Virus record (IMG/VR): IMGVR_UViG_3300021142_000065
Coordinates: 1-42,521 of that record
Source: a virus
Length of the DNA: 42,521 nucleotides
Strand: one strand, 5' to 3'
Shown: positions 1 to 42,521 of the stretch, piece by piece
Numbering within the stretch: position 1 is the first letter of the stretch
How the letters are laid out: every line of letters starts with the position of its first letter
Position numbers and translations under genes: made by a program
Notes under the pieces: generated by a model
Database searches by the model: none
What the model saw: only the letters and a program-made list of their open reading frames with translations
What the model was told of the DNA's origin: nothing

Positions 1-1095
1 GCAATAACATCATCGCAAGTGACCACTGCTCTTGGTTATACACCATATAATGCTACCAATCCTGCATCTTACCAGTTAAATTCAACTCTTTCTGCTAACG
101 TAGCCACAATGACTGCTAATAATTCTACTAACCTCAACGGCGTTGCAGGATCGTTGTACCAATTAAATAGCACATTATCTGCTAACGTAGCCACAATGAC
201 TGCCAATAATTCGAATTATCTTGGTGGTACAGCTGCTGCATCTTATCAGTTAAACTCAACTCTTTCTGCTAACGTAGCTACATTAACTTCTAATAATGCT
301 ACAAATTTTAATGGTCAAGCAGCATCATATTACACAAATGCTACCAATATAGCCACAGGCACAGTACCGACAGCAAGACTTGGAACTGGAACTGCAAATT
401 CTACTACATATCTAGCAGGTAATCAAACTTGGCAAACAATTTCTTCAATACCTCCAGGTACATTGATCCGCGCACCACAAGTTCTTACCAATACGGCTGG
501 CGGCACATATACAACCCCAGCGGGTTGCGGTCATATTTTAATTGAAATGATTGGCGCTGGCGGCGGCGGTGGTGGATGCTCAGCAGCATCTTATCCTTCT
601 TACGGTGGCGCTGGCGGCGGCTCAGTTTTTGCCACCAAATATGTCGCTGTTTCCGCTTCCACTGGATACACTTACGCTATCGGCGCGGCTGGTGCAGCTG
701 GAGGCGGCGCATCAACTGGCGGTAATGGTGGAACTACTTCTATCACGATTAATGCGGTAACGTATCAGATTACTGGCGGAACGGGCGGCACTGGCGTGGG
801 TGGTGGCGCTGGTCAAGGTGCGGCTGGTTCGACCGGAACTGCATCGAATATGGACTATGTTATTACGCCCCTCAATCCAGCCTCTGGGTTATACGGTGGT
901 TCCGTAGATACTCCATACGGAGCCAATATTGGCGGCAACGTAAACCGCGACTTTCCCACGCCTACTGGCGGAAGAAACGGCACTGGTTGGGGAGCTGGCG
1001 GTGGCGGCGCATATAACTCTAACTATACCGGCGGAATCACTTATGCTGGCGGCGCTGGCTACCAAGGCATGATTCGCATCTGGGAATATTCATAA
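1..1095 (+). CDS. Tail fibre / adhesin-like protein, C-terminal part (5' end outside window)
   Basis: The reading frame is open from base 1 and no start is visible, so this is the C-terminal part of a longer protein. It contains the phrase GYTPYN, common in phage tail fibres. Three tandem 29-residue repeats follow (units begin at Tyr codons 70, 157 and 244, spaced exactly 87 bp; core LNSTLSANVAT). From about base 500 the protein is extremely glycine-rich (GAGGGGGG, GGAGGGS and similar runs), as in receptor-binding tips of T4-like fibres and gp38-type adhesins. Its place just before gene 13 fits a virion fibre or whisker-like protein. GC is higher in the glycine-rich end than in neighbouring genes. 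The exact fibre identity cannot be decided from this fragment. Confidence 0.75.
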   Translation, partial: AITSSQVTTALGYTPYNATNPASYQLNSTLSANVATMTANNSTNLNGVAGSLYQLNSTLSANVATMTANNSNYLGGTAAASYQLNSTLSANVATLTSNNATNFNGQAASYYTNATNIATGTVPTARLGTGTANSTTYLAGNQTWQTISSIPPGTLIRAPQVLTNTAGGTYTTPAGCGHILIEMIGAGGGGGGCSAASYPSYGGAGGGSVFATKYVAVSASTGYTYAIGAAGAAGGGASTGGNGGTTSITINAVTYQITGGTGGTGVGGGAGQGAAGSTGTASNMDYVITPLNPASGLYGGSVDTPYGANIGGNVNRDFPTPTGGRNGTGWGAGGGGAYNSNYTGGITYAGGAGYQGMIRIWEYS

Positions 1096-1138
1096 TGTTA
1101 AATGCACCAATAATTTAAATAATATAGGAAATTAAAAA

Positions 1139-1879
1139 ATGGCAGTTCCACAATCTAGAGCAGATTTTATTGAATATTGCTTACGCAAGCTCGGTAAACC
1201 TGTGATCGAGATTAACGTCGATGATGATCAAGTAAATGATCGTGTCGACGAAGCAATCCGTTGGTGGTGGGATTATCACTTCGATGGCGCTGATAAAACA
1301 TATTACAAATACAGAGTAACGCAAAACGATATTATTAATCGTTATGTTACAATGCCTGACAATATTATTGGCGCTGTTAATATTTTTCCAATCGGTCAAG
1401 CTCTTAATACTAATAATATGTTCAATATCCGTTATCAAATTGCATTAAACGATTTGTATACGCTTACATCAGTTTCTATGGTTCCATATTACATGGCTTT
1501 ACAGCATGTTCAATTTCTTGAGCAAATGCTTGTTGGACAACAGCCTCTACGTTATAACCGCCATATGAATCAAGTTTTCATTGATATGGATTGGACAATT
1601 GTTAACGTAGGCGATTACCTTATTATCGAAGCATATCAAGTTGTTGACCCAGATACATACACTCGCGCATGGGGTGATCGTTGGTTAGCTCGTTATGCTG
1701 AAGCATTAATTAAACAACAATGGGGTACTAACATTAAGAAGTATCAAGGAATGCAACTTCCTGGAGGTATGACTTTTAATGGCCAGCAAATATATGATGA
1801 AGCTACTCAGGAACGTAGAGAACTAGAACAGGAAATGATTACTAATTACACAATTCCTGTTTCTGATATGATCGGCTAA
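1139..1879 (+). CDS. gp13: Neck protein gp13 (head completion)
   Basis: 246 residues. The N-terminus (SRADFIEYCLRKLGKPVIEI, then VDDDQVNDRVDEA) is the conserved start of T4-like gp13, which forms part of the neck joining filled head to tail. It is shorter than T4 gp13 (about 309 residues), as in many T4 relatives. A Shine-Dalgarno AGGAAA lies 8 bases before the ATG. In T4, gene 14 follows directly; here an endonuclease gene is inserted between them. Identification rests on N-terminal similarity plus gene order. Confidence 0.85.
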   Translation: MAVPQSRADFIEYCLRKLGKPVIEINVDDDQVNDRVDEAIRWWWDYHFDGADKTYYKYRVTQNDIINRYVTMPDNIIGAVNIFPIGQALNTNNMFNIRYQIALNDLYTLTSVSMVPYYMALQHVQFLEQMLVGQQPLRYNRHMNQVFIDMDWTIVNVGDYLIIEAYQVVDPDTYTRAWGDRWLARYAEALIKQQWGTNIKKYQGMQLPGGMTFNGQQIYDEATQERRELEQEMITNYTIPVSDMIG

Positions 1880-1891
1880 CACACTCGTTTA

Positions 1892-1899
1892 TATAAATA
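1892..1899 (+). promoter_or_regulatory. T4-type late promoter TATAAATA before mobile endonuclease
   Basis: Exact TATAAATA about 30 bases upstream of the endonuclease start at 1928. The 6-base AATACT at 1896-1901 overlaps the promoter and is complementary to AGTATT at 1919-1924, which covers part of the Shine-Dalgarno AGGAG. A read-through transcript could therefore mask the ribosome site, while a transcript started at this promoter would lack the first arm. Confidence 0.6.
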
Positions 1900-1927
1900 C
1901 TTCTATAAGAATAATAGGAGTATTAAT

Positions 1928-2665
1928 ATGAAAAAATATGGATTTGTATATCTTTGGTTTGACAAAAAACGTAAAATGTATTATGTAGGTTGTCATTGGG
2001 GAACAGCTAATGATGGATATATCTGTTCTTCAAATAGAATGAGAGATGCATATAGACGTAGACCTAATGATTTCAAAAGACGTATATTGAAAAGTAATAT
2101 TTTAGATAAAGTTCAAATGTTTGAAGAGGAATATAAATTTCTTTTTCTTATAAAAAATGAAGAACTCGGTAAAAAATATTATAATTTACGTAAACACAAA
2201 TGGGGACATTGGACTACAGATTTAAATTCTTCTTTAACAATAAAAGAAAAAATTTCTAAAAAAACTAAAGAAGCAATGCAGCGTCCAGATATTAAAGAAA
2301 AATATCTTGCTGGTTTAGAACAAAGAGATAACAAAAGTTCTGATCTTGAAGTAAGAGAAAAACGTCGCCAGTCAATGAAAAAAACAATGGCTGAAAAATT
2401 TCCTATAGAAGATAGATATAATCCTGTTAAATTTGGCAGCAAAGAATATAAAAATAATATGGCCAATAAAACAAAACAAAAATGGGAAAATAGAACCAAA
2501 GAAGATAAACAAAAAATATCAGAAAAAATAAGCAATAGTCTAACGGCTTCTAAACAAAAAAGATCTGATATAATGAAATCTAAATTTTGGTGGAATAATG
2601 GTGTGATAAATAAAAGAAATGATATTTCTCCAGGTGATGACTGGGTTAGAGGTAAATTAAAATAA
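1928..2665 (+). CDS. GIY-YIG homing endonuclease, free-standing
   Basis: 245 residues. The N-terminus carries a GIY-YIG-type core: GFVYLW followed about ten residues on by YYVGCHWG, then an Arg-rich helix (RRRPNDFKRRIL) and a glutamate cluster (FEEEYKF) that would hold the catalytic Glu. The Lys-rich C-terminal half is the likely DNA-binding arm and includes NUMOD-like helices (KEKISKKTKEAM). The gene separates genes 13 and 14, which are adjacent in T4, so it is a mobile insertion. Its TAA overlaps the gene 14 ATG by one base. The first ~60 residues are nearly identical at DNA level to the gene at 17437. It has its own late promoter. Function as a site-specific DNA nuclease is inferred from the family. 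Confidence 0.8.
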   Translation: MKKYGFVYLWFDKKRKMYYVGCHWGTANDGYICSSNRMRDAYRRRPNDFKRRILKSNILDKVQMFEEEYKFLFLIKNEELGKKYYNLRKHKWGHWTTDLNSSLTIKEKISKKTKEAMQRPDIKEKYLAGLEQRDNKSSDLEVREKRRQSMKKTMAEKFPIEDRYNPVKFGSKEYKNNMANKTKQKWENRTKEDKQKISEKISNSLTASKQKRSDIMKSKFWWNNGVINKRNDISPGDDWVRGKLK

Positions 2666-3390
2666 TGCCAAGCACAAATTTTTTCTTTAATAATTTCAAT
2701 AGCTCCCAAGAACAAAATCTTCTTGAAAGCCTTATCATAGAAGCAATTTCTATATACGGCGAGCAGATGTACTTTATTCCAAGAAATATTAATAATTTCG
2801 ATCAACTTTATACAGCTGACGATCAGTCATCATATACCCAAACATATGCAGTTCCTATCTACATTGAAAACATTAATGGGTTTACTGGTGATGGTAATTT
2901 TATGTCAAAATTTGGTCTTGAAATTCGCGATCAAGTTACGTTTTCTATTGCCCAACGTGTTTTCTCTGAAGAAGTTGGTGTTTATACTAAATTAATAAGA
3001 CCACGTGAAGGCGACCTTTTATATTTCCCATTAAACAATAAATGTTTCCAAATTAAATTTGTTGATAAATTCGAAATGTTTTATCAGCTTGGCAAACTCT
3101 ATACATGGAAAATGACTTGCGAGTTATTCGAATATTCAGATGAAATATTCAACACTGGTATTCCAGCTATTGATTCTATGCAGCAAAATCTCAGCACCAA
3201 TATTCTTGATTACAGCGTTATGGATGAACAAGGAAATTGGCTTACTGATGAAGACGATAATTATCTAGTTATGGAACAATATAATCTTAATACTATTCTT
3301 CCTGGAACTGATAATGAATATCTAGCTAATACTTCTGCTGGATTTATCGATTTTAGTGAAGTTGACCCATTCAGTGAAGGCACTTATTAA
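2665..3390 (+). CDS. gp14: Neck protein gp14
   Basis: 241 residues, close to T4 gp14 (256). The N-terminal block with EQNLLESLIIEAISIYG and MYFIPRN is typical of the family. With gp13 it forms the neck collar that seals the packaged head and receives the tail. The ATG overlaps the stop of the preceding endonuclease, and its own TAA overlaps the ATG of gene 15 (TAATG), showing tight translational coupling. Assignment is from sequence and the order 13-14-15-16-17. Confidence 0.88.
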   Translation: MPSTNFFFNNFNSSQEQNLLESLIIEAISIYGEQMYFIPRNINNFDQLYTADDQSSYTQTYAVPIYIENINGFTGDGNFMSKFGLEIRDQVTFSIAQRVFSEEVGVYTKLIRPREGDLLYFPLNNKCFQIKFVDKFEMFYQLGKLYTWKMTCELFEYSDEIFNTGIPAIDSMQQNLSTNILDYSVMDEQGNWLTDEDDNYLVMEQYNLNTILPGTDNEYLANTSAGFIDFSEVDPFSEGTY

Positions 3391-4238
3391 TGTTTCGTCA
3401 AACTTTTTATTTTAGTTTAATAAGAAAATATGTAACTCTTTTCGGTACGTTGTTTGACGACATTGCTATTGAGAGAACAGACAGCTCTGGTAATGAAACA
3501 GCTTTTATTAAAGTTCCAATTACGTATGGCCCAAAAGAAAAAATGTTGGCCCGTTCTTTACAAGATCCATCTATTCAACGACAGTCAGCAACTCCAACAA
3601 TGCCTTTTATGGCATTTGAGATGACTAACATAACATATGATTCTACAAGAAAACTAAATACTGTTAACAAGTATGCTGCCGCTAGCAATACAACTACCAG
3701 TTCTTTAATTTATCAATATACTCCAGTTCCATACAATATTGGTTTCCGTCTTTATATTATGGTTAAAAATACTGAAGATGCAACTAAAATTATTGAACAA
3801 ATTCTTCCTTTCTTTACACCAGATTGGACAACGACAGTTCGTCTTATTCCGGAAATGAATGTCGAACATGATATACCAGTTATTCTTGGTACAGTTCAAC
3901 AGGAAGATACATATACTGGTGACTTCAAAGAAAGACAGGCTTTAACTTGGACTCTTGATTTTACAATGAAATCATACCTATATGGTCCAGTAAAATCTGG
4001 TGCTATTATTCTTTTTGCAAACACGGTTTTCTATTCGCCAACAGCAAACAATTACGATACATCAAACAATATCGCAGCTGCTGTTGGATTTACAAGTCCA
4101 GCTTTGTATACTACAATTCAGCCAGGATTAACAGCAAACGGTCAGCCTACTTCTAATGCTGCTCAATCTATTGCTGCTAATCTTATTTCCGCAACGAGTG
4201 ATTTTGGATATATCTCTAATACATTTAACTTATCATGA
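3390..4238 (+). CDS. gp15: Tail completion / sheath stabiliser gp15
   Basis: 282 residues, close to T4 gp15 (272). gp15 caps the tail, stabilises the sheath and docks to the neck. The start MFRQTFYFSLIRKYVTLFGTLF and the following segment with the motif FIKVPITYGPKEK are characteristic of the family. It overlaps gene 14 by one base and gene 16 by four bases (ATGA). Confidence 0.88.
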   Translation: MFRQTFYFSLIRKYVTLFGTLFDDIAIERTDSSGNETAFIKVPITYGPKEKMLARSLQDPSIQRQSATPTMPFMAFEMTNITYDSTRKLNTVNKYAAASNTTTSSLIYQYTPVPYNIGFRLYIMVKNTEDATKIIEQILPFFTPDWTTTVRLIPEMNVEHDIPVILGTVQQEDTYTGDFKERQALTWTLDFTMKSYLYGPVKSGAIILFANTVFYSPTANNYDTSNNIAAAVGFTSPALYTTIQPGLTANGQPTSNAAQSIAANLISATSDFGYISNTFNLS

Positions 4239-4642
4239 CAAATGCAAATAATGACCCTTTAGGTACTGCTCTTAATCTTCCACCGCTAGACAATACAATA
4301 AAATCTATTGTCGAAAAAGCGCATGATGATAGTGCAAAAACTGATTTTGAAATGGCCCGTTCTAATATCCATGAGATAATTCAGAATGGCGCTTTCGCAA
4401 TGGAAAAACTATCACAGATAGCCGATCAAAGCCAACACCCACGTGCTTTCGAAGTGCTAAGTACTCTTATGAAAACAATGCTTGATGCTAATAAAGATTT
4501 ACTGGCATTACAAAAACAAATTCGTGAAATTAGTGCAGCTGATACGCCTATGAATGATGAAGCTAAAAGCGTGACAAATAATCTTTTTGTTGGTTCTACA
4601 GCTGAACTCCAAAAAGCTATTGAGAGTATGAAAAATGGCTGA
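4235..4642 (+). CDS. gp16: Small terminase subunit gp16
   Basis: 135 residues, smaller than T4 gp16 (164). The protein is mainly helical and acidic, with a predicted coiled central part (HEIIQNGAFAMEKLSQIAD). The small terminase recognises phage DNA and stimulates the gp17 motor. Assignment depends on its position between 15 and 17 and on the four-base ATGA overlap with gene 15 and eight-base overlap with gene 17; motif evidence alone is weak. Confidence 0.8.
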   Translation: MTNANNDPLGTALNLPPLDNTIKSIVEKAHDDSAKTDFEMARSNIHEIIQNGAFAMEKLSQIADQSQHPRAFEVLSTLMKTMLDANKDLLALQKQIREISAADTPMNDEAKSVTNNLFVGSTAELQKAIESMKNG

Positions 4643-6266
4643 GATAAAAGGTTATAATGGCAATTCTCTTATTAAGAGATCCAACCAAGCCATAGAGTTT
4701 GATCAAACTATGGTTGAGGAGTATTTAAAATGCTCCAATGATCCAGTATATTTTACTGAAACATATATGAAAATTATCAATATCGATAAAGGTCTTGTTA
4801 GTTTTACGCTTTATGATTATCAGAAAGAAATGCTTAAATCTATGGCAGATAATCGGTTTACGGTTATCGCTACTGCTCGTCAGGCAGGTAAATCTACAAC
4901 AACTTGTGCGTTTATCCTTTGGTACATATTATTCCATGCTGAAAAAACGGTAGCCCTTCTTGCTAACAAAGGCGATACGGCCAGAGAAATTCTTGGACGT
5001 GTGCAGCTTGCTTATCAACATCTTCCTAAATGGCTTCAGCAAGGCGTTAAAGAATGGAATAAAGGTTCATTTGAACTTGAGAATAACAGCCGTGTTATCG
5101 CAGCTGCTACTTCAACTGATTCTATTCGTGGTTATTCTATTAACCTTCTATTCATTGACGAAGCTGCATTTATCGAAAATTGGGATGACTTCTTTACATC
5201 GGTTTATCCTACTATTTCATCTGGTCTTGAATCTAAAATTGTTCTCGTTTCAACACCAAACGGCTTAAACCATTTTTATTCTATTTGGGAAAACGCAAGA
5301 CAAAATAAAAATGGATACAATCCAATCAGAGTAGGTTACGAAAGAGTTCCTGGCCGCGATGAGGTATGGAAACAAAATACTCTTGCTGCAATGAACTTTG
5401 ATACTGAAAAATTTGACCAAGAATACAACGTCGAATTTATGGGTAGTTCTGGTACTCTTATTGCAGGTTGGAAATTAAAACAACTTGTATCACAAACTCC
5501 AATTCATAAAGATGATGGTTTATTTCTTTATGCTCCACCAGTGCAAAATAATGCTTATGTTATAATTGCTGACGTTTCAAGAGGTAAAGGGTTAGATTAT
5601 TCGGCATTTAGTGTTATTAATGTTACAACGATGCCATACGTTCAAGTTTGCGTTTATCGCAATAATATGTTAACGCCAGCCGATTATGCTGGTGTTGTTC
5701 ATCAAATTGCCAAGAGATATAATAATGCATCTGTTCTTGTAGAAATTAATGATATTGGTGAACAAGTTTCTCATACGTTGCATAATGAGTTTGAATATGA
5801 AAATGTGTTATTTACGGAGCATGCTGGTAGAAGTGGCAAACGTATTACTTCTGGATTTGGTGCAAATGTCGATAAAGGCATTCGTACGACTAAAACTGTT
5901 AAATCAGTTGGTTGTTCTATAGTTAAACTTCTTATTGAACAAAACCAACTTATTATTAATGATTTTAATACAATTAATGAGCTTTCAACTTTTTCAAGAA
6001 AAGGTCAAAGTTACGAAGCTGAACCTGGAAATCATGATGACTTGGTAATGGGTCTTGTGCTTTTTGGATGGTTATCTGATCAACAATATTTCAAAGAATA
6101 TACTAATATTAATACATTAATGAAGCTAAGAGAGAAAAGTGAAGAAGATATTGAGAACGATCTTCTTCCATTTGGTTTCGTGGATAATGGTGATGATTTT
6201 GAATCGATAATTGAACCAGTAACTGTTGCAAATTGGATGGCCGAGCTTGAAAACCAAAATTTATAA
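4635..6266 (+). CDS. gp17: Large terminase gp17 (packaging ATPase and nuclease)
   Basis: 543 residues. The N-terminal ATPase has Walker A ATARQAGKST at about residues 79-88, Walker B LLFIDEAAFI at 171-180 and a coupling motif near VLVSTPNG. The C-terminal RNase H-fold nuclease shows its acidic residues in IIADVSRGKGLDYS, VEINDIGEQ and GNHDDLVMGL. The enzyme cuts concatemeric DNA and drives it into the prohead. Length and motif order match the T4 family and no intron or intein is present. The stop codon lies inside the late promoter of gene 18. Confidence 0.97.
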   Translation: MAEIKGYNGNSLIKRSNQAIEFDQTMVEEYLKCSNDPVYFTETYMKIINIDKGLVSFTLYDYQKEMLKSMADNRFTVIATARQAGKSTTTCAFILWYILFHAEKTVALLANKGDTAREILGRVQLAYQHLPKWLQQGVKEWNKGSFELENNSRVIAAATSTDSIRGYSINLLFIDEAAFIENWDDFFTSVYPTISSGLESKIVLVSTPNGLNHFYSIWENARQNKNGYNPIRVGYERVPGRDEVWKQNTLAAMNFDTEKFDQEYNVEFMGSSGTLIAGWKLKQLVSQTPIHKDDGLFLYAPPVQNNAYVIIADVSRGKGLDYSAFSVINVTTMPYVQVCVYRNNMLTPADYAGVVHQIAKRYNNASVLVEINDIGEQVSHTLHNEFEYENVLFTEHAGRSGKRITSGFGANVDKGIRTTKTVKSVGCSIVKLLIEQNQLIINDFNTINELSTFSRKGQSYEAEPGNHDDLVMGLVLFGWLSDQQYFKEYTNINTLMKLREKSEEDIENDLLPFGFVDNGDDFESIIEPVTVANWMAELENQNL

Positions 6267-6269
6267 ATA
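6262..6269 (+). promoter_or_regulatory. T4-type late promoter for gene 18
   Basis: Exact TATAAATA overlapping the gene 17 stop, 44 bases before the gene 18 ATG. A gp55-like sigma factor is encoded in the same window at 21519. Confidence 0.75.
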
Positions 6270-6312
6270 ATGAAGATTAAATTAAAACTATCTTCCATGG
6301 AAGGAGAATAAA

Positions 6313-8484
6313 ATGGCATTTCAAGTTAGTCCTGGAGTAAATGTTACTGAAGTTGACTTAACCACGATTGTTCCTACAGTTGCTACAACTACAGGTGCAC
6401 ACGCTGGTATTTTCAATTGGGGTCCAGTAAGTTTACCAACTCTCGTCGGCAGTGAAACACAAGTAGTTTCTCAATTCGGTTATCCAAACGCAAACAATGC
6501 AGAAACTTGGTTCACCGCAGCTAACTTTTTAACATATGGTAACAGCCTTTACATCACTCGTGCTGCTAATACTTCTGGTTCATATGTTTCGAACTCATCA
6601 GCAACAACTGCTAACTCATTAGCTGTTGCTTTAAATGCTTATGCTCCTGCAAATGCTGCCGCAAATACTGTTAATCCAGCAGTTCTTAACCAAACAAATT
6701 ATTTCAGTGTTTGGTCAAATACTAATTCAAACGGTTTCATTTCAACTACATTTGACTCGAACATCTATTATGCTGCTAAGTATCCTGGTCAGTACGGTAG
6801 TTCTATCCGTGTTGCAGTTTGCGATAGCCCAAATGCTTATGGCTCGAACCTTCAGTCAAATGGTCAGGCTTACACTTATCCAAACAGTGCAGTTCTTCCA
6901 GTTTATGCTAACGTAACTGTAAGCATCGGAAGTAGCAATCTTGTCGTTGCTGTAGCAAATGCTACCTTCGGCGCTGATGCTAACTCAGTAACTTATGCTA
7001 ATACTCTTGTAAACAGCCTTACTATTGGCGATTATCTAGTTCTTGGTAATACATCAATTGGCTTCCAAAAGGTACAAGTAAAAGCTATCAGTTCTGTTAA
7101 CGCATCTGCTTCTGCTAACATTACTCTAGCAACTCCTTATCGCTTACCAGCAAACTATGTATCAAATAGCACTGTTAACCCAACGATTACAAGAAATTGG
7201 GAATTTTCTACTGTTATTGGTACTGCACCTGCAACTAGCGCATGGCAAGCACAATACGGTAATACTTCCGTAGTTGACCAAATGCACGTTGTTGTAGTTG
7301 ACCAAAATGGTGTATTTACTGGTACTGCAGGAAAAATTCTTGAAACATTCGCTAACCTTTCTCGCGGTGTTGATAACAATAGCCTCGGTGGTGCTAATAA
7401 TTATTACGCAACTGTTCTAAATCAGTCATCAAATTATATTTGGTGGGGTAATGATCGCTCAGGCGCTGCTTCTAACACTACTGTTAATCTAGTAAACTCA
7501 ACTAACCAAACTCCATATAGCCAGCAGATGATTCAGGGTATGGATGGTTATAACGAAGCAAACGTACCTCTAGCTACTCTTGCTACTGCATACAACTATT
7601 ATGCTTCAGCTTCAAATATTGATATTTCTCTTGTTCTTCAAGGTAAACCAACTTCTGGTTCTACTGTTGTAAATGGTCAAACTGTTAACAACTTCCAGCT
7701 TGCTAACTACCTAACACAAAATATCGCTGAAATCCGTAAAGATTGCGTTGTATTCATTACTCCAGATGATGCTATTGTAAGAGGAAATCCAGGACAAGAA
7801 GCAACTTCTATTGTTAACTGGAGAAATTCTCTAGTATCTAGTTCTTATGCTGTGATGGATTCAGGTTACAAGTATATGTATGATCGTTATAATGATGTAT
7901 ATCGTTATGTTCCAATGAACGGCGATATTGCTGGTCTATGCGCTCGTACCGATTTTACAAATGATCCATGGTGGTCGCCAGCTGGTTATACTCGCGGCGG
8001 TATTAAGAATATCGTTAAGTTACGTTGGAACCCAACTCAAACTGATCGTGATCTTCTATATCCAAACGGTATTAATCCAGTTGTTACATTCCCAGGTCAA
8101 GGAACAATTCTTTACGGTGATAAAACAATGCAGTCACAACCTTCTGCGTTTGATCATATCAACGTTCGTCGTTTGTTCATCGTTCTTGAGAAATCTATTG
8201 CGACTGCTGCTAAATATTTCCTATTCAACTTCAACGATGCGTTTACTCAGGCTCAATTTAAGGCTCTAGTAAATCCATATCTAAGAGAAGTTCAGGGTCG
8301 TCGTGGTATCACTGATTACCTTGTTGTTTGCGATTCAACTAATAATCCTCCAGTGATTGTTGATTCGAATCAGTTCGTTGGTGATATTTACATCAAGCCA
8401 AGTCGCTCAATCAACTATATTCAGTTGAACTTTGTAGCGGTTGCGACTGGTGTACAGTTCTCTGAAGTCGTTGGCCAGTTTTAA
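6313..8484 (+). CDS. gp18: Tail sheath protein gp18
   Basis: 723 residues (T4: 659). The N-terminal block VSPGVNVTEVDLTTIVP and the C-terminal region with NVRRLFIVLEKSI and YLREVQGRRGI are hallmark parts of contractile sheath proteins. It forms the contracting outer tail. The extra length is in an Asn/Ser/Ala-rich middle region that is probably a surface-exposed insertion. An AAGGAGAATAAA ribosome site precedes the ATG. The gene is under an exact late promoter and is followed 27 bases on by gene 19. Confidence 0.96.
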   Translation: MAFQVSPGVNVTEVDLTTIVPTVATTTGAHAGIFNWGPVSLPTLVGSETQVVSQFGYPNANNAETWFTAANFLTYGNSLYITRAANTSGSYVSNSSATTANSLAVALNAYAPANAAANTVNPAVLNQTNYFSVWSNTNSNGFISTTFDSNIYYAAKYPGQYGSSIRVAVCDSPNAYGSNLQSNGQAYTYPNSAVLPVYANVTVSIGSSNLVVAVANATFGADANSVTYANTLVNSLTIGDYLVLGNTSIGFQKVQVKAISSVNASASANITLATPYRLPANYVSNSTVNPTITRNWEFSTVIGTAPATSAWQAQYGNTSVVDQMHVVVVDQNGVFTGTAGKILETFANLSRGVDNNSLGGANNYYATVLNQSSNYIWWGNDRSGAASNTTVNLVNSTNQTPYSQQMIQGMDGYNEANVPLATLATAYNYYASASNIDISLVLQGKPTSGSTVVNGQTVNNFQLANYLTQNIAEIRKDCVVFITPDDAIVRGNPGQEATSIVNWRNSLVSSSYAVMDSGYKYMYDRYNDVYRYVPMNGDIAGLCARTDFTNDPWWSPAGYTRGGIKNIVKLRWNPTQTDRDLLYPNGINPVVTFPGQGTILYGDKTMQSQPSAFDHINVRRLFIVLEKSIATAAKYFLFNFNDAFTQAQFKALVNPYLREVQGRRGITDYLVVCDSTNNPPVIVDSNQFVGDIYIKPSRSINYIQLNFVAVATGVQFSEVVGQF

Positions 8485-8490
8485 TAAATA
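8483..8490 (+). promoter_or_regulatory. Late-promoter-like AATAAATA before gene 19
   Basis: One base off the TATAAATA consensus, 22 bases before the gene 19 ATG. Could also be chance in AT-rich DNA. Confidence 0.35.
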
Positions 8491-8511
8491 GAATAAAAAG
8501 GAGCAATTAAA

Positions 8512-9105
8512 ATGGCTACAGGATTTAATATCAGTACCTTTAAGTCAAGAGGACTTACCCAAGGTGGTGCACGTCCTACTCTCTTCGAGGTATATCTATC
8601 TATTCCAACAGGAGTTGGCGCTCAAGCAGGGTCAACTGACAAGTTCAGATTTACTTGCAGCGCAACTTCACTTCCACCATCTACAATTGGCCAAGTAACA
8701 ACATCATACTTCGGTCGTCAGGTTAAGTTTGCTGGCGATCGTACTTTTGGTGATTGGGCAGTAACTGTAGAAAACGATGAAGATTTTCTTGTACGTTCAA
8801 TGTTTGAAAAATGGTCAAACTCATTGAATCGTCTTGAAGCTAACATTCGTGATAGTGTTTATACTAGCGAAAATGCTTATAAGGCTCAGCTTTCTGTAAT
8901 TCAATACAGCAAAGAAGGTCAGGCAATTCGTCAATATGACATTATCGGTGCTTACCCATCAGCTATCGACGCTATTGGTTTAAATTGGACATCTTCTAAC
9001 CAAATTGAAACATTCGGTGTAACATTTACTTACGATTATTGGCTACCAGCCAATGAAATTAACAATGCTTATCTTGCGCAAGCAACAAGCCCTGTTTCAA
9101 CGTAA
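8512..9105 (+). CDS. gp19: Tail tube protein gp19
   Basis: 197 residues. It has the family features of a short N-terminus, the LPPSTIG segment, and a central VTVENDEDFLVRSMFEKW block, and is close to T4 gp19 (163) with a small extension. Hexamers of this protein stack into the inner tube through which DNA passes. It follows the sheath gene as in T4 and is closed by a strong terminator at 9145-9180. A GGAG site lies 8 bases upstream of the start. Confidence 0.93.
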   Translation: MATGFNISTFKSRGLTQGGARPTLFEVYLSIPTGVGAQAGSTDKFRFTCSATSLPPSTIGQVTTSYFGRQVKFAGDRTFGDWAVTVENDEDFLVRSMFEKWSNSLNRLEANIRDSVYTSENAYKAQLSVIQYSKEGQAIRQYDIIGAYPSAIDAIGLNWTSSNQIETFGVTFTYDYWLPANEINNAYLAQATSPVST

Positions 9106-9144
9106 TATATAATATTACAGCCTCTTGAAAATTATATTATTCAG

Positions 9145-9180
9145 GAAGGGGCTAACTTAAAAATTAGCCTCTTCTTTTTT
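9145..9180 (+). terminator. Rho-independent terminator after gene 19
   Basis: An 11-pair stem (9145-9155 with 9164-9174, one G-U) with an 8-base loop, followed by TTTTTT. Separates tail genes from the portal/head gene block. Confidence 0.88.
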
Positions 9181-9193
9181 GAAGGAAAGTTAA

Positions 9194-10936
9194 ATGGAAT
9201 TATTCGGTTTTGAATTTAAACGTAAGGTATTACAAGACACCCAACCATCATTTGTACCATCCACTACAGATGATGGCGCAGTAGTTGTTGCAGCAGGTGG
9301 TTCTTATGGTACTTACGTTGACCTTGATGGTACAGTAAGAACAGAAGCAGAATTAGTAACAAAATACCGTGAAATGGCATTACAGCCCGAATGTGATGCA
9401 GCGGTTGATGAAATTGTTAATGAAACCATTTCAATTGACGAAAAAGTAATCGTTTCAATTAATCTCGATAATCTTGACATTTCAGATACATTAAAAAAGG
9501 CAATTAACGATGAATTCGAAAATTGCCTTAATATTTTAGATTTTCAAAAACATGCTTATGAAATTTGTCGCCGTTGGTATATCGACGGTCGTTTGTATTA
9601 TCATGTCATTATCGATGATAAAGATGTAAAAGCTGGCATCAAAGAAATTAGATATATTGATCCTCGTAAAATCCGTAAGATTCGTGAAGTAACGAAGCGC
9701 AAGGTAAGAGGTGGCGCTGATGCTGAAGCTGTCATTCAAAGAGTTCAAAACGAATATTTTATTTTCAATGATAAAGGTTTCAACTACGGTAATAAAACTG
9801 TAGGTCCAGCTACTACTGGTTTAAAAATTGCTAAAGATTCAATCATTCATATCACTTCAGGTTTAACTGATACTAATGGTACGATGGTTCTCTCATATCT
9901 TCACAAAGCAATTAAAGCACTCAATCAGCTACGTACATTAGAAGATGCTTTAGTTATTTACCGTCTCGCACGTGCACCCGAACGCCGTGTGTGGTATATT
10001 GACGTTGGTAATCTTCCTAAAATGAAAGCTGAGCAATATCTTCGTGATATTATGGTTAAACATAAAAATCGTTTGATCTATGATGCATCGTCAGGCGAAG
10101 TGCGTGATGACCGAAAGTTTATGACGATGCTCGAAGATTATTGGCTACCTCGTCGTGAAGGTGGTCGTGGTACAGAAGTTACTACTCTTCCAGGCGGTCA
10201 AACACTTGGACAGATGGATGACGTTTTATACTTCCAAAAGAAATTCCTTCAAACACTTAGTGTTCCAGTTAATCGCCTTAACTCAGATGCATTGTTCTCA
10301 TTAGGTCGTGCAACTGAAGTAACACGCGACGAATTAAAATTCGCTCGATTTATCTCAAGACTTCGCAATAAATTTGCTATATTGTTTACTAACATGCTTG
10401 AAAAACAATTAGTATTAAAGCAAATTATGTCTATTGAAGATTTTCATAATATTCAACAAGATATTAAATATGATTTTGCTAAAGATAATTACTTCACAGA
10501 ACTTAAAGATGCTGAAGTTATCGAAAACCGTATTAATCTTGCTCGTAATGTTCAGGATATGGTTGGCAAATATTATTCGCATGAATGGGTTCGCAAAACT
10601 ATTCTTCAACAAACTGATCCAGACATCAAAGAAAATGATGCACAAATTAATGAAGAAACTGAATCTGGTGAGCCTCGTTGGATTAATCCTGCAATTATGC
10701 AAAATCAAGAGGCAGAAGAACAAAATCAAATGCAGCAACAACAAATGCAGCAAACTAATGTAAAACCATTAGCCAATGATAGTGATACTGATGCTACTCC
10801 AGAAACTGATGAAACAAATAAAAAAATTAGGGATGCTGAAGCAACCGTAGCTCTATTAGGTAAACAGAAAAATAGAACTATGCAGGATGAAACTAAGTAT
10901 AAGTCTGCAGTGCAGATATTGGCTAAAAATAAATAA
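9194..10936 (+). CDS. gp20: Portal vertex protein gp20
   Basis: 580 residues (T4: 524). The segment EIRYIDPRKIRKIREV, the NRLIYDASSGEVRDDRK region and the FSLGRATEVTRDELKF motif are diagnostic of T4-like portals. The dodecamer sits at one head vertex, nucleates head assembly and docks terminase. The C-terminus has a Gln-rich run (MQQQQMQQ) and a charged tail. Ribosome site AAGGAAAG lies 7 bases before the ATG, just downstream of the terminator; a promoter for this gene is not obvious. Confidence 0.96.
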   Translation: MELFGFEFKRKVLQDTQPSFVPSTTDDGAVVVAAGGSYGTYVDLDGTVRTEAELVTKYREMALQPECDAAVDEIVNETISIDEKVIVSINLDNLDISDTLKKAINDEFENCLNILDFQKHAYEICRRWYIDGRLYYHVIIDDKDVKAGIKEIRYIDPRKIRKIREVTKRKVRGGADAEAVIQRVQNEYFIFNDKGFNYGNKTVGPATTGLKIAKDSIIHITSGLTDTNGTMVLSYLHKAIKALNQLRTLEDALVIYRLARAPERRVWYIDVGNLPKMKAEQYLRDIMVKHKNRLIYDASSGEVRDDRKFMTMLEDYWLPRREGGRGTEVTTLPGGQTLGQMDDVLYFQKKFLQTLSVPVNRLNSDALFSLGRATEVTRDELKFARFISRLRNKFAILFTNMLEKQLVLKQIMSIEDFHNIQQDIKYDFAKDNYFTELKDAEVIENRINLARNVQDMVGKYYSHEWVRKTILQQTDPDIKENDAQINEETESGEPRWINPAIMQNQEAEEQNQMQQQQMQQTNVKPLANDSDTDATPETDETNKKIRDAEATVALLGKQKNRTMQDETKYKSAVQILAKNK

Positions 10937-10949
10937 TTAGAGGTGGAAA

Positions 10950-11165
10950 ATGGATAAATATACAGTACAAGATTTAATTAATTATTCTTATGCGCAACAG
11001 CCTATCGAATTTGATAATGCATTTCAAGATATTTTAACTGATAAAATTGCAGCTGCTGTGGATAACAAGAAATTTGAATTGTCCCAAACAATGTTTACTG
11101 GAGAAGATCCAGAATTTGAAGACGATGAATGGGATGATGAAGAAACCGAATCAGAGGAAGAATAA
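10950..11165 (+). CDS. gp67: Prohead core protein gp67-like
   Basis: 71 residues, strongly acidic C-terminus (FEDDEWDDEETESEEE). The block FDNAFQDILTDKIAAAVDNK resembles gp67 of T4 relatives, a small internal core protein removed by the gp21 protease. The position immediately after gene 20 is the same as in T4. Length (T4: 80) and composition agree. An AGAGGTGG ribosome site is present. Confidence 0.75.
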   Translation: MDKYTVQDLINYSYAQQPIEFDNAFQDILTDKIAAAVDNKKFELSQTMFTGEDPEFEDDEWDDEETESEEE

Positions 11166-11167
11166 AA

Positions 11168-12463
11168 ATGGCGAAGCCACTTAAAGCTATCATCGGCAAA
11201 GATAAAAGATTAGATGGTGTCAACAAATCTTCGGTTGAAGCTGGAGAAGTTTATGGCGGCAAAGATTCTGACATAAACAAAAATGATCCAGCAACTGTAG
11301 AGTTAGTAAAGAAACATACAGTTCAAAAACATTCTGATCGTGTAGGCAATGGCGAAGATATCTATAATGGTACTAACGTCAAGTATTCAATGAATGATGC
11401 AGTTATGAAAAACTTCGGTCGCAAGAGAGAAGATGCTGCAAAAGTTTATGAAGCTAAAGAAGCTGAAGAAGCTGTATGTAATCATTCACCAAAAGGTAAA
11501 CCATGTCCAGTTCATGGAATGAATGAATGCATGGAAGCAAAACAAATTAAAGAAGTAGCAAAAACTAATGCTGCTCATATTAGAAGAATGAAGAAAAAAG
11601 ATATTCGTGTAAACGAGCCTCATTCTAATTTTGATATGGATACACACAAGGTTACTCTTACTGTATCAAAAGATGGCAACTCAGAAAAAATTAAGCATAC
11701 ATTAAAAGCAAAAGATAAACATGCTGCTGTTGCTGCTGCTCAAAGAGAATTTCATAAAAAGGGCTATAAAGTCCATGATGCAGTTCATAAAGGCATTCTT
11801 GGTGAAGAAACTCTTGGCGAAAGACATCTTTCTCCAGCTGAATTAAGCAAGCGTGAAGAAATTGCAAAAGCTATTGCTAAAAATAATCCTGATATGCCAA
11901 TGGCTAAAAAAATGGCAATTGCTACAGCACAGGCTAAGAAAAGCGTAAAAGAAGAAACACAGCTTGGCGAAGGTCATTATCACGTTTCTTGGGGTCCAGG
12001 CGTTGAGCATTCTGTAATTGCAATGAATCCAATGCATGCGATTGAAAAAGCAAAAGCTCATATTACTAAGAAAACTCCAAAACTTACTGAACCAAAATAT
12101 GCTGACACTTTTTCTAAAAAACCAGCAGTGCATAAAATTAAAGAAGCAGTAGAACCATTACTTCAAAGTACTGATATCGCAAAATATAAAACTGATGATA
12201 CTCAATCTGAAATCGATATGGTTCGCACCGAGCTAAAAGCAATTGCAAGTAAAGTGATGCATATGCTTGCTAATATGCCAGCTGATCATCATATTGAACC
12301 ATGGGTACAATCAAAAATTGCAGCTGCAAAAGAAATGATTGGTTCTGTCCACGATTATATGGTTTACAGCGAAGAAGAAGATGAACAAGCGGATACACCA
12401 TCAGTAACACCAAACATGTATCCAAATATGGCAAACGATAGTGCAGCAGGGATTAACGTATAA
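11168..12463 (+). CDS. Unassigned Lys-rich prohead/core-region protein
   Basis: 431 residues, unusually rich in Lys, Ala and His, with repeated short helices (KEAEEAVCNHSPKG, NPDMPMAKKMAIATAQAKK). A Cys/His pair cluster (CNHSPKGKPCPVH) could bind a metal. It occupies the place of T4 gene 68 between 67 and 21 but is three times longer and I see no alignment to gp68. Location and late co-transcription suggest a core or capsid-internal protein. The stop overlaps the next ATG (TAATG). Function not recognised. Confidence 0.7.
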   Translation: MAKPLKAIIGKDKRLDGVNKSSVEAGEVYGGKDSDINKNDPATVELVKKHTVQKHSDRVGNGEDIYNGTNVKYSMNDAVMKNFGRKREDAAKVYEAKEAEEAVCNHSPKGKPCPVHGMNECMEAKQIKEVAKTNAAHIRRMKKKDIRVNEPHSNFDMDTHKVTLTVSKDGNSEKIKHTLKAKDKHAAVAAAQREFHKKGYKVHDAVHKGILGEETLGERHLSPAELSKREEIAKAIAKNNPDMPMAKKMAIATAQAKKSVKEETQLGEGHYHVSWGPGVEHSVIAMNPMHAIEKAKAHITKKTPKLTEPKYADTFSKKPAVHKIKEAVEPLLQSTDIAKYKTDDTQSEIDMVRTELKAIASKVMHMLANMPADHHIEPWVQSKIAAAKEMIGSVHDYMVYSEEEDEQADTPSVTPNMYPNMANDSAAGINV

Positions 12464-14094
12464 TGTCTAATACATACGCAGTAAGCACAAACAACTATAC
12501 TATGAAAACGAGTCGTCCTGAGTCGTTTCTTCTTCCATCACGTGTTCGTGATGTTGTTGGTAGAATGAAAGTTTCTCTTCACCAAAATATTTACGAAGCT
12601 GACTTCGAGTATGGCACTCAGCCAATGCGTTGGGAAAATTTTACAGCCAATACTGCTTCGGCTGGTAGTGCTGCTAATATCGCACATGTTGCTGGTATGG
12701 GTGGTGTACGTATGCTTGTTGGTAATAATGCTGGCGATTTGACTATTCGTCAATCTCGTCCATATCATCGTTACCAGCCTGGAAAAACTATGTACATGGC
12801 TACTGCTATGAATTTCGGTACACCTACAACTGGTAACTTTCAGCGTGTTGGTTTCTTTGATGATGGCAATGGTGTTTTCTTTGAACAAGGCGCTGCTACT
12901 GCAAATAACCCATCAGGTATCTATTGCGTTATTCGTTCAGATTCTGGTTCTGTTAATTTCAACGATGGCACTTATACTTCATCAGTTCCAGTTGATGCTA
13001 AATTTTCGTTTGAAAATTGGTATGGCGATCCCGTATCAAACCTAATCGATTGGACAAAGATTCAAATGCTTTGGATCGAATATGCATGGTATGGTGCTGG
13101 TGGCATTCGTTGGGGTTGCCAAATTAATGGCGAACCATATGTACTTCATGAAGTAGGTACTGGTAATAGCTCTTATAGAGGTTCTGCACAACAATTCCCA
13201 TGGTCGCGTACTGGTAACCTTCCTGTTCGTTATGAGCAAAGAAATATTACAGCTACAGCAGCAAATAGTGTATTAATGCATTTTGGTGTTTCGGTTGTTG
13301 TCGAAGGTCGTCGTGATGAACAGCGTGGTTTCACTTATTCTTATGGCCTTCCTCCAGGAACAAACCGTAGAAACGTTCCAGCTGCTTCAACACGTTATCC
13401 ATTAGTTTCAGTTCAAATGAACCAAATGGGTAAAGTAGATTTTACTGGTAATAATAGTTCAAATACTATTATTACAGCTTCTTCTAACTCAACTTATATT
13501 CAGGTTGCTGGTACACCATTTACGCCTAATGCTTATGTTGGTCGTGCAATTTCTTTCCAAGGAACTGGCGCCAATACCGCTAACGTGTTTGTTGGACGTA
13601 TTGCTAACAATACATCAAATGGTATTTATTTTACTGATATCGTTTCAAACAGTTCGCCTGTAGCTGGTACTCCAAATAGTTCATTTACATATCAAGTTGG
13701 TCTTGTAAATCGTGGTCAAATTCTTCCTCAGTCATTAGTTATTGCTTCTGACGGTGCAGCGCTTGTTGAACTTATTGTTAGCTCTGCTTCAAATCCTGTT
13801 ACATTAACTAATGCATCATTCATACCAATGAATACTGTTGGTTCTTTTAACTCCCTTGCTTCGAAAGATTATTCAGCAAACGCTATTACTGCAAATACTG
13901 GTGAAGTTGTTTATGCGTTTTCTGCTCCTGCAGGTGGGTCAGGTCTTCAGACTTTCGATTTATCTAATTTGTTTGCTCTATATAATAATATCAAAGGAAA
14001 TACACCTGACATTCTTACAGTTGCTGTATCTACAAATAGCAGTTCGCAAGCTAACGTCAGCGCCCATCTTATCGCCCAAGAAGCGATGTCATAA
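12463..14094 (+). CDS. Virion structural protein, probable head decoration or spike
   Basis: 543 residues, rich in Asn, Ser, Thr and aromatic residues, with no obvious enzyme motif. The segment EADFEYGTQPMRWE followed by SRPYHRYQPGKTM recurs in structural proteins of large myoviruses as I remember them. The C-terminal part (from about residue 320) looks like a beta-rich module. T4 has no gene here between 67/68 and 21. The ATG overlaps the previous stop, and gene 21 begins 12 bases later, so it is co-expressed with head genes. A capsid decoration or fibre role is inference only. Confidence 0.7.
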   Translation: MSNTYAVSTNNYTMKTSRPESFLLPSRVRDVVGRMKVSLHQNIYEADFEYGTQPMRWENFTANTASAGSAANIAHVAGMGGVRMLVGNNAGDLTIRQSRPYHRYQPGKTMYMATAMNFGTPTTGNFQRVGFFDDGNGVFFEQGAATANNPSGIYCVIRSDSGSVNFNDGTYTSSVPVDAKFSFENWYGDPVSNLIDWTKIQMLWIEYAWYGAGGIRWGCQINGEPYVLHEVGTGNSSYRGSAQQFPWSRTGNLPVRYEQRNITATAANSVLMHFGVSVVVEGRRDEQRGFTYSYGLPPGTNRRNVPAASTRYPLVSVQMNQMGKVDFTGNNSSNTIITASSNSTYIQVAGTPFTPNAYVGRAISFQGTGANTANVFVGRIANNTSNGIYFTDIVSNSSPVAGTPNSSFTYQVGLVNRGQILPQSLVIASDGAALVELIVSSASNPVTLTNASFIPMNTVGSFNSLASKDYSANAITANTGEVVYAFSAPAGGSGLQTFDLSNLFALYNNIKGNTPDILTVAVSTNSSSQANVSAHLIAQEAMS

Positions 14095-14105
14095 GGAATA
14101 CTACA

Positions 14106-14774
14106 ATGAAACTTATTACCGAACTCTTTGAGGATATGGAGTATATTACCGAAGCAAAAGAAAACGGTGAAAAAGAACATTACATCCACGGCATCTTTCT
14201 TCAGGCTGAAAAGAAAAATCGCAACGGGCGTATTTATCCATTACATATCATGGATAAAGAAGTAACACGTTATATGAACGATATCGTTAAGAAAAATCGT
14301 GCTTATGGTGAACTTGGTCATCCAGCTGGCCCGCAAATTAATCTTGATCGTGTATCACATATTATCGTTGATCTTAAAAGAGATGGCAATAATTTCATTG
14401 GTAAAGCTAAAATTACTGATACACCGATGGGCAATATTGCTAAAGGTCTTATGAAATCTGGTGCGAATTTAGGTGTGTCATCCCGTGGTTTGGGTACGCT
14501 TAAAGCAATGAGAGACGGAACTATGCAAGTACAAGAAGATTTTCATCTTGCAACTGCTGGCGACATCGTGGCTGATCCATCAGCTCCTGATGCATTCGTA
14601 AAGGGCATAATGGAAAATGTAGAATGGGTTTATGATTCTGCTAAAGAAACATGGCACCAAGAAAAACTACATGAAATGAAAAAGAAAATGCATAAAATGA
14701 CAATGGATCAAATTGAAGAAAGCAAATTTTCTATTCTTGAGAATTATCTCTCTTCTCTAACACTTAAACTGTAA
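14106..14774 (+). CDS. gp21: Prohead core protease gp21
   Basis: 222 residues, close to T4 gp21 (212). Visible family motifs are NRNGRIYP near residue 40, the catalytic His in GELGHP (about H72), and the catalytic Ser in GVSSRGLG (about S125/S126). The enzyme matures the prohead by cleaving scaffold, core and gp23 after glutamate. The gene lies just before scaffold and capsid genes as in T4. AAGGAA ribosome site. Confidence 0.93.
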   Translation: MKLITELFEDMEYITEAKENGEKEHYIHGIFLQAEKKNRNGRIYPLHIMDKEVTRYMNDIVKKNRAYGELGHPAGPQINLDRVSHIIVDLKRDGNNFIGKAKITDTPMGNIAKGLMKSGANLGVSSRGLGTLKAMRDGTMQVQEDFHLATAGDIVADPSAPDAFVKGIMENVEWVYDSAKETWHQEKLHEMKKKMHKMTMDQIEESKFSILENYLSSLTLKL

Positions 14775-14778
14775 TTAA

Positions 14779-14786
14779 TATAAATA
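14779..14786 (+). promoter_or_regulatory. T4-type late promoter for gene 22
   Basis: Exact TATAAATA 29 bases before the scaffold gene ATG; an AAGGAGAG ribosome site follows. Confidence 0.75.
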
Positions 14787-14814
14787 AATTTAAATTCCAT
14801 CAAGGAGAGCTTAG

Positions 14815-15885
14815 ATGACCGACCAAAACGAATATATTGATGAAATGGATGTTGATACTCTAGACGAGGCATCAACTGCTATGGATTCATTGAAGCCAAA
14901 TTCACGTCCAGCTGGCGCTGACCCAAAATCAAAAATCGATTACATCACCCATACTATCGGTGCTATGCATGCAATGCGTAAGGACGATCTTACAAAGTGG
15001 TTCGATGATGCTATGGCTCTTATTGGCAAGGAAGCTTCCCATCTTCCAGGAAATGCTAATGAAAAAAGCAATGAGGCTTCAATTCGCATGAAGGGTTCGC
15101 ATGCTGTTGGTAAAGAAGGTCCAAAGGCTAATATGCCAATGGTAAAAATTTCTGTAAAAGAAGACGTTGAAGAAATGTTTGCTGGTCAGGATCTTTCTGA
15201 AGAATTTAAAGAAAAAGCATCGACACTATTTGAAGCAGCAGTTACTGCTCGCGCAATGGTTGAAGTTGCTCGTCTTGAAGAAGATTATGAAGTAAAATTA
15301 ACTGAAGCTGTTGAAGAAATCAACGAAGAAATTACATCTCGTGTTGATTCTTATCTCGATTATGTTGTTGAACAATGGATGACTGATAATCAAGTTGCTA
15401 TTGAAACAACCCTTCGCAATGAAATTACCAATGATTTTATCACTGGTCTTAAGAATCTTTTCGCAGAGCATTACATTGAAGTCCCAGAGGACAAGGTTGA
15501 TGTAATTGAAGCTCTTGCTGATAAGGTAGAAGTTCTTGAAGCAAAGCTCGATGAGCAGATCAACGAGAACGTTGAAATTAAAAGAGCAATGGTAGAAGTT
15601 GAAAAAGAAACAGTTCTTGAATCATACTTCGATGGTTTAGCTCTTTCACAGCAAGAAAAGTTCGCTGCTCTAGCTGAGGGTGTTGATTTTGATGGTGACA
15701 TTGATACTTATAGCAGAAAGCTATCAATCATTAAGGAAACATATTTTGTAAATGCAAAAAGAGCACCTACTTCAACTAATATTGAAGAAGAAACTTTTGA
15801 AGGCGAAATGACATATGGTACAATTGGCATCGACCCATCTGTTAATAAGTATGTCCAAGCGATTTCAAGATCAATTAAGAAATAA
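14815..15885 (+). CDS. gp22: Prohead scaffold protein gp22
   Basis: 356 residues (T4: 269). Very acidic and helical, with a long coiled-coil between about residues 150 and 270 (EINEEITSRVDSYLDYVVEQ and following), the classic gp22 signature WMTDNQVAIE and LAEHYIEVPEDK. It forms the internal core around which gp23 assembles and is digested by gp21. Own late promoter at 14779; next gene is the capsid gene with a second late promoter. Confidence 0.9.
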   Translation: MTDQNEYIDEMDVDTLDEASTAMDSLKPNSRPAGADPKSKIDYITHTIGAMHAMRKDDLTKWFDDAMALIGKEASHLPGNANEKSNEASIRMKGSHAVGKEGPKANMPMVKISVKEDVEEMFAGQDLSEEFKEKASTLFEAAVTARAMVEVARLEEDYEVKLTEAVEEINEEITSRVDSYLDYVVEQWMTDNQVAIETTLRNEITNDFITGLKNLFAEHYIEVPEDKVDVIEALADKVEVLEAKLDEQINENVEIKRAMVEVEKETVLESYFDGLALSQQEKFAALAEGVDFDGDIDTYSRKLSIIKETYFVNAKRAPTSTNIEEETFEGEMTYGTIGIDPSVNKYVQAISRSIKK

Positions 15886-15890
15886 TTTTT

Positions 15891-15898
15891 TATAAATA
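15891..15898 (+). promoter_or_regulatory. T4-type late promoter for gene 23
   Basis: Exact TATAAATA 33 bases before the major capsid ATG, followed by AAAGGAG. Matches the position of the strong gene 23 late promoter in T4. Confidence 0.82.
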
Positions 15899-15930
15899 AA
15901 ATTATACTGATACAATAAAGGAGATAACAA

Positions 15931-17361
15931 ATGTATCTAGCTGAGGAAATTCAAAGAAAGTGGGCTCCTATTCTTGAGCACGCTGATCTATCCCCAATCC
16001 AGGACAGCCATCGCCGTTCTGTAACTGCAGTAGTTCTTGAGAACACTCAACGTGCTCTTATGGAATCTGCATCGCATGGTCAATACCAGACTCTTATGGA
16101 AACTGGTCTTGAAACTGCTGCAATGAACCAGATGGGCACTTCATCTTCGACTCAGGGCACAGGCGGTATCGATACATTCGATCCTGTTCTTATTTCGCTC
16201 GTTCGTCGTTCAATGCCTAACCTCATTGCTTATGACATCTGCGGCGTTCAGCCAATGACTGGTCCAACTGGTTTGATCTTCGCAATGCGTTCGAAGTACA
16301 ATAACCAAGGCAATGGCACTTCAAATACTTCATACGGTGGCAACAACGTAAACGAAACATTCTATAACGAAGTTAACACTGCTTTCTCTTCAGTAGTAAG
16401 CGGCAATAACACTCTCGGTCAGAATGCTGTTGGTACTATTCCAGGTGCAACTAATACTTCACCATTGACTTCGCTTAACACTTACAACACTGGTAGCGGT
16501 ATGTCCGTTGCTACTGCTGAAGCTCTTGGCGCATCTTATTATGCAAACGGTGCAGCTGGTCCTGGCGATATTCCACAGATGGCTTTCTCGATTGAAAAAG
16601 TTACTGTTACTGCTAAGTCACGTGCCCTTAAGGCAGAATATACTATGGAACTTGCTCAAGATCTTAAGGCAATCCATGGTCTAGACGCTGAGACTGAACT
16701 TGCTAACATCCTTTCGGCTGAAATTCTTGCAGAAATCAACCGTGAAGTTGTTCGTACTATCAATATCACTGCTACTCAGGGTGCTATGGATAATACAACT
16801 ACTGCTGGTGTTTTCGATCTTGATACCGACTCAAACGGTCGTTGGTCAGTAGAAAAGTTCAAGGGTCTTATGTTCCAGTTGGAACGTGAAGCTAACCAGA
16901 TTGCTAAGCAGACTCGTCGTGGTAAGGGTAACATCGTTATCTGTTCTTCGGACGTTGCTTCCGCTCTACAGATGGCTGGTGTTCTTGATTACGCTCCTGC
17001 TCTTAACTCAAACAACCTACAGGTTGACGATACTGGTAACACCTTCGCTGGTGTTCTAAATGGTCGCCTAAAGGTTTATATCGATCCATACGCAATCGGT
17101 GGTAACTATCTAACTGTTGGCTATAAGGGTTCTTCAGCATTCGATGCTGGTATCTTCTATTGCCCATACGTTCCACTACAGATGGTTCGTGCTGTTGATC
17201 AGCAATCTTTCCAGCCAAAAATCGGCTTCAAGACTCGTTACGGCATGGTTGCAAATCCATTCGCTGAAGGTACTTACTCAGGTCTTGGTGAGCTTATTCT
17301 TGGTGGTGCTAACACTGGTAACAAGTATTACCGTCGTGTTATCGTCAACAATCTTATGTAA
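15931..17361 (+). CDS. gp23: Major capsid protein gp23
   Basis: 476 residues (T4 precursor: 521). The N-terminus EIQRKWAPILEH and the block SLVRRSMPNLIAYDICGVQP are unmistakable for the family; the C-terminus ends with the RRVIVNNLM type. Leu-x-Glu sequences near residue 55 (LMET, GLET) are candidate gp21 maturation sites. Codon use is noticeably richer in C-ending optimal codons than in neighbouring genes, as expected for the most abundant virion protein. A strong terminator lies just downstream. Confidence 0.97.
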   Translation: MYLAEEIQRKWAPILEHADLSPIQDSHRRSVTAVVLENTQRALMESASHGQYQTLMETGLETAAMNQMGTSSSTQGTGGIDTFDPVLISLVRRSMPNLIAYDICGVQPMTGPTGLIFAMRSKYNNQGNGTSNTSYGGNNVNETFYNEVNTAFSSVVSGNNTLGQNAVGTIPGATNTSPLTSLNTYNTGSGMSVATAEALGASYYANGAAGPGDIPQMAFSIEKVTVTAKSRALKAEYTMELAQDLKAIHGLDAETELANILSAEILAEINREVVRTINITATQGAMDNTTTAGVFDLDTDSNGRWSVEKFKGLMFQLEREANQIAKQTRRGKGNIVICSSDVASALQMAGVLDYAPALNSNNLQVDDTGNTFAGVLNGRLKVYIDPYAIGGNYLTVGYKGSSAFDAGIFYCPYVPLQMVRAVDQQSFQPKIGFKTRYGMVANPFAEGTYSGLGELILGGANTGNKYYRRVIVNNLM

Positions 17362-17394
17362 GTCACTATACTTTTCATAAAAGTAAACTAAATA

Positions 17395-17421
17395 AAGTCA
17401 GGGGGAAACTCCTGACTTTTT
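17395..17421 (+). terminator. Terminator after gene 23 with GAAA tetraloop
   Basis: AAGTCAGG at 17395-17402 pairs with CCTGACTT at 17411-17418, extended by a G-U and a G-C pair to a GAAA tetraloop, followed by a T-run. It ends the capsid transcript just before the mobile endonuclease gene. Confidence 0.88.
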
Positions 17422-17436
17422 CTTTTGGAGGATATA

Positions 17437-17958
17437 ATGGCAGAAAAATATGGATTTGTATATCTTTGGTTTGATCGCAAACATAAAAGATATTACGTAG
17501 GATGTCATTGGGGAACAGTTGATGATGGATATATATGTTCTTCCAATTGGATGCGTGATACATATAATCGTAGACCGCAAGATTTCAAAAGACGTATTTT
17601 AAAAAAAAATTTATCAAGAGAACAAATGTATATTGAGGAACAAAGATATTTTGATATGATAAAAAAAGAAGAAATAAAAATACGTTATTATAATTTGAAT
17701 TTGTTTTCTAAAAAGCCATGGCATCAATATCCAGATTCAGTAAAAACAATTGGACAAAAAATATCACATTCTAAAAAAGGTAAATCTATTGGTCCATGTA
17801 CAATAGAAACAGCTAAAAAAATATCTAATGCAAACAAAGGTCGCGTGTTTACTGAAGAACATAAAGCCAAACTTAGAGCTGCTAAATTAGGGCGTAAACT
17901 GTCTCCTGAACATAGAGAAAAAGTAATAAAAACACTAAAATATGTTAAAGATAAATAA
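17437..17958 (+). CDS. GIY-YIG homing endonuclease, second copy
   Basis: 173 residues from the ATG at 17437 (GGAGG five bases upstream; an in-frame TTG at 17425 lies ahead of that site and is unlikely). GIY-YIG-like core GFVYLWF and YYVGCHWG, Arg-rich helix RRPQDFKRRIL, Glu in YIEEQ, then three NUMOD3-type DNA-binding motifs (KISHSKKGK, KISNANKGR, KLRAAKLGR). Its N-terminal third is nearly identical to the 1928 gene while the C-terminal arms differ, so the two probably recognise different sites. It sits between the gene 23 terminator and another terminator, as an isolated mobile cassette. Confidence 0.82.
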   Translation: MAEKYGFVYLWFDRKHKRYYVGCHWGTVDDGYICSSNWMRDTYNRRPQDFKRRILKKNLSREQMYIEEQRYFDMIKKEEIKIRYYNLNLFSKKPWHQYPDSVKTIGQKISHSKKGKSIGPCTIETAKKISNANKGRVFTEEHKAKLRAAKLGRKLSPEHREKVIKTLKYVKDK

Positions 17959-17990
17959 ATTAAAACAGCAAGAACAACTTGCTAACTAAT

Positions 17991-18016
17991 GGAGGGCTTC
18001 GGCTCTCCCTTTTTTT
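17991..18016 (+). terminator. Terminator with UUCG tetraloop
   Basis: GGAGGGC (17991-17997), TTCG loop, GCTCTCC (18002-18008), then seven T. Seven pairs with one G-U. Confidence 0.88.
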
Positions 18017-18017
18017 C

Positions 18018-18046
18018 TTTACTACTTTGTAAAACTACAGTATAAT
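18018..18046 (+). promoter_or_regulatory. Early-type promoter TTTACT-17-TATAAT
   Basis: TTTACT at 18018-18023, 17-base spacer, TATAAT at 18041-18046. The same pair of hexamers and spacing recurs at 18627 and 42134. It starts directly after a terminator. Confidence 0.65.
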
Positions 18047-18061
18047 CATATATGAGGCGAT

Positions 18062-18069
18062 GATAAATA
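18062..18069 (+). promoter_or_regulatory. Late-promoter-like GATAAATA
   Basis: One mismatch to TATAAATA, 26 bases before the ATG at 18095. The downstream gene appears structural, so a late promoter is expected here. Confidence 0.4.
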
Positions 18070-18094
18070 GTAGTGATCATATGGAGAATGAATA

Positions 18095-18625
18095 ATGGTT
18101 ACTACTACAGCGATAGACAATACCCCGTATAATAAAAACTTCTTAAGTCCACTTAACTTTCAGTTCCAGATTAAACGTGCACCATATACTAACTTCTTTA
18201 TTCAAAAAGTCAATCTTCCATCATTATCATTAGACTTTGCAGTACAACCTAACCCATTTACTAATATTCCATTAGCTGGTGAACATTTGCAATATGGTGA
18301 TTTAACAATAACATATAAAGTTGATGAAGAATTACAAAACTGGTTCGAAATACATAACTGGTTAAGATCATTAGGTTTCCCAGATAATTATCAAGAATAT
18401 GCTAATCTTGCAGTTAATTCAATTACATCAGGTAATGGTGTTCTTTCTGATATTACATTGCTTATTTCTGATTCTGCAAAAAATCCAAATTATGCGGTAA
18501 CATTTAGAGACGCATTCCCAACATCCCTTTCTGATATTACTTTTCAATCAACTGATACTGATGTAAATTACATTACAGCTACTGCTACATTCAGATATAT
18601 TCTTTATGATGTTCAAAAGATTTAA
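18095..18625 (+). CDS. Tail-tube-like virion protein
   Basis: 176 residues. The pattern NFLSPLNFQFQIKRAPYTN, then VNLPSLSLDFA, and the central YKVDEELQNWFEIHNWLRSLG is common in T4-like marine phages, where it is treated as a gp19-like tail tube or baseplate structural protein. It resembles the tube fold more than any known enzyme. It stands alone between terminators and the recombination genes. Exact role (tube initiator, terminator or baseplate component) is not determined from sequence. Confidence 0.65.
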   Translation: MVTTTAIDNTPYNKNFLSPLNFQFQIKRAPYTNFFIQKVNLPSLSLDFAVQPNPFTNIPLAGEHLQYGDLTITYKVDEELQNWFEIHNWLRSLGFPDNYQEYANLAVNSITSGNGVLSDITLLISDSAKNPNYAVTFRDAFPTSLSDITFQSTDTDVNYITATATFRYILYDVQKI

Positions 18626-18626
18626 C

Positions 18627-18655
18627 TTTACTTTTATACTACATTAACTTATAAT
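18627..18655 (+). promoter_or_regulatory. Early-type promoter TTTACT-17-TATAAT before uvsY
   Basis: TTTACT 18627-18632, spacer 17, TATAAT 18650-18655, 25 bases before the uvsY ATG. Marks the switch from structural to DNA-metabolism genes. Confidence 0.72.
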
Positions 18656-18679
18656 GGTATTATTGAGTGGAGTTTATTG

Positions 18680-19114
18680 ATGAAAATTGAATCTATATTT
18701 GAAGAGTGGGATAAAGATACTGATGTTGACAAAACACAGCTGGATGATGAATCTATAAAGATCCAAAAATTACATCATAAGTATTATAAAGTTTACGTTT
18801 CTGAACGGCTGCTTTATCGTAAGCTAGAAGCAGATATGAAACAATTGAAGTTGGAAAAATATGAGTTTTATACTCAAGGACCAACTAAAGAACAAAAAGA
18901 TAAAGGATGGGAACTGCCATCCCGTGGATTAATTCTTAAAGGAGATATTCCTACATATATTGATGCCGATAAAGATATTATTGAGCTATCATTAAAAATT
19001 GGCTACCAATTAGAAAAAATAGAATTTTTAGAATCAATATTAAAATCATTGCAAAATAGAGGGTATCAGATTAAAGCTGCTATCGACTTTATCAGATTTA
19101 CTCAAGGTGGCTAA
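18680..19114 (+). CDS. uvsY: Recombination mediator UvsY
   Basis: 144 residues (T4: 137) from the ATG at 18680, which has TGGAG nine bases upstream; an in-frame TTG three bases earlier is less likely. The C-terminal block SLQNRGYQIKAAIDFIRF matches the family ending (SRGFAIKHIQDMRAF in T4), and the DADKDIIELSLKIGYQ segment also fits. UvsY loads UvsX recombinase on gp32-coated single strands. The stop overlaps the uvsW ATG (TAATGG), matching the T4 linkage of uvsW and uvsY. Confidence 0.85.
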   Translation: MKIESIFEEWDKDTDVDKTQLDDESIKIQKLHHKYYKVYVSERLLYRKLEADMKQLKLEKYEFYTQGPTKEQKDKGWELPSRGLILKGDIPTYIDADKDIIELSLKIGYQLEKIEFLESILKSLQNRGYQIKAAIDFIRFTQGG

Positions 19115-19857
19115 TGGATATAGTTAAGATAGAAAAAGTCGATGAAACTTATAATAGAGTTACATGCGATCCAGGAATTGCTTATGAACTGAATGAATAT
19201 TTTACATTCGATGTTCCAGGTGCAAAATTTATGCCAGCCTATAAAAGTAAATTTTGGGATGGTAAAATTCGACTTTACAATACTATGACTGGTATGCTTT
19301 ATGGTGGCCTTTTAAAATACGTAGAAGAATTTTGTAATAAAAGAAACTACGAACTTGATTATATTACAGATTTTTCTGCTGAAGAATTTTCATTAAAAGA
19401 AGCAAATGATTTTATTAATACATTAAATATACCTGAAAAATTTGAACGTAGAGATTATCAAATTGATGCATTTGTTTATGCCGTTCGTAATCGTCGTTCC
19501 CTTCTATTATCTCCAACAGCTTCTGGCAAATCATTTATCATTTATCTATTGACGAGATACTATAATGCAAAAACTCTTATTATTGTACCAACTACTTCTC
19601 TTGTTAGTCAGCTTGCCAGTGATTTTGCTGACTATGGCTTTAAAGGATATGTTCATAAGATAACCGCAGGTGAAGAAAAGAATCCAATATTTTTTACTTT
19701 TTATTGCGAAGACGGCAATGAATATACATTTGAAGGCAATGAAAATATAAAAATTATAAATAGTAATGTCAAATATAAAAAAGCAAAGGATATTACTGAA
19801 AATGACGAAATTGACGATAGATGGTTATCAGAACAAAGAAAACAACAAATACTTTAA
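19114..19857 (+). CDS. uvsW: UvsW helicase, N-terminal piece with non-UvsW tail
   Basis: 247 residues. The first ~190 are UvsW: N-terminal domain, Q-like motif ERRDYQIDAF near 111-120, Walker A SPTASGKS at 133-140 and motif Ia TLIIVPTTSLVSQ. At about residue 190, after ITAGEEKN, homology stops; about 57 unrelated residues follow (FFTFYCEDGNEY, then a segment like KYKKAKDITENDEID) and end at TAA. That tail reads like real protein, not random translation, and resembles Hint- or homing-associated tails. The next gene is an HNH endonuclease and the rest of UvsW follows at 20619. Motif II (DEAH) is absent from this piece. Confidence 0.82.
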   Translation: MDIVKIEKVDETYNRVTCDPGIAYELNEYFTFDVPGAKFMPAYKSKFWDGKIRLYNTMTGMLYGGLLKYVEEFCNKRNYELDYITDFSAEEFSLKEANDFINTLNIPEKFERRDYQIDAFVYAVRNRRSLLLSPTASGKSFIIYLLTRYYNAKTLIIVPTTSLVSQLASDFADYGFKGYVHKITAGEEKNPIFFTFYCEDGNEYTFEGNENIKIINSNVKYKKAKDITENDEIDDRWLSEQRKQQIL

Positions 19858-20632
19858 AATATATAAATCTTTAATTGAGAAAAGATTACTATATCCTGTT
19901 GAAATTGGAACATATTGTGAAACTCATCACATTTTACCAAAATCAATAGGCGGAGATAATTCTAAAGATAATCTAATAAAATTGAGTGCAAGAGAACACT
20001 ACATAGCACATTTATTGTTGACAAAATTTATATTCGGGAAAGATAGATTTAAAGTATTAAATGCATTTTTTTGTATGAACATGAAATCTAAAAATACATT
20101 GAATCGATATCAAAATTCGAAATTATATGAATCACTTAAAATAGAATTATCTAATCTTAAGAGTGAATATTATAAAAAGTTATGGGACGACGAAGAGTAT
20201 AAAAATAAAATGAGAGAAAAAGCTAAAATATCTTGGTATGATGGTTCGAGAGAAAAGCAAATTGAATATATGAAAAATAATAGTCCTTTCAAAATAAAAA
20301 AAATTCACGAAAAAACTATGAAAAAAAGAAAATATAATGGGTCTAATCCATTTGTTAATAACAATCCCATGTATAATGAAGAAGCAAAGAGAAAAAAAAT
20401 AGAAAAAACCAGTGGTAAGAACCACTATTTAACAAAAAAAAATAATTATGAATATAGTAAAGATAACGGAATTACTTGGATTGATATTGATGGTGATTTG
20501 ACTGTTTTTGAAATTTGTCAGAAGATGGACTGGAATGTATCCACATTTAATTATATTTTAAATGGTAAAATACCAAAAAGAGGCAATATGAAAGGATTGA
20601 TTATAAGGAAACTCAAAATTGAAAATACTTAA
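19802..20632 (+). CDS. HNH homing endonuclease inserted in uvsW
   Basis: 276 residues from the ATG at 19802 (an in-frame ATG at 19766 is also possible; AAAGGA lies upstream of 19802). The HNH core is visible as ETHHILPKSIGG, DNLIKLSAREHYIAHLLL near residues 40-75. The remainder is Lys-rich, with helices typical of homing enzymes and a C-terminal NUMOD-like ending (EICQKMDWNVSTF). It overlaps both pieces of uvsW in other frames (56 bases upstream, 14 bases downstream). It splits the helicase between motifs Ia and II, the kind of conserved site such elements favour. Confidence 0.85.
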   Translation: MTKLTIDGYQNKENNKYFKIYKSLIEKRLLYPVEIGTYCETHHILPKSIGGDNSKDNLIKLSAREHYIAHLLLTKFIFGKDRFKVLNAFFCMNMKSKNTLNRYQNSKLYESLKIELSNLKSEYYKKLWDDEEYKNKMREKAKISWYDGSREKQIEYMKNNSPFKIKKIHEKTMKKRKYNGSNPFVNNNPMYNEEAKRKKIEKTSGKNHYLTKKNNYEYSKDNGITWIDIDGDLTVFEICQKMDWNVSTFNYILNGKIPKRGNMKGLIIRKLKIENT

Positions 20633-21518
20633 AATTAAAGAAAACAAACCAATGATATATTGTACAACTTGGCAGAGCATATATAAGATACCTAAAGAGT
20701 ATTTCGAATTATTTGACGTAGTTATCGGCGACGAAGCGCATCTATTCAAAGCCAAATCTCTTACTTCTATAATGACAAAACTTAATAATTGCAAGTATCG
20801 TTTTGGGTTTACAGGAACTCTAGACGGTACGGAAACACATAAGTTAGTTCTTGAAGGATTATTTGGTGCAGTTAAATCAGTTACAACTACCTCAAAATTA
20901 ATTGAACAAAAACACTTGTCTAATTTCTTAATTAAGGCTATAATACTAAAGTATCCTGATAACGTGCGTAAGGCTACAACCACTTTAGATTATAAGAGTG
21001 AAATGGATTTTCTTGTAGGGTTGCCTGAAAGAAACAATTTTATTAAAAATTTAGCATTGTCTCTTGAAGGCAATACATTGTTATTATTTCAATATGTAGA
21101 AAAGCATGGCAAAATATTATATGACATGTTAAAAGATCAGGGTATTCCTGTTCATTTTGTCCATGGTGGCGTTGATGGAGAAGAGCGTGAAGAAATTCGT
21201 AAAATCGTGGAGCAATCACCATCCAGTATTATCGTCGCTAGTTACGGGACTTTTAGTACAGGAGTTAACATTCGTAATTTGCATAACATCATATTTGCTA
21301 GTCCTTCAAAATCTAAAATAAGAAACTTACAATCTATTGGTCGTGGCTTGCGTAAATCAGATAGCAAAGAAACCGCTACCCTTTATGATATAGCTGATGA
21401 CCTTTCTTGGAAAACCAGAAAAAACTTTACTATATTACATTTTGTTGAACGTATGAAAATTTATAATGAGGAAAAATTTGAATATAAAATTTATCCAGTA
21501 AACTTGAAAGTACAATAA
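20619..21518 (+). CDS. uvsW: UvsW helicase, C-terminal piece
   Basis: 299 residues if started at TTG 20619, preceded by AAGGAAA with good spacing; an ATG at 20652 exists but has a poor ribosome site. UvsW homology begins at KPMIYCTTWQSIYK and runs to the end: motif II GDEAHLFKA, motif III FGFTGTLDG, and motif VI QSIGRGLRKS. It is in a different frame from the N-terminal piece. The independent ribosome site suggests separate translation and assembly of two halves into one helicase. RNA splicing cannot be excluded. Confidence 0.82.
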   Translation: MKILKIKENKPMIYCTTWQSIYKIPKEYFELFDVVIGDEAHLFKAKSLTSIMTKLNNCKYRFGFTGTLDGTETHKLVLEGLFGAVKSVTTTSKLIEQKHLSNFLIKAIILKYPDNVRKATTTLDYKSEMDFLVGLPERNNFIKNLALSLEGNTLLLFQYVEKHGKILYDMLKDQGIPVHFVHGGVDGEEREEIRKIVEQSPSSIIVASYGTFSTGVNIRNLHNIIFASPSKSKIRNLQSIGRGLRKSDSKETATLYDIADDLSWKTRKNFTILHFVERMKIYNEEKFEYKIYPVNLKVQ

Positions 21519-22139
21519 ATGACGAAAGAATATTCACAAGCAATCAAAGATCACATCGCAAAACCTGCTCGTAAGAAAAAAGCACATTACGTTAACAATA
21601 AAACTCTTTTTGAAAAAATGCAAGAATATAAAGCAGCCCGTATATTAGCTGCAAGCGAAAATAGACCAGCGCCTAAGATTCCTCGATATATTGGCGAATG
21701 CCTATTAATGATTTGTACTAAACTAGCTACTAAACCAAATTTCGGAAGCTATACTTACAAAGACGAAATGATTGCTGATGGTATTGAAAACTGTATAGCT
21801 GCAGTTGATAATTTTGATCCTGATAGATATAATAATCCTTTTGCTTATTTCACGCAAATTGCTTGGAATGCATTTATTAGAAGAATTGCTAAAGAAAAGA
21901 AACAATCATATATTAAACATAAAAATTATCAAAATTCATTTTTGATGGATTTTAATGAAGAAGGTGTTAGTATGAATAGTAATCACTTTTCTAATGATAT
22001 TATTAGCTCGTTTGAAAATAAATTAAATGAAGTGAAAAATATTAAAACTAAAAAATCTGGTATTGAGAAATTTGAGATAGAGGATATTGATAATGAAAAT
22101 AGCGATAATCACGGATACGCATTGGGGGATTCGCAATGA
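21519..22139 (+). CDS. gp55: Late transcription sigma factor gp55
   Basis: 206 residues (T4: 185). The central block EMIADGIENCIAAVDNFDP followed by NPFAYFTQIAWNAFIRRIA is the diagnostic sigma region-2-like core of gp55. It directs host RNA polymerase to TATAAATA promoters, of which several exact copies occur in this window. It starts immediately after uvsW and its end overlaps the gene 47 start by 47 bases. Confidence 0.93.
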   Translation: MTKEYSQAIKDHIAKPARKKKAHYVNNKTLFEKMQEYKAARILAASENRPAPKIPRYIGECLLMICTKLATKPNFGSYTYKDEMIADGIENCIAAVDNFDPDRYNNPFAYFTQIAWNAFIRRIAKEKKQSYIKHKNYQNSFLMDFNEEGVSMNSNHFSNDIISSFENKLNEVKNIKTKKSGIEKFEIEDIDNENSDNHGYALGDSQ

Positions 22140-23163
22140 CAACATCGCATTCCACGACAACTCAAAACGATTCCTCGATGATGTATTCTTTCCTACCTTG
22201 TTTCGTGATGGAATCAGCAATATCTTGCATTTGGGGGACTTGGTTGATCGCCGCAAATACATTAATTTTCTCACTGCAAAACGACTTAGAGAAGATTTTC
22301 TAGAGCCATTAAAACAAAATAATATTGAGATGCATTTGATTGCTGGCAATCATGATGTGTATTACAAAAACACAAATAGTGTAAATGCTCTTGATGAATT
22401 AGTATCAGGTAAGTATCAAAATGTTCATGTTTATGATAGTTCTCCTGTTGAATTAATTTTTGACAAAATGCCAATTCTTCTTTTGCCTTGGATTAATAGT
22501 GAAAACAAAGAAGAAATATTTGAAGCAATAAGGAAAACAAATGCGACTATCGTGGGTGGCCACTTGGAACTCGCTGGCTTCGAAATGTTCAAGGGAAGTA
22601 TCAACTCACATGGAGAAGATCCTAAAATCTTCGACAGGTTTGAAACGGTACTTAGTGGCCACTATCACCATCGTTCTACATCTGGTAATATTCATTACTT
22701 GGGTAGCCATGCTGAGTTTACTTGGTCTGACTTCGAGGATCCTCGAGGCTTTCATATCTTGGATACAAAAACGAAAGAGTTGACTTTTATCCGCAATCCA
22801 TATAGAATGTTCTATAAGGTTTGGTATAATGATGCTGATAAAATGATTACCGAAATCCTTGACCATGATTTTGAACAGTACAAAGGTAAGATGGTTAAGG
22901 TTATTGTTACTAATAAAACAAATCCTTACTTCTTTGATATGTTTATTGAAAATTTAGAAAAATGCAATCCATTAGAAATGCAAATTGTAGAAGATAATCT
23001 TAATTTGTATCTTGAAAATGATGATGATATTGTTAATGAAGCAGAGTCAACTATTGACATTTTCAAAACATATATTGATCAAATTAATGCACCAAATTTC
23101 AATAAGAAAAAATTAGAAAATACTATTGTAGAATTATATAATGAAGCATTGGCTGTTGAATGA
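22093..23163 (+). CDS. gp47: Recombination nuclease subunit gp47 (Mre11-like)
   Basis: 356 residues from ATG 22093 (GAGGAT upstream; an in-frame TTG at 22087 is less likely). Calcineurin-type phosphoesterase motifs are all present: DTHWG near the N-terminus, GDLVDRR, GNHD, and GHYHHRS. With gp46 it resects DNA ends for recombination-dependent replication. It overlaps gene 55 upstream and the gene 46 ATG downstream by four bases (ATGA). Confidence 0.95.
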   Translation: MKIAIITDTHWGIRNDNIAFHDNSKRFLDDVFFPTLFRDGISNILHLGDLVDRRKYINFLTAKRLREDFLEPLKQNNIEMHLIAGNHDVYYKNTNSVNALDELVSGKYQNVHVYDSSPVELIFDKMPILLLPWINSENKEEIFEAIRKTNATIVGGHLELAGFEMFKGSINSHGEDPKIFDRFETVLSGHYHHRSTSGNIHYLGSHAEFTWSDFEDPRGFHILDTKTKELTFIRNPYRMFYKVWYNDADKMITEILDHDFEQYKGKMVKVIVTNKTNPYFFDMFIENLEKCNPLEMQIVEDNLNLYLENDDDIVNEAESTIDIFKTYIDQINAPNFNKKKLENTIVELYNEALAVE

Positions 23164-24869
23164 TAACATTTAAATCTTTAAAATGGAAGAATTTTCTTTC
23201 TACAGGTAATCTGTTTACGGAAATTAATCTTAACACACACAATACTACTTTGATCGTTGGCGAAAATGGTGCTGGTAAATCTACCATGCTCGATGCATTG
23301 TCATATGCACTATTCAGTAAACCATTTCGAAAAATTAACAAATCACAATTGCTTAATTCTATTACGCGTAAAGAAATGGTAGTTGAGGTAGAATTTTCAA
23401 TATCATCTAATGATTATAAAATCATTCGCGGTATTAAACCAAATGTGTTTGAAGTTTATCAAAACGGTAAGCTGATGAATCAATCTGCAGAAATGAAAGA
23501 TTATCAAGAGATTGTTGAAAAACAAATTCTTAAAATCAATCATAAATCTTTTTCACAAGTAATCGTTCTTGGTTCAGCTACGTTTTTACCTTTTATGCAG
23601 CTGTCAGGTGGTCAACGTAGAGAAATTATTGAAGACCTTCTTGACCTTCAAATCTTCACAACAATGAATAGTTTGTTGAAAGATAAAATTACCGTTAATA
23701 AAGAAGATCTAGTTCAAAATCAATCTGACCATAAAGTTCTTTCTGAGAAGATTAAACTAATCAAAGAACATATGCAAGAAATGCAAAATAACAATGATGC
23801 TATTATTGCTGATAAAAATGAACGTATTAATGAAACAAAAGAACAAATTAAAACTTTGGTAATTCAAAAAGAAAATATTAATAAAGAAGCAGAAGAGTTA
23901 GCAAGCCAAACACGCGATCTTGAAACTCTTGAAAAGAAAATGACTAAACTCGAGTCATTAAAACATAAAATTGAAGCAAATCTTGCTATTGTTAATAAAG
24001 AAGTTTCTTTCTTTAACAATCATGATAATTGCCCAACTTGCAAACAAGAAATTGATTATAATTTTAAATGTGAAGCTATTGATTCGAGAAATAATAACAT
24101 TGTCGAAATTCAAGATGGTCTTACTAAACTTTCAGAAGAATATGATAAAGTAAATACCGAAATAAAAAACATGTTTGAAATTAATGCCAAAGTCAGAAAA
24201 AAGGTAATGGATTATCATGTTGTTGAAACAAAAATTAATTCGTTGACTACTTACACAAATCAATTGATTGAAGAAATAAATTCTATTCATAAAACTGTTG
24301 AAGAACAAGATACAAGTAAACTTTATGAGCTAGAAGAAGATCTTGGGATAATTGCTGATAGAACTAATGAACTAAATGATCAAAAAAATATTTACGGAGC
24401 GGCTGCTATCCTTCTTAAAGATAGTGGCATCAAATCAAAAATTATCCGCCAATATATTCCTATCATTAACAAGCTAATTAACAAATATCTTTCAGCGATG
24501 GATTTCTTTGTTCAATTTGAACTTGATGAAGAATTTAACGAAACTATCAAGTCAAGACATAGAGATGAATTTAGTTATGCTTCTTTTAGTGAAGGCGAAA
24601 AGATGCGTATTAATCTTGCGATATTGTTCACGTGGCGAGCGGTTGCTAAACTTCGCAATTCAATTAACACCAATATTCTTATCATGGATGAAGTGTTTGA
24701 TAGCTCATTAGATAGCAATGGAACTGAAGAATTTATGAAAATTCTCAACACTATTACAACTGATACAAATACATTTATCATCAGTCATAAAACTGATCAA
24801 ATCAGTGATAAATTCAACAATGTTATTAAATTTGAAAAACACAAAAACTTCTCGAGGATTGCAGCATGA
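23160..24869 (+). CDS. gp46: Recombination nuclease subunit gp46 (Rad50-like ATPase)
   Basis: 569 residues. Walker A GENGAGKS at about 34-41, long coiled-coil arms with zinc hook CPTC at about 291, ABC signature SFSEGEKM near 476 and Walker B ILIMDEVFDS near 505. This is the SMC/Rad50 partner of gp47. Length equals the T4 family (560). It overlaps gp47 and the following gene by four bases each. Confidence 0.96.
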   Translation: MITFKSLKWKNFLSTGNLFTEINLNTHNTTLIVGENGAGKSTMLDALSYALFSKPFRKINKSQLLNSITRKEMVVEVEFSISSNDYKIIRGIKPNVFEVYQNGKLMNQSAEMKDYQEIVEKQILKINHKSFSQVIVLGSATFLPFMQLSGGQRREIIEDLLDLQIFTTMNSLLKDKITVNKEDLVQNQSDHKVLSEKIKLIKEHMQEMQNNNDAIIADKNERINETKEQIKTLVIQKENINKEAEELASQTRDLETLEKKMTKLESLKHKIEANLAIVNKEVSFFNNHDNCPTCKQEIDYNFKCEAIDSRNNNIVEIQDGLTKLSEEYDKVNTEIKNMFEINAKVRKKVMDYHVVETKINSLTTYTNQLIEEINSIHKTVEEQDTSKLYELEEDLGIIADRTNELNDQKNIYGAAAILLKDSGIKSKIIRQYIPIINKLINKYLSAMDFFVQFELDEEFNETIKSRHRDEFSYASFSEGEKMRINLAILFTWRAVAKLRNSINTNILIMDEVFDSSLDSNGTEEFMKILNTITTDTNTFIISHKTDQISDKFNNVIKFEKHKNFSRIAA

Positions 24870-25342
24870 AAATTGTAGATAATACTGATCCTATTTTAAT
24901 TAAAGAATGCGAAAAATTTGATTTTATTAAACCACCATTTGATCCTATTGAATTTGCGAAGGATCTTATTAAAACAATGTATGACAACAATGCTATTACT
25001 TTAACAGCAAATCAAGTTGGCCAGCCGTATCGTATTTTCGGTATGCGTGGTCAGCCTGAAAATTTCGTATGTTTTAATCCAAGAATCGTTGTTCAAAGCG
25101 AAGAACAGGTTATTCTTGAAGAAAGCTGCTTGATGTATCCTAAACTTCTTGTTAAAATAAAAAGACCACAACATGTTAAGGTAAGATTCCAATTACCAAA
25201 TGGCGAAACAGTAACAGAAATGTTTACTGGTCTTACTGCAAGAACGTTCCAACATTCGCTTGACTATTTGAATGGAATCACGTATTATAATAGAGCTAAC
25301 AAATACCACAGGGATATTGCTTTTAAAAAGTGGAAACAATGA
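24866..25342 (+). CDS. Peptide deformylase-like protein, degenerate active site
   Basis: 158 residues with the three deformylase motif positions in order: LTANQVG (motif 1, about 46-52), EESCLMYP (motif 2, Cys88 metal ligand kept) and QHSLDYLNG (motif 3, about 129-137). In active enzymes motif 3 is His-Glu-x-x-His; here the catalytic Glu is Ser131 and the second His is Tyr134. Cys88 and His130 remain. It is therefore probably not a standard metal-dependent deformylase and may have a binding role. It overlaps gene 46 and the next gene by four bases each. Confidence 0.75.
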   Translation: MKIVDNTDPILIKECEKFDFIKPPFDPIEFAKDLIKTMYDNNAITLTANQVGQPYRIFGMRGQPENFVCFNPRIVVQSEEQVILEESCLMYPKLLVKIKRPQHVKVRFQLPNGETVTEMFTGLTARTFQHSLDYLNGITYYNRANKYHRDIAFKKWKQ

Positions 25343-25872
25343 ACATTTTCTATGTACACACCGACCCAATTATCGCCGCTCAATCATTAGTCGACAAACA
25401 CGTCGTTAAAATGATCTTAGAGTCGGCACAACTTCTTTCTACTGCTCATCGTGTTATTGATGGCAAAGAACAACAAGGCGTGACCAAAACTGGTCGCAAA
25501 AAGAAAATCTGGCTTATGCACGATGCTCGTGATAATGTTTTATATCAGGCGACTCATATAAATCATCCTTCAGCTGTTTGGTGTCGCACTTCTATAGAAA
25601 ACTACCATTGGCTTGCTGAACATTTTTTTGCTCTTATGGATGAGTATACATATCGTTATGGCAAACAGCATAAATGTCATGGCGAACTATCATATATGCT
25701 CCAGTCGCCTCCTAAAAATTTAGGAGAATTTGATTGGACGCCTATGCCTTCGTGCATGCCTGATGAATATAAAGTTGCTAATGATCCTGTTAAAAGTTAT
25801 CGCAATTATTACCGACACGGTAAATTAAAATTACATAAATGGACTGATCGTCAGCCACCAGAATGGATTTAA
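25339..25872 (+). CDS. Conserved phage protein of unknown function
   Basis: 177 residues from ATG 25339, which overlaps the previous stop (ATGA). The N-terminus MNIFYVHTDPIIAAQSLVDK followed by HVVKMILESAQLLSTAHRV is well conserved among T4-like phages in my memory but has no established function that I can name. Conserved His, Asp and Arg residues (DKHVVKM, NHPSAVWCR, YRNYYRHGK) suggest an enzyme. It lies in a run of tightly overlapping early/middle genes. Confidence 0.65.
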   Translation: MNIFYVHTDPIIAAQSLVDKHVVKMILESAQLLSTAHRVIDGKEQQGVTKTGRKKKIWLMHDARDNVLYQATHINHPSAVWCRTSIENYHWLAEHFFALMDEYTYRYGKQHKCHGELSYMLQSPPKNLGEFDWTPMPSCMPDEYKVANDPVKSYRNYYRHGKLKLHKWTDRQPPEWI

Positions 25873-25873
25873 A

Positions 25874-26077
25874 ATGAAACAGCAACTTGATTTTAAAAAA
25901 GTAGAAAGTCGAATGAAAGAACTGATGAAGCCTGTTGATATGCAAATTATGATGTGTGATGATTCGGCTGATGTTATGATTATGGCTTGTGCTATGTTAC
26001 AACGTGTTAAAGAAATATTCGATAATCAACTTGGTGTTGAAGGTCGTAAACAAATGTTTAAAGGATTAGCAGAATGA
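25874..26077 (+). CDS. Small hypothetical protein
   Basis: 67 residues, helical, Met-rich (MQIMMCDDSADVMIMACAM). No recognised domain. It starts directly after the previous stop and overlaps the MazG-like gene by four bases (ATGA), so it belongs to the same translational run. Confidence 0.6.
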   Translation: MKQQLDFKKVESRMKELMKPVDMQIMMCDDSADVMIMACAMLQRVKEIFDNQLGVEGRKQMFKGLAE

Positions 26078-26451
26078 GTTACTTTACTGATGTGAAAGAT
26101 TTCCATGTAGCATTCGGTCAGCGAGTTGGCGAAAAGCCAGAACTACCTGATAGCAATGAACGGGCATTGCGTATTAATTTGCTTATGGAAGAAATTGCAG
26201 AATATTCTGAAGCTGAACTTGATGATGATTTTGTAGAAATCGCAGATGCTCTTGCAGATATTATCTACATCGCTTGCGGAACGGCTGTATCATATGGTAT
26301 TCCTCTTGATGAAATTTTCAATGAAGTACACCGTAGCAACATGGCCAAGCTAGTTGATGGTAAAGTAATTCGTCGTGAAGATGGCAAGATTCAAAAGCCA
26401 GAAGGTTGGACTCCTCCAGATATTAAATCTATCATTGAGAGCAAGAAATAA
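26074..26451 (+). CDS. MazG-like nucleotide pyrophosphohydrolase
   Basis: 125 residues. The all-alpha NTP-PPase motifs are visible: LLMEEIAEYSEAE and EIADALADIIYIACGTA, giving the Glu-Glu and Glu-x-x-Asp metal ligands, plus the conserved EVHRSNMAKL. Such enzymes hydrolyse (d)NTPs to monophosphates; phage MazG proteins are linked to nucleotide pool control. Followed at once by a promoter region for the dioxygenase gene. Confidence 0.85.
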   Translation: MSYFTDVKDFHVAFGQRVGEKPELPDSNERALRINLLMEEIAEYSEAELDDDFVEIADALADIIYIACGTAVSYGIPLDEIFNEVHRSNMAKLVDGKVIRREDGKIQKPEGWTPPDIKSIIESKK

Positions 26452-26452
26452 C

Positions 26453-26481
26453 TTGACAATTGTACTATATACTAGTACACT
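26453..26481 (+). promoter_or_regulatory. Promoter with palindromic operator before the DNA-modification cassette
   Basis: TTGACA at 26453-26458, 17 bases, TACACT at 26476-26481. Between them lies a perfect inverted repeat, TGTACTA (26461-26467) and TAGTACA (26473-26479), with a 5-base centre. This is where a dimeric repressor would be expected to bind. The -10 is only a 4/6 match. Confidence 0.5.
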
Positions 26482-26511
26482 TAATATAGTGGATAATTAT
26501 TGGAGAAAACA

Positions 26512-27816
26512 ATGGTTGAAGTATTAGTAAAAAAGAAAATCGATTCCGAAGAAACGATGGGTACATTTATTACCTGTAAAGATTATGCAGATCGAATCAT
26601 CACTGAAAATTGTGATCTTTATGCTGAGTCTCTTGATGGCAATACTTCTGAAGAAAACATCATTTTCAAATATCGTAAAAATGTGTTTACTAAAGAAGAA
26701 ATGGATGCAGCTTATGCTGGCTTGAGAGAAGCAGCTACTGAATCTCAAAATCGTGGTATGGCGGCTGGCCCTCGCGGAGATCAGCTTGGTCAAGAAGGTC
26801 GTGGTAATCGTGATTGGGTAACACCTGAACAAACTGAAATTCTTTCATTCCTTGCTCGTCCAGAAAATACTATCGATGATGGCACAACGATCGAATCAAT
26901 TCGTGAAAGCCACAAGAAAGGTTCTAAGGAAGAAACACGTGGCCAAGTTTGGCTTCGTTCAGCTGTAACTGTTAAGTATCCTGAATACCATGGTTGGTTT
27001 GAAGAATGGCTTGTTGGCGCACAAAATTTAACACGTCAAGAGCAAATTAAAGAAGCTAATTATATTATAAACAACTATATTTCTGAAACGAATTATGCTC
27101 AGTCGGTAATGTCTGGCATTGCTGGTTATTTCGATCGTTATCCACGTATTCCTTATGGTCGTGAAACTTCTTATACTGAAAAGAACCGTGAGAAATTTAA
27201 ACTAGCATTCCCATATCTTCAGAAACTTAATGCACAGTTCCGCGAATTACTTCCAGTTCGTTGGGCTGCTCAACGTCGCGAAGCTGATAAGTTAGATCCA
27301 CGTTTCCTTGTCGAAGGAACTGTATTTACAACACTAACAGTTAACCATAATTGGCGTACTGCTTGTCATCGTGACGCTGGAGATTTGCATGAAGGTTTCT
27401 CGAATATTTGCGGAATTACTGGCCCTGAAGGTAAAGGTTGGAGGGGTGCTGAGTTTATTCTTCCAGAATATCGTATCGCTATTAATTTGCAGCCTGGTGA
27501 TATGTTGCTTGTCAATAATCACGGCGGTATTCACGGTAATGATGCACTTATTGGAGATGATAATGACCGTCTTACATTGGTTTCATACTTCCGTGAAAAG
27601 ATGGTAGATTTAAAATCTTGGGATTATGAAAATCTTCGTAAACAGTATATTGATGAGCGTCGTTTGAATAAAGATCACAAGTATCATCGTCCACTTTGGA
27701 ATGGTGTTTCGCCTTCTATGTGGGAAGAACAAGAATGGTATGATTATATGGCTGCTCACAATATGGCAGATCCTTATATCGCTCAAACATCGGCTAGTTT
27801 GGATTCATTCTTCTAA
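26512..27816 (+). CDS. TET/JBP-family 2-oxoglutarate/Fe(II) dioxygenase
   Basis: 434 residues from ATG 26512 (TTGGAG upstream). The catalytic domain is in the C-terminal half: TVNHNWRTACHRDAGD gives the iron ligands His286-x-Asp288; a Gly-rich GWRGAEFILPEYRIAI strand pair and PGDMLLVNNHGGIHGN give the distal His341; RLTLVSYFREKM gives the 2-oxoglutarate-binding Arg353. This arrangement matches phage TET/JBP enzymes, which hydroxylate the 5-methyl group of a pyrimidine in DNA. The N-terminal ~220 residues are unassigned. It is followed by two glycosyltransferases, suggesting the hydroxyl is then glycosylated. The substrate base (5-methylcytosine or thymine) is not shown by the sequence. Confidence 0.85.
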   Translation: MVEVLVKKKIDSEETMGTFITCKDYADRIITENCDLYAESLDGNTSEENIIFKYRKNVFTKEEMDAAYAGLREAATESQNRGMAAGPRGDQLGQEGRGNRDWVTPEQTEILSFLARPENTIDDGTTIESIRESHKKGSKEETRGQVWLRSAVTVKYPEYHGWFEEWLVGAQNLTRQEQIKEANYIINNYISETNYAQSVMSGIAGYFDRYPRIPYGRETSYTEKNREKFKLAFPYLQKLNAQFRELLPVRWAAQRREADKLDPRFLVEGTVFTTLTVNHNWRTACHRDAGDLHEGFSNICGITGPEGKGWRGAEFILPEYRIAINLQPGDMLLVNNHGGIHGNDALIGDDNDRLTLVSYFREKMVDLKSWDYENLRKQYIDERRLNKDHKYHRPLWNGVSPSMWEEQEWYDYMAAHNMADPYIAQTSASLDSFF

Positions 27817-28796
27817 TGTCATTGCATAGTTTTTTAGACGAAGAACATGTTCTTCAATGGTTCTATGATAACAATGCAACAGCACCAGCTACTGGACGTA
27901 CTATTGGTTATCGTCGAGTAGCTGGTAAAATTGGCCTTACTCCAAATGAATCTGGCACTCGTGGTGCTTGGGTCGATAAGAGAGTAGCTTTATTCAAAGA
28001 ATTTGGTGGAAAAAACAAATACAAAATAGAATTGCTTTCTGATACAACTGATGAAACAAAAAATGACGGTTTGCTTCCACAGTATGATGCTAAATTTGAT
28101 ATTCTTTGTCTTGAATTTGGTGGCACTAATCTTCAGTTTTATGGTAAAGATTGGGACAAAACAGTTAGCTATGTAAAAAATCATACAGGTGATGTTTGGT
28201 TTATTTGCGATGATCCAGACTTATCTTTCTTATGGGAATTACTTCCTAATGAGAACTGGAATCGTTGGACCATCATTGCAAATGCAGTTAATGTGCAAGA
28301 AACATTAAAAGTATTGAAAGCACCAGAAGGTATTAAGTGCGTTCATATGCCGATGAATGCTAGTATGGAGTTCGATAATTTTTCAGCAGGAACAATTAAT
28401 AAAATTGTTTACATTGGTCGTAATCAAGGACGTGCTGCATATTTTAAAACATTCGGTACTGCTAAATCTTTGCAAATTGCTGGTAAAGCAAAAGAGTGGG
28501 AAGATTATCAATTCGAACTTGTTGATGTTCCATTGCAAAAAAATCGTCGTAAATTTTATCGCAATTATTATGGCTGTCTCGCCTTGTATGATAAAAAACA
28601 TGCAGTAACAGGTTGGCACACTGGTAGAGCGTATCATGCTCTTTATGCTGGTATTCCAGTACTCGCTCCTTTAGGTAATAAAGGTTTGGAATGGTGTTAT
28701 CCAGTTAATACTGCTGAAGATCTTGATAAATTTGTTTTATTGAGTGTTGAAGAACGTAAGAAAATTTGGGAGCAACAATGTGATAGTATCCTATGA
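27816..28796 (+). CDS. GT-B-like glycosyltransferase, probable DNA-base modifier
   Basis: 326 residues. The C-terminal half has a GT-B donor-site look: GRNQGRAAYF, then GWHTGRAYHALYAGIPVLAP with the nearby Gly, His and Pro typical of nucleotide-sugar binding. The start (SLHSFLDEEHVLQWFYDN) and middle are not assigned. Its ATG overlaps the dioxygenase stop (TAATG), so the two are translationally coupled, which supports a role in glycosylating the oxidised base. Sugar donor unknown. Confidence 0.68.
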   Translation: MSLHSFLDEEHVLQWFYDNNATAPATGRTIGYRRVAGKIGLTPNESGTRGAWVDKRVALFKEFGGKNKYKIELLSDTTDETKNDGLLPQYDAKFDILCLEFGGTNLQFYGKDWDKTVSYVKNHTGDVWFICDDPDLSFLWELLPNENWNRWTIIANAVNVQETLKVLKAPEGIKCVHMPMNASMEFDNFSAGTINKIVYIGRNQGRAAYFKTFGTAKSLQIAGKAKEWEDYQFELVDVPLQKNRRKFYRNYYGCLALYDKKHAVTGWHTGRAYHALYAGIPVLAPLGNKGLEWCYPVNTAEDLDKFVLLSVEERKKIWEQQCDSIL

Positions 28797-29223
28797 CATC
28801 GATGGTGTTTTAGCTGAAGGACCGCCACCTTCAGAAAAAAAATGGGGAAGAATGAATAAACAAGAAAGAGAAGAACGTAAACGCAAACTTGTTTATTACT
28901 ATCGCAATGCTAGAAAATTGTTAGAACCAGAAGAACCTTTTTTTATTGCAGTATCAGCAAGAAAATTTGAACCAGATGTTTATGCAGCAACTAAATTGTG
29001 GATGGATGAACATTTTGGTAAACGAGTTGTTGATATATATCTTTTAGATAAATCTAGATCTGTTGCTAATGCTGCTGCTTTTAAAGTAAGTATATTAAAA
29101 GCAAATGGTGTACAAATACATTATGAAGATAATAAAAAAGTTTTAAAATTAATGAAATTGATGCATCCGGATGTTCAATATTATTTTTGGAAAGAAGGCA
29201 TGGAAAAGCCTTTACTTTATTAA
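28780..29223 (+). CDS. HAD-like phosphatase/hydrolase
   Basis: 147 residues if started at GTG 28780, which has GGGAG seven bases upstream; an upstream in-frame GTG at 28744 lacks such a site. HAD motif I is SYDIDGVLAE, motif II is in IAVSARK, and an acidic motif IV is HYEDN. The Asp-x-Asp nucleophile pair is intact. It overlaps the glycosyltransferase gene by 17 bases. A sugar- or nucleotide-phosphatase role in the modification cassette is possible but inferred from position. Confidence 0.7.
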   Translation: MIVSYDIDGVLAEGPPPSEKKWGRMNKQEREERKRKLVYYYRNARKLLEPEEPFFIAVSARKFEPDVYAATKLWMDEHFGKRVVDIYLLDKSRSVANAAAFKVSILKANGVQIHYEDNKKVLKLMKLMHPDVQYYFWKEGMEKPLLY

Positions 29224-29237
29224 TTGGAGAGGTTATA

Positions 29238-29753
29238 ATGAATAAATTAGAACGTGTGGATATACCTGCAATGACGACTAAAAATCTTAATCTTTTTGGT
29301 ACTCCAAATTTTGGTGCAACAGGTTCAGATAATACAACAAAAAATCCAAAAGGTGCTAATGGGCCAGCTGGAACTATTTGGAATACCAGTGCTAATAATG
29401 TAAGCATTGATAATGTTAATAAAGTTTATTTCAACGAAATTATTCCTACTGAAACTTTGCATCTTAAAAATATTATGCCTGTTTATAAATATAATGAAAA
29501 AAAATATATTGAGGAAATTTCTAACTATATAAATAAAACATACAGCGAACATTACTCCCAAAATAAATTCCAAGCAACAGAGTTCATTATTGACTCTGGG
29601 CATGGTACAGGATTCTGTATGGGTAATGTTATGAAGTATGCGCAGCGTTATGGTAAAAAGGGTAGCCGTGATGACTGGCGAAAAGATTTGATTAAAGTGA
29701 TTCACTACGCAATGATACAACTACATGTACATGATAATGAAGGAAGTAAATAA
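29238..29753 (+). CDS. DUF3310-like phage protein
   Basis: 171 residues from ATG 29238 (GGAGAGG upstream). The C-terminal ~60 residues, with the pattern KFQATEFIIDSGHGTGFCMG and NVMKYAQRYGKKG, match the DUF3310 family found widely in phages, sometimes linked to nucleotide metabolism. The N-terminal ~90 residues are low complexity (Asn, Gly, Thr-rich) and unassigned. The stop overlaps the next ATG (TAATGG). Confidence 0.7.
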   Translation: MNKLERVDIPAMTTKNLNLFGTPNFGATGSDNTTKNPKGANGPAGTIWNTSANNVSIDNVNKVYFNEIIPTETLHLKNIMPVYKYNEKKYIEEISNYINKTYSEHYSQNKFQATEFIIDSGHGTGFCMGNVMKYAQRYGKKGSRDDWRKDLIKVIHYAMIQLHVHDNEGSK

Positions 29754-30616
29754 TGGAAATTAATATCCCAATCGAAAAACTACGTGAGAATAAACTTTTT
29801 ATTGCTACACCAATGTATGGTGGTCAGTGCGCTGGTATGTTTGCAAAGTCAACTGCTGACTTGTCTGCTCTTTGCACTCAATATGGCATTCCTCTACAGT
29901 TCTATTACCTATTCAATGAATCTTTGATTACTCGTGCACGTAACTATTGCGTAGATGAGTTCATGCGTTCTGAAGCCGAACATCTTATGTTTATTGACTC
30001 TGACATTGGATTTAATCCTCAAGATGTTCTTGCTCTTATGGCTCTACAGGCTGGTGATCCAGACAAGTATGATGTTATCGGTGGCCCTTATCCTAAGAAA
30101 TGCATCAGCTGGGAAAAGATCAAGTTGGCAGTTGATAAGGGTGTTGCTGATGAAGATCCAAATGTTCTTGAGCGATTTGTTGGTGACTACGTTTTCAATC
30201 CTAAGAATAACACTGGTTCGATTCCTATCAATGAGCCTGTTGAAGTTCTTGAAATTGGAACTGGCTTCATGATGATTACTAAGAAAGCACTTCAGAAGTT
30301 TATGGATTCATATCCTCAGTACATGTATCGTCCTGATCATGTTCGTACTGAAGCATTTGACGGTTCGCGTAAGATCATGATGTACTTCCAAGCTGAAGTC
30401 GATGCAAAGTCTGAGCGTTATCTTTCTGAAGATTATTGGTTCTGTCAGAAAGCGCAGAATATTGGTCTTAAGACTTGGTTCTGCCCATGGATGAAGATGC
30501 AGCATGTCGGCTCTTATATCTTTGGTGGATCTCTTGCAGATCTTGCTACTATTGGTGCTTCAGCTACTGCTGATCCAGCCGCTCTTGGTGGCAAGTCAAA
30601 AAAGCCTTCTAAGTAA
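29753..30616 (+). CDS. GT-A-fold glycosyltransferase
   Basis: 287 residues. The N-terminus LFIATPMYGGQC, then SLITRARNYCVDEF and LMFIDSDIGF with the metal-binding Asp82-x-Asp84, fit GT-A transferases found in T4-like and marine phages. A late acidic EDYWFCQKA would be the catalytic-base region. Codons are more GC-ending than in neighbours, similar to gene 45, suggesting strong expression. Together with the dioxygenase and the GT-B-like enzyme it would allow a one- or two-sugar DNA modification; glycan or protein targets cannot be excluded. Confidence 0.78.
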   Translation: MEINIPIEKLRENKLFIATPMYGGQCAGMFAKSTADLSALCTQYGIPLQFYYLFNESLITRARNYCVDEFMRSEAEHLMFIDSDIGFNPQDVLALMALQAGDPDKYDVIGGPYPKKCISWEKIKLAVDKGVADEDPNVLERFVGDYVFNPKNNTGSIPINEPVEVLEIGTGFMMITKKALQKFMDSYPQYMYRPDHVRTEAFDGSRKIMMYFQAEVDAKSERYLSEDYWFCQKAQNIGLKTWFCPWMKMQHVGSYIFGGSLADLATIGASATADPAALGGKSKKPSK

Positions 30617-30642
30617 TTTTAACTGGTGAAAAGGACTATATT

Positions 30643-31299
30643 ATGAAGTTAGATACAAAGACTATCAACGTATTGAAAAATTTTTCGAGCGTCAATCCTT
30701 CGATGCTTTTCAAGGAAGGGAATGTGGTATCTACTATTTCTCCCAATAAGACTATCATGGCACGTGCTACTGTTCCTGCTAGTTTCTCGAATAAGTTTGC
30801 TATTTACAATCTTGGCCGTTTCCTCAGCACTCTTTCATTGTTTGAAGATCCAGATCTTTCATTCACTGATCGTTACGTAAAGATCAGCGACAGCACTGGT
30901 CGTAGCGTAAACTATACTTTTGCTGATGAGACAACGATTAAGACTCCGCCAGATAAGGAAATTAAACTTCCTTCTGTTGACGTAACATTCCAGCTTACTA
31001 ATGCTAATCTTACTGACATTCTTAAGGCTCTTGGTGTTCTATCACTTCCTGAGTTCGCAGTAGTTGGTGATGGTTCGAATGTTTCTCTACAGGCTATCGA
31101 TTCGAAGAATCCATCTGGCGATGTTTATAGCATTGATGTCGGTAAAACGGATAAGAATTTCCGTGCTATTTTCAAGGTAGAAAATATTAAGGTTATTCCT
31201 GGAGATTACACAGTTAATCTTTCTTCAAAGGGTATCTCTCATTTTGAAAGTCCAGAAGCTGAATACTGGATCGCCATTGAAGCTACTTCAACTTTCTAA
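30643..31299 (+). CDS. gp45: Sliding clamp gp45
   Basis: 218 residues (T4: 228). N-terminus MKLDTKTINVLKNFSSVNP and the SDRTGR-like loop SDSTGRSVNYTF are typical of the T4 clamp family. The trimeric clamp tethers polymerase and, together with gp55 and gp33, activates late transcription. AAAGGAC ribosome site. Followed by a strong terminator and a second promoter-like sequence before gene 44. Confidence 0.95.
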   Translation: MKLDTKTINVLKNFSSVNPSMLFKEGNVVSTISPNKTIMARATVPASFSNKFAIYNLGRFLSTLSLFEDPDLSFTDRYVKISDSTGRSVNYTFADETTIKTPPDKEIKLPSVDVTFQLTNANLTDILKALGVLSLPEFAVVGDGSNVSLQAIDSKNPSGDVYSIDVGKTDKNFRAIFKVENIKVIPGDYTVNLSSKGISHFESPEAEYWIAIEATSTF

Positions 31300-31300
31300 G

Positions 31301-31329
31301 TTGACTTTATCATCGGGGAAGGGTAATAT
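31301..31329 (+). promoter_or_regulatory. Possible promoter overlapping the gene 45 terminator
   Basis: TTGACT at 31301-31306 with TAATAT 17 bases on (31324-31329), or TATAAT at 20-base spacing. The -10 candidate lies in the loop of the terminator hairpin, so reading out of gene 45 and re-initiation for gene 44 are set by the same 45 bases. Confidence 0.4.
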
Positions 31330-31347
31330 AATACTCTTCCCCTTTTT
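31315..31347 (+). terminator. Terminator between genes 45 and 44
   Basis: GGGGAAGGG (31315-31323) pairs with CTCTTCCCC (31334-31342), nine pairs with one G-U, 10-base loop, then TTTTT. Confidence 0.85.
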
Positions 31348-31363
31348 ATTATGGAGACTGTGA

Positions 31364-32302
31364 ATGTTAGACCAATTTTTATGGACAGAACGTTATCGTC
31401 CACAAACTATCGCGGATACTATCCTGCCTGTTGAACTCAAGGCAGTATTTCAACAGTTTGTTGATCAGGGAAATATCCCAAATCTTATCCTTTCAGGTTC
31501 AGCTGGTGTTGGTAAAACGACAGTGGCTAGAGCCATGCTTGAACAGTTAGGTTGCGATTACATTATTATTAACGGAAGTATGAATGGTAACATCGATACG
31601 CTTCGCAATGAGATCCTCAACTTCGCCTCTTCGGTTTCCCTCAGCGGTGGAAGAAAATACGTTATTCTTGACGAGGCTGACTATCTTAACGCAAACTCCA
31701 CACAGCCAGCCCTCCGTAACTTCATGGAGGAGTTCTCGCGGAATTGTGGGTTCATTCTTACATGTAACTTTAAGAACAGAATCATTGAGCCACTTCATTC
31801 TCGGTGTTCAGTAATTGACTTCAAGATCAGTAAGTCCGACATGGCTAAGTTGGCTGGACAGTTTTTCAAACGTGTTCAAGGTATTCTTGAATCTGAACAA
31901 ATTACATTTGATAAAGCAGCCGTTGCAGAAGTTATTCAGAAGCATTTTCCTGATTGGCGACGTGTTCTTAATGAACTTCAGCGTTATGCTGCTACAGGTA
32001 GTATTGATGCTGGTATTCTTACTAACATGACAGAAATTTCTGTCAATTCATTGATGGATTTATTGAAGACTAAAAACTTTACTGAGATCCGCAAATGGGT
32101 TGGTGAAAACACTGATAATGATCAAAATATGATTATGCGAACCATTTATGATAGTGCATCGAAATATTTTGATACTCCTGCTATTGCTGAATTAATTCTT
32201 ATCCTTTCTAAGTATCAGTACCAAGCTGCTTTCTCTGCTGATGCTGAAATTAATCTTACTGCTTGTCTTATTGAAATTATGATGGGAGTTCGGTTTAAGT
32301 GA
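31364..32302 (+). CDS. gp44: Clamp loader large subunit gp44
   Basis: 312 residues (T4: 319). AAA+ ATPase with Walker A GSAGVGKTT at about 45-53, Walker B YVILDEADYL at 99-108 and the Ser-Arg-Cys motif in PLHSRCSVI. With gp62 it opens and loads the gp45 clamp. Its stop overlaps the GTG start of gene 62. Confidence 0.96.
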   Translation: MLDQFLWTERYRPQTIADTILPVELKAVFQQFVDQGNIPNLILSGSAGVGKTTVARAMLEQLGCDYIIINGSMNGNIDTLRNEILNFASSVSLSGGRKYVILDEADYLNANSTQPALRNFMEEFSRNCGFILTCNFKNRIIEPLHSRCSVIDFKISKSDMAKLAGQFFKRVQGILESEQITFDKAAVAEVIQKHFPDWRRVLNELQRYAATGSIDAGILTNMTEISVNSLMDLLKTKNFTEIRKWVGENTDNDQNMIMRTIYDSASKYFDTPAIAELILILSKYQYQAAFSADAEINLTACLIEIMMGVRFK

Positions 32303-32670
32303 ATCCATTTGACATAGTAACAGATATCTCTTTGAATAAAAAGAGATTGATTGATGAAACGAATCAGAAAGAATATTCGCCATTTATGGTCAATAGGGCT
32401 TTATCATATTATATTGATACTATCATGTATGCAAATGATATGAATATCAATCACCATGTTGACAAACTTATGCAACATGATTATTTGTTCTATTCTATCC
32501 GTAAAGCTAAACGGTTTTCTAAATGGGCTAAGAAGAAAAAAGATTCAGATATCGAATTAATTCAAGAATATTATGGTTATAGCTATGATAAAGCTAAAGT
32601 AGCTGTTTCAGTTCTTACTGATGATCAAATAAAGATAATCAAGAAAAAACTCGATAAAGGTGGAGTATAA
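32299..32670 (+). CDS. gp62: Clamp loader small subunit gp62
   Basis: 123 residues (T4: 187, relatives are often about 120-140). Conserved block YSPFMVNRALSYYIDTI, then DYLFYSIRKAKRFSKWAKK and a C-terminal VLTDDQIKIIKKKLDKGG are typical of gp62. It uses a GTG start overlapping the gene 44 stop by four bases (GTGA), which couples the two subunits. Confidence 0.92.
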   Translation: MNPFDIVTDISLNKKRLIDETNQKEYSPFMVNRALSYYIDTIMYANDMNINHHVDKLMQHDYLFYSIRKAKRFSKWAKKKKDSDIELIQEYYGYSYDKAKVAVSVLTDDQIKIIKKKLDKGGV

Positions 32671-32729
32671 TATTACAATGTTAAATAAAATAAATAATAA
32701 CAATAAGAAACGTAATAATGAGGCATTTT

Positions 32730-33125
32730 ATGAATATTATAGAATCACTATTGGAGGTGAAGATAGGTGAAGAAGAAGATTTTCTAAAGATTAAAGAAAC
32801 TCTTACACGCATTGGCGTAGCTTCCCGTAAAGACAAAAAACTATATCAGTCTTGCCATATCCTTCATAAACAAGGTAAATATTTTATCGTACATTTCAAA
32901 GAGCTATTTGCTCTTGATGGAAAACCATCTAACTTCAGTGATGAAGATAAAGGTCGTCGCAACACTATTGCTGTTCTTTTGGAAGAGTGGGGTTTAATTA
33001 AAATTGTTGAACCTGAAAAATTTATTGAGCCAAAAACTCCAATGAATCAAATTAAGATATTGCCTCATAAAGAAAAAAATGACTGGGAATTAGTAGCCAA
33101 ATATAATATTGGCCGCAAAAAATAA
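32730..33125 (+). CDS. regA: Translational repressor RegA
   Basis: 131 residues from ATG 32730 (GAGG six bases upstream); in-frame alternatives are ATG 32718 and a GTG at 32757. The core EDFLKIKETLTRIGVASRKD followed by KLYQSCHILHKQGKYFIVHF is nearly the T4 RegA sequence. RegA binds early mRNAs at their start regions, including clamp and clamp-loader messages. Order 45-44-62-regA is conserved with T4. Confidence 0.93.
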   Translation: MNIIESLLEVKIGEEEDFLKIKETLTRIGVASRKDKKLYQSCHILHKQGKYFIVHFKELFALDGKPSNFSDEDKGRRNTIAVLLEEWGLIKIVEPEKFIEPKTPMNQIKILPHKEKNDWELVAKYNIGRKK

Positions 33126-33150
33126 TTGAAACCATAGTGAGATTTATATT

Positions 33151-33480
33151 ATGTTTAGTGTGAAAAAGAAAATTAAAACTACTTCCGACGAAAAAATTGA
33201 ACAACTCATTGCAATTCTTTATCCACCAATGCAGCTGGAAGAAGAAAATGGTGTAAAGTTTCACATTGATTATTCAGTCGATGCTAATCTTGATGCTGTA
33301 ATATCAGATCTTGAAGATGGCCACAATGATAAGGTTGCTCAAGATACTTTGAAAGATGTATCAAACAGATTATTTAAAGTTCGAAAATTGTTAGAAGCAT
33401 ATCGCGAACTAGATAAAAATGCACAATACATTATTGTCGATAACATGAAAAATGATGAGGAAATTCGCCATGCCGAATGA
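33151..33480 (+). CDS. Hypothetical protein
   Basis: 109 residues, charged, mostly helical (DTLKDVSNRLFKVRKLLEAY). No recognised domain. It ends with TGA overlapping the next gene's beginning. A small early gene downstream of regA. Confidence 0.6.
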   Translation: MFSVKKKIKTTSDEKIEQLIAILYPPMQLEEENGVKFHIDYSVDANLDAVISDLEDGHNDKVAQDTLKDVSNRLFKVRKLLEAYRELDKNAQYIIVDNMKNDEEIRHAE

Positions 33481-33706
33481 AAAAATTCCATTTGAACTTG
33501 ATAAGCTATTTGATTCGATTGAGACAATGATTGATGCCCAAGATGATATTTGGCATGAAGAGCAACTAGAAAATCATCGTGCTGTTCAGCTGCTGAAAGA
33601 AAATGTTTACAGGCCAACCAAAAAAGAGGCCAAACGGGCATTCGAATCGGCGGTAAAAGAAATCGTTAGAGAAATGTTTAAAAATCGCCTTAACATTCGT
33701 CTTTAA
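33470..33706 (+). CDS. Hypothetical protein
   Basis: 78 residues from ATG 33470, which has GAGG nine bases upstream; in-frame ATGs at 33452 and 33455 lie before this site. Highly charged helical protein (KKEAKRAFESAVKEIVREMF). No recognised domain. It overlaps the previous gene by 11 bases in another frame. Confidence 0.58.
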   Translation: MPNEKIPFELDKLFDSIETMIDAQDDIWHEEQLENHRAVQLLKENVYRPTKKEAKRAFESAVKEIVREMFKNRLNIRL

Positions 33707-33742
33707 CCTAAAAACTCCAGTGATATCAACGATACTTTTTTC

Positions 33743-33771
33743 TTGACATTTTTGATTATCTAGGCTATACT
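33743..33771 (+). promoter_or_regulatory. Strong sigma70-type early promoter
   Basis: TTGACA (33743-33748), 17-base spacer, TATACT (33766-33771). The sequence TAGGCTATACTGATAATA around the -10 is repeated exactly at the promoter at 34176. Confidence 0.8.
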
Positions 33772-33804
33772 GATAATATGATGATTGATGAAAAGGGAAA
33801 TGAT

Positions 33805-33981
33805 ATGGATCAGGTTGATATTCAAGCTCAAGATACCTCGGGTGTATGGCGTACGTATCACACTACTCAAAATCAACCACAAAAGGTTTTGATTGAAATG
33901 CAAAGCCTAAAGAGAAATAATCCAAATTTTCGTGTCCGTGCAGTAGATAAAAGTGGCCGTTTAGTCGATATGCTTGGATAA
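33805..33981 (+). CDS. Small conserved phage protein
   Basis: 58 residues from ATG 33805 (AAGGG seven bases upstream). An in-frame ATG at 33778 falls at the expected transcription start and is unlikely to be used. The sequence TYHTTQNQPQKVLIEMQSL and RVRAVDKSGRLVDML is a pattern often seen in small early proteins of T4-like phages. Function unknown. Confidence 0.6.
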   Translation: MDQVDIQAQDTSGVWRTYHTTQNQPQKVLIEMQSLKRNNPNFRVRAVDKSGRLVDMLG

Positions 33982-34018
33982 GTTGGCTAAATAAAACATG
34001 ACTAATAAGGAACTAACT

Positions 34019-34105
34019 ATGCATCTACAAAATAAAAATCTTTTCAATTGTGGCAACGGAGAATATTCACCGATTGCAAAAACACGTTGGGAGATTATCG
34101 CCTGA
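34019..34105 (+). CDS. Small peptide gene, 28 residues
   Basis: ATG 34019 with AAGGA eight bases upstream encodes a 28-residue peptide (NCGNGEYSPIAKTRWEI near its C-terminus). The TGA stop lies in the first arm of a 13-pair hairpin (34101-34113 with 34126-34138), directly before a strong terminator. It is co-transcribed with the 33805 gene. Could be real or spurious; no family recognised. Confidence 0.4.
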   Translation: MHLQNKNLFNCGNGEYSPIAKTRWEIIA

Positions 34106-34137
34106 GAAGAATCTAAAACAAAAATGATTTTTCTCAG

Positions 34138-34166
34138 GGAGCAACAAAAAAAGTTGCTCCTTTTTT
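34138..34166 (+). terminator. Strong terminator ending the small early operon
   Basis: GGAGCAAC (34138-34145), seven-A loop, GTTGCTCC (34153-34160), TTTTTT. A second 13-pair hairpin at 34101-34138 directly precedes it. Confidence 0.92.
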
Positions 34167-34175
34167 ATTTTGTTC

Positions 34176-34204
34176 TTTACTTTTAAGTTTTTTTAGGCTA
34201 TACT
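34176..34204 (+). promoter_or_regulatory. Early-type promoter driving non-coding RNA and tRNA block
   Basis: TTTACT (34176-34181), 17 bases, TATACT (34199-34204), placed right after a terminator and with no protein gene for more than a kilobase downstream. Shares TAGGCTATACTGATAATA with the promoter at 33743. Confidence 0.7.
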
Positions 34205-34210
34205 GATAAT

Positions 34211-34500
34211 AGTTGCTGATTGAAATTGTTAAATTCAACGTTGAGATAACTTCGGTTATCTCTTCATAGATACTACACAGGGTACCGTGCATGGACGCAT
34301 GTACTACGGATGATAGGGCCATCTTGCCATCCTAAGACAACCTGATCAATGGCTAAGGACGGCAGCAACCGACTCCAAAATTCGATTTTATGTAGTATCT
34401 TTGAAGAGATAATTGTAGCAGTTTGGCACTGCTGGTGAAGCACCTACGGAGATGGTAGGGGAGCAGATGAGCAATCATCTAACGAAACAAATGCCAATAA
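34211..34500 (+). ncRNA. Unassigned structured RNA at head of tRNA block
   Basis: About 290 bases without a plausible gene, directly after a promoter. GAGATAAC-TTCG-GTTATCTC (34243-34262) forms an 8-pair UUCG hairpin. The second arm plus following bases, 34255-34277, is complementary to 34391-34413 over 22 of 23 positions, enclosing a 113-base domain with further hairpins (GTGCATG/CATGTAC, GGATG/CATCC). A second domain, 34422-34494, is closed by TTGGCA/TGCCAA and holds CTGCT/AGCAG and AGATG/CATCT stems. I recognise no family. Large phage RNAs found beside tRNAs, such as GOLLD or ROOL, are possible relatives but this is untested. Confidence 0.55.
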
Positions 34501-34504
34501 ATTT

Positions 34505-34580
34505 GCGGTCTTAGTGTTGAGGGTCAGCACGTGAGTTTGTGGCACTCAAGGAACTGGTTCGATCCCAGTAGACCGTACCA
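34505..34580 (+). tRNA. tRNA-His (GTG)
   Basis: Cloverleaf with acceptor GCGGTCT/AGACCGT (first pair G-U), anticodon stem TGAGT/ACTCA, loop TTGTGGC, T-arm TTCGATC, encoded CCA. Anticodon GTG. Confidence 0.85.
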
Positions 34581-34589
34581 AATAATTGC

Positions 34590-34748
34590 AGGAGATGGAT
34601 ACCTGCGGTCACCAATGTATCTGGTCGTGTGAATGCATTGGATATAGGTTTAGGCTACCTGAAATGTCCTTGTACACGATCGTCTTATCCAATGAACCTA
34701 CTCCGCGAAAAGGGAGATGCTGGATGGCAGTAACCAGCAACGAATTTA
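34590..34748 (+). ncRNA. Unassigned structured RNA with pseudoknot, upstream of tRNA-Tyr
   Basis: No gene is plausible here. Stem a (34623-34630 with 34674-34681, eight pairs, one G-U) and stem b (34636-34644 with 34686-34694, nine pairs) are interleaved, an H-type pseudoknot. Hairpins GCAGG/CCTGC and GCTGG/CCAGC flank it. Bases 34694-34705 are perfectly complementary (12 pairs) to 34806-34817 in the variable/T-arm of tRNA-Tyr. Family not recognised. Confidence 0.45.
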
Positions 34749-34837
34749 GGGGCGGCTGCTCAGACGGCGGATGGGCACGGGGCTGTAAACCTCGCACATA
34801 AGAAACGGAGTAGGTTCGAATCCTACCCGCCCCACCA
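34749..34837 (+). tRNA. tRNA-Tyr (GTA)
   Basis: Class II tRNA with acceptor GGGGCGG/CCGCCCC, anticodon stem CGGGG/CCTCG and loop CTGTAAA, long variable arm, T-arm TAGG/CCTA and encoded CCA. Confidence 0.88.
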
Positions 34838-34844
34838 TTATACT

Positions 34845-34920
34845 GAACCCATAGCACAATTGGTGGTGCAAGATGCTTTTAACTTCTAGGTTACAGGTTC
34901 AAATCCTGTTGGGTTCGCCA
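34845..34920 (+). tRNA. tRNA-Lys (TTT)
   Basis: Acceptor GAACCCA/TGGGTTC, D-stem GCAC/GTGC, anticodon loop CTTTTAA (one T-T mismatch in the stem), T-stem ACAGG/CCTGT, G73 and CCA encoded. Confidence 0.88.
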
Positions 34921-34926
34921 AATTAC

Positions 34927-35000
34927 TGGCGTGTAGCTCAATGATAGAGCAATCGACTGATAATCGATAGACGATAGTTTGATTCTATCCATGCCAACCA
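34927..35000 (+). tRNA. tRNA-Ile (GAT)
   Basis: Acceptor TGGCGTG/CATGCCA, D-stem GCTC/GAGC, anticodon stem ATCGA/TCGAT with loop CTGATAA, T-stem GATAG/CTATC, ACCA end. Confidence 0.88.
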
Positions 35001-35008
35001 AAGTTTAT

Positions 35009-35085
35009 GGTGCGTTCGGCTAGCGGTTAGGCCTCCTGATTTTCGCTCAGGTAAGAGGAGTTCGATTCTCCTGCCTCTCGCACCA
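35009..35085 (+). tRNA. tRNA-Glu-like (TTC) with abnormal 3' half
   Basis: The 5' half is a normal tRNA-Glu: GGTGCGT, D-arm GGCT/GGCC, anticodon stem CCTGA/TCAGG, loop TTTTCGC. The T-arm AGGAG/CTCCT is also good. The 3' acceptor strand CGCACC is separated from the T-stem by six bases (GCCTCT) where one is expected, so the acceptor and T-stem do not stack normally. Possibly a slippage-damaged pseudo-tRNA. Confidence 0.6.
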
Positions 35086-35092
35086 ATATTAA

Positions 35093-35168
35093 CAGCGTGT
35101 AGGGAAGTCTGGCCGTTCCCGCAAGTCTTGGACACTTGAGATCGATGGTTCAAATCCATCCACGCTGA
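35093..35168 (+). tRNA. tRNA-Pro (TGG)
   Basis: Acceptor CAGCGTG/CACGCTG, D-stem GGGAA/TTCCC, anticodon stem CAAGT/ACTTG with loop CTTGGAC, T-stem GATGG/CCATC. CCA is not encoded (ACAT follows). Confidence 0.85.
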
Positions 35169-35286
35169 CATAAGGCAGACCCACCGTGGCCTCGTGACGC
35201 GATTACTGCCTCCGCCATACGCGAAACGTGGGATGGGCTGCGTATGCGGGGTTTGGTGGTTTTCCTGACACAAGAAAAACCACCAC
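35169..35286 (+). ncRNA. Structured non-coding stretch C with GGTGGTT end hairpin
   Basis: 118 GC-richer bases between tRNA-Pro and a minus-strand gene. Stems: GGCAG/CTGCC, CCGC-ATACGC with GCGTATGCGG (one bulge), and a final 10-pair hairpin 35254-35263 with 35276-35285 (TGGTGGTTTT/AAAACCACCA). The end hairpin is matched in stretch D (36281-36306). It may act as a terminator between convergent genes, though the T-run is poor. Confidence 0.4.
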
Positions 35287-35290
35287 TGTA

Positions 35291-35611
35291 TTATTTCTTT
35301 TTTAGTGCAGCTACTAGATCAGCAAGAGCCTGATGATCTTCTTGAATATCTTTTAAAATTTCTACAAGATGTTCGTGATCTTCTTCTGCACGTTCTTCTG
35401 CTGCTTTACCAGCAAGGTTTTGACCTACCATAATAAGAGGTAGTGCAACAAGCTGGATAATACCGCCAGATACGTAAAATACAAAATCTTGTAAAGATGG
35501 TATTACAGATGGTAACATTGACCAAATGAAAAAGAAATATACGCACCAAATGCTTGACATCCAAGCTACTGTTTTTAATGCAATCGAATCGTTAATTTTA
35601 GATAAGTTCAT
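35291..35611 (-). CDS. Small membrane protein with charged coiled tail
   Basis: 106 residues from the minus-strand ATG at 35611, which has AAGGAG seven bases upstream; an in-frame ATG at 35626 precedes that site. Two hydrophobic segments (about residues 18-38 WMSSIWCVYFFFIW and 48-68 GGIIQLVALPLIMVG) followed by GQNLAGKAAEERAEEDHEHL, a pattern seen in small phage and bacterial membrane proteins. The C-terminal 40 residues form an acidic helix. An exact TATAAATA lies upstream on the same strand. Function unknown. Confidence 0.72.
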   Translation of the reverse strand: MNLSKINDSIALKTVAWMSSIWCVYFFFIWSMLPSVIPSLQDFVFYVSGGIIQLVALPLIMVGQNLAGKAAEERAEEDHEHLVEILKDIQEDHQALADLVAALKKK

Positions 35612-35642
35612 GATAATCTCCTTCATGATGTTTAGGATAAAA

Positions 35643-35650
35643 TATTTATA
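35643..35650 (-). promoter_or_regulatory. T4-type late promoter, minus strand
   Basis: TATTTATA on the plus strand, i.e. TATAAATA reading toward the minus-strand membrane protein gene, 32 bases before its ATG. Confidence 0.6.
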
Positions 35651-35658
35651 AAAAACAC

Positions 35659-35687
35659 TTGACTATATAATTAAGTTAAGCTATTAT
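35659..35687 (+). promoter_or_regulatory. Early-type promoter TTGACT-17-TATTAT
   Basis: TTGACT (35659-35664), 17 bases, TATTAT (35682-35687); divergent from the minus-strand late promoter nine bases away. Reads into the nuclease gene and following tRNAs. Confidence 0.55.
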
Positions 35688-35708
35688 AAGAATATAGAGT
35701 TTATTGGA

Positions 35709-36032
35709 GTGTGGCATACTTCTCTGGCAAAACATATGCATATAGATTATAATGGTGTTGACTTACATGGTTCTTGGGAATTAAAATATGCACAATATCT
35801 AGATGCAAATAATATAAAATGGTCAAGAAATAAAGATTCATTTGCATATTTCTTTGATGGAAAAGAAAGAAAATATACTCCAGATTTTTATTTAATTGAT
35901 ACTGATGAATATATAGAGATTAAAGGATATAAGACTGAAAAAGATATAGCTAAATGGTCACAATTTCCTTTACATAGAAAACTAACAGTTTTATTAGAAA
36001 AAGAATTAAAACAGTTAGGTATTCAAATTTAA
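35709..36032 (+). CDS. PD-(D/E)XK-type endonuclease, possibly a mobile element enzyme
   Basis: 107 residues from GTG 35709; an ATG at 35736 is the alternative start and neither has a strong ribosome site. The core GSWELKYAQYLDANNIKW followed by YTPDFYLIDTDEYIEIKGYK gives the Asp and Glu-x-Lys of a PD-(D/E)XK nuclease, the type seen in T4-like mobile endonucleases. The fragment HTSLAKHMHIDYNG before it looks like part of a longer N-terminus, so the gene could be truncated. It lies between non-coding RNA and a tRNA gene. Confidence 0.65.
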   Translation: MWHTSLAKHMHIDYNGVDLHGSWELKYAQYLDANNIKWSRNKDSFAYFFDGKERKYTPDFYLIDTDEYIEIKGYKTEKDIAKWSQFPLHRKLTVLLEKELKQLGIQI

Positions 36033-36036
36033 TTAT

Positions 36037-36121
36037 TCCCAGATGACGGAACAGGTAAACGTACTTGACTGTTAATCAAGCGCCGAAAGGTTTGTAGGTT
36101 CGAGCCCTACTCTGGGAGCCA
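36037..36121 (+). tRNA. tRNA with Asn anticodon (GTT) and long variable arm
   Basis: Acceptor TCCCAGA/TCTGGGA, G73, CCA; anticodon stem CTTGA/TCAAG, loop CTGTTAA; T-arm GTAGG/CCTAC. The 13-base variable region (CGCCGAAAGGTTT) is of class II type, unusual for Asn. Confidence 0.8.
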
Positions 36122-36126
36122 ATTTA

Positions 36127-36200
36127 GCCCTTATAGTTAACTGGTATAACAGTTGCCTTGTAAGCATCAGTACCTAGTTCGATTCTAGGTGGGGGCACCA
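36127..36200 (+). tRNA. tRNA-Thr (TGT)
   Basis: Acceptor GCCCTTA/TGGGGGC (two G-U), anticodon loop CTTGTAA, T-stem CCTAG/CTAGG, ACCA encoded. Confidence 0.85.
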
Positions 36201-36306
36201 CAATCGAAATGTCGGTTCACCGGACGATAGATAGCGCGCATCCAAGCTGCTTGGGTATAATGCAAAGGTGTTAGGATTTCGGTGGTTGTTCCTCAAATCA
36301 ACCACC
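36201..36306 (+). ncRNA. Structured non-coding stretch D with GGTGGTT end hairpin
   Basis: About 105 bases between tRNA-Thr and a CAT tRNA, no gene. CGAAAT (36205-36210) can pair with ATTTCG (36276-36281); inside is CCAAG-CTG-CTTGG. It ends with GGTGGTTG/CAACCACC (36281-36288 with 36299-36306), the same stem as in stretch C and with a similar loop start (TTCCT). Confidence 0.4.
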
Positions 36307-36317
36307 ACAGAATTTAT

Positions 36318-36394
36318 TGCGGGTTAGAGAAGTGGTCATCTCGTCAGTCTCATAAACTGAAGATCTTTGGTTCGAATCCAAGACTTCGCAACCA
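36318..36394 (+). tRNA. tRNA-Met-type (CAT)
   Basis: D-stem GAGA/TCTC, anticodon stem TCAGT/ACTGA with loop CTCATAA, T-loop TTCGAAT, ACCA end. One extra base sits between T-stem and acceptor. The anticodon stem lacks the initiator G-C pairs; elongator Met or a CAU-Ile tRNA are both possible. Confidence 0.75.
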
Positions 36395-36584
36395 TAACGT
36401 ACCGCCCACGCCTCTCGACGAGTAAGATGCGCAACAGGGATCTGGAATTAACCAGTGATGACTCCAACGGGTCAACGGTTTCTATATGATCTAAGTACCA
36501 TATGCCCATCCAGTGTCGACCATGTTTGGTGGGCTTGTCGCAATCTTAGACTACACGAGCCAACACGTGAGGCTCATCTTATTC
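36395..36584 (+). ncRNA. Structured non-coding stretch E
   Basis: 190 bases without a gene. GCCCAC (36404-36409) can pair with GTGGGC (36529-36534), closing a domain with CTGG-AATTAA-CCAG; a hairpin GAGCC/GGCTC (36557-36561 with 36571-36575) follows. GC is above the local average. No family recognised. Confidence 0.35.
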
Positions 36585-36659
36585 GAGGAAGTGTGCAGGA
36601 ACGGCTACTGCGGAGTTTTAAAATTTGAAATGTGGGTTCGAATCCCATCTTCCTCTCCA
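36585..36659 (+). tRNA. tRNA-like, unclear anticodon (TTA or TAA), weak anticodon stem
   Basis: Acceptor GAGGAAG/CTTCCTC with T73 and CCA, D-stem GCAG/CTGC and T-arm GTGGG/CCCAT are good. The anticodon arm GGAGTTTTAAAATTTG does not form a normal five-pair stem; the best fold gives loop TTTTAAA (anticodon TTA), a shifted one TTTAAAA (TAA). Possible pseudo-tRNA. Confidence 0.5.
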
Positions 36660-36691
36660 CTAAATATTATTTTTCAAAATGGAGCTATATA

Positions 36692-37135
36692 ATGAATGAC
36701 GTGACTAATCAAGAAGTAAATCTAACAGATCAATCTAACACAGCAAGTATTGAAGCTGCTCTTCAGCAAGCTCAACAAGCAATTGCTTCTATTCCATTAT
36801 CTACTAACCCTCATGTTTTGAGTACTGATCCCATTCCTCCAGTGCATCATATCAACCTTATTGATAACATTGCTGACATTACTGATTACATTAATGAGCA
36901 AACTCAAAAGCATAAGGAATTGATGGTTCATATCGAATCTTTTAAAGACAAGCTAACAGAAGTTAGTGCTGATATGAAGAACTATCATGTTGAAGATAAG
37001 TTTGCTTCTATTAAGAAAGTTGTTTCTACTGAAGAAAAGAAGTTTTTTAATTTATCAACCGCTCAAAAGATTGAAGTTGTAATCGTTGGTTTGGTTGTTA
37101 TTGGGCTTGTTATTTCTGCAATTAAATTTTTATAA
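36692..37135 (+). CDS. Hypothetical protein with C-terminal membrane anchor
   Basis: 147 residues from ATG 36692 (GGAG eight bases upstream). N-terminal part is polar and Gln-rich, the middle helical (TDYINEQTQKHKELMVHIES), and the last 22 residues are a transmembrane segment (KIEVVIVGLVVIGLVISAI). A tail-anchored inner-membrane topology is likely. Function unknown. Its stop overlaps a TATAAATA (37131). Confidence 0.68.
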   Translation: MNDVTNQEVNLTDQSNTASIEAALQQAQQAIASIPLSTNPHVLSTDPIPPVHHINLIDNIADITDYINEQTQKHKELMVHIESFKDKLTEVSADMKNYHVEDKFASIKKVVSTEEKKFFNLSTAQKIEVVIVGLVVIGLVISAIKFL

Positions 37136-37138
37136 ATA
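37131..37138 (+). promoter_or_regulatory. TATAAATA late promoter candidate
   Basis: Exact consensus overlapping the stop of the preceding gene, just before a truncated tRNA and an HNH gene. Confidence 0.45.
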
Positions 37139-37146
37139 AAAAAATT

Positions 37147-37190
37147 GTCGGTCGGGGAAGATGGTAATCCGCAGGTTCTTAGAACCTATA
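37147..37190 (+). pseudogene. 5' fragment of a tRNA, probably Leu
   Basis: GTCGGTCGGGGAAGATGGTA with following ATCCG gives an acceptor strand and D-arm of tRNA-Leu type, then an arm AGGTT-CTTAG-AACCT resembling a TAG anticodon arm but with too short a loop. No 3' half follows; instead comes the HNH gene at 37231. Its first bases are repeated at the tRNA-Trp start (37573). Confidence 0.5.
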
Positions 37191-37193
37191 ATT

Positions 37194-37201
37194 TATAAAT
37201 A
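37194..37201 (+). promoter_or_regulatory. T4-type late promoter before HNH gene
   Basis: Exact TATAAATA 29 bases before the HNH ATG. TATAAA (37194-37199) can pair with TTTATA (37212-37217) next to the ribosome site AGAGAGGA. Confidence 0.55.
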
Positions 37202-37230
37202 TAAAAAAATGTTTATAGAGAGGATTGCTT

Positions 37231-37587
37231 ATGAAACTTTGCCCGAAATGCAATAACAGTCATAATAAAAATGGTGTTTATTGTTCATATTCTTGCGCGA
37301 ATTCTAGAAAAATATTCAGTAATGATGAAATATTTATTGAAAATTCTAGTTATCCAAGACATCGTCTTAAAGAACGTTTGATTAAACAAAATTTAATCAA
37401 ATATGAATGTCAAGAGTGTTATAATGATGGAAATTATAATAACAAAAAATTAGTATTACAGCTTGATCATATCAATGGTGTAAATAATGACAATAAAATT
37501 AGTAATTTAAGATTTTTATGTCCAAACTGTCATACACAACAAGATACGTATGCAGCGAAAAATATAAAAAATAAATTGTCGGTGTAG
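37231..37587 (+). CDS. HNH endonuclease ending inside tRNA-Trp
   Basis: 118 residues from ATG 37231 (AGAGAGGA six bases upstream; in-frame TTG 37225 lies within that site). Zinc-finger Cys pairs (CPKC, YCSYSC) at the N-terminus and CQEC plus CPNCH around the HNH core LQLDHINGVNNDN and NLRFLCPNCH. Typical small phage HNH nuclease. Its final codons and stop TAG lie in the first ten bases of tRNA-Trp: the TAG is tRNA positions 8-10. Flanked by an 11-base direct repeat (37142-37152 and 37573-37583). Confidence 0.82.
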   Translation: MKLCPKCNNSHNKNGVYCSYSCANSRKIFSNDEIFIENSSYPRHRLKERLIKQNLIKYECQECYNDGNYNNKKLVLQLDHINGVNNDNKISNLRFLCPNCHTQQDTYAAKNIKNKLSV

Positions 37588-37651
37588 TGTAACGGTAGCA
37601 CAACGGTCTCCAAAACTGTTAGTCAAGGTTCAAATCCTTGCACCTTCGCCA
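37578..37651 (+). tRNA. tRNA-Trp (CCA) with altered acceptor
   Basis: Anticodon stem ACGGT/ACTGT with loop CTCCAAA, D-arm and T-arm CAAGG/CCTTG normal, CCA encoded. The acceptor GTCGGTG/CACCTTC has mismatches at 2-71 (T-T) and 3-70 (C-T). The 5' ten bases are shared with the end of the HNH gene. Confidence 0.8.
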
Positions 37652-37669
37652 ATTTTGATGGAGTTTATT

Positions 37670-38389
37670 ATGGCTAACATAGCAATATACATCCATCATC
37701 CTTATTGTTCATTTGATAGTGCAGCTGGCTTTACTGATGCAATGGATAAATCCCACAGCTGCACTTCTTTTGATGAAACAAAATTAGATGATGAATTTTT
37801 AAACAAATTCGATATGGTAGTATTTCCAGGTGGTATTGGGGATGCTGATATATTTGATTCTTTGTTGAAAGATAAAATTGATATTATTCAAAAATATGTA
37901 GAACGTGGTGGAAAATATCTTGGTATTTGTATGGGTGCATATTGGGCTGGTTCTCGATACTTTGATTTAATTACACCAGAGCCTGTTCAATATATCAAAG
38001 AACCAGATGCTCTTACTAAAAGAAGTTATGGTACTGTACTTCCTGTTAGATGGGATAAACCACATGGTTACTCTAGCGATTTAGAGTATATGTATTTTTA
38101 TGATGGCTGTACATTTAAATTTATAGAAAATGAAAAATTTAAAAAATACGCAAAGTCTATTAAAAATCCAGGTGATATGGGCAATATCAAAACGATAGCT
38201 TGGTATGGCGAATATAAAGATCTTGGTCATCCTGCAGCAATCATAGAAGGTAATGTAGGTGTTATTGGACCTCATCCTGAATCAAATAAATACTGGTATG
38301 ACTCATGGAGTTATATGCCTCAGTTTTGGCACCATGGTCGTCATCATAAATTACTAAAACATTTTGTAAATGAATTATTGGTCTCATAG
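37670..38389 (+). CDS. BPL_N / class I amidotransferase-like protein
   Basis: 239 residues from ATG 37670 (GGAG eight bases upstream; in-frame ATG 37658 abuts that site). Rossmann-like start MANIAIYIHH, then VVFPGGIGDADIF and the nucleophile elbow LGICMGAYWAG with Cys87, followed by conserved His near GPHPESN. This matches the biotin-protein-ligase N-terminal-like/GATase-like family, whose substrates are mostly unknown. The stop TAG is positions 8-10 of tRNA-Arg, so the last residues are encoded by the tRNA gene. Confidence 0.75.
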   Translation: MANIAIYIHHPYCSFDSAAGFTDAMDKSHSCTSFDETKLDDEFLNKFDMVVFPGGIGDADIFDSLLKDKIDIIQKYVERGGKYLGICMGAYWAGSRYFDLITPEPVQYIKEPDALTKRSYGTVLPVRWDKPHGYSSDLEYMYFYDGCTFKFIENEKFKKYAKSIKNPGDMGNIKTIAWYGEYKDLGHPAAIIEGNVGVIGPHPESNKYWYDSWSYMPQFWHHGRHHKLLKHFVNELLVS

Positions 38390-38455
38390 CTCAACTGGAA
38401 GAGCTCATCGCTACGAACGATAAGGTTAGGGGTTCGAGTCCCTTTGAGACCTCCA
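38380..38455 (+). tRNA. tRNA-Arg (ACG)
   Basis: Acceptor GGTCTCA/TGAGACC, D-stem GCTC/GAGC, anticodon loop CTACGAA on an ATCG/CGAT stem, T-loop TTCGAGT, TCCA end. Overlaps the preceding gene by ten bases. Confidence 0.88.
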
Positions 38456-38466
38456 ATTTAAGTGAA

Positions 38467-38474
38467 TATAAATA
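38467..38474 (+). promoter_or_regulatory. T4-type late promoter immediately before the CTA tRNA
   Basis: Exact TATAAATA ending eight bases before the first base of the tRNA at 38482, so the expected late start site falls at or within two bases of the tRNA 5' end. Confidence 0.6.
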
Positions 38475-38481
38475 CTATTAC

Positions 38482-38556
38482 GACCCTATGGCAGATTGGT
38501 TATGCAGGTGTCTCTAAAACGCTGTGAAGCAGGTTCAATTCCTGTTAGGGTCACCA
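38482..38556 (+). tRNA. Candidate amber-suppressor tRNA (CTA)
   Basis: Standard cloverleaf: acceptor GACCCTA/TAGGGTC, A73, CCA; D-stem GCA/TGC with GG in the loop; anticodon stem GGTGT/ACGCT (two G-U) with loop CTCTAAA, so anticodon CTA reads UAG; five-base variable region; T-stem GCAGG/CCTGT, T-loop TTCAATT. Shifting the loop to give TCT (Arg) breaks the stem and puts C at position 33. The charging amino acid cannot be told from sequence. Confidence 0.8.
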
Positions 38557-38575
38557 TTTATTATGAGAGTGTGAA

Positions 38576-38875
38576 ATGAAAAATTGGTTAAAATATACCT
38601 GGAATACTTTTAAAGTATGGGCATTGTTTAAGTTATGGGCTATTATAGATAAAGATCTGATAAAGCAATATCAAGAACGCGAATGGCAAAAAAGAGCCAT
38701 GAAGTTGCGTGTTGATTATTTTACTCGGCAACAAGCGCATATCAATAAGCAAGATAATCCTGATAGATACTTTGATAAAGGTAGTTGGTTTGTTGGTGTA
38801 ATACCTGATAATTGGGTCGAGCTAATCGACGCTAAAATAGAAGAGCAAAACAAAAAGAAGGAAGACAAGCAATGA
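38576..38875 (+). CDS. Hypothetical protein
   Basis: 99 residues. Trp- and Lys-rich with an amphipathic N-terminus (NWLKYTWNTFKVWALFKLW) that may touch the membrane, then a charged helix and a segment DKGSWFVGVIPDNWVELI. No recognised domain. GAGAG ribosome site; ends in TGA. Confidence 0.6.
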   Translation: MKNWLKYTWNTFKVWALFKLWAIIDKDLIKQYQEREWQKRAMKLRVDYFTRQQAHINKQDNPDRYFDKGSWFVGVIPDNWVELIDAKIEEQNKKKEDKQ

Positions 38876-38919
38876 AGAACTTCATCGCCTAAACTTATAG
38901 ACCACCTTAAATTATTCTA

Positions 38920-38948
38920 TTGACTTTAATTGAATACTATAGTATATT
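38920..38948 (+). promoter_or_regulatory. Early-type promoter TTGACT-17-TATATT
   Basis: TTGACT (38920-38925), 17 bases, TATATT (38943-38948), followed by AAAGGAG and a short reading frame, and then tRNA-Gly. Confidence 0.55.
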
Positions 38949-38969
38949 AATAATTAAAGGAGTAATAAA

Positions 38970-39096
38970 ATGTCTGTACAATTAAAAATTAAATCAAAAA
39001 CTTACTGGTTCTACTAAATCAGTAGAACATAAAAAAAGAATTTCGGATGCTATTAAATTGAAATGGCAAAACAAGAAATGCGGTGTTGGTATATAG
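38970..39096 (+). pseudogene. Remnant of a homing endonuclease (NUMOD3 motif)
   Basis: A good ribosome site and ATG 38970 open a frame of only 15 codons. In the +1 frame a clear NUMOD3-like segment follows (TGSTKSVEHKKRISDAIKLK, then WQNKK) and runs into tRNA-Gly, stopping at a TAG in its D-loop (39094-39096). A frameshift or deletion has removed the nuclease domain. Confidence 0.6.
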
Positions 39097-39153
39097 ATTG
39101 TGCCCTAGCCTTCCAAGCTAGTGAAACGAGTTTGAGTCTCGTACGCCGCTCCA
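39080..39153 (+). tRNA. tRNA-Gly (TCC)
   Basis: Acceptor GCGGTGT/ACGCCGC (one G-U), anticodon stem CTAGC/GCTAG with loop CTTCCAA, T-stem CGAG/CTCG, T73 and CCA encoded. Confidence 0.86.
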
Positions 39154-39155
39154 AA

Positions 39156-39308
39156 TATTCGATGGGCAGTGTAGACATCACGGTCAAGTAAGCTCTCCAC
39201 CCGATAGGTGTGTGGCTCTCTTGCTTGGCGTGGTCGGGGAGGTATAAGCCTCATAACCATGGGAACCCGTGCACTGAAAAGAGGATGCATACTCGTACCC
39301 ATCGAATA
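39156..39308 (+). ncRNA. Structured non-coding RNA F closed by 11-pair stem
   Basis: TATTCGATGGG (39156-39166) pairs perfectly with CCCATCGAATA (39298-39308), enclosing 131 bases. Inside: CAGTG/CACTG (39167-39171 with 39272-39276), a long arm CAAGTAAG/CTTGCTTG with symmetric CTCT internal loops and a CACC/GGTG tip, and hairpin GAGG/CCTC. No reading frame is plausible. It starts three bases after tRNA-Gly. Family unknown. Confidence 0.55.
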
Positions 39309-39314
39309 CTAATT

Positions 39315-39353
39315 AAATTGACGTAATAGATAAATAAACTATTACGTCAATTT
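39315..39353 (+). promoter_or_regulatory. 15-pair inverted repeat with late-promoter-like loop before HNH gene
   Basis: AAATTGACGTAATAG (39315-39329) and CTATTACGTCAATTT (39339-39353), loop ATAAATAAA. GATAAATA (39329-39336) in the loop is one base from the late consensus. AGGAAA directly after the repeat is the ribosome site of the HNH gene at 39366. Confidence 0.65.
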
Positions 39354-39365
39354 AGGAAATAAAAA

Positions 39366-39821
39366 ATGAGAGAAGATATAATAAACAGAAAAAATGATAT
39401 TCTATTTTGGATAAGTGAAAATAAATCTAAATCATTTATGTGTAAGGAATTAGATTGTAGACCTATTGTATTAGAAAATGCATTTAAATATTTAAATATA
39501 CAATATAAAGGCAATAAAAGTGGAAAAGGTAAAAAAAGCACACTTAAAAAAAGTGCTTTAGAATATTTAAATTCTACATGTATAAAAAGTCATACATTAA
39601 AAATTAAATTGTTGGAAGATGGAATAAAACAATATAAATGTGAAATTTGTAATAATGAATCTTGGCAAAATAATAAAATACCTCTAGAATTAGACCATAT
39701 TGATGGCAATCATAATAATAATGTTTTAGAAAATATCAGATTACTTTGCCCAAATTGTCATGCTTTACAACCAACAAATTCTGGAAAAAATAAAACATTA
39801 AAAAGATTAATGCGCTTGTAG
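39366..39821 (+). CDS. HNH endonuclease ending inside tRNA-Leu
   Basis: 151 residues. N-terminal part (about 1-60) has a helix-turn-helix look (SKSFMCKELDCRPIVLENAF). The HNH core is KCEICNNESWQ, LELDHIDGNHNNN and NIRLLCPNCHALQPTN. The last residues and the TAG stop are encoded by the first ten bases of tRNA-Leu, with TAG at tRNA positions 8-10. This is the same geometry as the 37231 gene, although the two proteins differ in the N-terminal half. Confidence 0.85.
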   Translation: MREDIINRKNDILFWISENKSKSFMCKELDCRPIVLENAFKYLNIQYKGNKSGKGKKSTLKKSALEYLNSTCIKSHTLKIKLLEDGIKQYKCEICNNESWQNNKIPLELDHIDGNHNNNVLENIRLLCPNCHALQPTNSGKNKTLKRLMRL

Positions 39822-39889
39822 CCCAACGGTTAGGAGGCGAATGCCTTAGAAGCATTACAGTGTAAGTTCGAATCTTACCAAGCGCACCA
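39812..39889 (+). tRNA. tRNA with Leu anticodon (TAG), short variable loop
   Basis: Acceptor GCGCTTG/CAAGCGC, A73, CCA; anticodon stem AATGC/GCATT, loop CTTAGAA; T-stem GTAAG/CTTAC. The five-base variable loop makes it class I, unusual for Leu. Confidence 0.82.
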
Positions 39890-39905
39890 ATTATAGAGAA
39901 CTGAT

Positions 39906-40091
39906 ATGGAAGATGAATTAAACAACGAAAATTTCAATAAAGAATTTTGGAAATGGTTTGATGCTCTTCCAAAAATAGAAAAGAATAGATTTTGGCATTA
40001 TGCAGCTGATATGGCCAAACTTTATTTCTATAATAAATACTATGTTAAGAAAAAGCAAGTAGGTCGGCAAGGTGTCGACAAGCTCTCATAA
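39906..40091 (+). CDS. Small hypothetical protein overlapping a tRNA
   Basis: 61 residues, Trp/Phe-rich N-terminus (NKEFWKWFDALPKIEKNRFW, then HYAADMAKLYF) of a type I have seen in small T4-like phage proteins. The last 12 codons lie within the tRNA at 40055, and the TAA stop is in the tRNA's anticodon loop. Function unknown. Confidence 0.6.
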   Translation: MEDELNNENFNKEFWKWFDALPKIEKNRFWHYAADMAKLYFYNKYYVKKKQVGRQGVDKLS

Positions 40092-40129
40092 GGCTTCCAA
40101 GATTGGTTCGATTCCAATTACTTGCACCA
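40055..40129 (+). tRNA. tRNA-Met-type (CAT)
   Basis: Acceptor GCAAGTA/TACTTGC, A73, CCA; anticodon stem AAGCT/GGCTT with loop CTCATAA; T-stem ATTGG/CCAAT. Could be elongator Met or CAU-Ile. Confidence 0.84.
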
Positions 40130-40139
40130 AAAAAATTAT

Positions 40140-40212
40140 TGCGGGGTAGTGGAAAAGTGCCACGGTTGGCTCATAACCAACAGAACTGGAGCGTTACCAG
40201 CGACCGCAACCA
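40140..40212 (+). tRNA. tRNA-like (CAT) lacking normal elbow bases
   Basis: Anticodon stem GTTGG/CCAAC with loop CTCATAA, D-stem GTGG/CCAC, ACCA end as in initiator tRNAs. The D-loop AAAAGTG has no GG pair and the T-loop AGCGTTA lacks TTC, so the usual D-loop/T-loop contact is missing. Acceptor pairs 6-67 and 7-66 are also poor. Confidence 0.6.
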
Positions 40213-40227
40213 ATATTGGAGTATATG

Positions 40228-40653
40228 ATGTTTATGTTTGGTAAAAAGGTTGGTATTACATTTTCGACATTTGATCTTCTTCATGCAGGGCATATTGCAA
40301 TGTTAGAAGAATGTAAAAGACAATGTGATTATCTTATTGTTGGCTTACAAACAGATCCTACAATTGATAGACCTGATACCAAAAATAAACCAGCACAAAC
40401 TATCTATGAAAGATGGATGCAATTAGATGCTTGTAAATTTGTTGACAAGATTATTCCTTACAGCACTGAGGCTGATGTAATAGATATTATTTTATCACAG
40501 CATATCGATATTAGATTTCTTGGTGAAGAATATAAAGATACAGAATTTACAGGTAAAGTTGAATGTTGGAAAAAAAGAATAAAGATAATCTATAATAGCC
40601 GTGATCATAGATTTTCAACAACAGAGTTGCGCAAACGTGCAGCTATAAAATAA
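40228..40653 (+). CDS. Cytidylyltransferase-like nucleotidyltransferase
   Basis: 141 residues from ATG 40228 (GGAG nearby; ATG 40225 and 40234 are alternatives). The HxGH motif is present in TFDLLHAGHIAML (His19 and His22), and the C-terminal FSTTELRKR is the STTE/ISTT motif. Length and motifs fit glycerol-3-phosphate or similar cytidylyltransferases, which make CDP-alcohols. In a phage it may supply an activated group for surface or DNA modification; this is inference. Confidence 0.82.
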   Translation: MFMFGKKVGITFSTFDLLHAGHIAMLEECKRQCDYLIVGLQTDPTIDRPDTKNKPAQTIYERWMQLDACKFVDKIIPYSTEADVIDIILSQHIDIRFLGEEYKDTEFTGKVECWKKRIKIIYNSRDHRFSTTELRKRAAIK

Positions 40654-40654
40654 C

Positions 40655-40744
40655 GGAAGAGTGTCCGAGCGGTTTATGGATCTAGTCTTGAAAACTAGCG
40701 TAGGTGAAAGTCTACCGTGGGTTCGAATCCCACCTCTTCCTCCA
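40655..40744 (+). tRNA. tRNA-Ser (TGA)
   Basis: Class II: acceptor GGAAGAG/CTCTTCC, anticodon stem CTAGT/ACTAG with loop CTTGAAA, variable hairpin GTAGG-TGAAAG-TCTAC, T-stem GTGGG/CCCAC, TCCA end. Starts one base after the preceding stop. Confidence 0.92.
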
Positions 40745-40760
40745 TTATAAAGGATATCCA

Positions 40761-41033
40761 ATGGATCAAAGTATAATCGATTTAATTAATGCTTTCTTTC
40801 CATTCGTCGGATGTCTATTTGTTATTATAAACATTCAACAAATTATTAAAGACAAAACATTAAAAGGTACTCATTGGCTTTCACCGTTGTTTTTTTATAC
40901 TGGCCAAGCATGGGGAATATTTTTTTGCTATTCCCTACACCAATGGTTTTCTTTAATTGGCGGATCTATATTACTTACTTGCAGCATGGTTTGGTATTCA
41001 CTAATAATTTATTACAAATTTTTCAACAAATAA
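40761..41033 (+). CDS. Small membrane protein with three transmembrane segments
   Basis: 90 residues from ATG 40761 (AAGGAT upstream). Hydrophobic segments at about 7-25, 40-58 and 64-84. The arrangement, with WGIFFCYSLHQWFSLIGG, resembles short phage membrane proteins of unknown role. It is convergent with the lipase gene, with stops one base apart. Confidence 0.7.
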   Translation: MDQSIIDLINAFFPFVGCLFVIINIQQIIKDKTLKGTHWLSPLFFYTGQAWGIFFCYSLHQWFSLIGGSILLTCSMVWYSLIIYYKFFNK

Positions 41034-41786
41034 TTATTTGTTAGGGTCGATATCTTTAATTCTTGTAGCATACAAACTGATGCTATGGTCATCGATACTT
41101 TCGAACAATTCGCCTTTTTTGAAAGCATAATAATGTGCTCTCATTTTATCTTTAAATTTTTGCCATGATGTTAGCTGTCTGATATTTCCATAATAGTTGA
41201 TATAATGCAATATACCATGATGACAAAATCCTATTAGCGATGGCGGAACGGTTGGAACAATATCATTACAGTTTACAAATCTATGGTGTTTTGTTTTAAT
41301 GCAATCTACATATTCTTTATTACCTAATCTTGGGCAACCATAGGTAAATAACATTTCTGGAGCGTAGCCAGCAAATTCTAACTCTTGTGTAATATAAAGA
41401 GCCATGGCAGCGCCAAGACTATGACCAGTTAACCAAATTTTACGATTTGGATTATGTCTAATGTAATTAATTACCATAGGTAAAAGTTTTCTAGCTTCTC
41501 TTCTAAAGCCTTCATGTACCCAACCATTAGCATGTCTCTTAGGAATAGTATCTAAATCTGCATATATATCATTTAATGATTTAGGATTGGTACCACGAAA
41601 AGTTAAAATTAAATCACTTTTATTACATGCGGCGTGGCCGAATGCACCTTGGTTAGAAAAAAGAACATAGTTATATGGTTTCATTCCTAACTCTAAGAAA
41701 TTTTTACTACAATCATCTGTGTACGCTGCATTTGAAAGCGTAGCAAAAAGGTATGCTTTTTCTAAAAAGTTCATTTCTTGAATCAT
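41034..41786 (-). CDS. Class 3 lipase-like alpha/beta hydrolase
   Basis: 250 residues, minus strand, GGAG eight bases before the ATG. The nucleophile elbow is LTGHSLGAAMA (Ser123), the acid is in NCNDIVPTVPP (Asp175), and the His is one of those in FCHHGILHY. The oxyanion region LTFRGTNPKS is also typical of class 3 lipases. No signal peptide is seen, so it would act inside the cell or need lysis machinery. An exact late promoter lies upstream on its strand. Lipase genes are uncommon in T4-like phages. Confidence 0.85.
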   Translation of the reverse strand: MIQEMNFLEKAYLFATLSNAAYTDDCSKNFLELGMKPYNYVLFSNQGAFGHAACNKSDLILTFRGTNPKSLNDIYADLDTIPKRHANGWVHEGFRREARKLLPMVINYIRHNPNRKIWLTGHSLGAAMALYITQELEFAGYAPEMLFTYGCPRLGNKEYVDCIKTKHHRFVNCNDIVPTVPPSLIGFCHHGILHYINYYGNIRQLTSWQKFKDKMRAHYYAFKKGELFESIDDHSISLYATRIKDIDPNK

Positions 41787-41820
41787 ACAGTTTCTCCAGC
41801 AGCTATATAATGATACGCAC

Positions 41821-41828
41821 TATTTATA
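41821..41828 (-). promoter_or_regulatory. T4-type late promoter for the lipase gene
   Basis: TATTTATA on the plus strand (TATAAATA on the minus), 35 bases before the lipase ATG. Confidence 0.62.
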
Positions 41829-41838
41829 GGAGATTGAT

Positions 41839-42039
41839 GTGGAAGAGTTTAAACAATTTATTGGTAAAAATTATTGTGATGTAAATAGCCAAATTACTGA
41901 TCTTGCTGCAGCTCACGGTTGGCAATCTATTCCATGGCCAGTTAATGTTGGCATGGTTGCTATCGATGAAACAACGTTGATTGTTGAAATTGAAAGCGAT
42001 ATTAATGATGTTATCGTAAACATCAAAAGAGATATTTAA
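41839..42039 (+). CDS. Small hypothetical protein, GTG start
   Basis: 66 residues from GTG 41839 with AGGAG six bases upstream. The pattern GKNYCDVNSQITDLAAAHGW and PVNVGMVAIDETTLIVEIE loosely recalls small I78-type protease inhibitors but the key residues are not convincing. Function unknown. Divergent from the lipase gene. Confidence 0.6.
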   Translation: MEEFKQFIGKNYCDVNSQITDLAAAHGWQSIPWPVNVGMVAIDETTLIVEIESDINDVIVNIKRDI

Positions 42040-42045
42040 AATTTC

Positions 42046-42121
42046 GGGAGATTAGCTCAGTTGGTAGAGCGTCTGCTTTGCACGCAGTAGGTGATCGGTT
42101 CGAGTCCCTATCTCCCAGCCA
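42046..42121 (+). tRNA. tRNA-Ala (TGC)
   Basis: D-stem GCTC/GAGC with AGTTGGTA loop, anticodon arm TCTGC-TTTGCAC-GCAGT, T-loop TTCGAGT, GCCA end. The T-stem is weak (ATCGG against CCCTA) and the acceptor pairs out of register by one base, so function is less certain. Confidence 0.75.
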
Positions 42122-42133
42122 AATAAATAACAC

Positions 42134-42162
42134 TTTACTAATACGAATTTATATACTATAAT
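42134..42162 (+). promoter_or_regulatory. Early-type promoter TTTACT-17-TATAAT
   Basis: TTTACT (42134-42139), 17 bases, TATAAT (42157-42162), 53 bases before the porin-like ATG. Same hexamers and spacing as at 18018 and 18627. Confidence 0.7.
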
Positions 42163-42214
42163 CATAAAAGGTTGAGAGATATCTTAACTTTATTTTAAAA
42201 CTAAGGAGTAATAA

Positions 42215-42521
42215 ATGAAGAAGCTACTAATCACTGCAGCCGCTGTTGTTCTCGCAACAAGTGCATTTGCAACCGATCTTCCTAAGAAGAAGAAGGCTCC
42301 AGCAGCAGCACCTGCTGTAACTACATCACAAGCTGTAGCACCAGCAAGCACTGATAGCTTGACTGCTGCTTATGGTCAGGATACTGCCGTTGGCGATCTT
42401 GGTTCTAAGACTGATGACGTTTATCAGCTTACATATAAGCATAACCTCGGCTCTGGCTTCAGCGTCGGTGGTATGGCCCAAACTACTCAGGTTCCAGATT
42501 CTCAGTTGATTCAAAATCTTG
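42215..42521 (+). CDS. Porin-like outer-membrane protein, N-terminal part
   Basis: Starts at ATG 42215 (AAGGAG upstream) and runs off the window. 102 residues visible. A clean signal peptide MKKLLITAAAVVLATSAFA is followed by a mature start TDLPKKKKAPAAAPAV and then alternating strands (VYQLTYKHNLGSGFSVGGMA). This is the layout of alphaproteobacterial outer-membrane beta-barrels. Codon use is more GC-ending than in the neighbours, as in highly expressed genes. A host-like porin on a phage could alter the cell surface or exclude other phages; this is speculation. Confidence 0.72.
   Translation, partial: MKKLLITAAAVVLATSAFATDLPKKKKAPAAAPAVTTSQAVAPASTDSLTAAYGQDTAVGDLGSKTDDVYQLTYKHNLGSGFSVGGMAQTTQVPDSQLIQNL

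Follow-up and report, generated by a model that had tools for sequence, protein, structure and literature searches.

A phage amber-suppressor tRNA is linked to a UAG-containing leader that may act as a translational switch

Results

An amber-suppressor tRNA behind a late-promoter-like box

The window analysed here, an IMG/VR record of 42,521 bases, comes from a T4-type myovirus, of which it covers 42.5 kb; its terminase is 52-57% identical to the terminases of T4-type Sinorhizobium and Rhizobium phages. At least 17 tRNAs are clustered in it, among them an amber-suppressor tRNA (38482-38556, plus strand) with anticodon CUA in the loop CUCUAAA and an encoded CCA, identical in the related loci L009 and L110. 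ARAGORN called a tRNA with anticodon CTA at this position and the stretch scored 52.9 bits against the Rfam tRNA model (cut-off 29), in agreement with the earlier note, which had read a tRNA at 38482 whose loop CTCTAAA presents an anticodon CTA that reads UAG. Inspection by eye showed a canonical tRNA: all pairs of the acceptor stem form (7/7), the anticodon stem and the T stem have 5 bp each, the loop is CTCTAAA and ACCA is encoded. ARAGORN labels the tRNA 'Pyl' because the anticodon alone decides the label. We rejected an identification as tRNA-Pyl, which is marked by a 6-bp anticodon stem, a 3-nt variable loop and one base between the acceptor and D stems, whereas the tRNA at 38482 has a 5-bp anticodon stem, a 5-nt variable loop and two bases between these stems. 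The 49 distinct CTA tRNAs of the linked loci described below have the anticodon loops CTCTAAA (41), TTCTAAA (6) and TTCTAAC (2), and the discriminator base is A in 37 of the 47 that were scored. When we searched the window for a possible ancestor of the suppressor, the best match was a tRNA-Lys, and this match was weak.

ARAGORN reported a second suppressor-like tRNA, missed by the earlier note, at 36585-36659; its anticodon UUA would read UAA, although the call is doubtful, as the anticodon stem is weak and the tRNA is absent from the Rfam list, and it is possibly degenerate. A Glu(UUC)-like tRNA at 35009-35083 was detected by Rfam (32.4 bits) without an ARAGORN call, and a Met-like tRNA sequence at about 40142-40212 was called by neither program. 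Between tRNAs of the window (39158-39306) and of L009 (2138-2286, minus strand) we also noted a GC-rich spacer element of about 149 nt that folds well (z -2.4 and -2.2, respectively) and whose outer stem has changed in a compensatory way from one phage to the other (UUCGAUGGG/CCCAUCGAA versus UUCAACAGG/CCUGUUGAU). This element has no match in Rfam, and other tRNA spacers of similar composition folded no better than chance.

Directly upstream of the suppressor tRNA lies TATAAATA, a box resembling T4-type late promoters (38467-38474, plus strand), separated from the tRNA start at 38482 by seven bases. Given T4-like spacing, transcription would begin about 2 nt 5' of the tRNA. Because the window is AT-rich, the box by itself is weak evidence: we counted 12 occurrences where 6.7 were expected, a number reached by 2 of 100 shuffles, and several of these boxes lie 16-43 nt ahead of gene starts on the same strand, a placement like that of late promoters. 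The box recurs in relatives, starting 11-15 nt before the tRNA in L110, L113, L114, L154, L162, L177 and L185. At positions -20 to -8, TATAAATA was found at 7 of 49 distinct suppressor tRNAs, a count that includes two near relatives, and at 7 of 526 tRNAs of other kinds (Fisher p = 5e-5). Four of the seven boxes start 11 nt from the tRNA, where T4 spacing would put the transcription start inside the tRNA, so the spacing may differ. The earlier note's placement of a late-promoter box directly above the suppressor tRNA has thus gained support, since the box recurs at the suppressor tRNAs of relatives.

Relatives reveal a module that is decayed in the window

An IMG/VR scan with the tRNA identified L009, in which the tRNA and the TATAAATA spacer are identical (116 of 122 bases identical) and the tRNA cluster is otherwise rearranged. 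In L009 and in two further relatives, L094 and L095, a mini-ORF interrupted by an in-frame UAG comes after the tRNA, and behind it lies a gene for a 154-156-aa protein, here termed gene X. The mini-ORF, or leader, reads MKNFIA-UAG-TYRPP-UAA in L009 and L094 and MKAFFL-UAG-VFRPP-UAA in L095.

In the window, a 99-aa ORF (38576-38875, plus strand) that is absent from L009 and has no Pfam or PHROG match is inserted ahead of the leader, its stop overlapping the leader start (ATGA). The leader itself (38872-38910, plus strand) reads MKNFIA-UAA-TYRPP-UAA. Here a UAA (38890-38892, plus strand), which lies beyond the reach of a CUA anticodon, occupies the position at which L009, L094 and all other distinct leader-bearing relatives carry UAG. 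Folding and comparison with relatives place a hairpin immediately downstream, with a 5' arm at 38911-38923 that is weakened by one mismatch relative to L110 and a 3' arm at 38954-38966 that holds the gene X Shine-Dalgarno sequence (SD) GGAG (38959-38962; all plus strand). Of gene X, tblastn and translation recovered only the first 10 codons, MSVQLKIKSK (38970-38999, plus strand), in a reading frame that ends at 39017. We looked elsewhere in the window for another gene X or another leader and found neither. The module of the window is decayed, its UAG changed to UAA and its gene X cut to 10 codons, so that in this phage the tRNA is probably a surviving part of the module, or else has its target in a copy beyond the contig. 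Following the gene X remnant, one frame of 39004-39093 (TGSTKSVEHKKRISDAIKLKWQNK) resembles the NUMOD3 tail of a homing endonuclease. Gene X may have been lost from this phage through a homing-endonuclease event.

Suppressor tRNA, leader and gene X occur together in many phages

A search with gene X recovered the isolates DSS3_MAL1, BUCT-ZZ01, DLP_5, DLP_3, Summit, OLIVR1 and NCTB together with 80 IMG/VR loci. Altogether, the combination of CUA tRNA and leader is present in about 80 phage loci with 53 distinct leaders, which form about 41 clusters at an 80% identity threshold. Most gene X loci have a CTA tRNA nearby, typically 105-200 nt upstream. Among the isolates it is linked to gene X in DSS3_MAL1, BUCT-ZZ01 and OLIVR1, the last having a variant with an 8-nt loop, and in DLP_5, DLP_3 and Summit, where it is located 3' of gene X. 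Consistent with a loss of both parts together, gene X stands without a UAG leader and without a CTA tRNA in phage NCTB, whose genome is complete, and in contig G028 (113 kb). In the leader-bearing records G027 (88.7 kb), G033 (236 kb; loop pattern only) and the fragments G034-G036, a CTA tRNA was not detected. In L109 (718-791), L140 and L188 the suppressor tRNA has an odd anticodon loop of 8 or 6 nt (given by ARAGORN as 'ccta' or 'ct'), with UAG still present in the leader. Among bacterial genomes, the module was found in one contig, belonging to a Robiginitomaculum MAG. Neither a UAG-PP leader nor gene X was found beside the suppressor tRNAs of phages XacN1 and GAP32, and the module therefore explains one class of phage suppressor tRNAs rather than all of them.

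In module-bearing phages, UAG also serves as an ordinary stop. TAG ends 3 of 46 likely genes of the window, and 0 of 38 before 33.7 kb, which agrees with the earlier note that the structural genes are intact in the standard code; among ORFs of 100 aa or longer, its share of the stops is 6-20% in DSS3_MAL1, DLP5, OLIVR1, BUCT-ZZ01 and contig G017. Reading through the three TAG ends of the window would add 3-29 residues without evident meaning. We accordingly rejected a stop-reassigned (code 15) phage, since the genes of the window, a fragment of the genome, are intact and TAG is not avoided as a stop.

The leader carries an invariant UAG followed by a coding signature

The leader is unannotated and has the form SD-ATG-(0-9 codons)-UAG-(2-6 codons)-Pro-Pro-stop, located 67-114 nt upstream of gene X. 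When the stretch before gene X was read with any internal stop allowed, all 51 distinct leaders carried UAG, and L122 and L124 added two more UAG leaders to give 53. We also scanned IMG/VR independently of gene X for one leader form, SD-MK-4 codons-stop-[I/V]xxPP-UAA, which returned 22 matches with UAG and none with UGA or UAA. ARAGORN placed a CTA tRNA at 21 of these 22 and gene X was present at 20; the two without a visible gene X lie too near the locus end. Across 1.6 Mb searched on both strands, the UAG-PP pattern occurred once per module-bearing phage, with one additional chance match. In L126 the same ending is found on a longer upstream ORF (...RRAIQIFR-UAG-KVFKPP-UAA), and in L184 the UAG or the Pro-Pro end is likewise part of a longer upstream ORF instead of a mini-ORF.

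Differences between close pairs of leaders, counted from the UAG to the Pro-Pro end, fall on codon positions 1, 2 and 3 with counts of 7/20/75, and at each of the two Pro codons all four third bases occur while CC-CC stays constant. This pattern suggests that the UAG is translated through in the leaders and that the triplets behind it act as codons. As in translational attenuators, the upstream ORF of the relatives has its own SD and, judged by the codon-position bias, is translated. A purine follows the UAG in 50 of the 53 leaders, and a purine 3' of UAG is a context that favours amber suppression.

The second stop comes directly after Pro-Pro in 42 of 51 leaders and in 38 of 51 Pro-Pro is preceded by K, R or H. 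Arrest has been proven for the motifs RAPP and RGPP, with RSPP and RDPP as permissive variants (PMC10951233, PMC12992588). An R-x-PP ending is found in 11 of 53 leaders, most leaders having (K/R/H)PP-stop. By analogy, the Pro-Pro end is a probable stall site, stalling at (K/R/H)PP-stop being less established than at RxPP.

A hairpin is predicted to hide the gene X Shine-Dalgarno sequence

In the 53 loci examined, the RNA directly 3' of the Pro-Pro codons pairs with the gene X SD. The arms differ greatly in sequence among clades, and owing to this divergence no consensus structure emerged when RNAalifold was applied to a MAFFT alignment; we therefore used an alignment-free test in which arms were swapped. 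Native arms paired with a mean of -13.2 kcal/mol compared to -7.1 for swapped arms, with a median native rank of 2%. In addition, one base pair has changed in a compensatory manner between the hairpins of L009 and L094 (CCATT/AATGG versus CCGTT/AACGG). On average the 5' arm starts 19 nt past the UAG and 6 nt past the first Pro codon. Assuming that the ribosome covers about 13 nt downstream of the first base of the A-site codon, the predicted probability that the SD is unpaired is 0.16 in free RNA, 0.15 with a ribosome at the UAG and 0.56 with a ribosome at Pro-Pro. The gain in SD opening exceeds 0.2 in 45 of 53 leaders. A control with shuffled spacers gave 0.40. By computation, then, the relatives have an SD-hiding hairpin that a suitably positioned ribosome would open.

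Gene X encodes a small helical protein

The product of gene X is small, basic (pI about 9.8) and all-helical (AlphaFold pLDDT 91.6). Searches found no Pfam or PDB sequence family for it, Foldseek returned no match at E <= 0.001, no PDB match was worth naming, and one viral relative without a function was found, suggesting that gene X represents a novel protein family. We discarded a VIA-align 2 match (best Z 7.8), as this range is common for long helices.

In L288, L305, L306 and L310, a UAG-PP leader precedes small proteins with a RYRxxHIAYCLLRGRxxEQIE-like motif. A PTH2-like gene comes next, and the CUA tRNA is about 670 nt downstream (90 nt upstream in L306). The PTH2-like gene of such diverged loci resembles the peptidyl-tRNA hydrolase PTH2 at a Pfam E of 7.6e-4, which is below the cut-off, and a PHROG 'hydrolase' at E 2.4e-7. 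Homology of the diverged proteins (L288, L305, L310 and L296) to gene X was not supported (hhalign E 0.03, probability 1.6%). The PTH2-like neighbours hint at peptidyl-tRNA or ribosome metabolism.

Discussion

The earlier note left the target of the suppressor tRNA unclear, rightly so, but the relatives disclose a conserved one, a single UAG in a leader upstream of gene X. We propose, with a probability of about 0.75, that the module is a translational attenuator gated by UAG, to which the suppressor tRNA of the phage is the key. Sequence comparison establishes the linkage of tRNA and leader, the invariant UAG, the coding signature behind it and the covarying SD hairpin; from these we infer suppression in vivo, stalling, activation of gene X, its late timing and its role. 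The proposed switch would have four parts, namely a suppressor tRNA, in some phages placed directly behind a late-type promoter box, a leader of the form M(x)0-9-UAG-(x)2-6-Pro-Pro-stop with its own SD, a hairpin with its 5' arm right after the Pro-Pro codons and the gene X SD in its 3' arm, and gene X. Without the suppressor tRNA, release factor 1 would terminate translation at the UAG, the ribosome would stay short of the hairpin and gene X would be off. Once the phage has made, matured and charged the tRNA, the UAG would be read and the ribosome would reach (R/K/H)PP or RxPP before the second stop, where it would probably pause. The paused ribosome would melt the 5' arm and free the SD, allowing translation of gene X. 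As the host has no means of decoding it, the UAG would be a private codon, and the leader would therefore report specifically on phage tRNA production. Gene X would be strictly dependent on the phage tRNA, as in an AND gate or a coherent feed-forward loop. Counting against this model are the broken leader and gene X of the window, the leader-bearing records in which no CTA tRNA was detected, the small share of leaders with RxPP, the missing consensus structure of the aligned hairpins, and the suppressor tRNAs of XacN1 and GAP32, which have no such leader beside them.

An alternative is that the leader mainly senses termination, through RF1 activity and the drop-off of peptidyl-tRNA from a minigene-like ORF, with the suppressor setting the balance and gene X serving in ribosome or tRNA rescue. 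Several leaders are indeed very short (ML-UAG, MK-UAG and MI-UAG), comparable to the lambda bar minigenes, and some diverged loci have a PTH2-like gene followed by a CTA tRNA. We consider this reading unlikely, given that the coding signature after the UAG and the position of Pro-Pro beside the hairpin require passage of the UAG, and that the PTH2 link is confined to diverged loci for whose proteins homology to gene X was not supported.

The suppressor might instead act on the host, by read-through of host UAG genes or as a counter-defence to nucleases that cleave tRNAs; the leader would then be a minor side target. The suppressor tRNAs of XacN1 and GAP32, which have no such leader, would fit this idea, but it does not predict so tight and specific a link with a single UAG leader and appears improbable. 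It is very improbable that the hairpin works as in T4, which employs such SD-silencing structures: here it would silence gene X on long transcripts while an internal promoter in the spacer yields translatable mRNA, the leader being incidental. A TTGACT-17-TATATT-like sequence is present in the spacer of the window and L009, but the promoter-like score over the 53 spacers (8.08) is barely above that of shuffles (7.77), and the invariant UAG, the Pro-Pro codons and the linked CTA tRNA would be left unexplained. Late-infection recoding of the kind seen in code-15 crAss-like phages, with in-frame TAG of several late genes decoded by the suppressor, an analogy raised by the earlier note and suggested by the CUA tRNA with its late-type box, is barely credible given intact structural genes, the ordinary use of TAG as a stop in the window and in module-bearing phages, and the extensions without evident meaning described above.

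The UAG-gated attenuator that we favour resembles ermC, SecM, CutF-CutO and ApdA/ApdP, in which the position of a ribosome on an upstream ORF opens an SD hairpin (PMC9973294, PMC10951233), and shares with these arrest-peptide attenuators a Pro-rich, stall-like end. It differs from them in its leader of only about 4-18 codons and in its input, which would be a phage suppressor tRNA at an internal UAG rather than a drug, secretion or a metal. A synthetic leak dampener (PMC7969014) likewise ties expression to a co-produced suppressor tRNA through UAG in a coherent feed-forward design; that system is engineered with the UAG inside the gene, whereas the UAG of the module is natural and would act in an SD-hairpin leader. 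For AMD1 (PMC13025110), regulation by read-through and a pause at a second in-frame stop is described, as proposed here, but in a eukaryote, with a long extension and no dedicated suppressor tRNA. No precedent for the module itself was found in open-access text.

Among phages, a CUA tRNA also reads UAG in the code-15 group (crAss-like phages, phAss-1 and Lak), where UAG is reassigned in many genes, in contrast to the module-bearing phages, in which it is an ordinary stop. XacN1 and GAP32 have a CUA tRNA within large tRNA clusters, yet neither has an adjoining UAG-PP leader or gene X, and the authors of the XacN1 study found no target for its two CUA tRNAs despite a search (PMC5852040). An opal (UCA) suppressor tRNA has been reported for Agrobacterium phage Atu_ph07 (PMC6102473); the IMG/VR scan for one leader form gave no UGA match that would point to a UGA-gated counterpart of the module.

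Taken together, we think it fairly probable that UAG serves phages of several unrelated families as a private codon for regulation, the suppressor tRNA acting not in protein recoding but as an intracellular signal of phage tRNA production that turns on a dedicated gene by way of an arrest-peptide hairpin gated by UAG, which would make this the first natural gene switch controlled by a suppressor tRNA. The suppressor tRNAs of non-recoding phages previously had no known target, and many now receive a conserved one that annotation had overlooked. Gene X represents a new family of small proteins worth assaying. If true, the module is a natural AND gate for synthetic biology, a switch locked by a stop codon and opened by a phage tRNA, and it suggests self-monitoring of the tRNA supply by phages.
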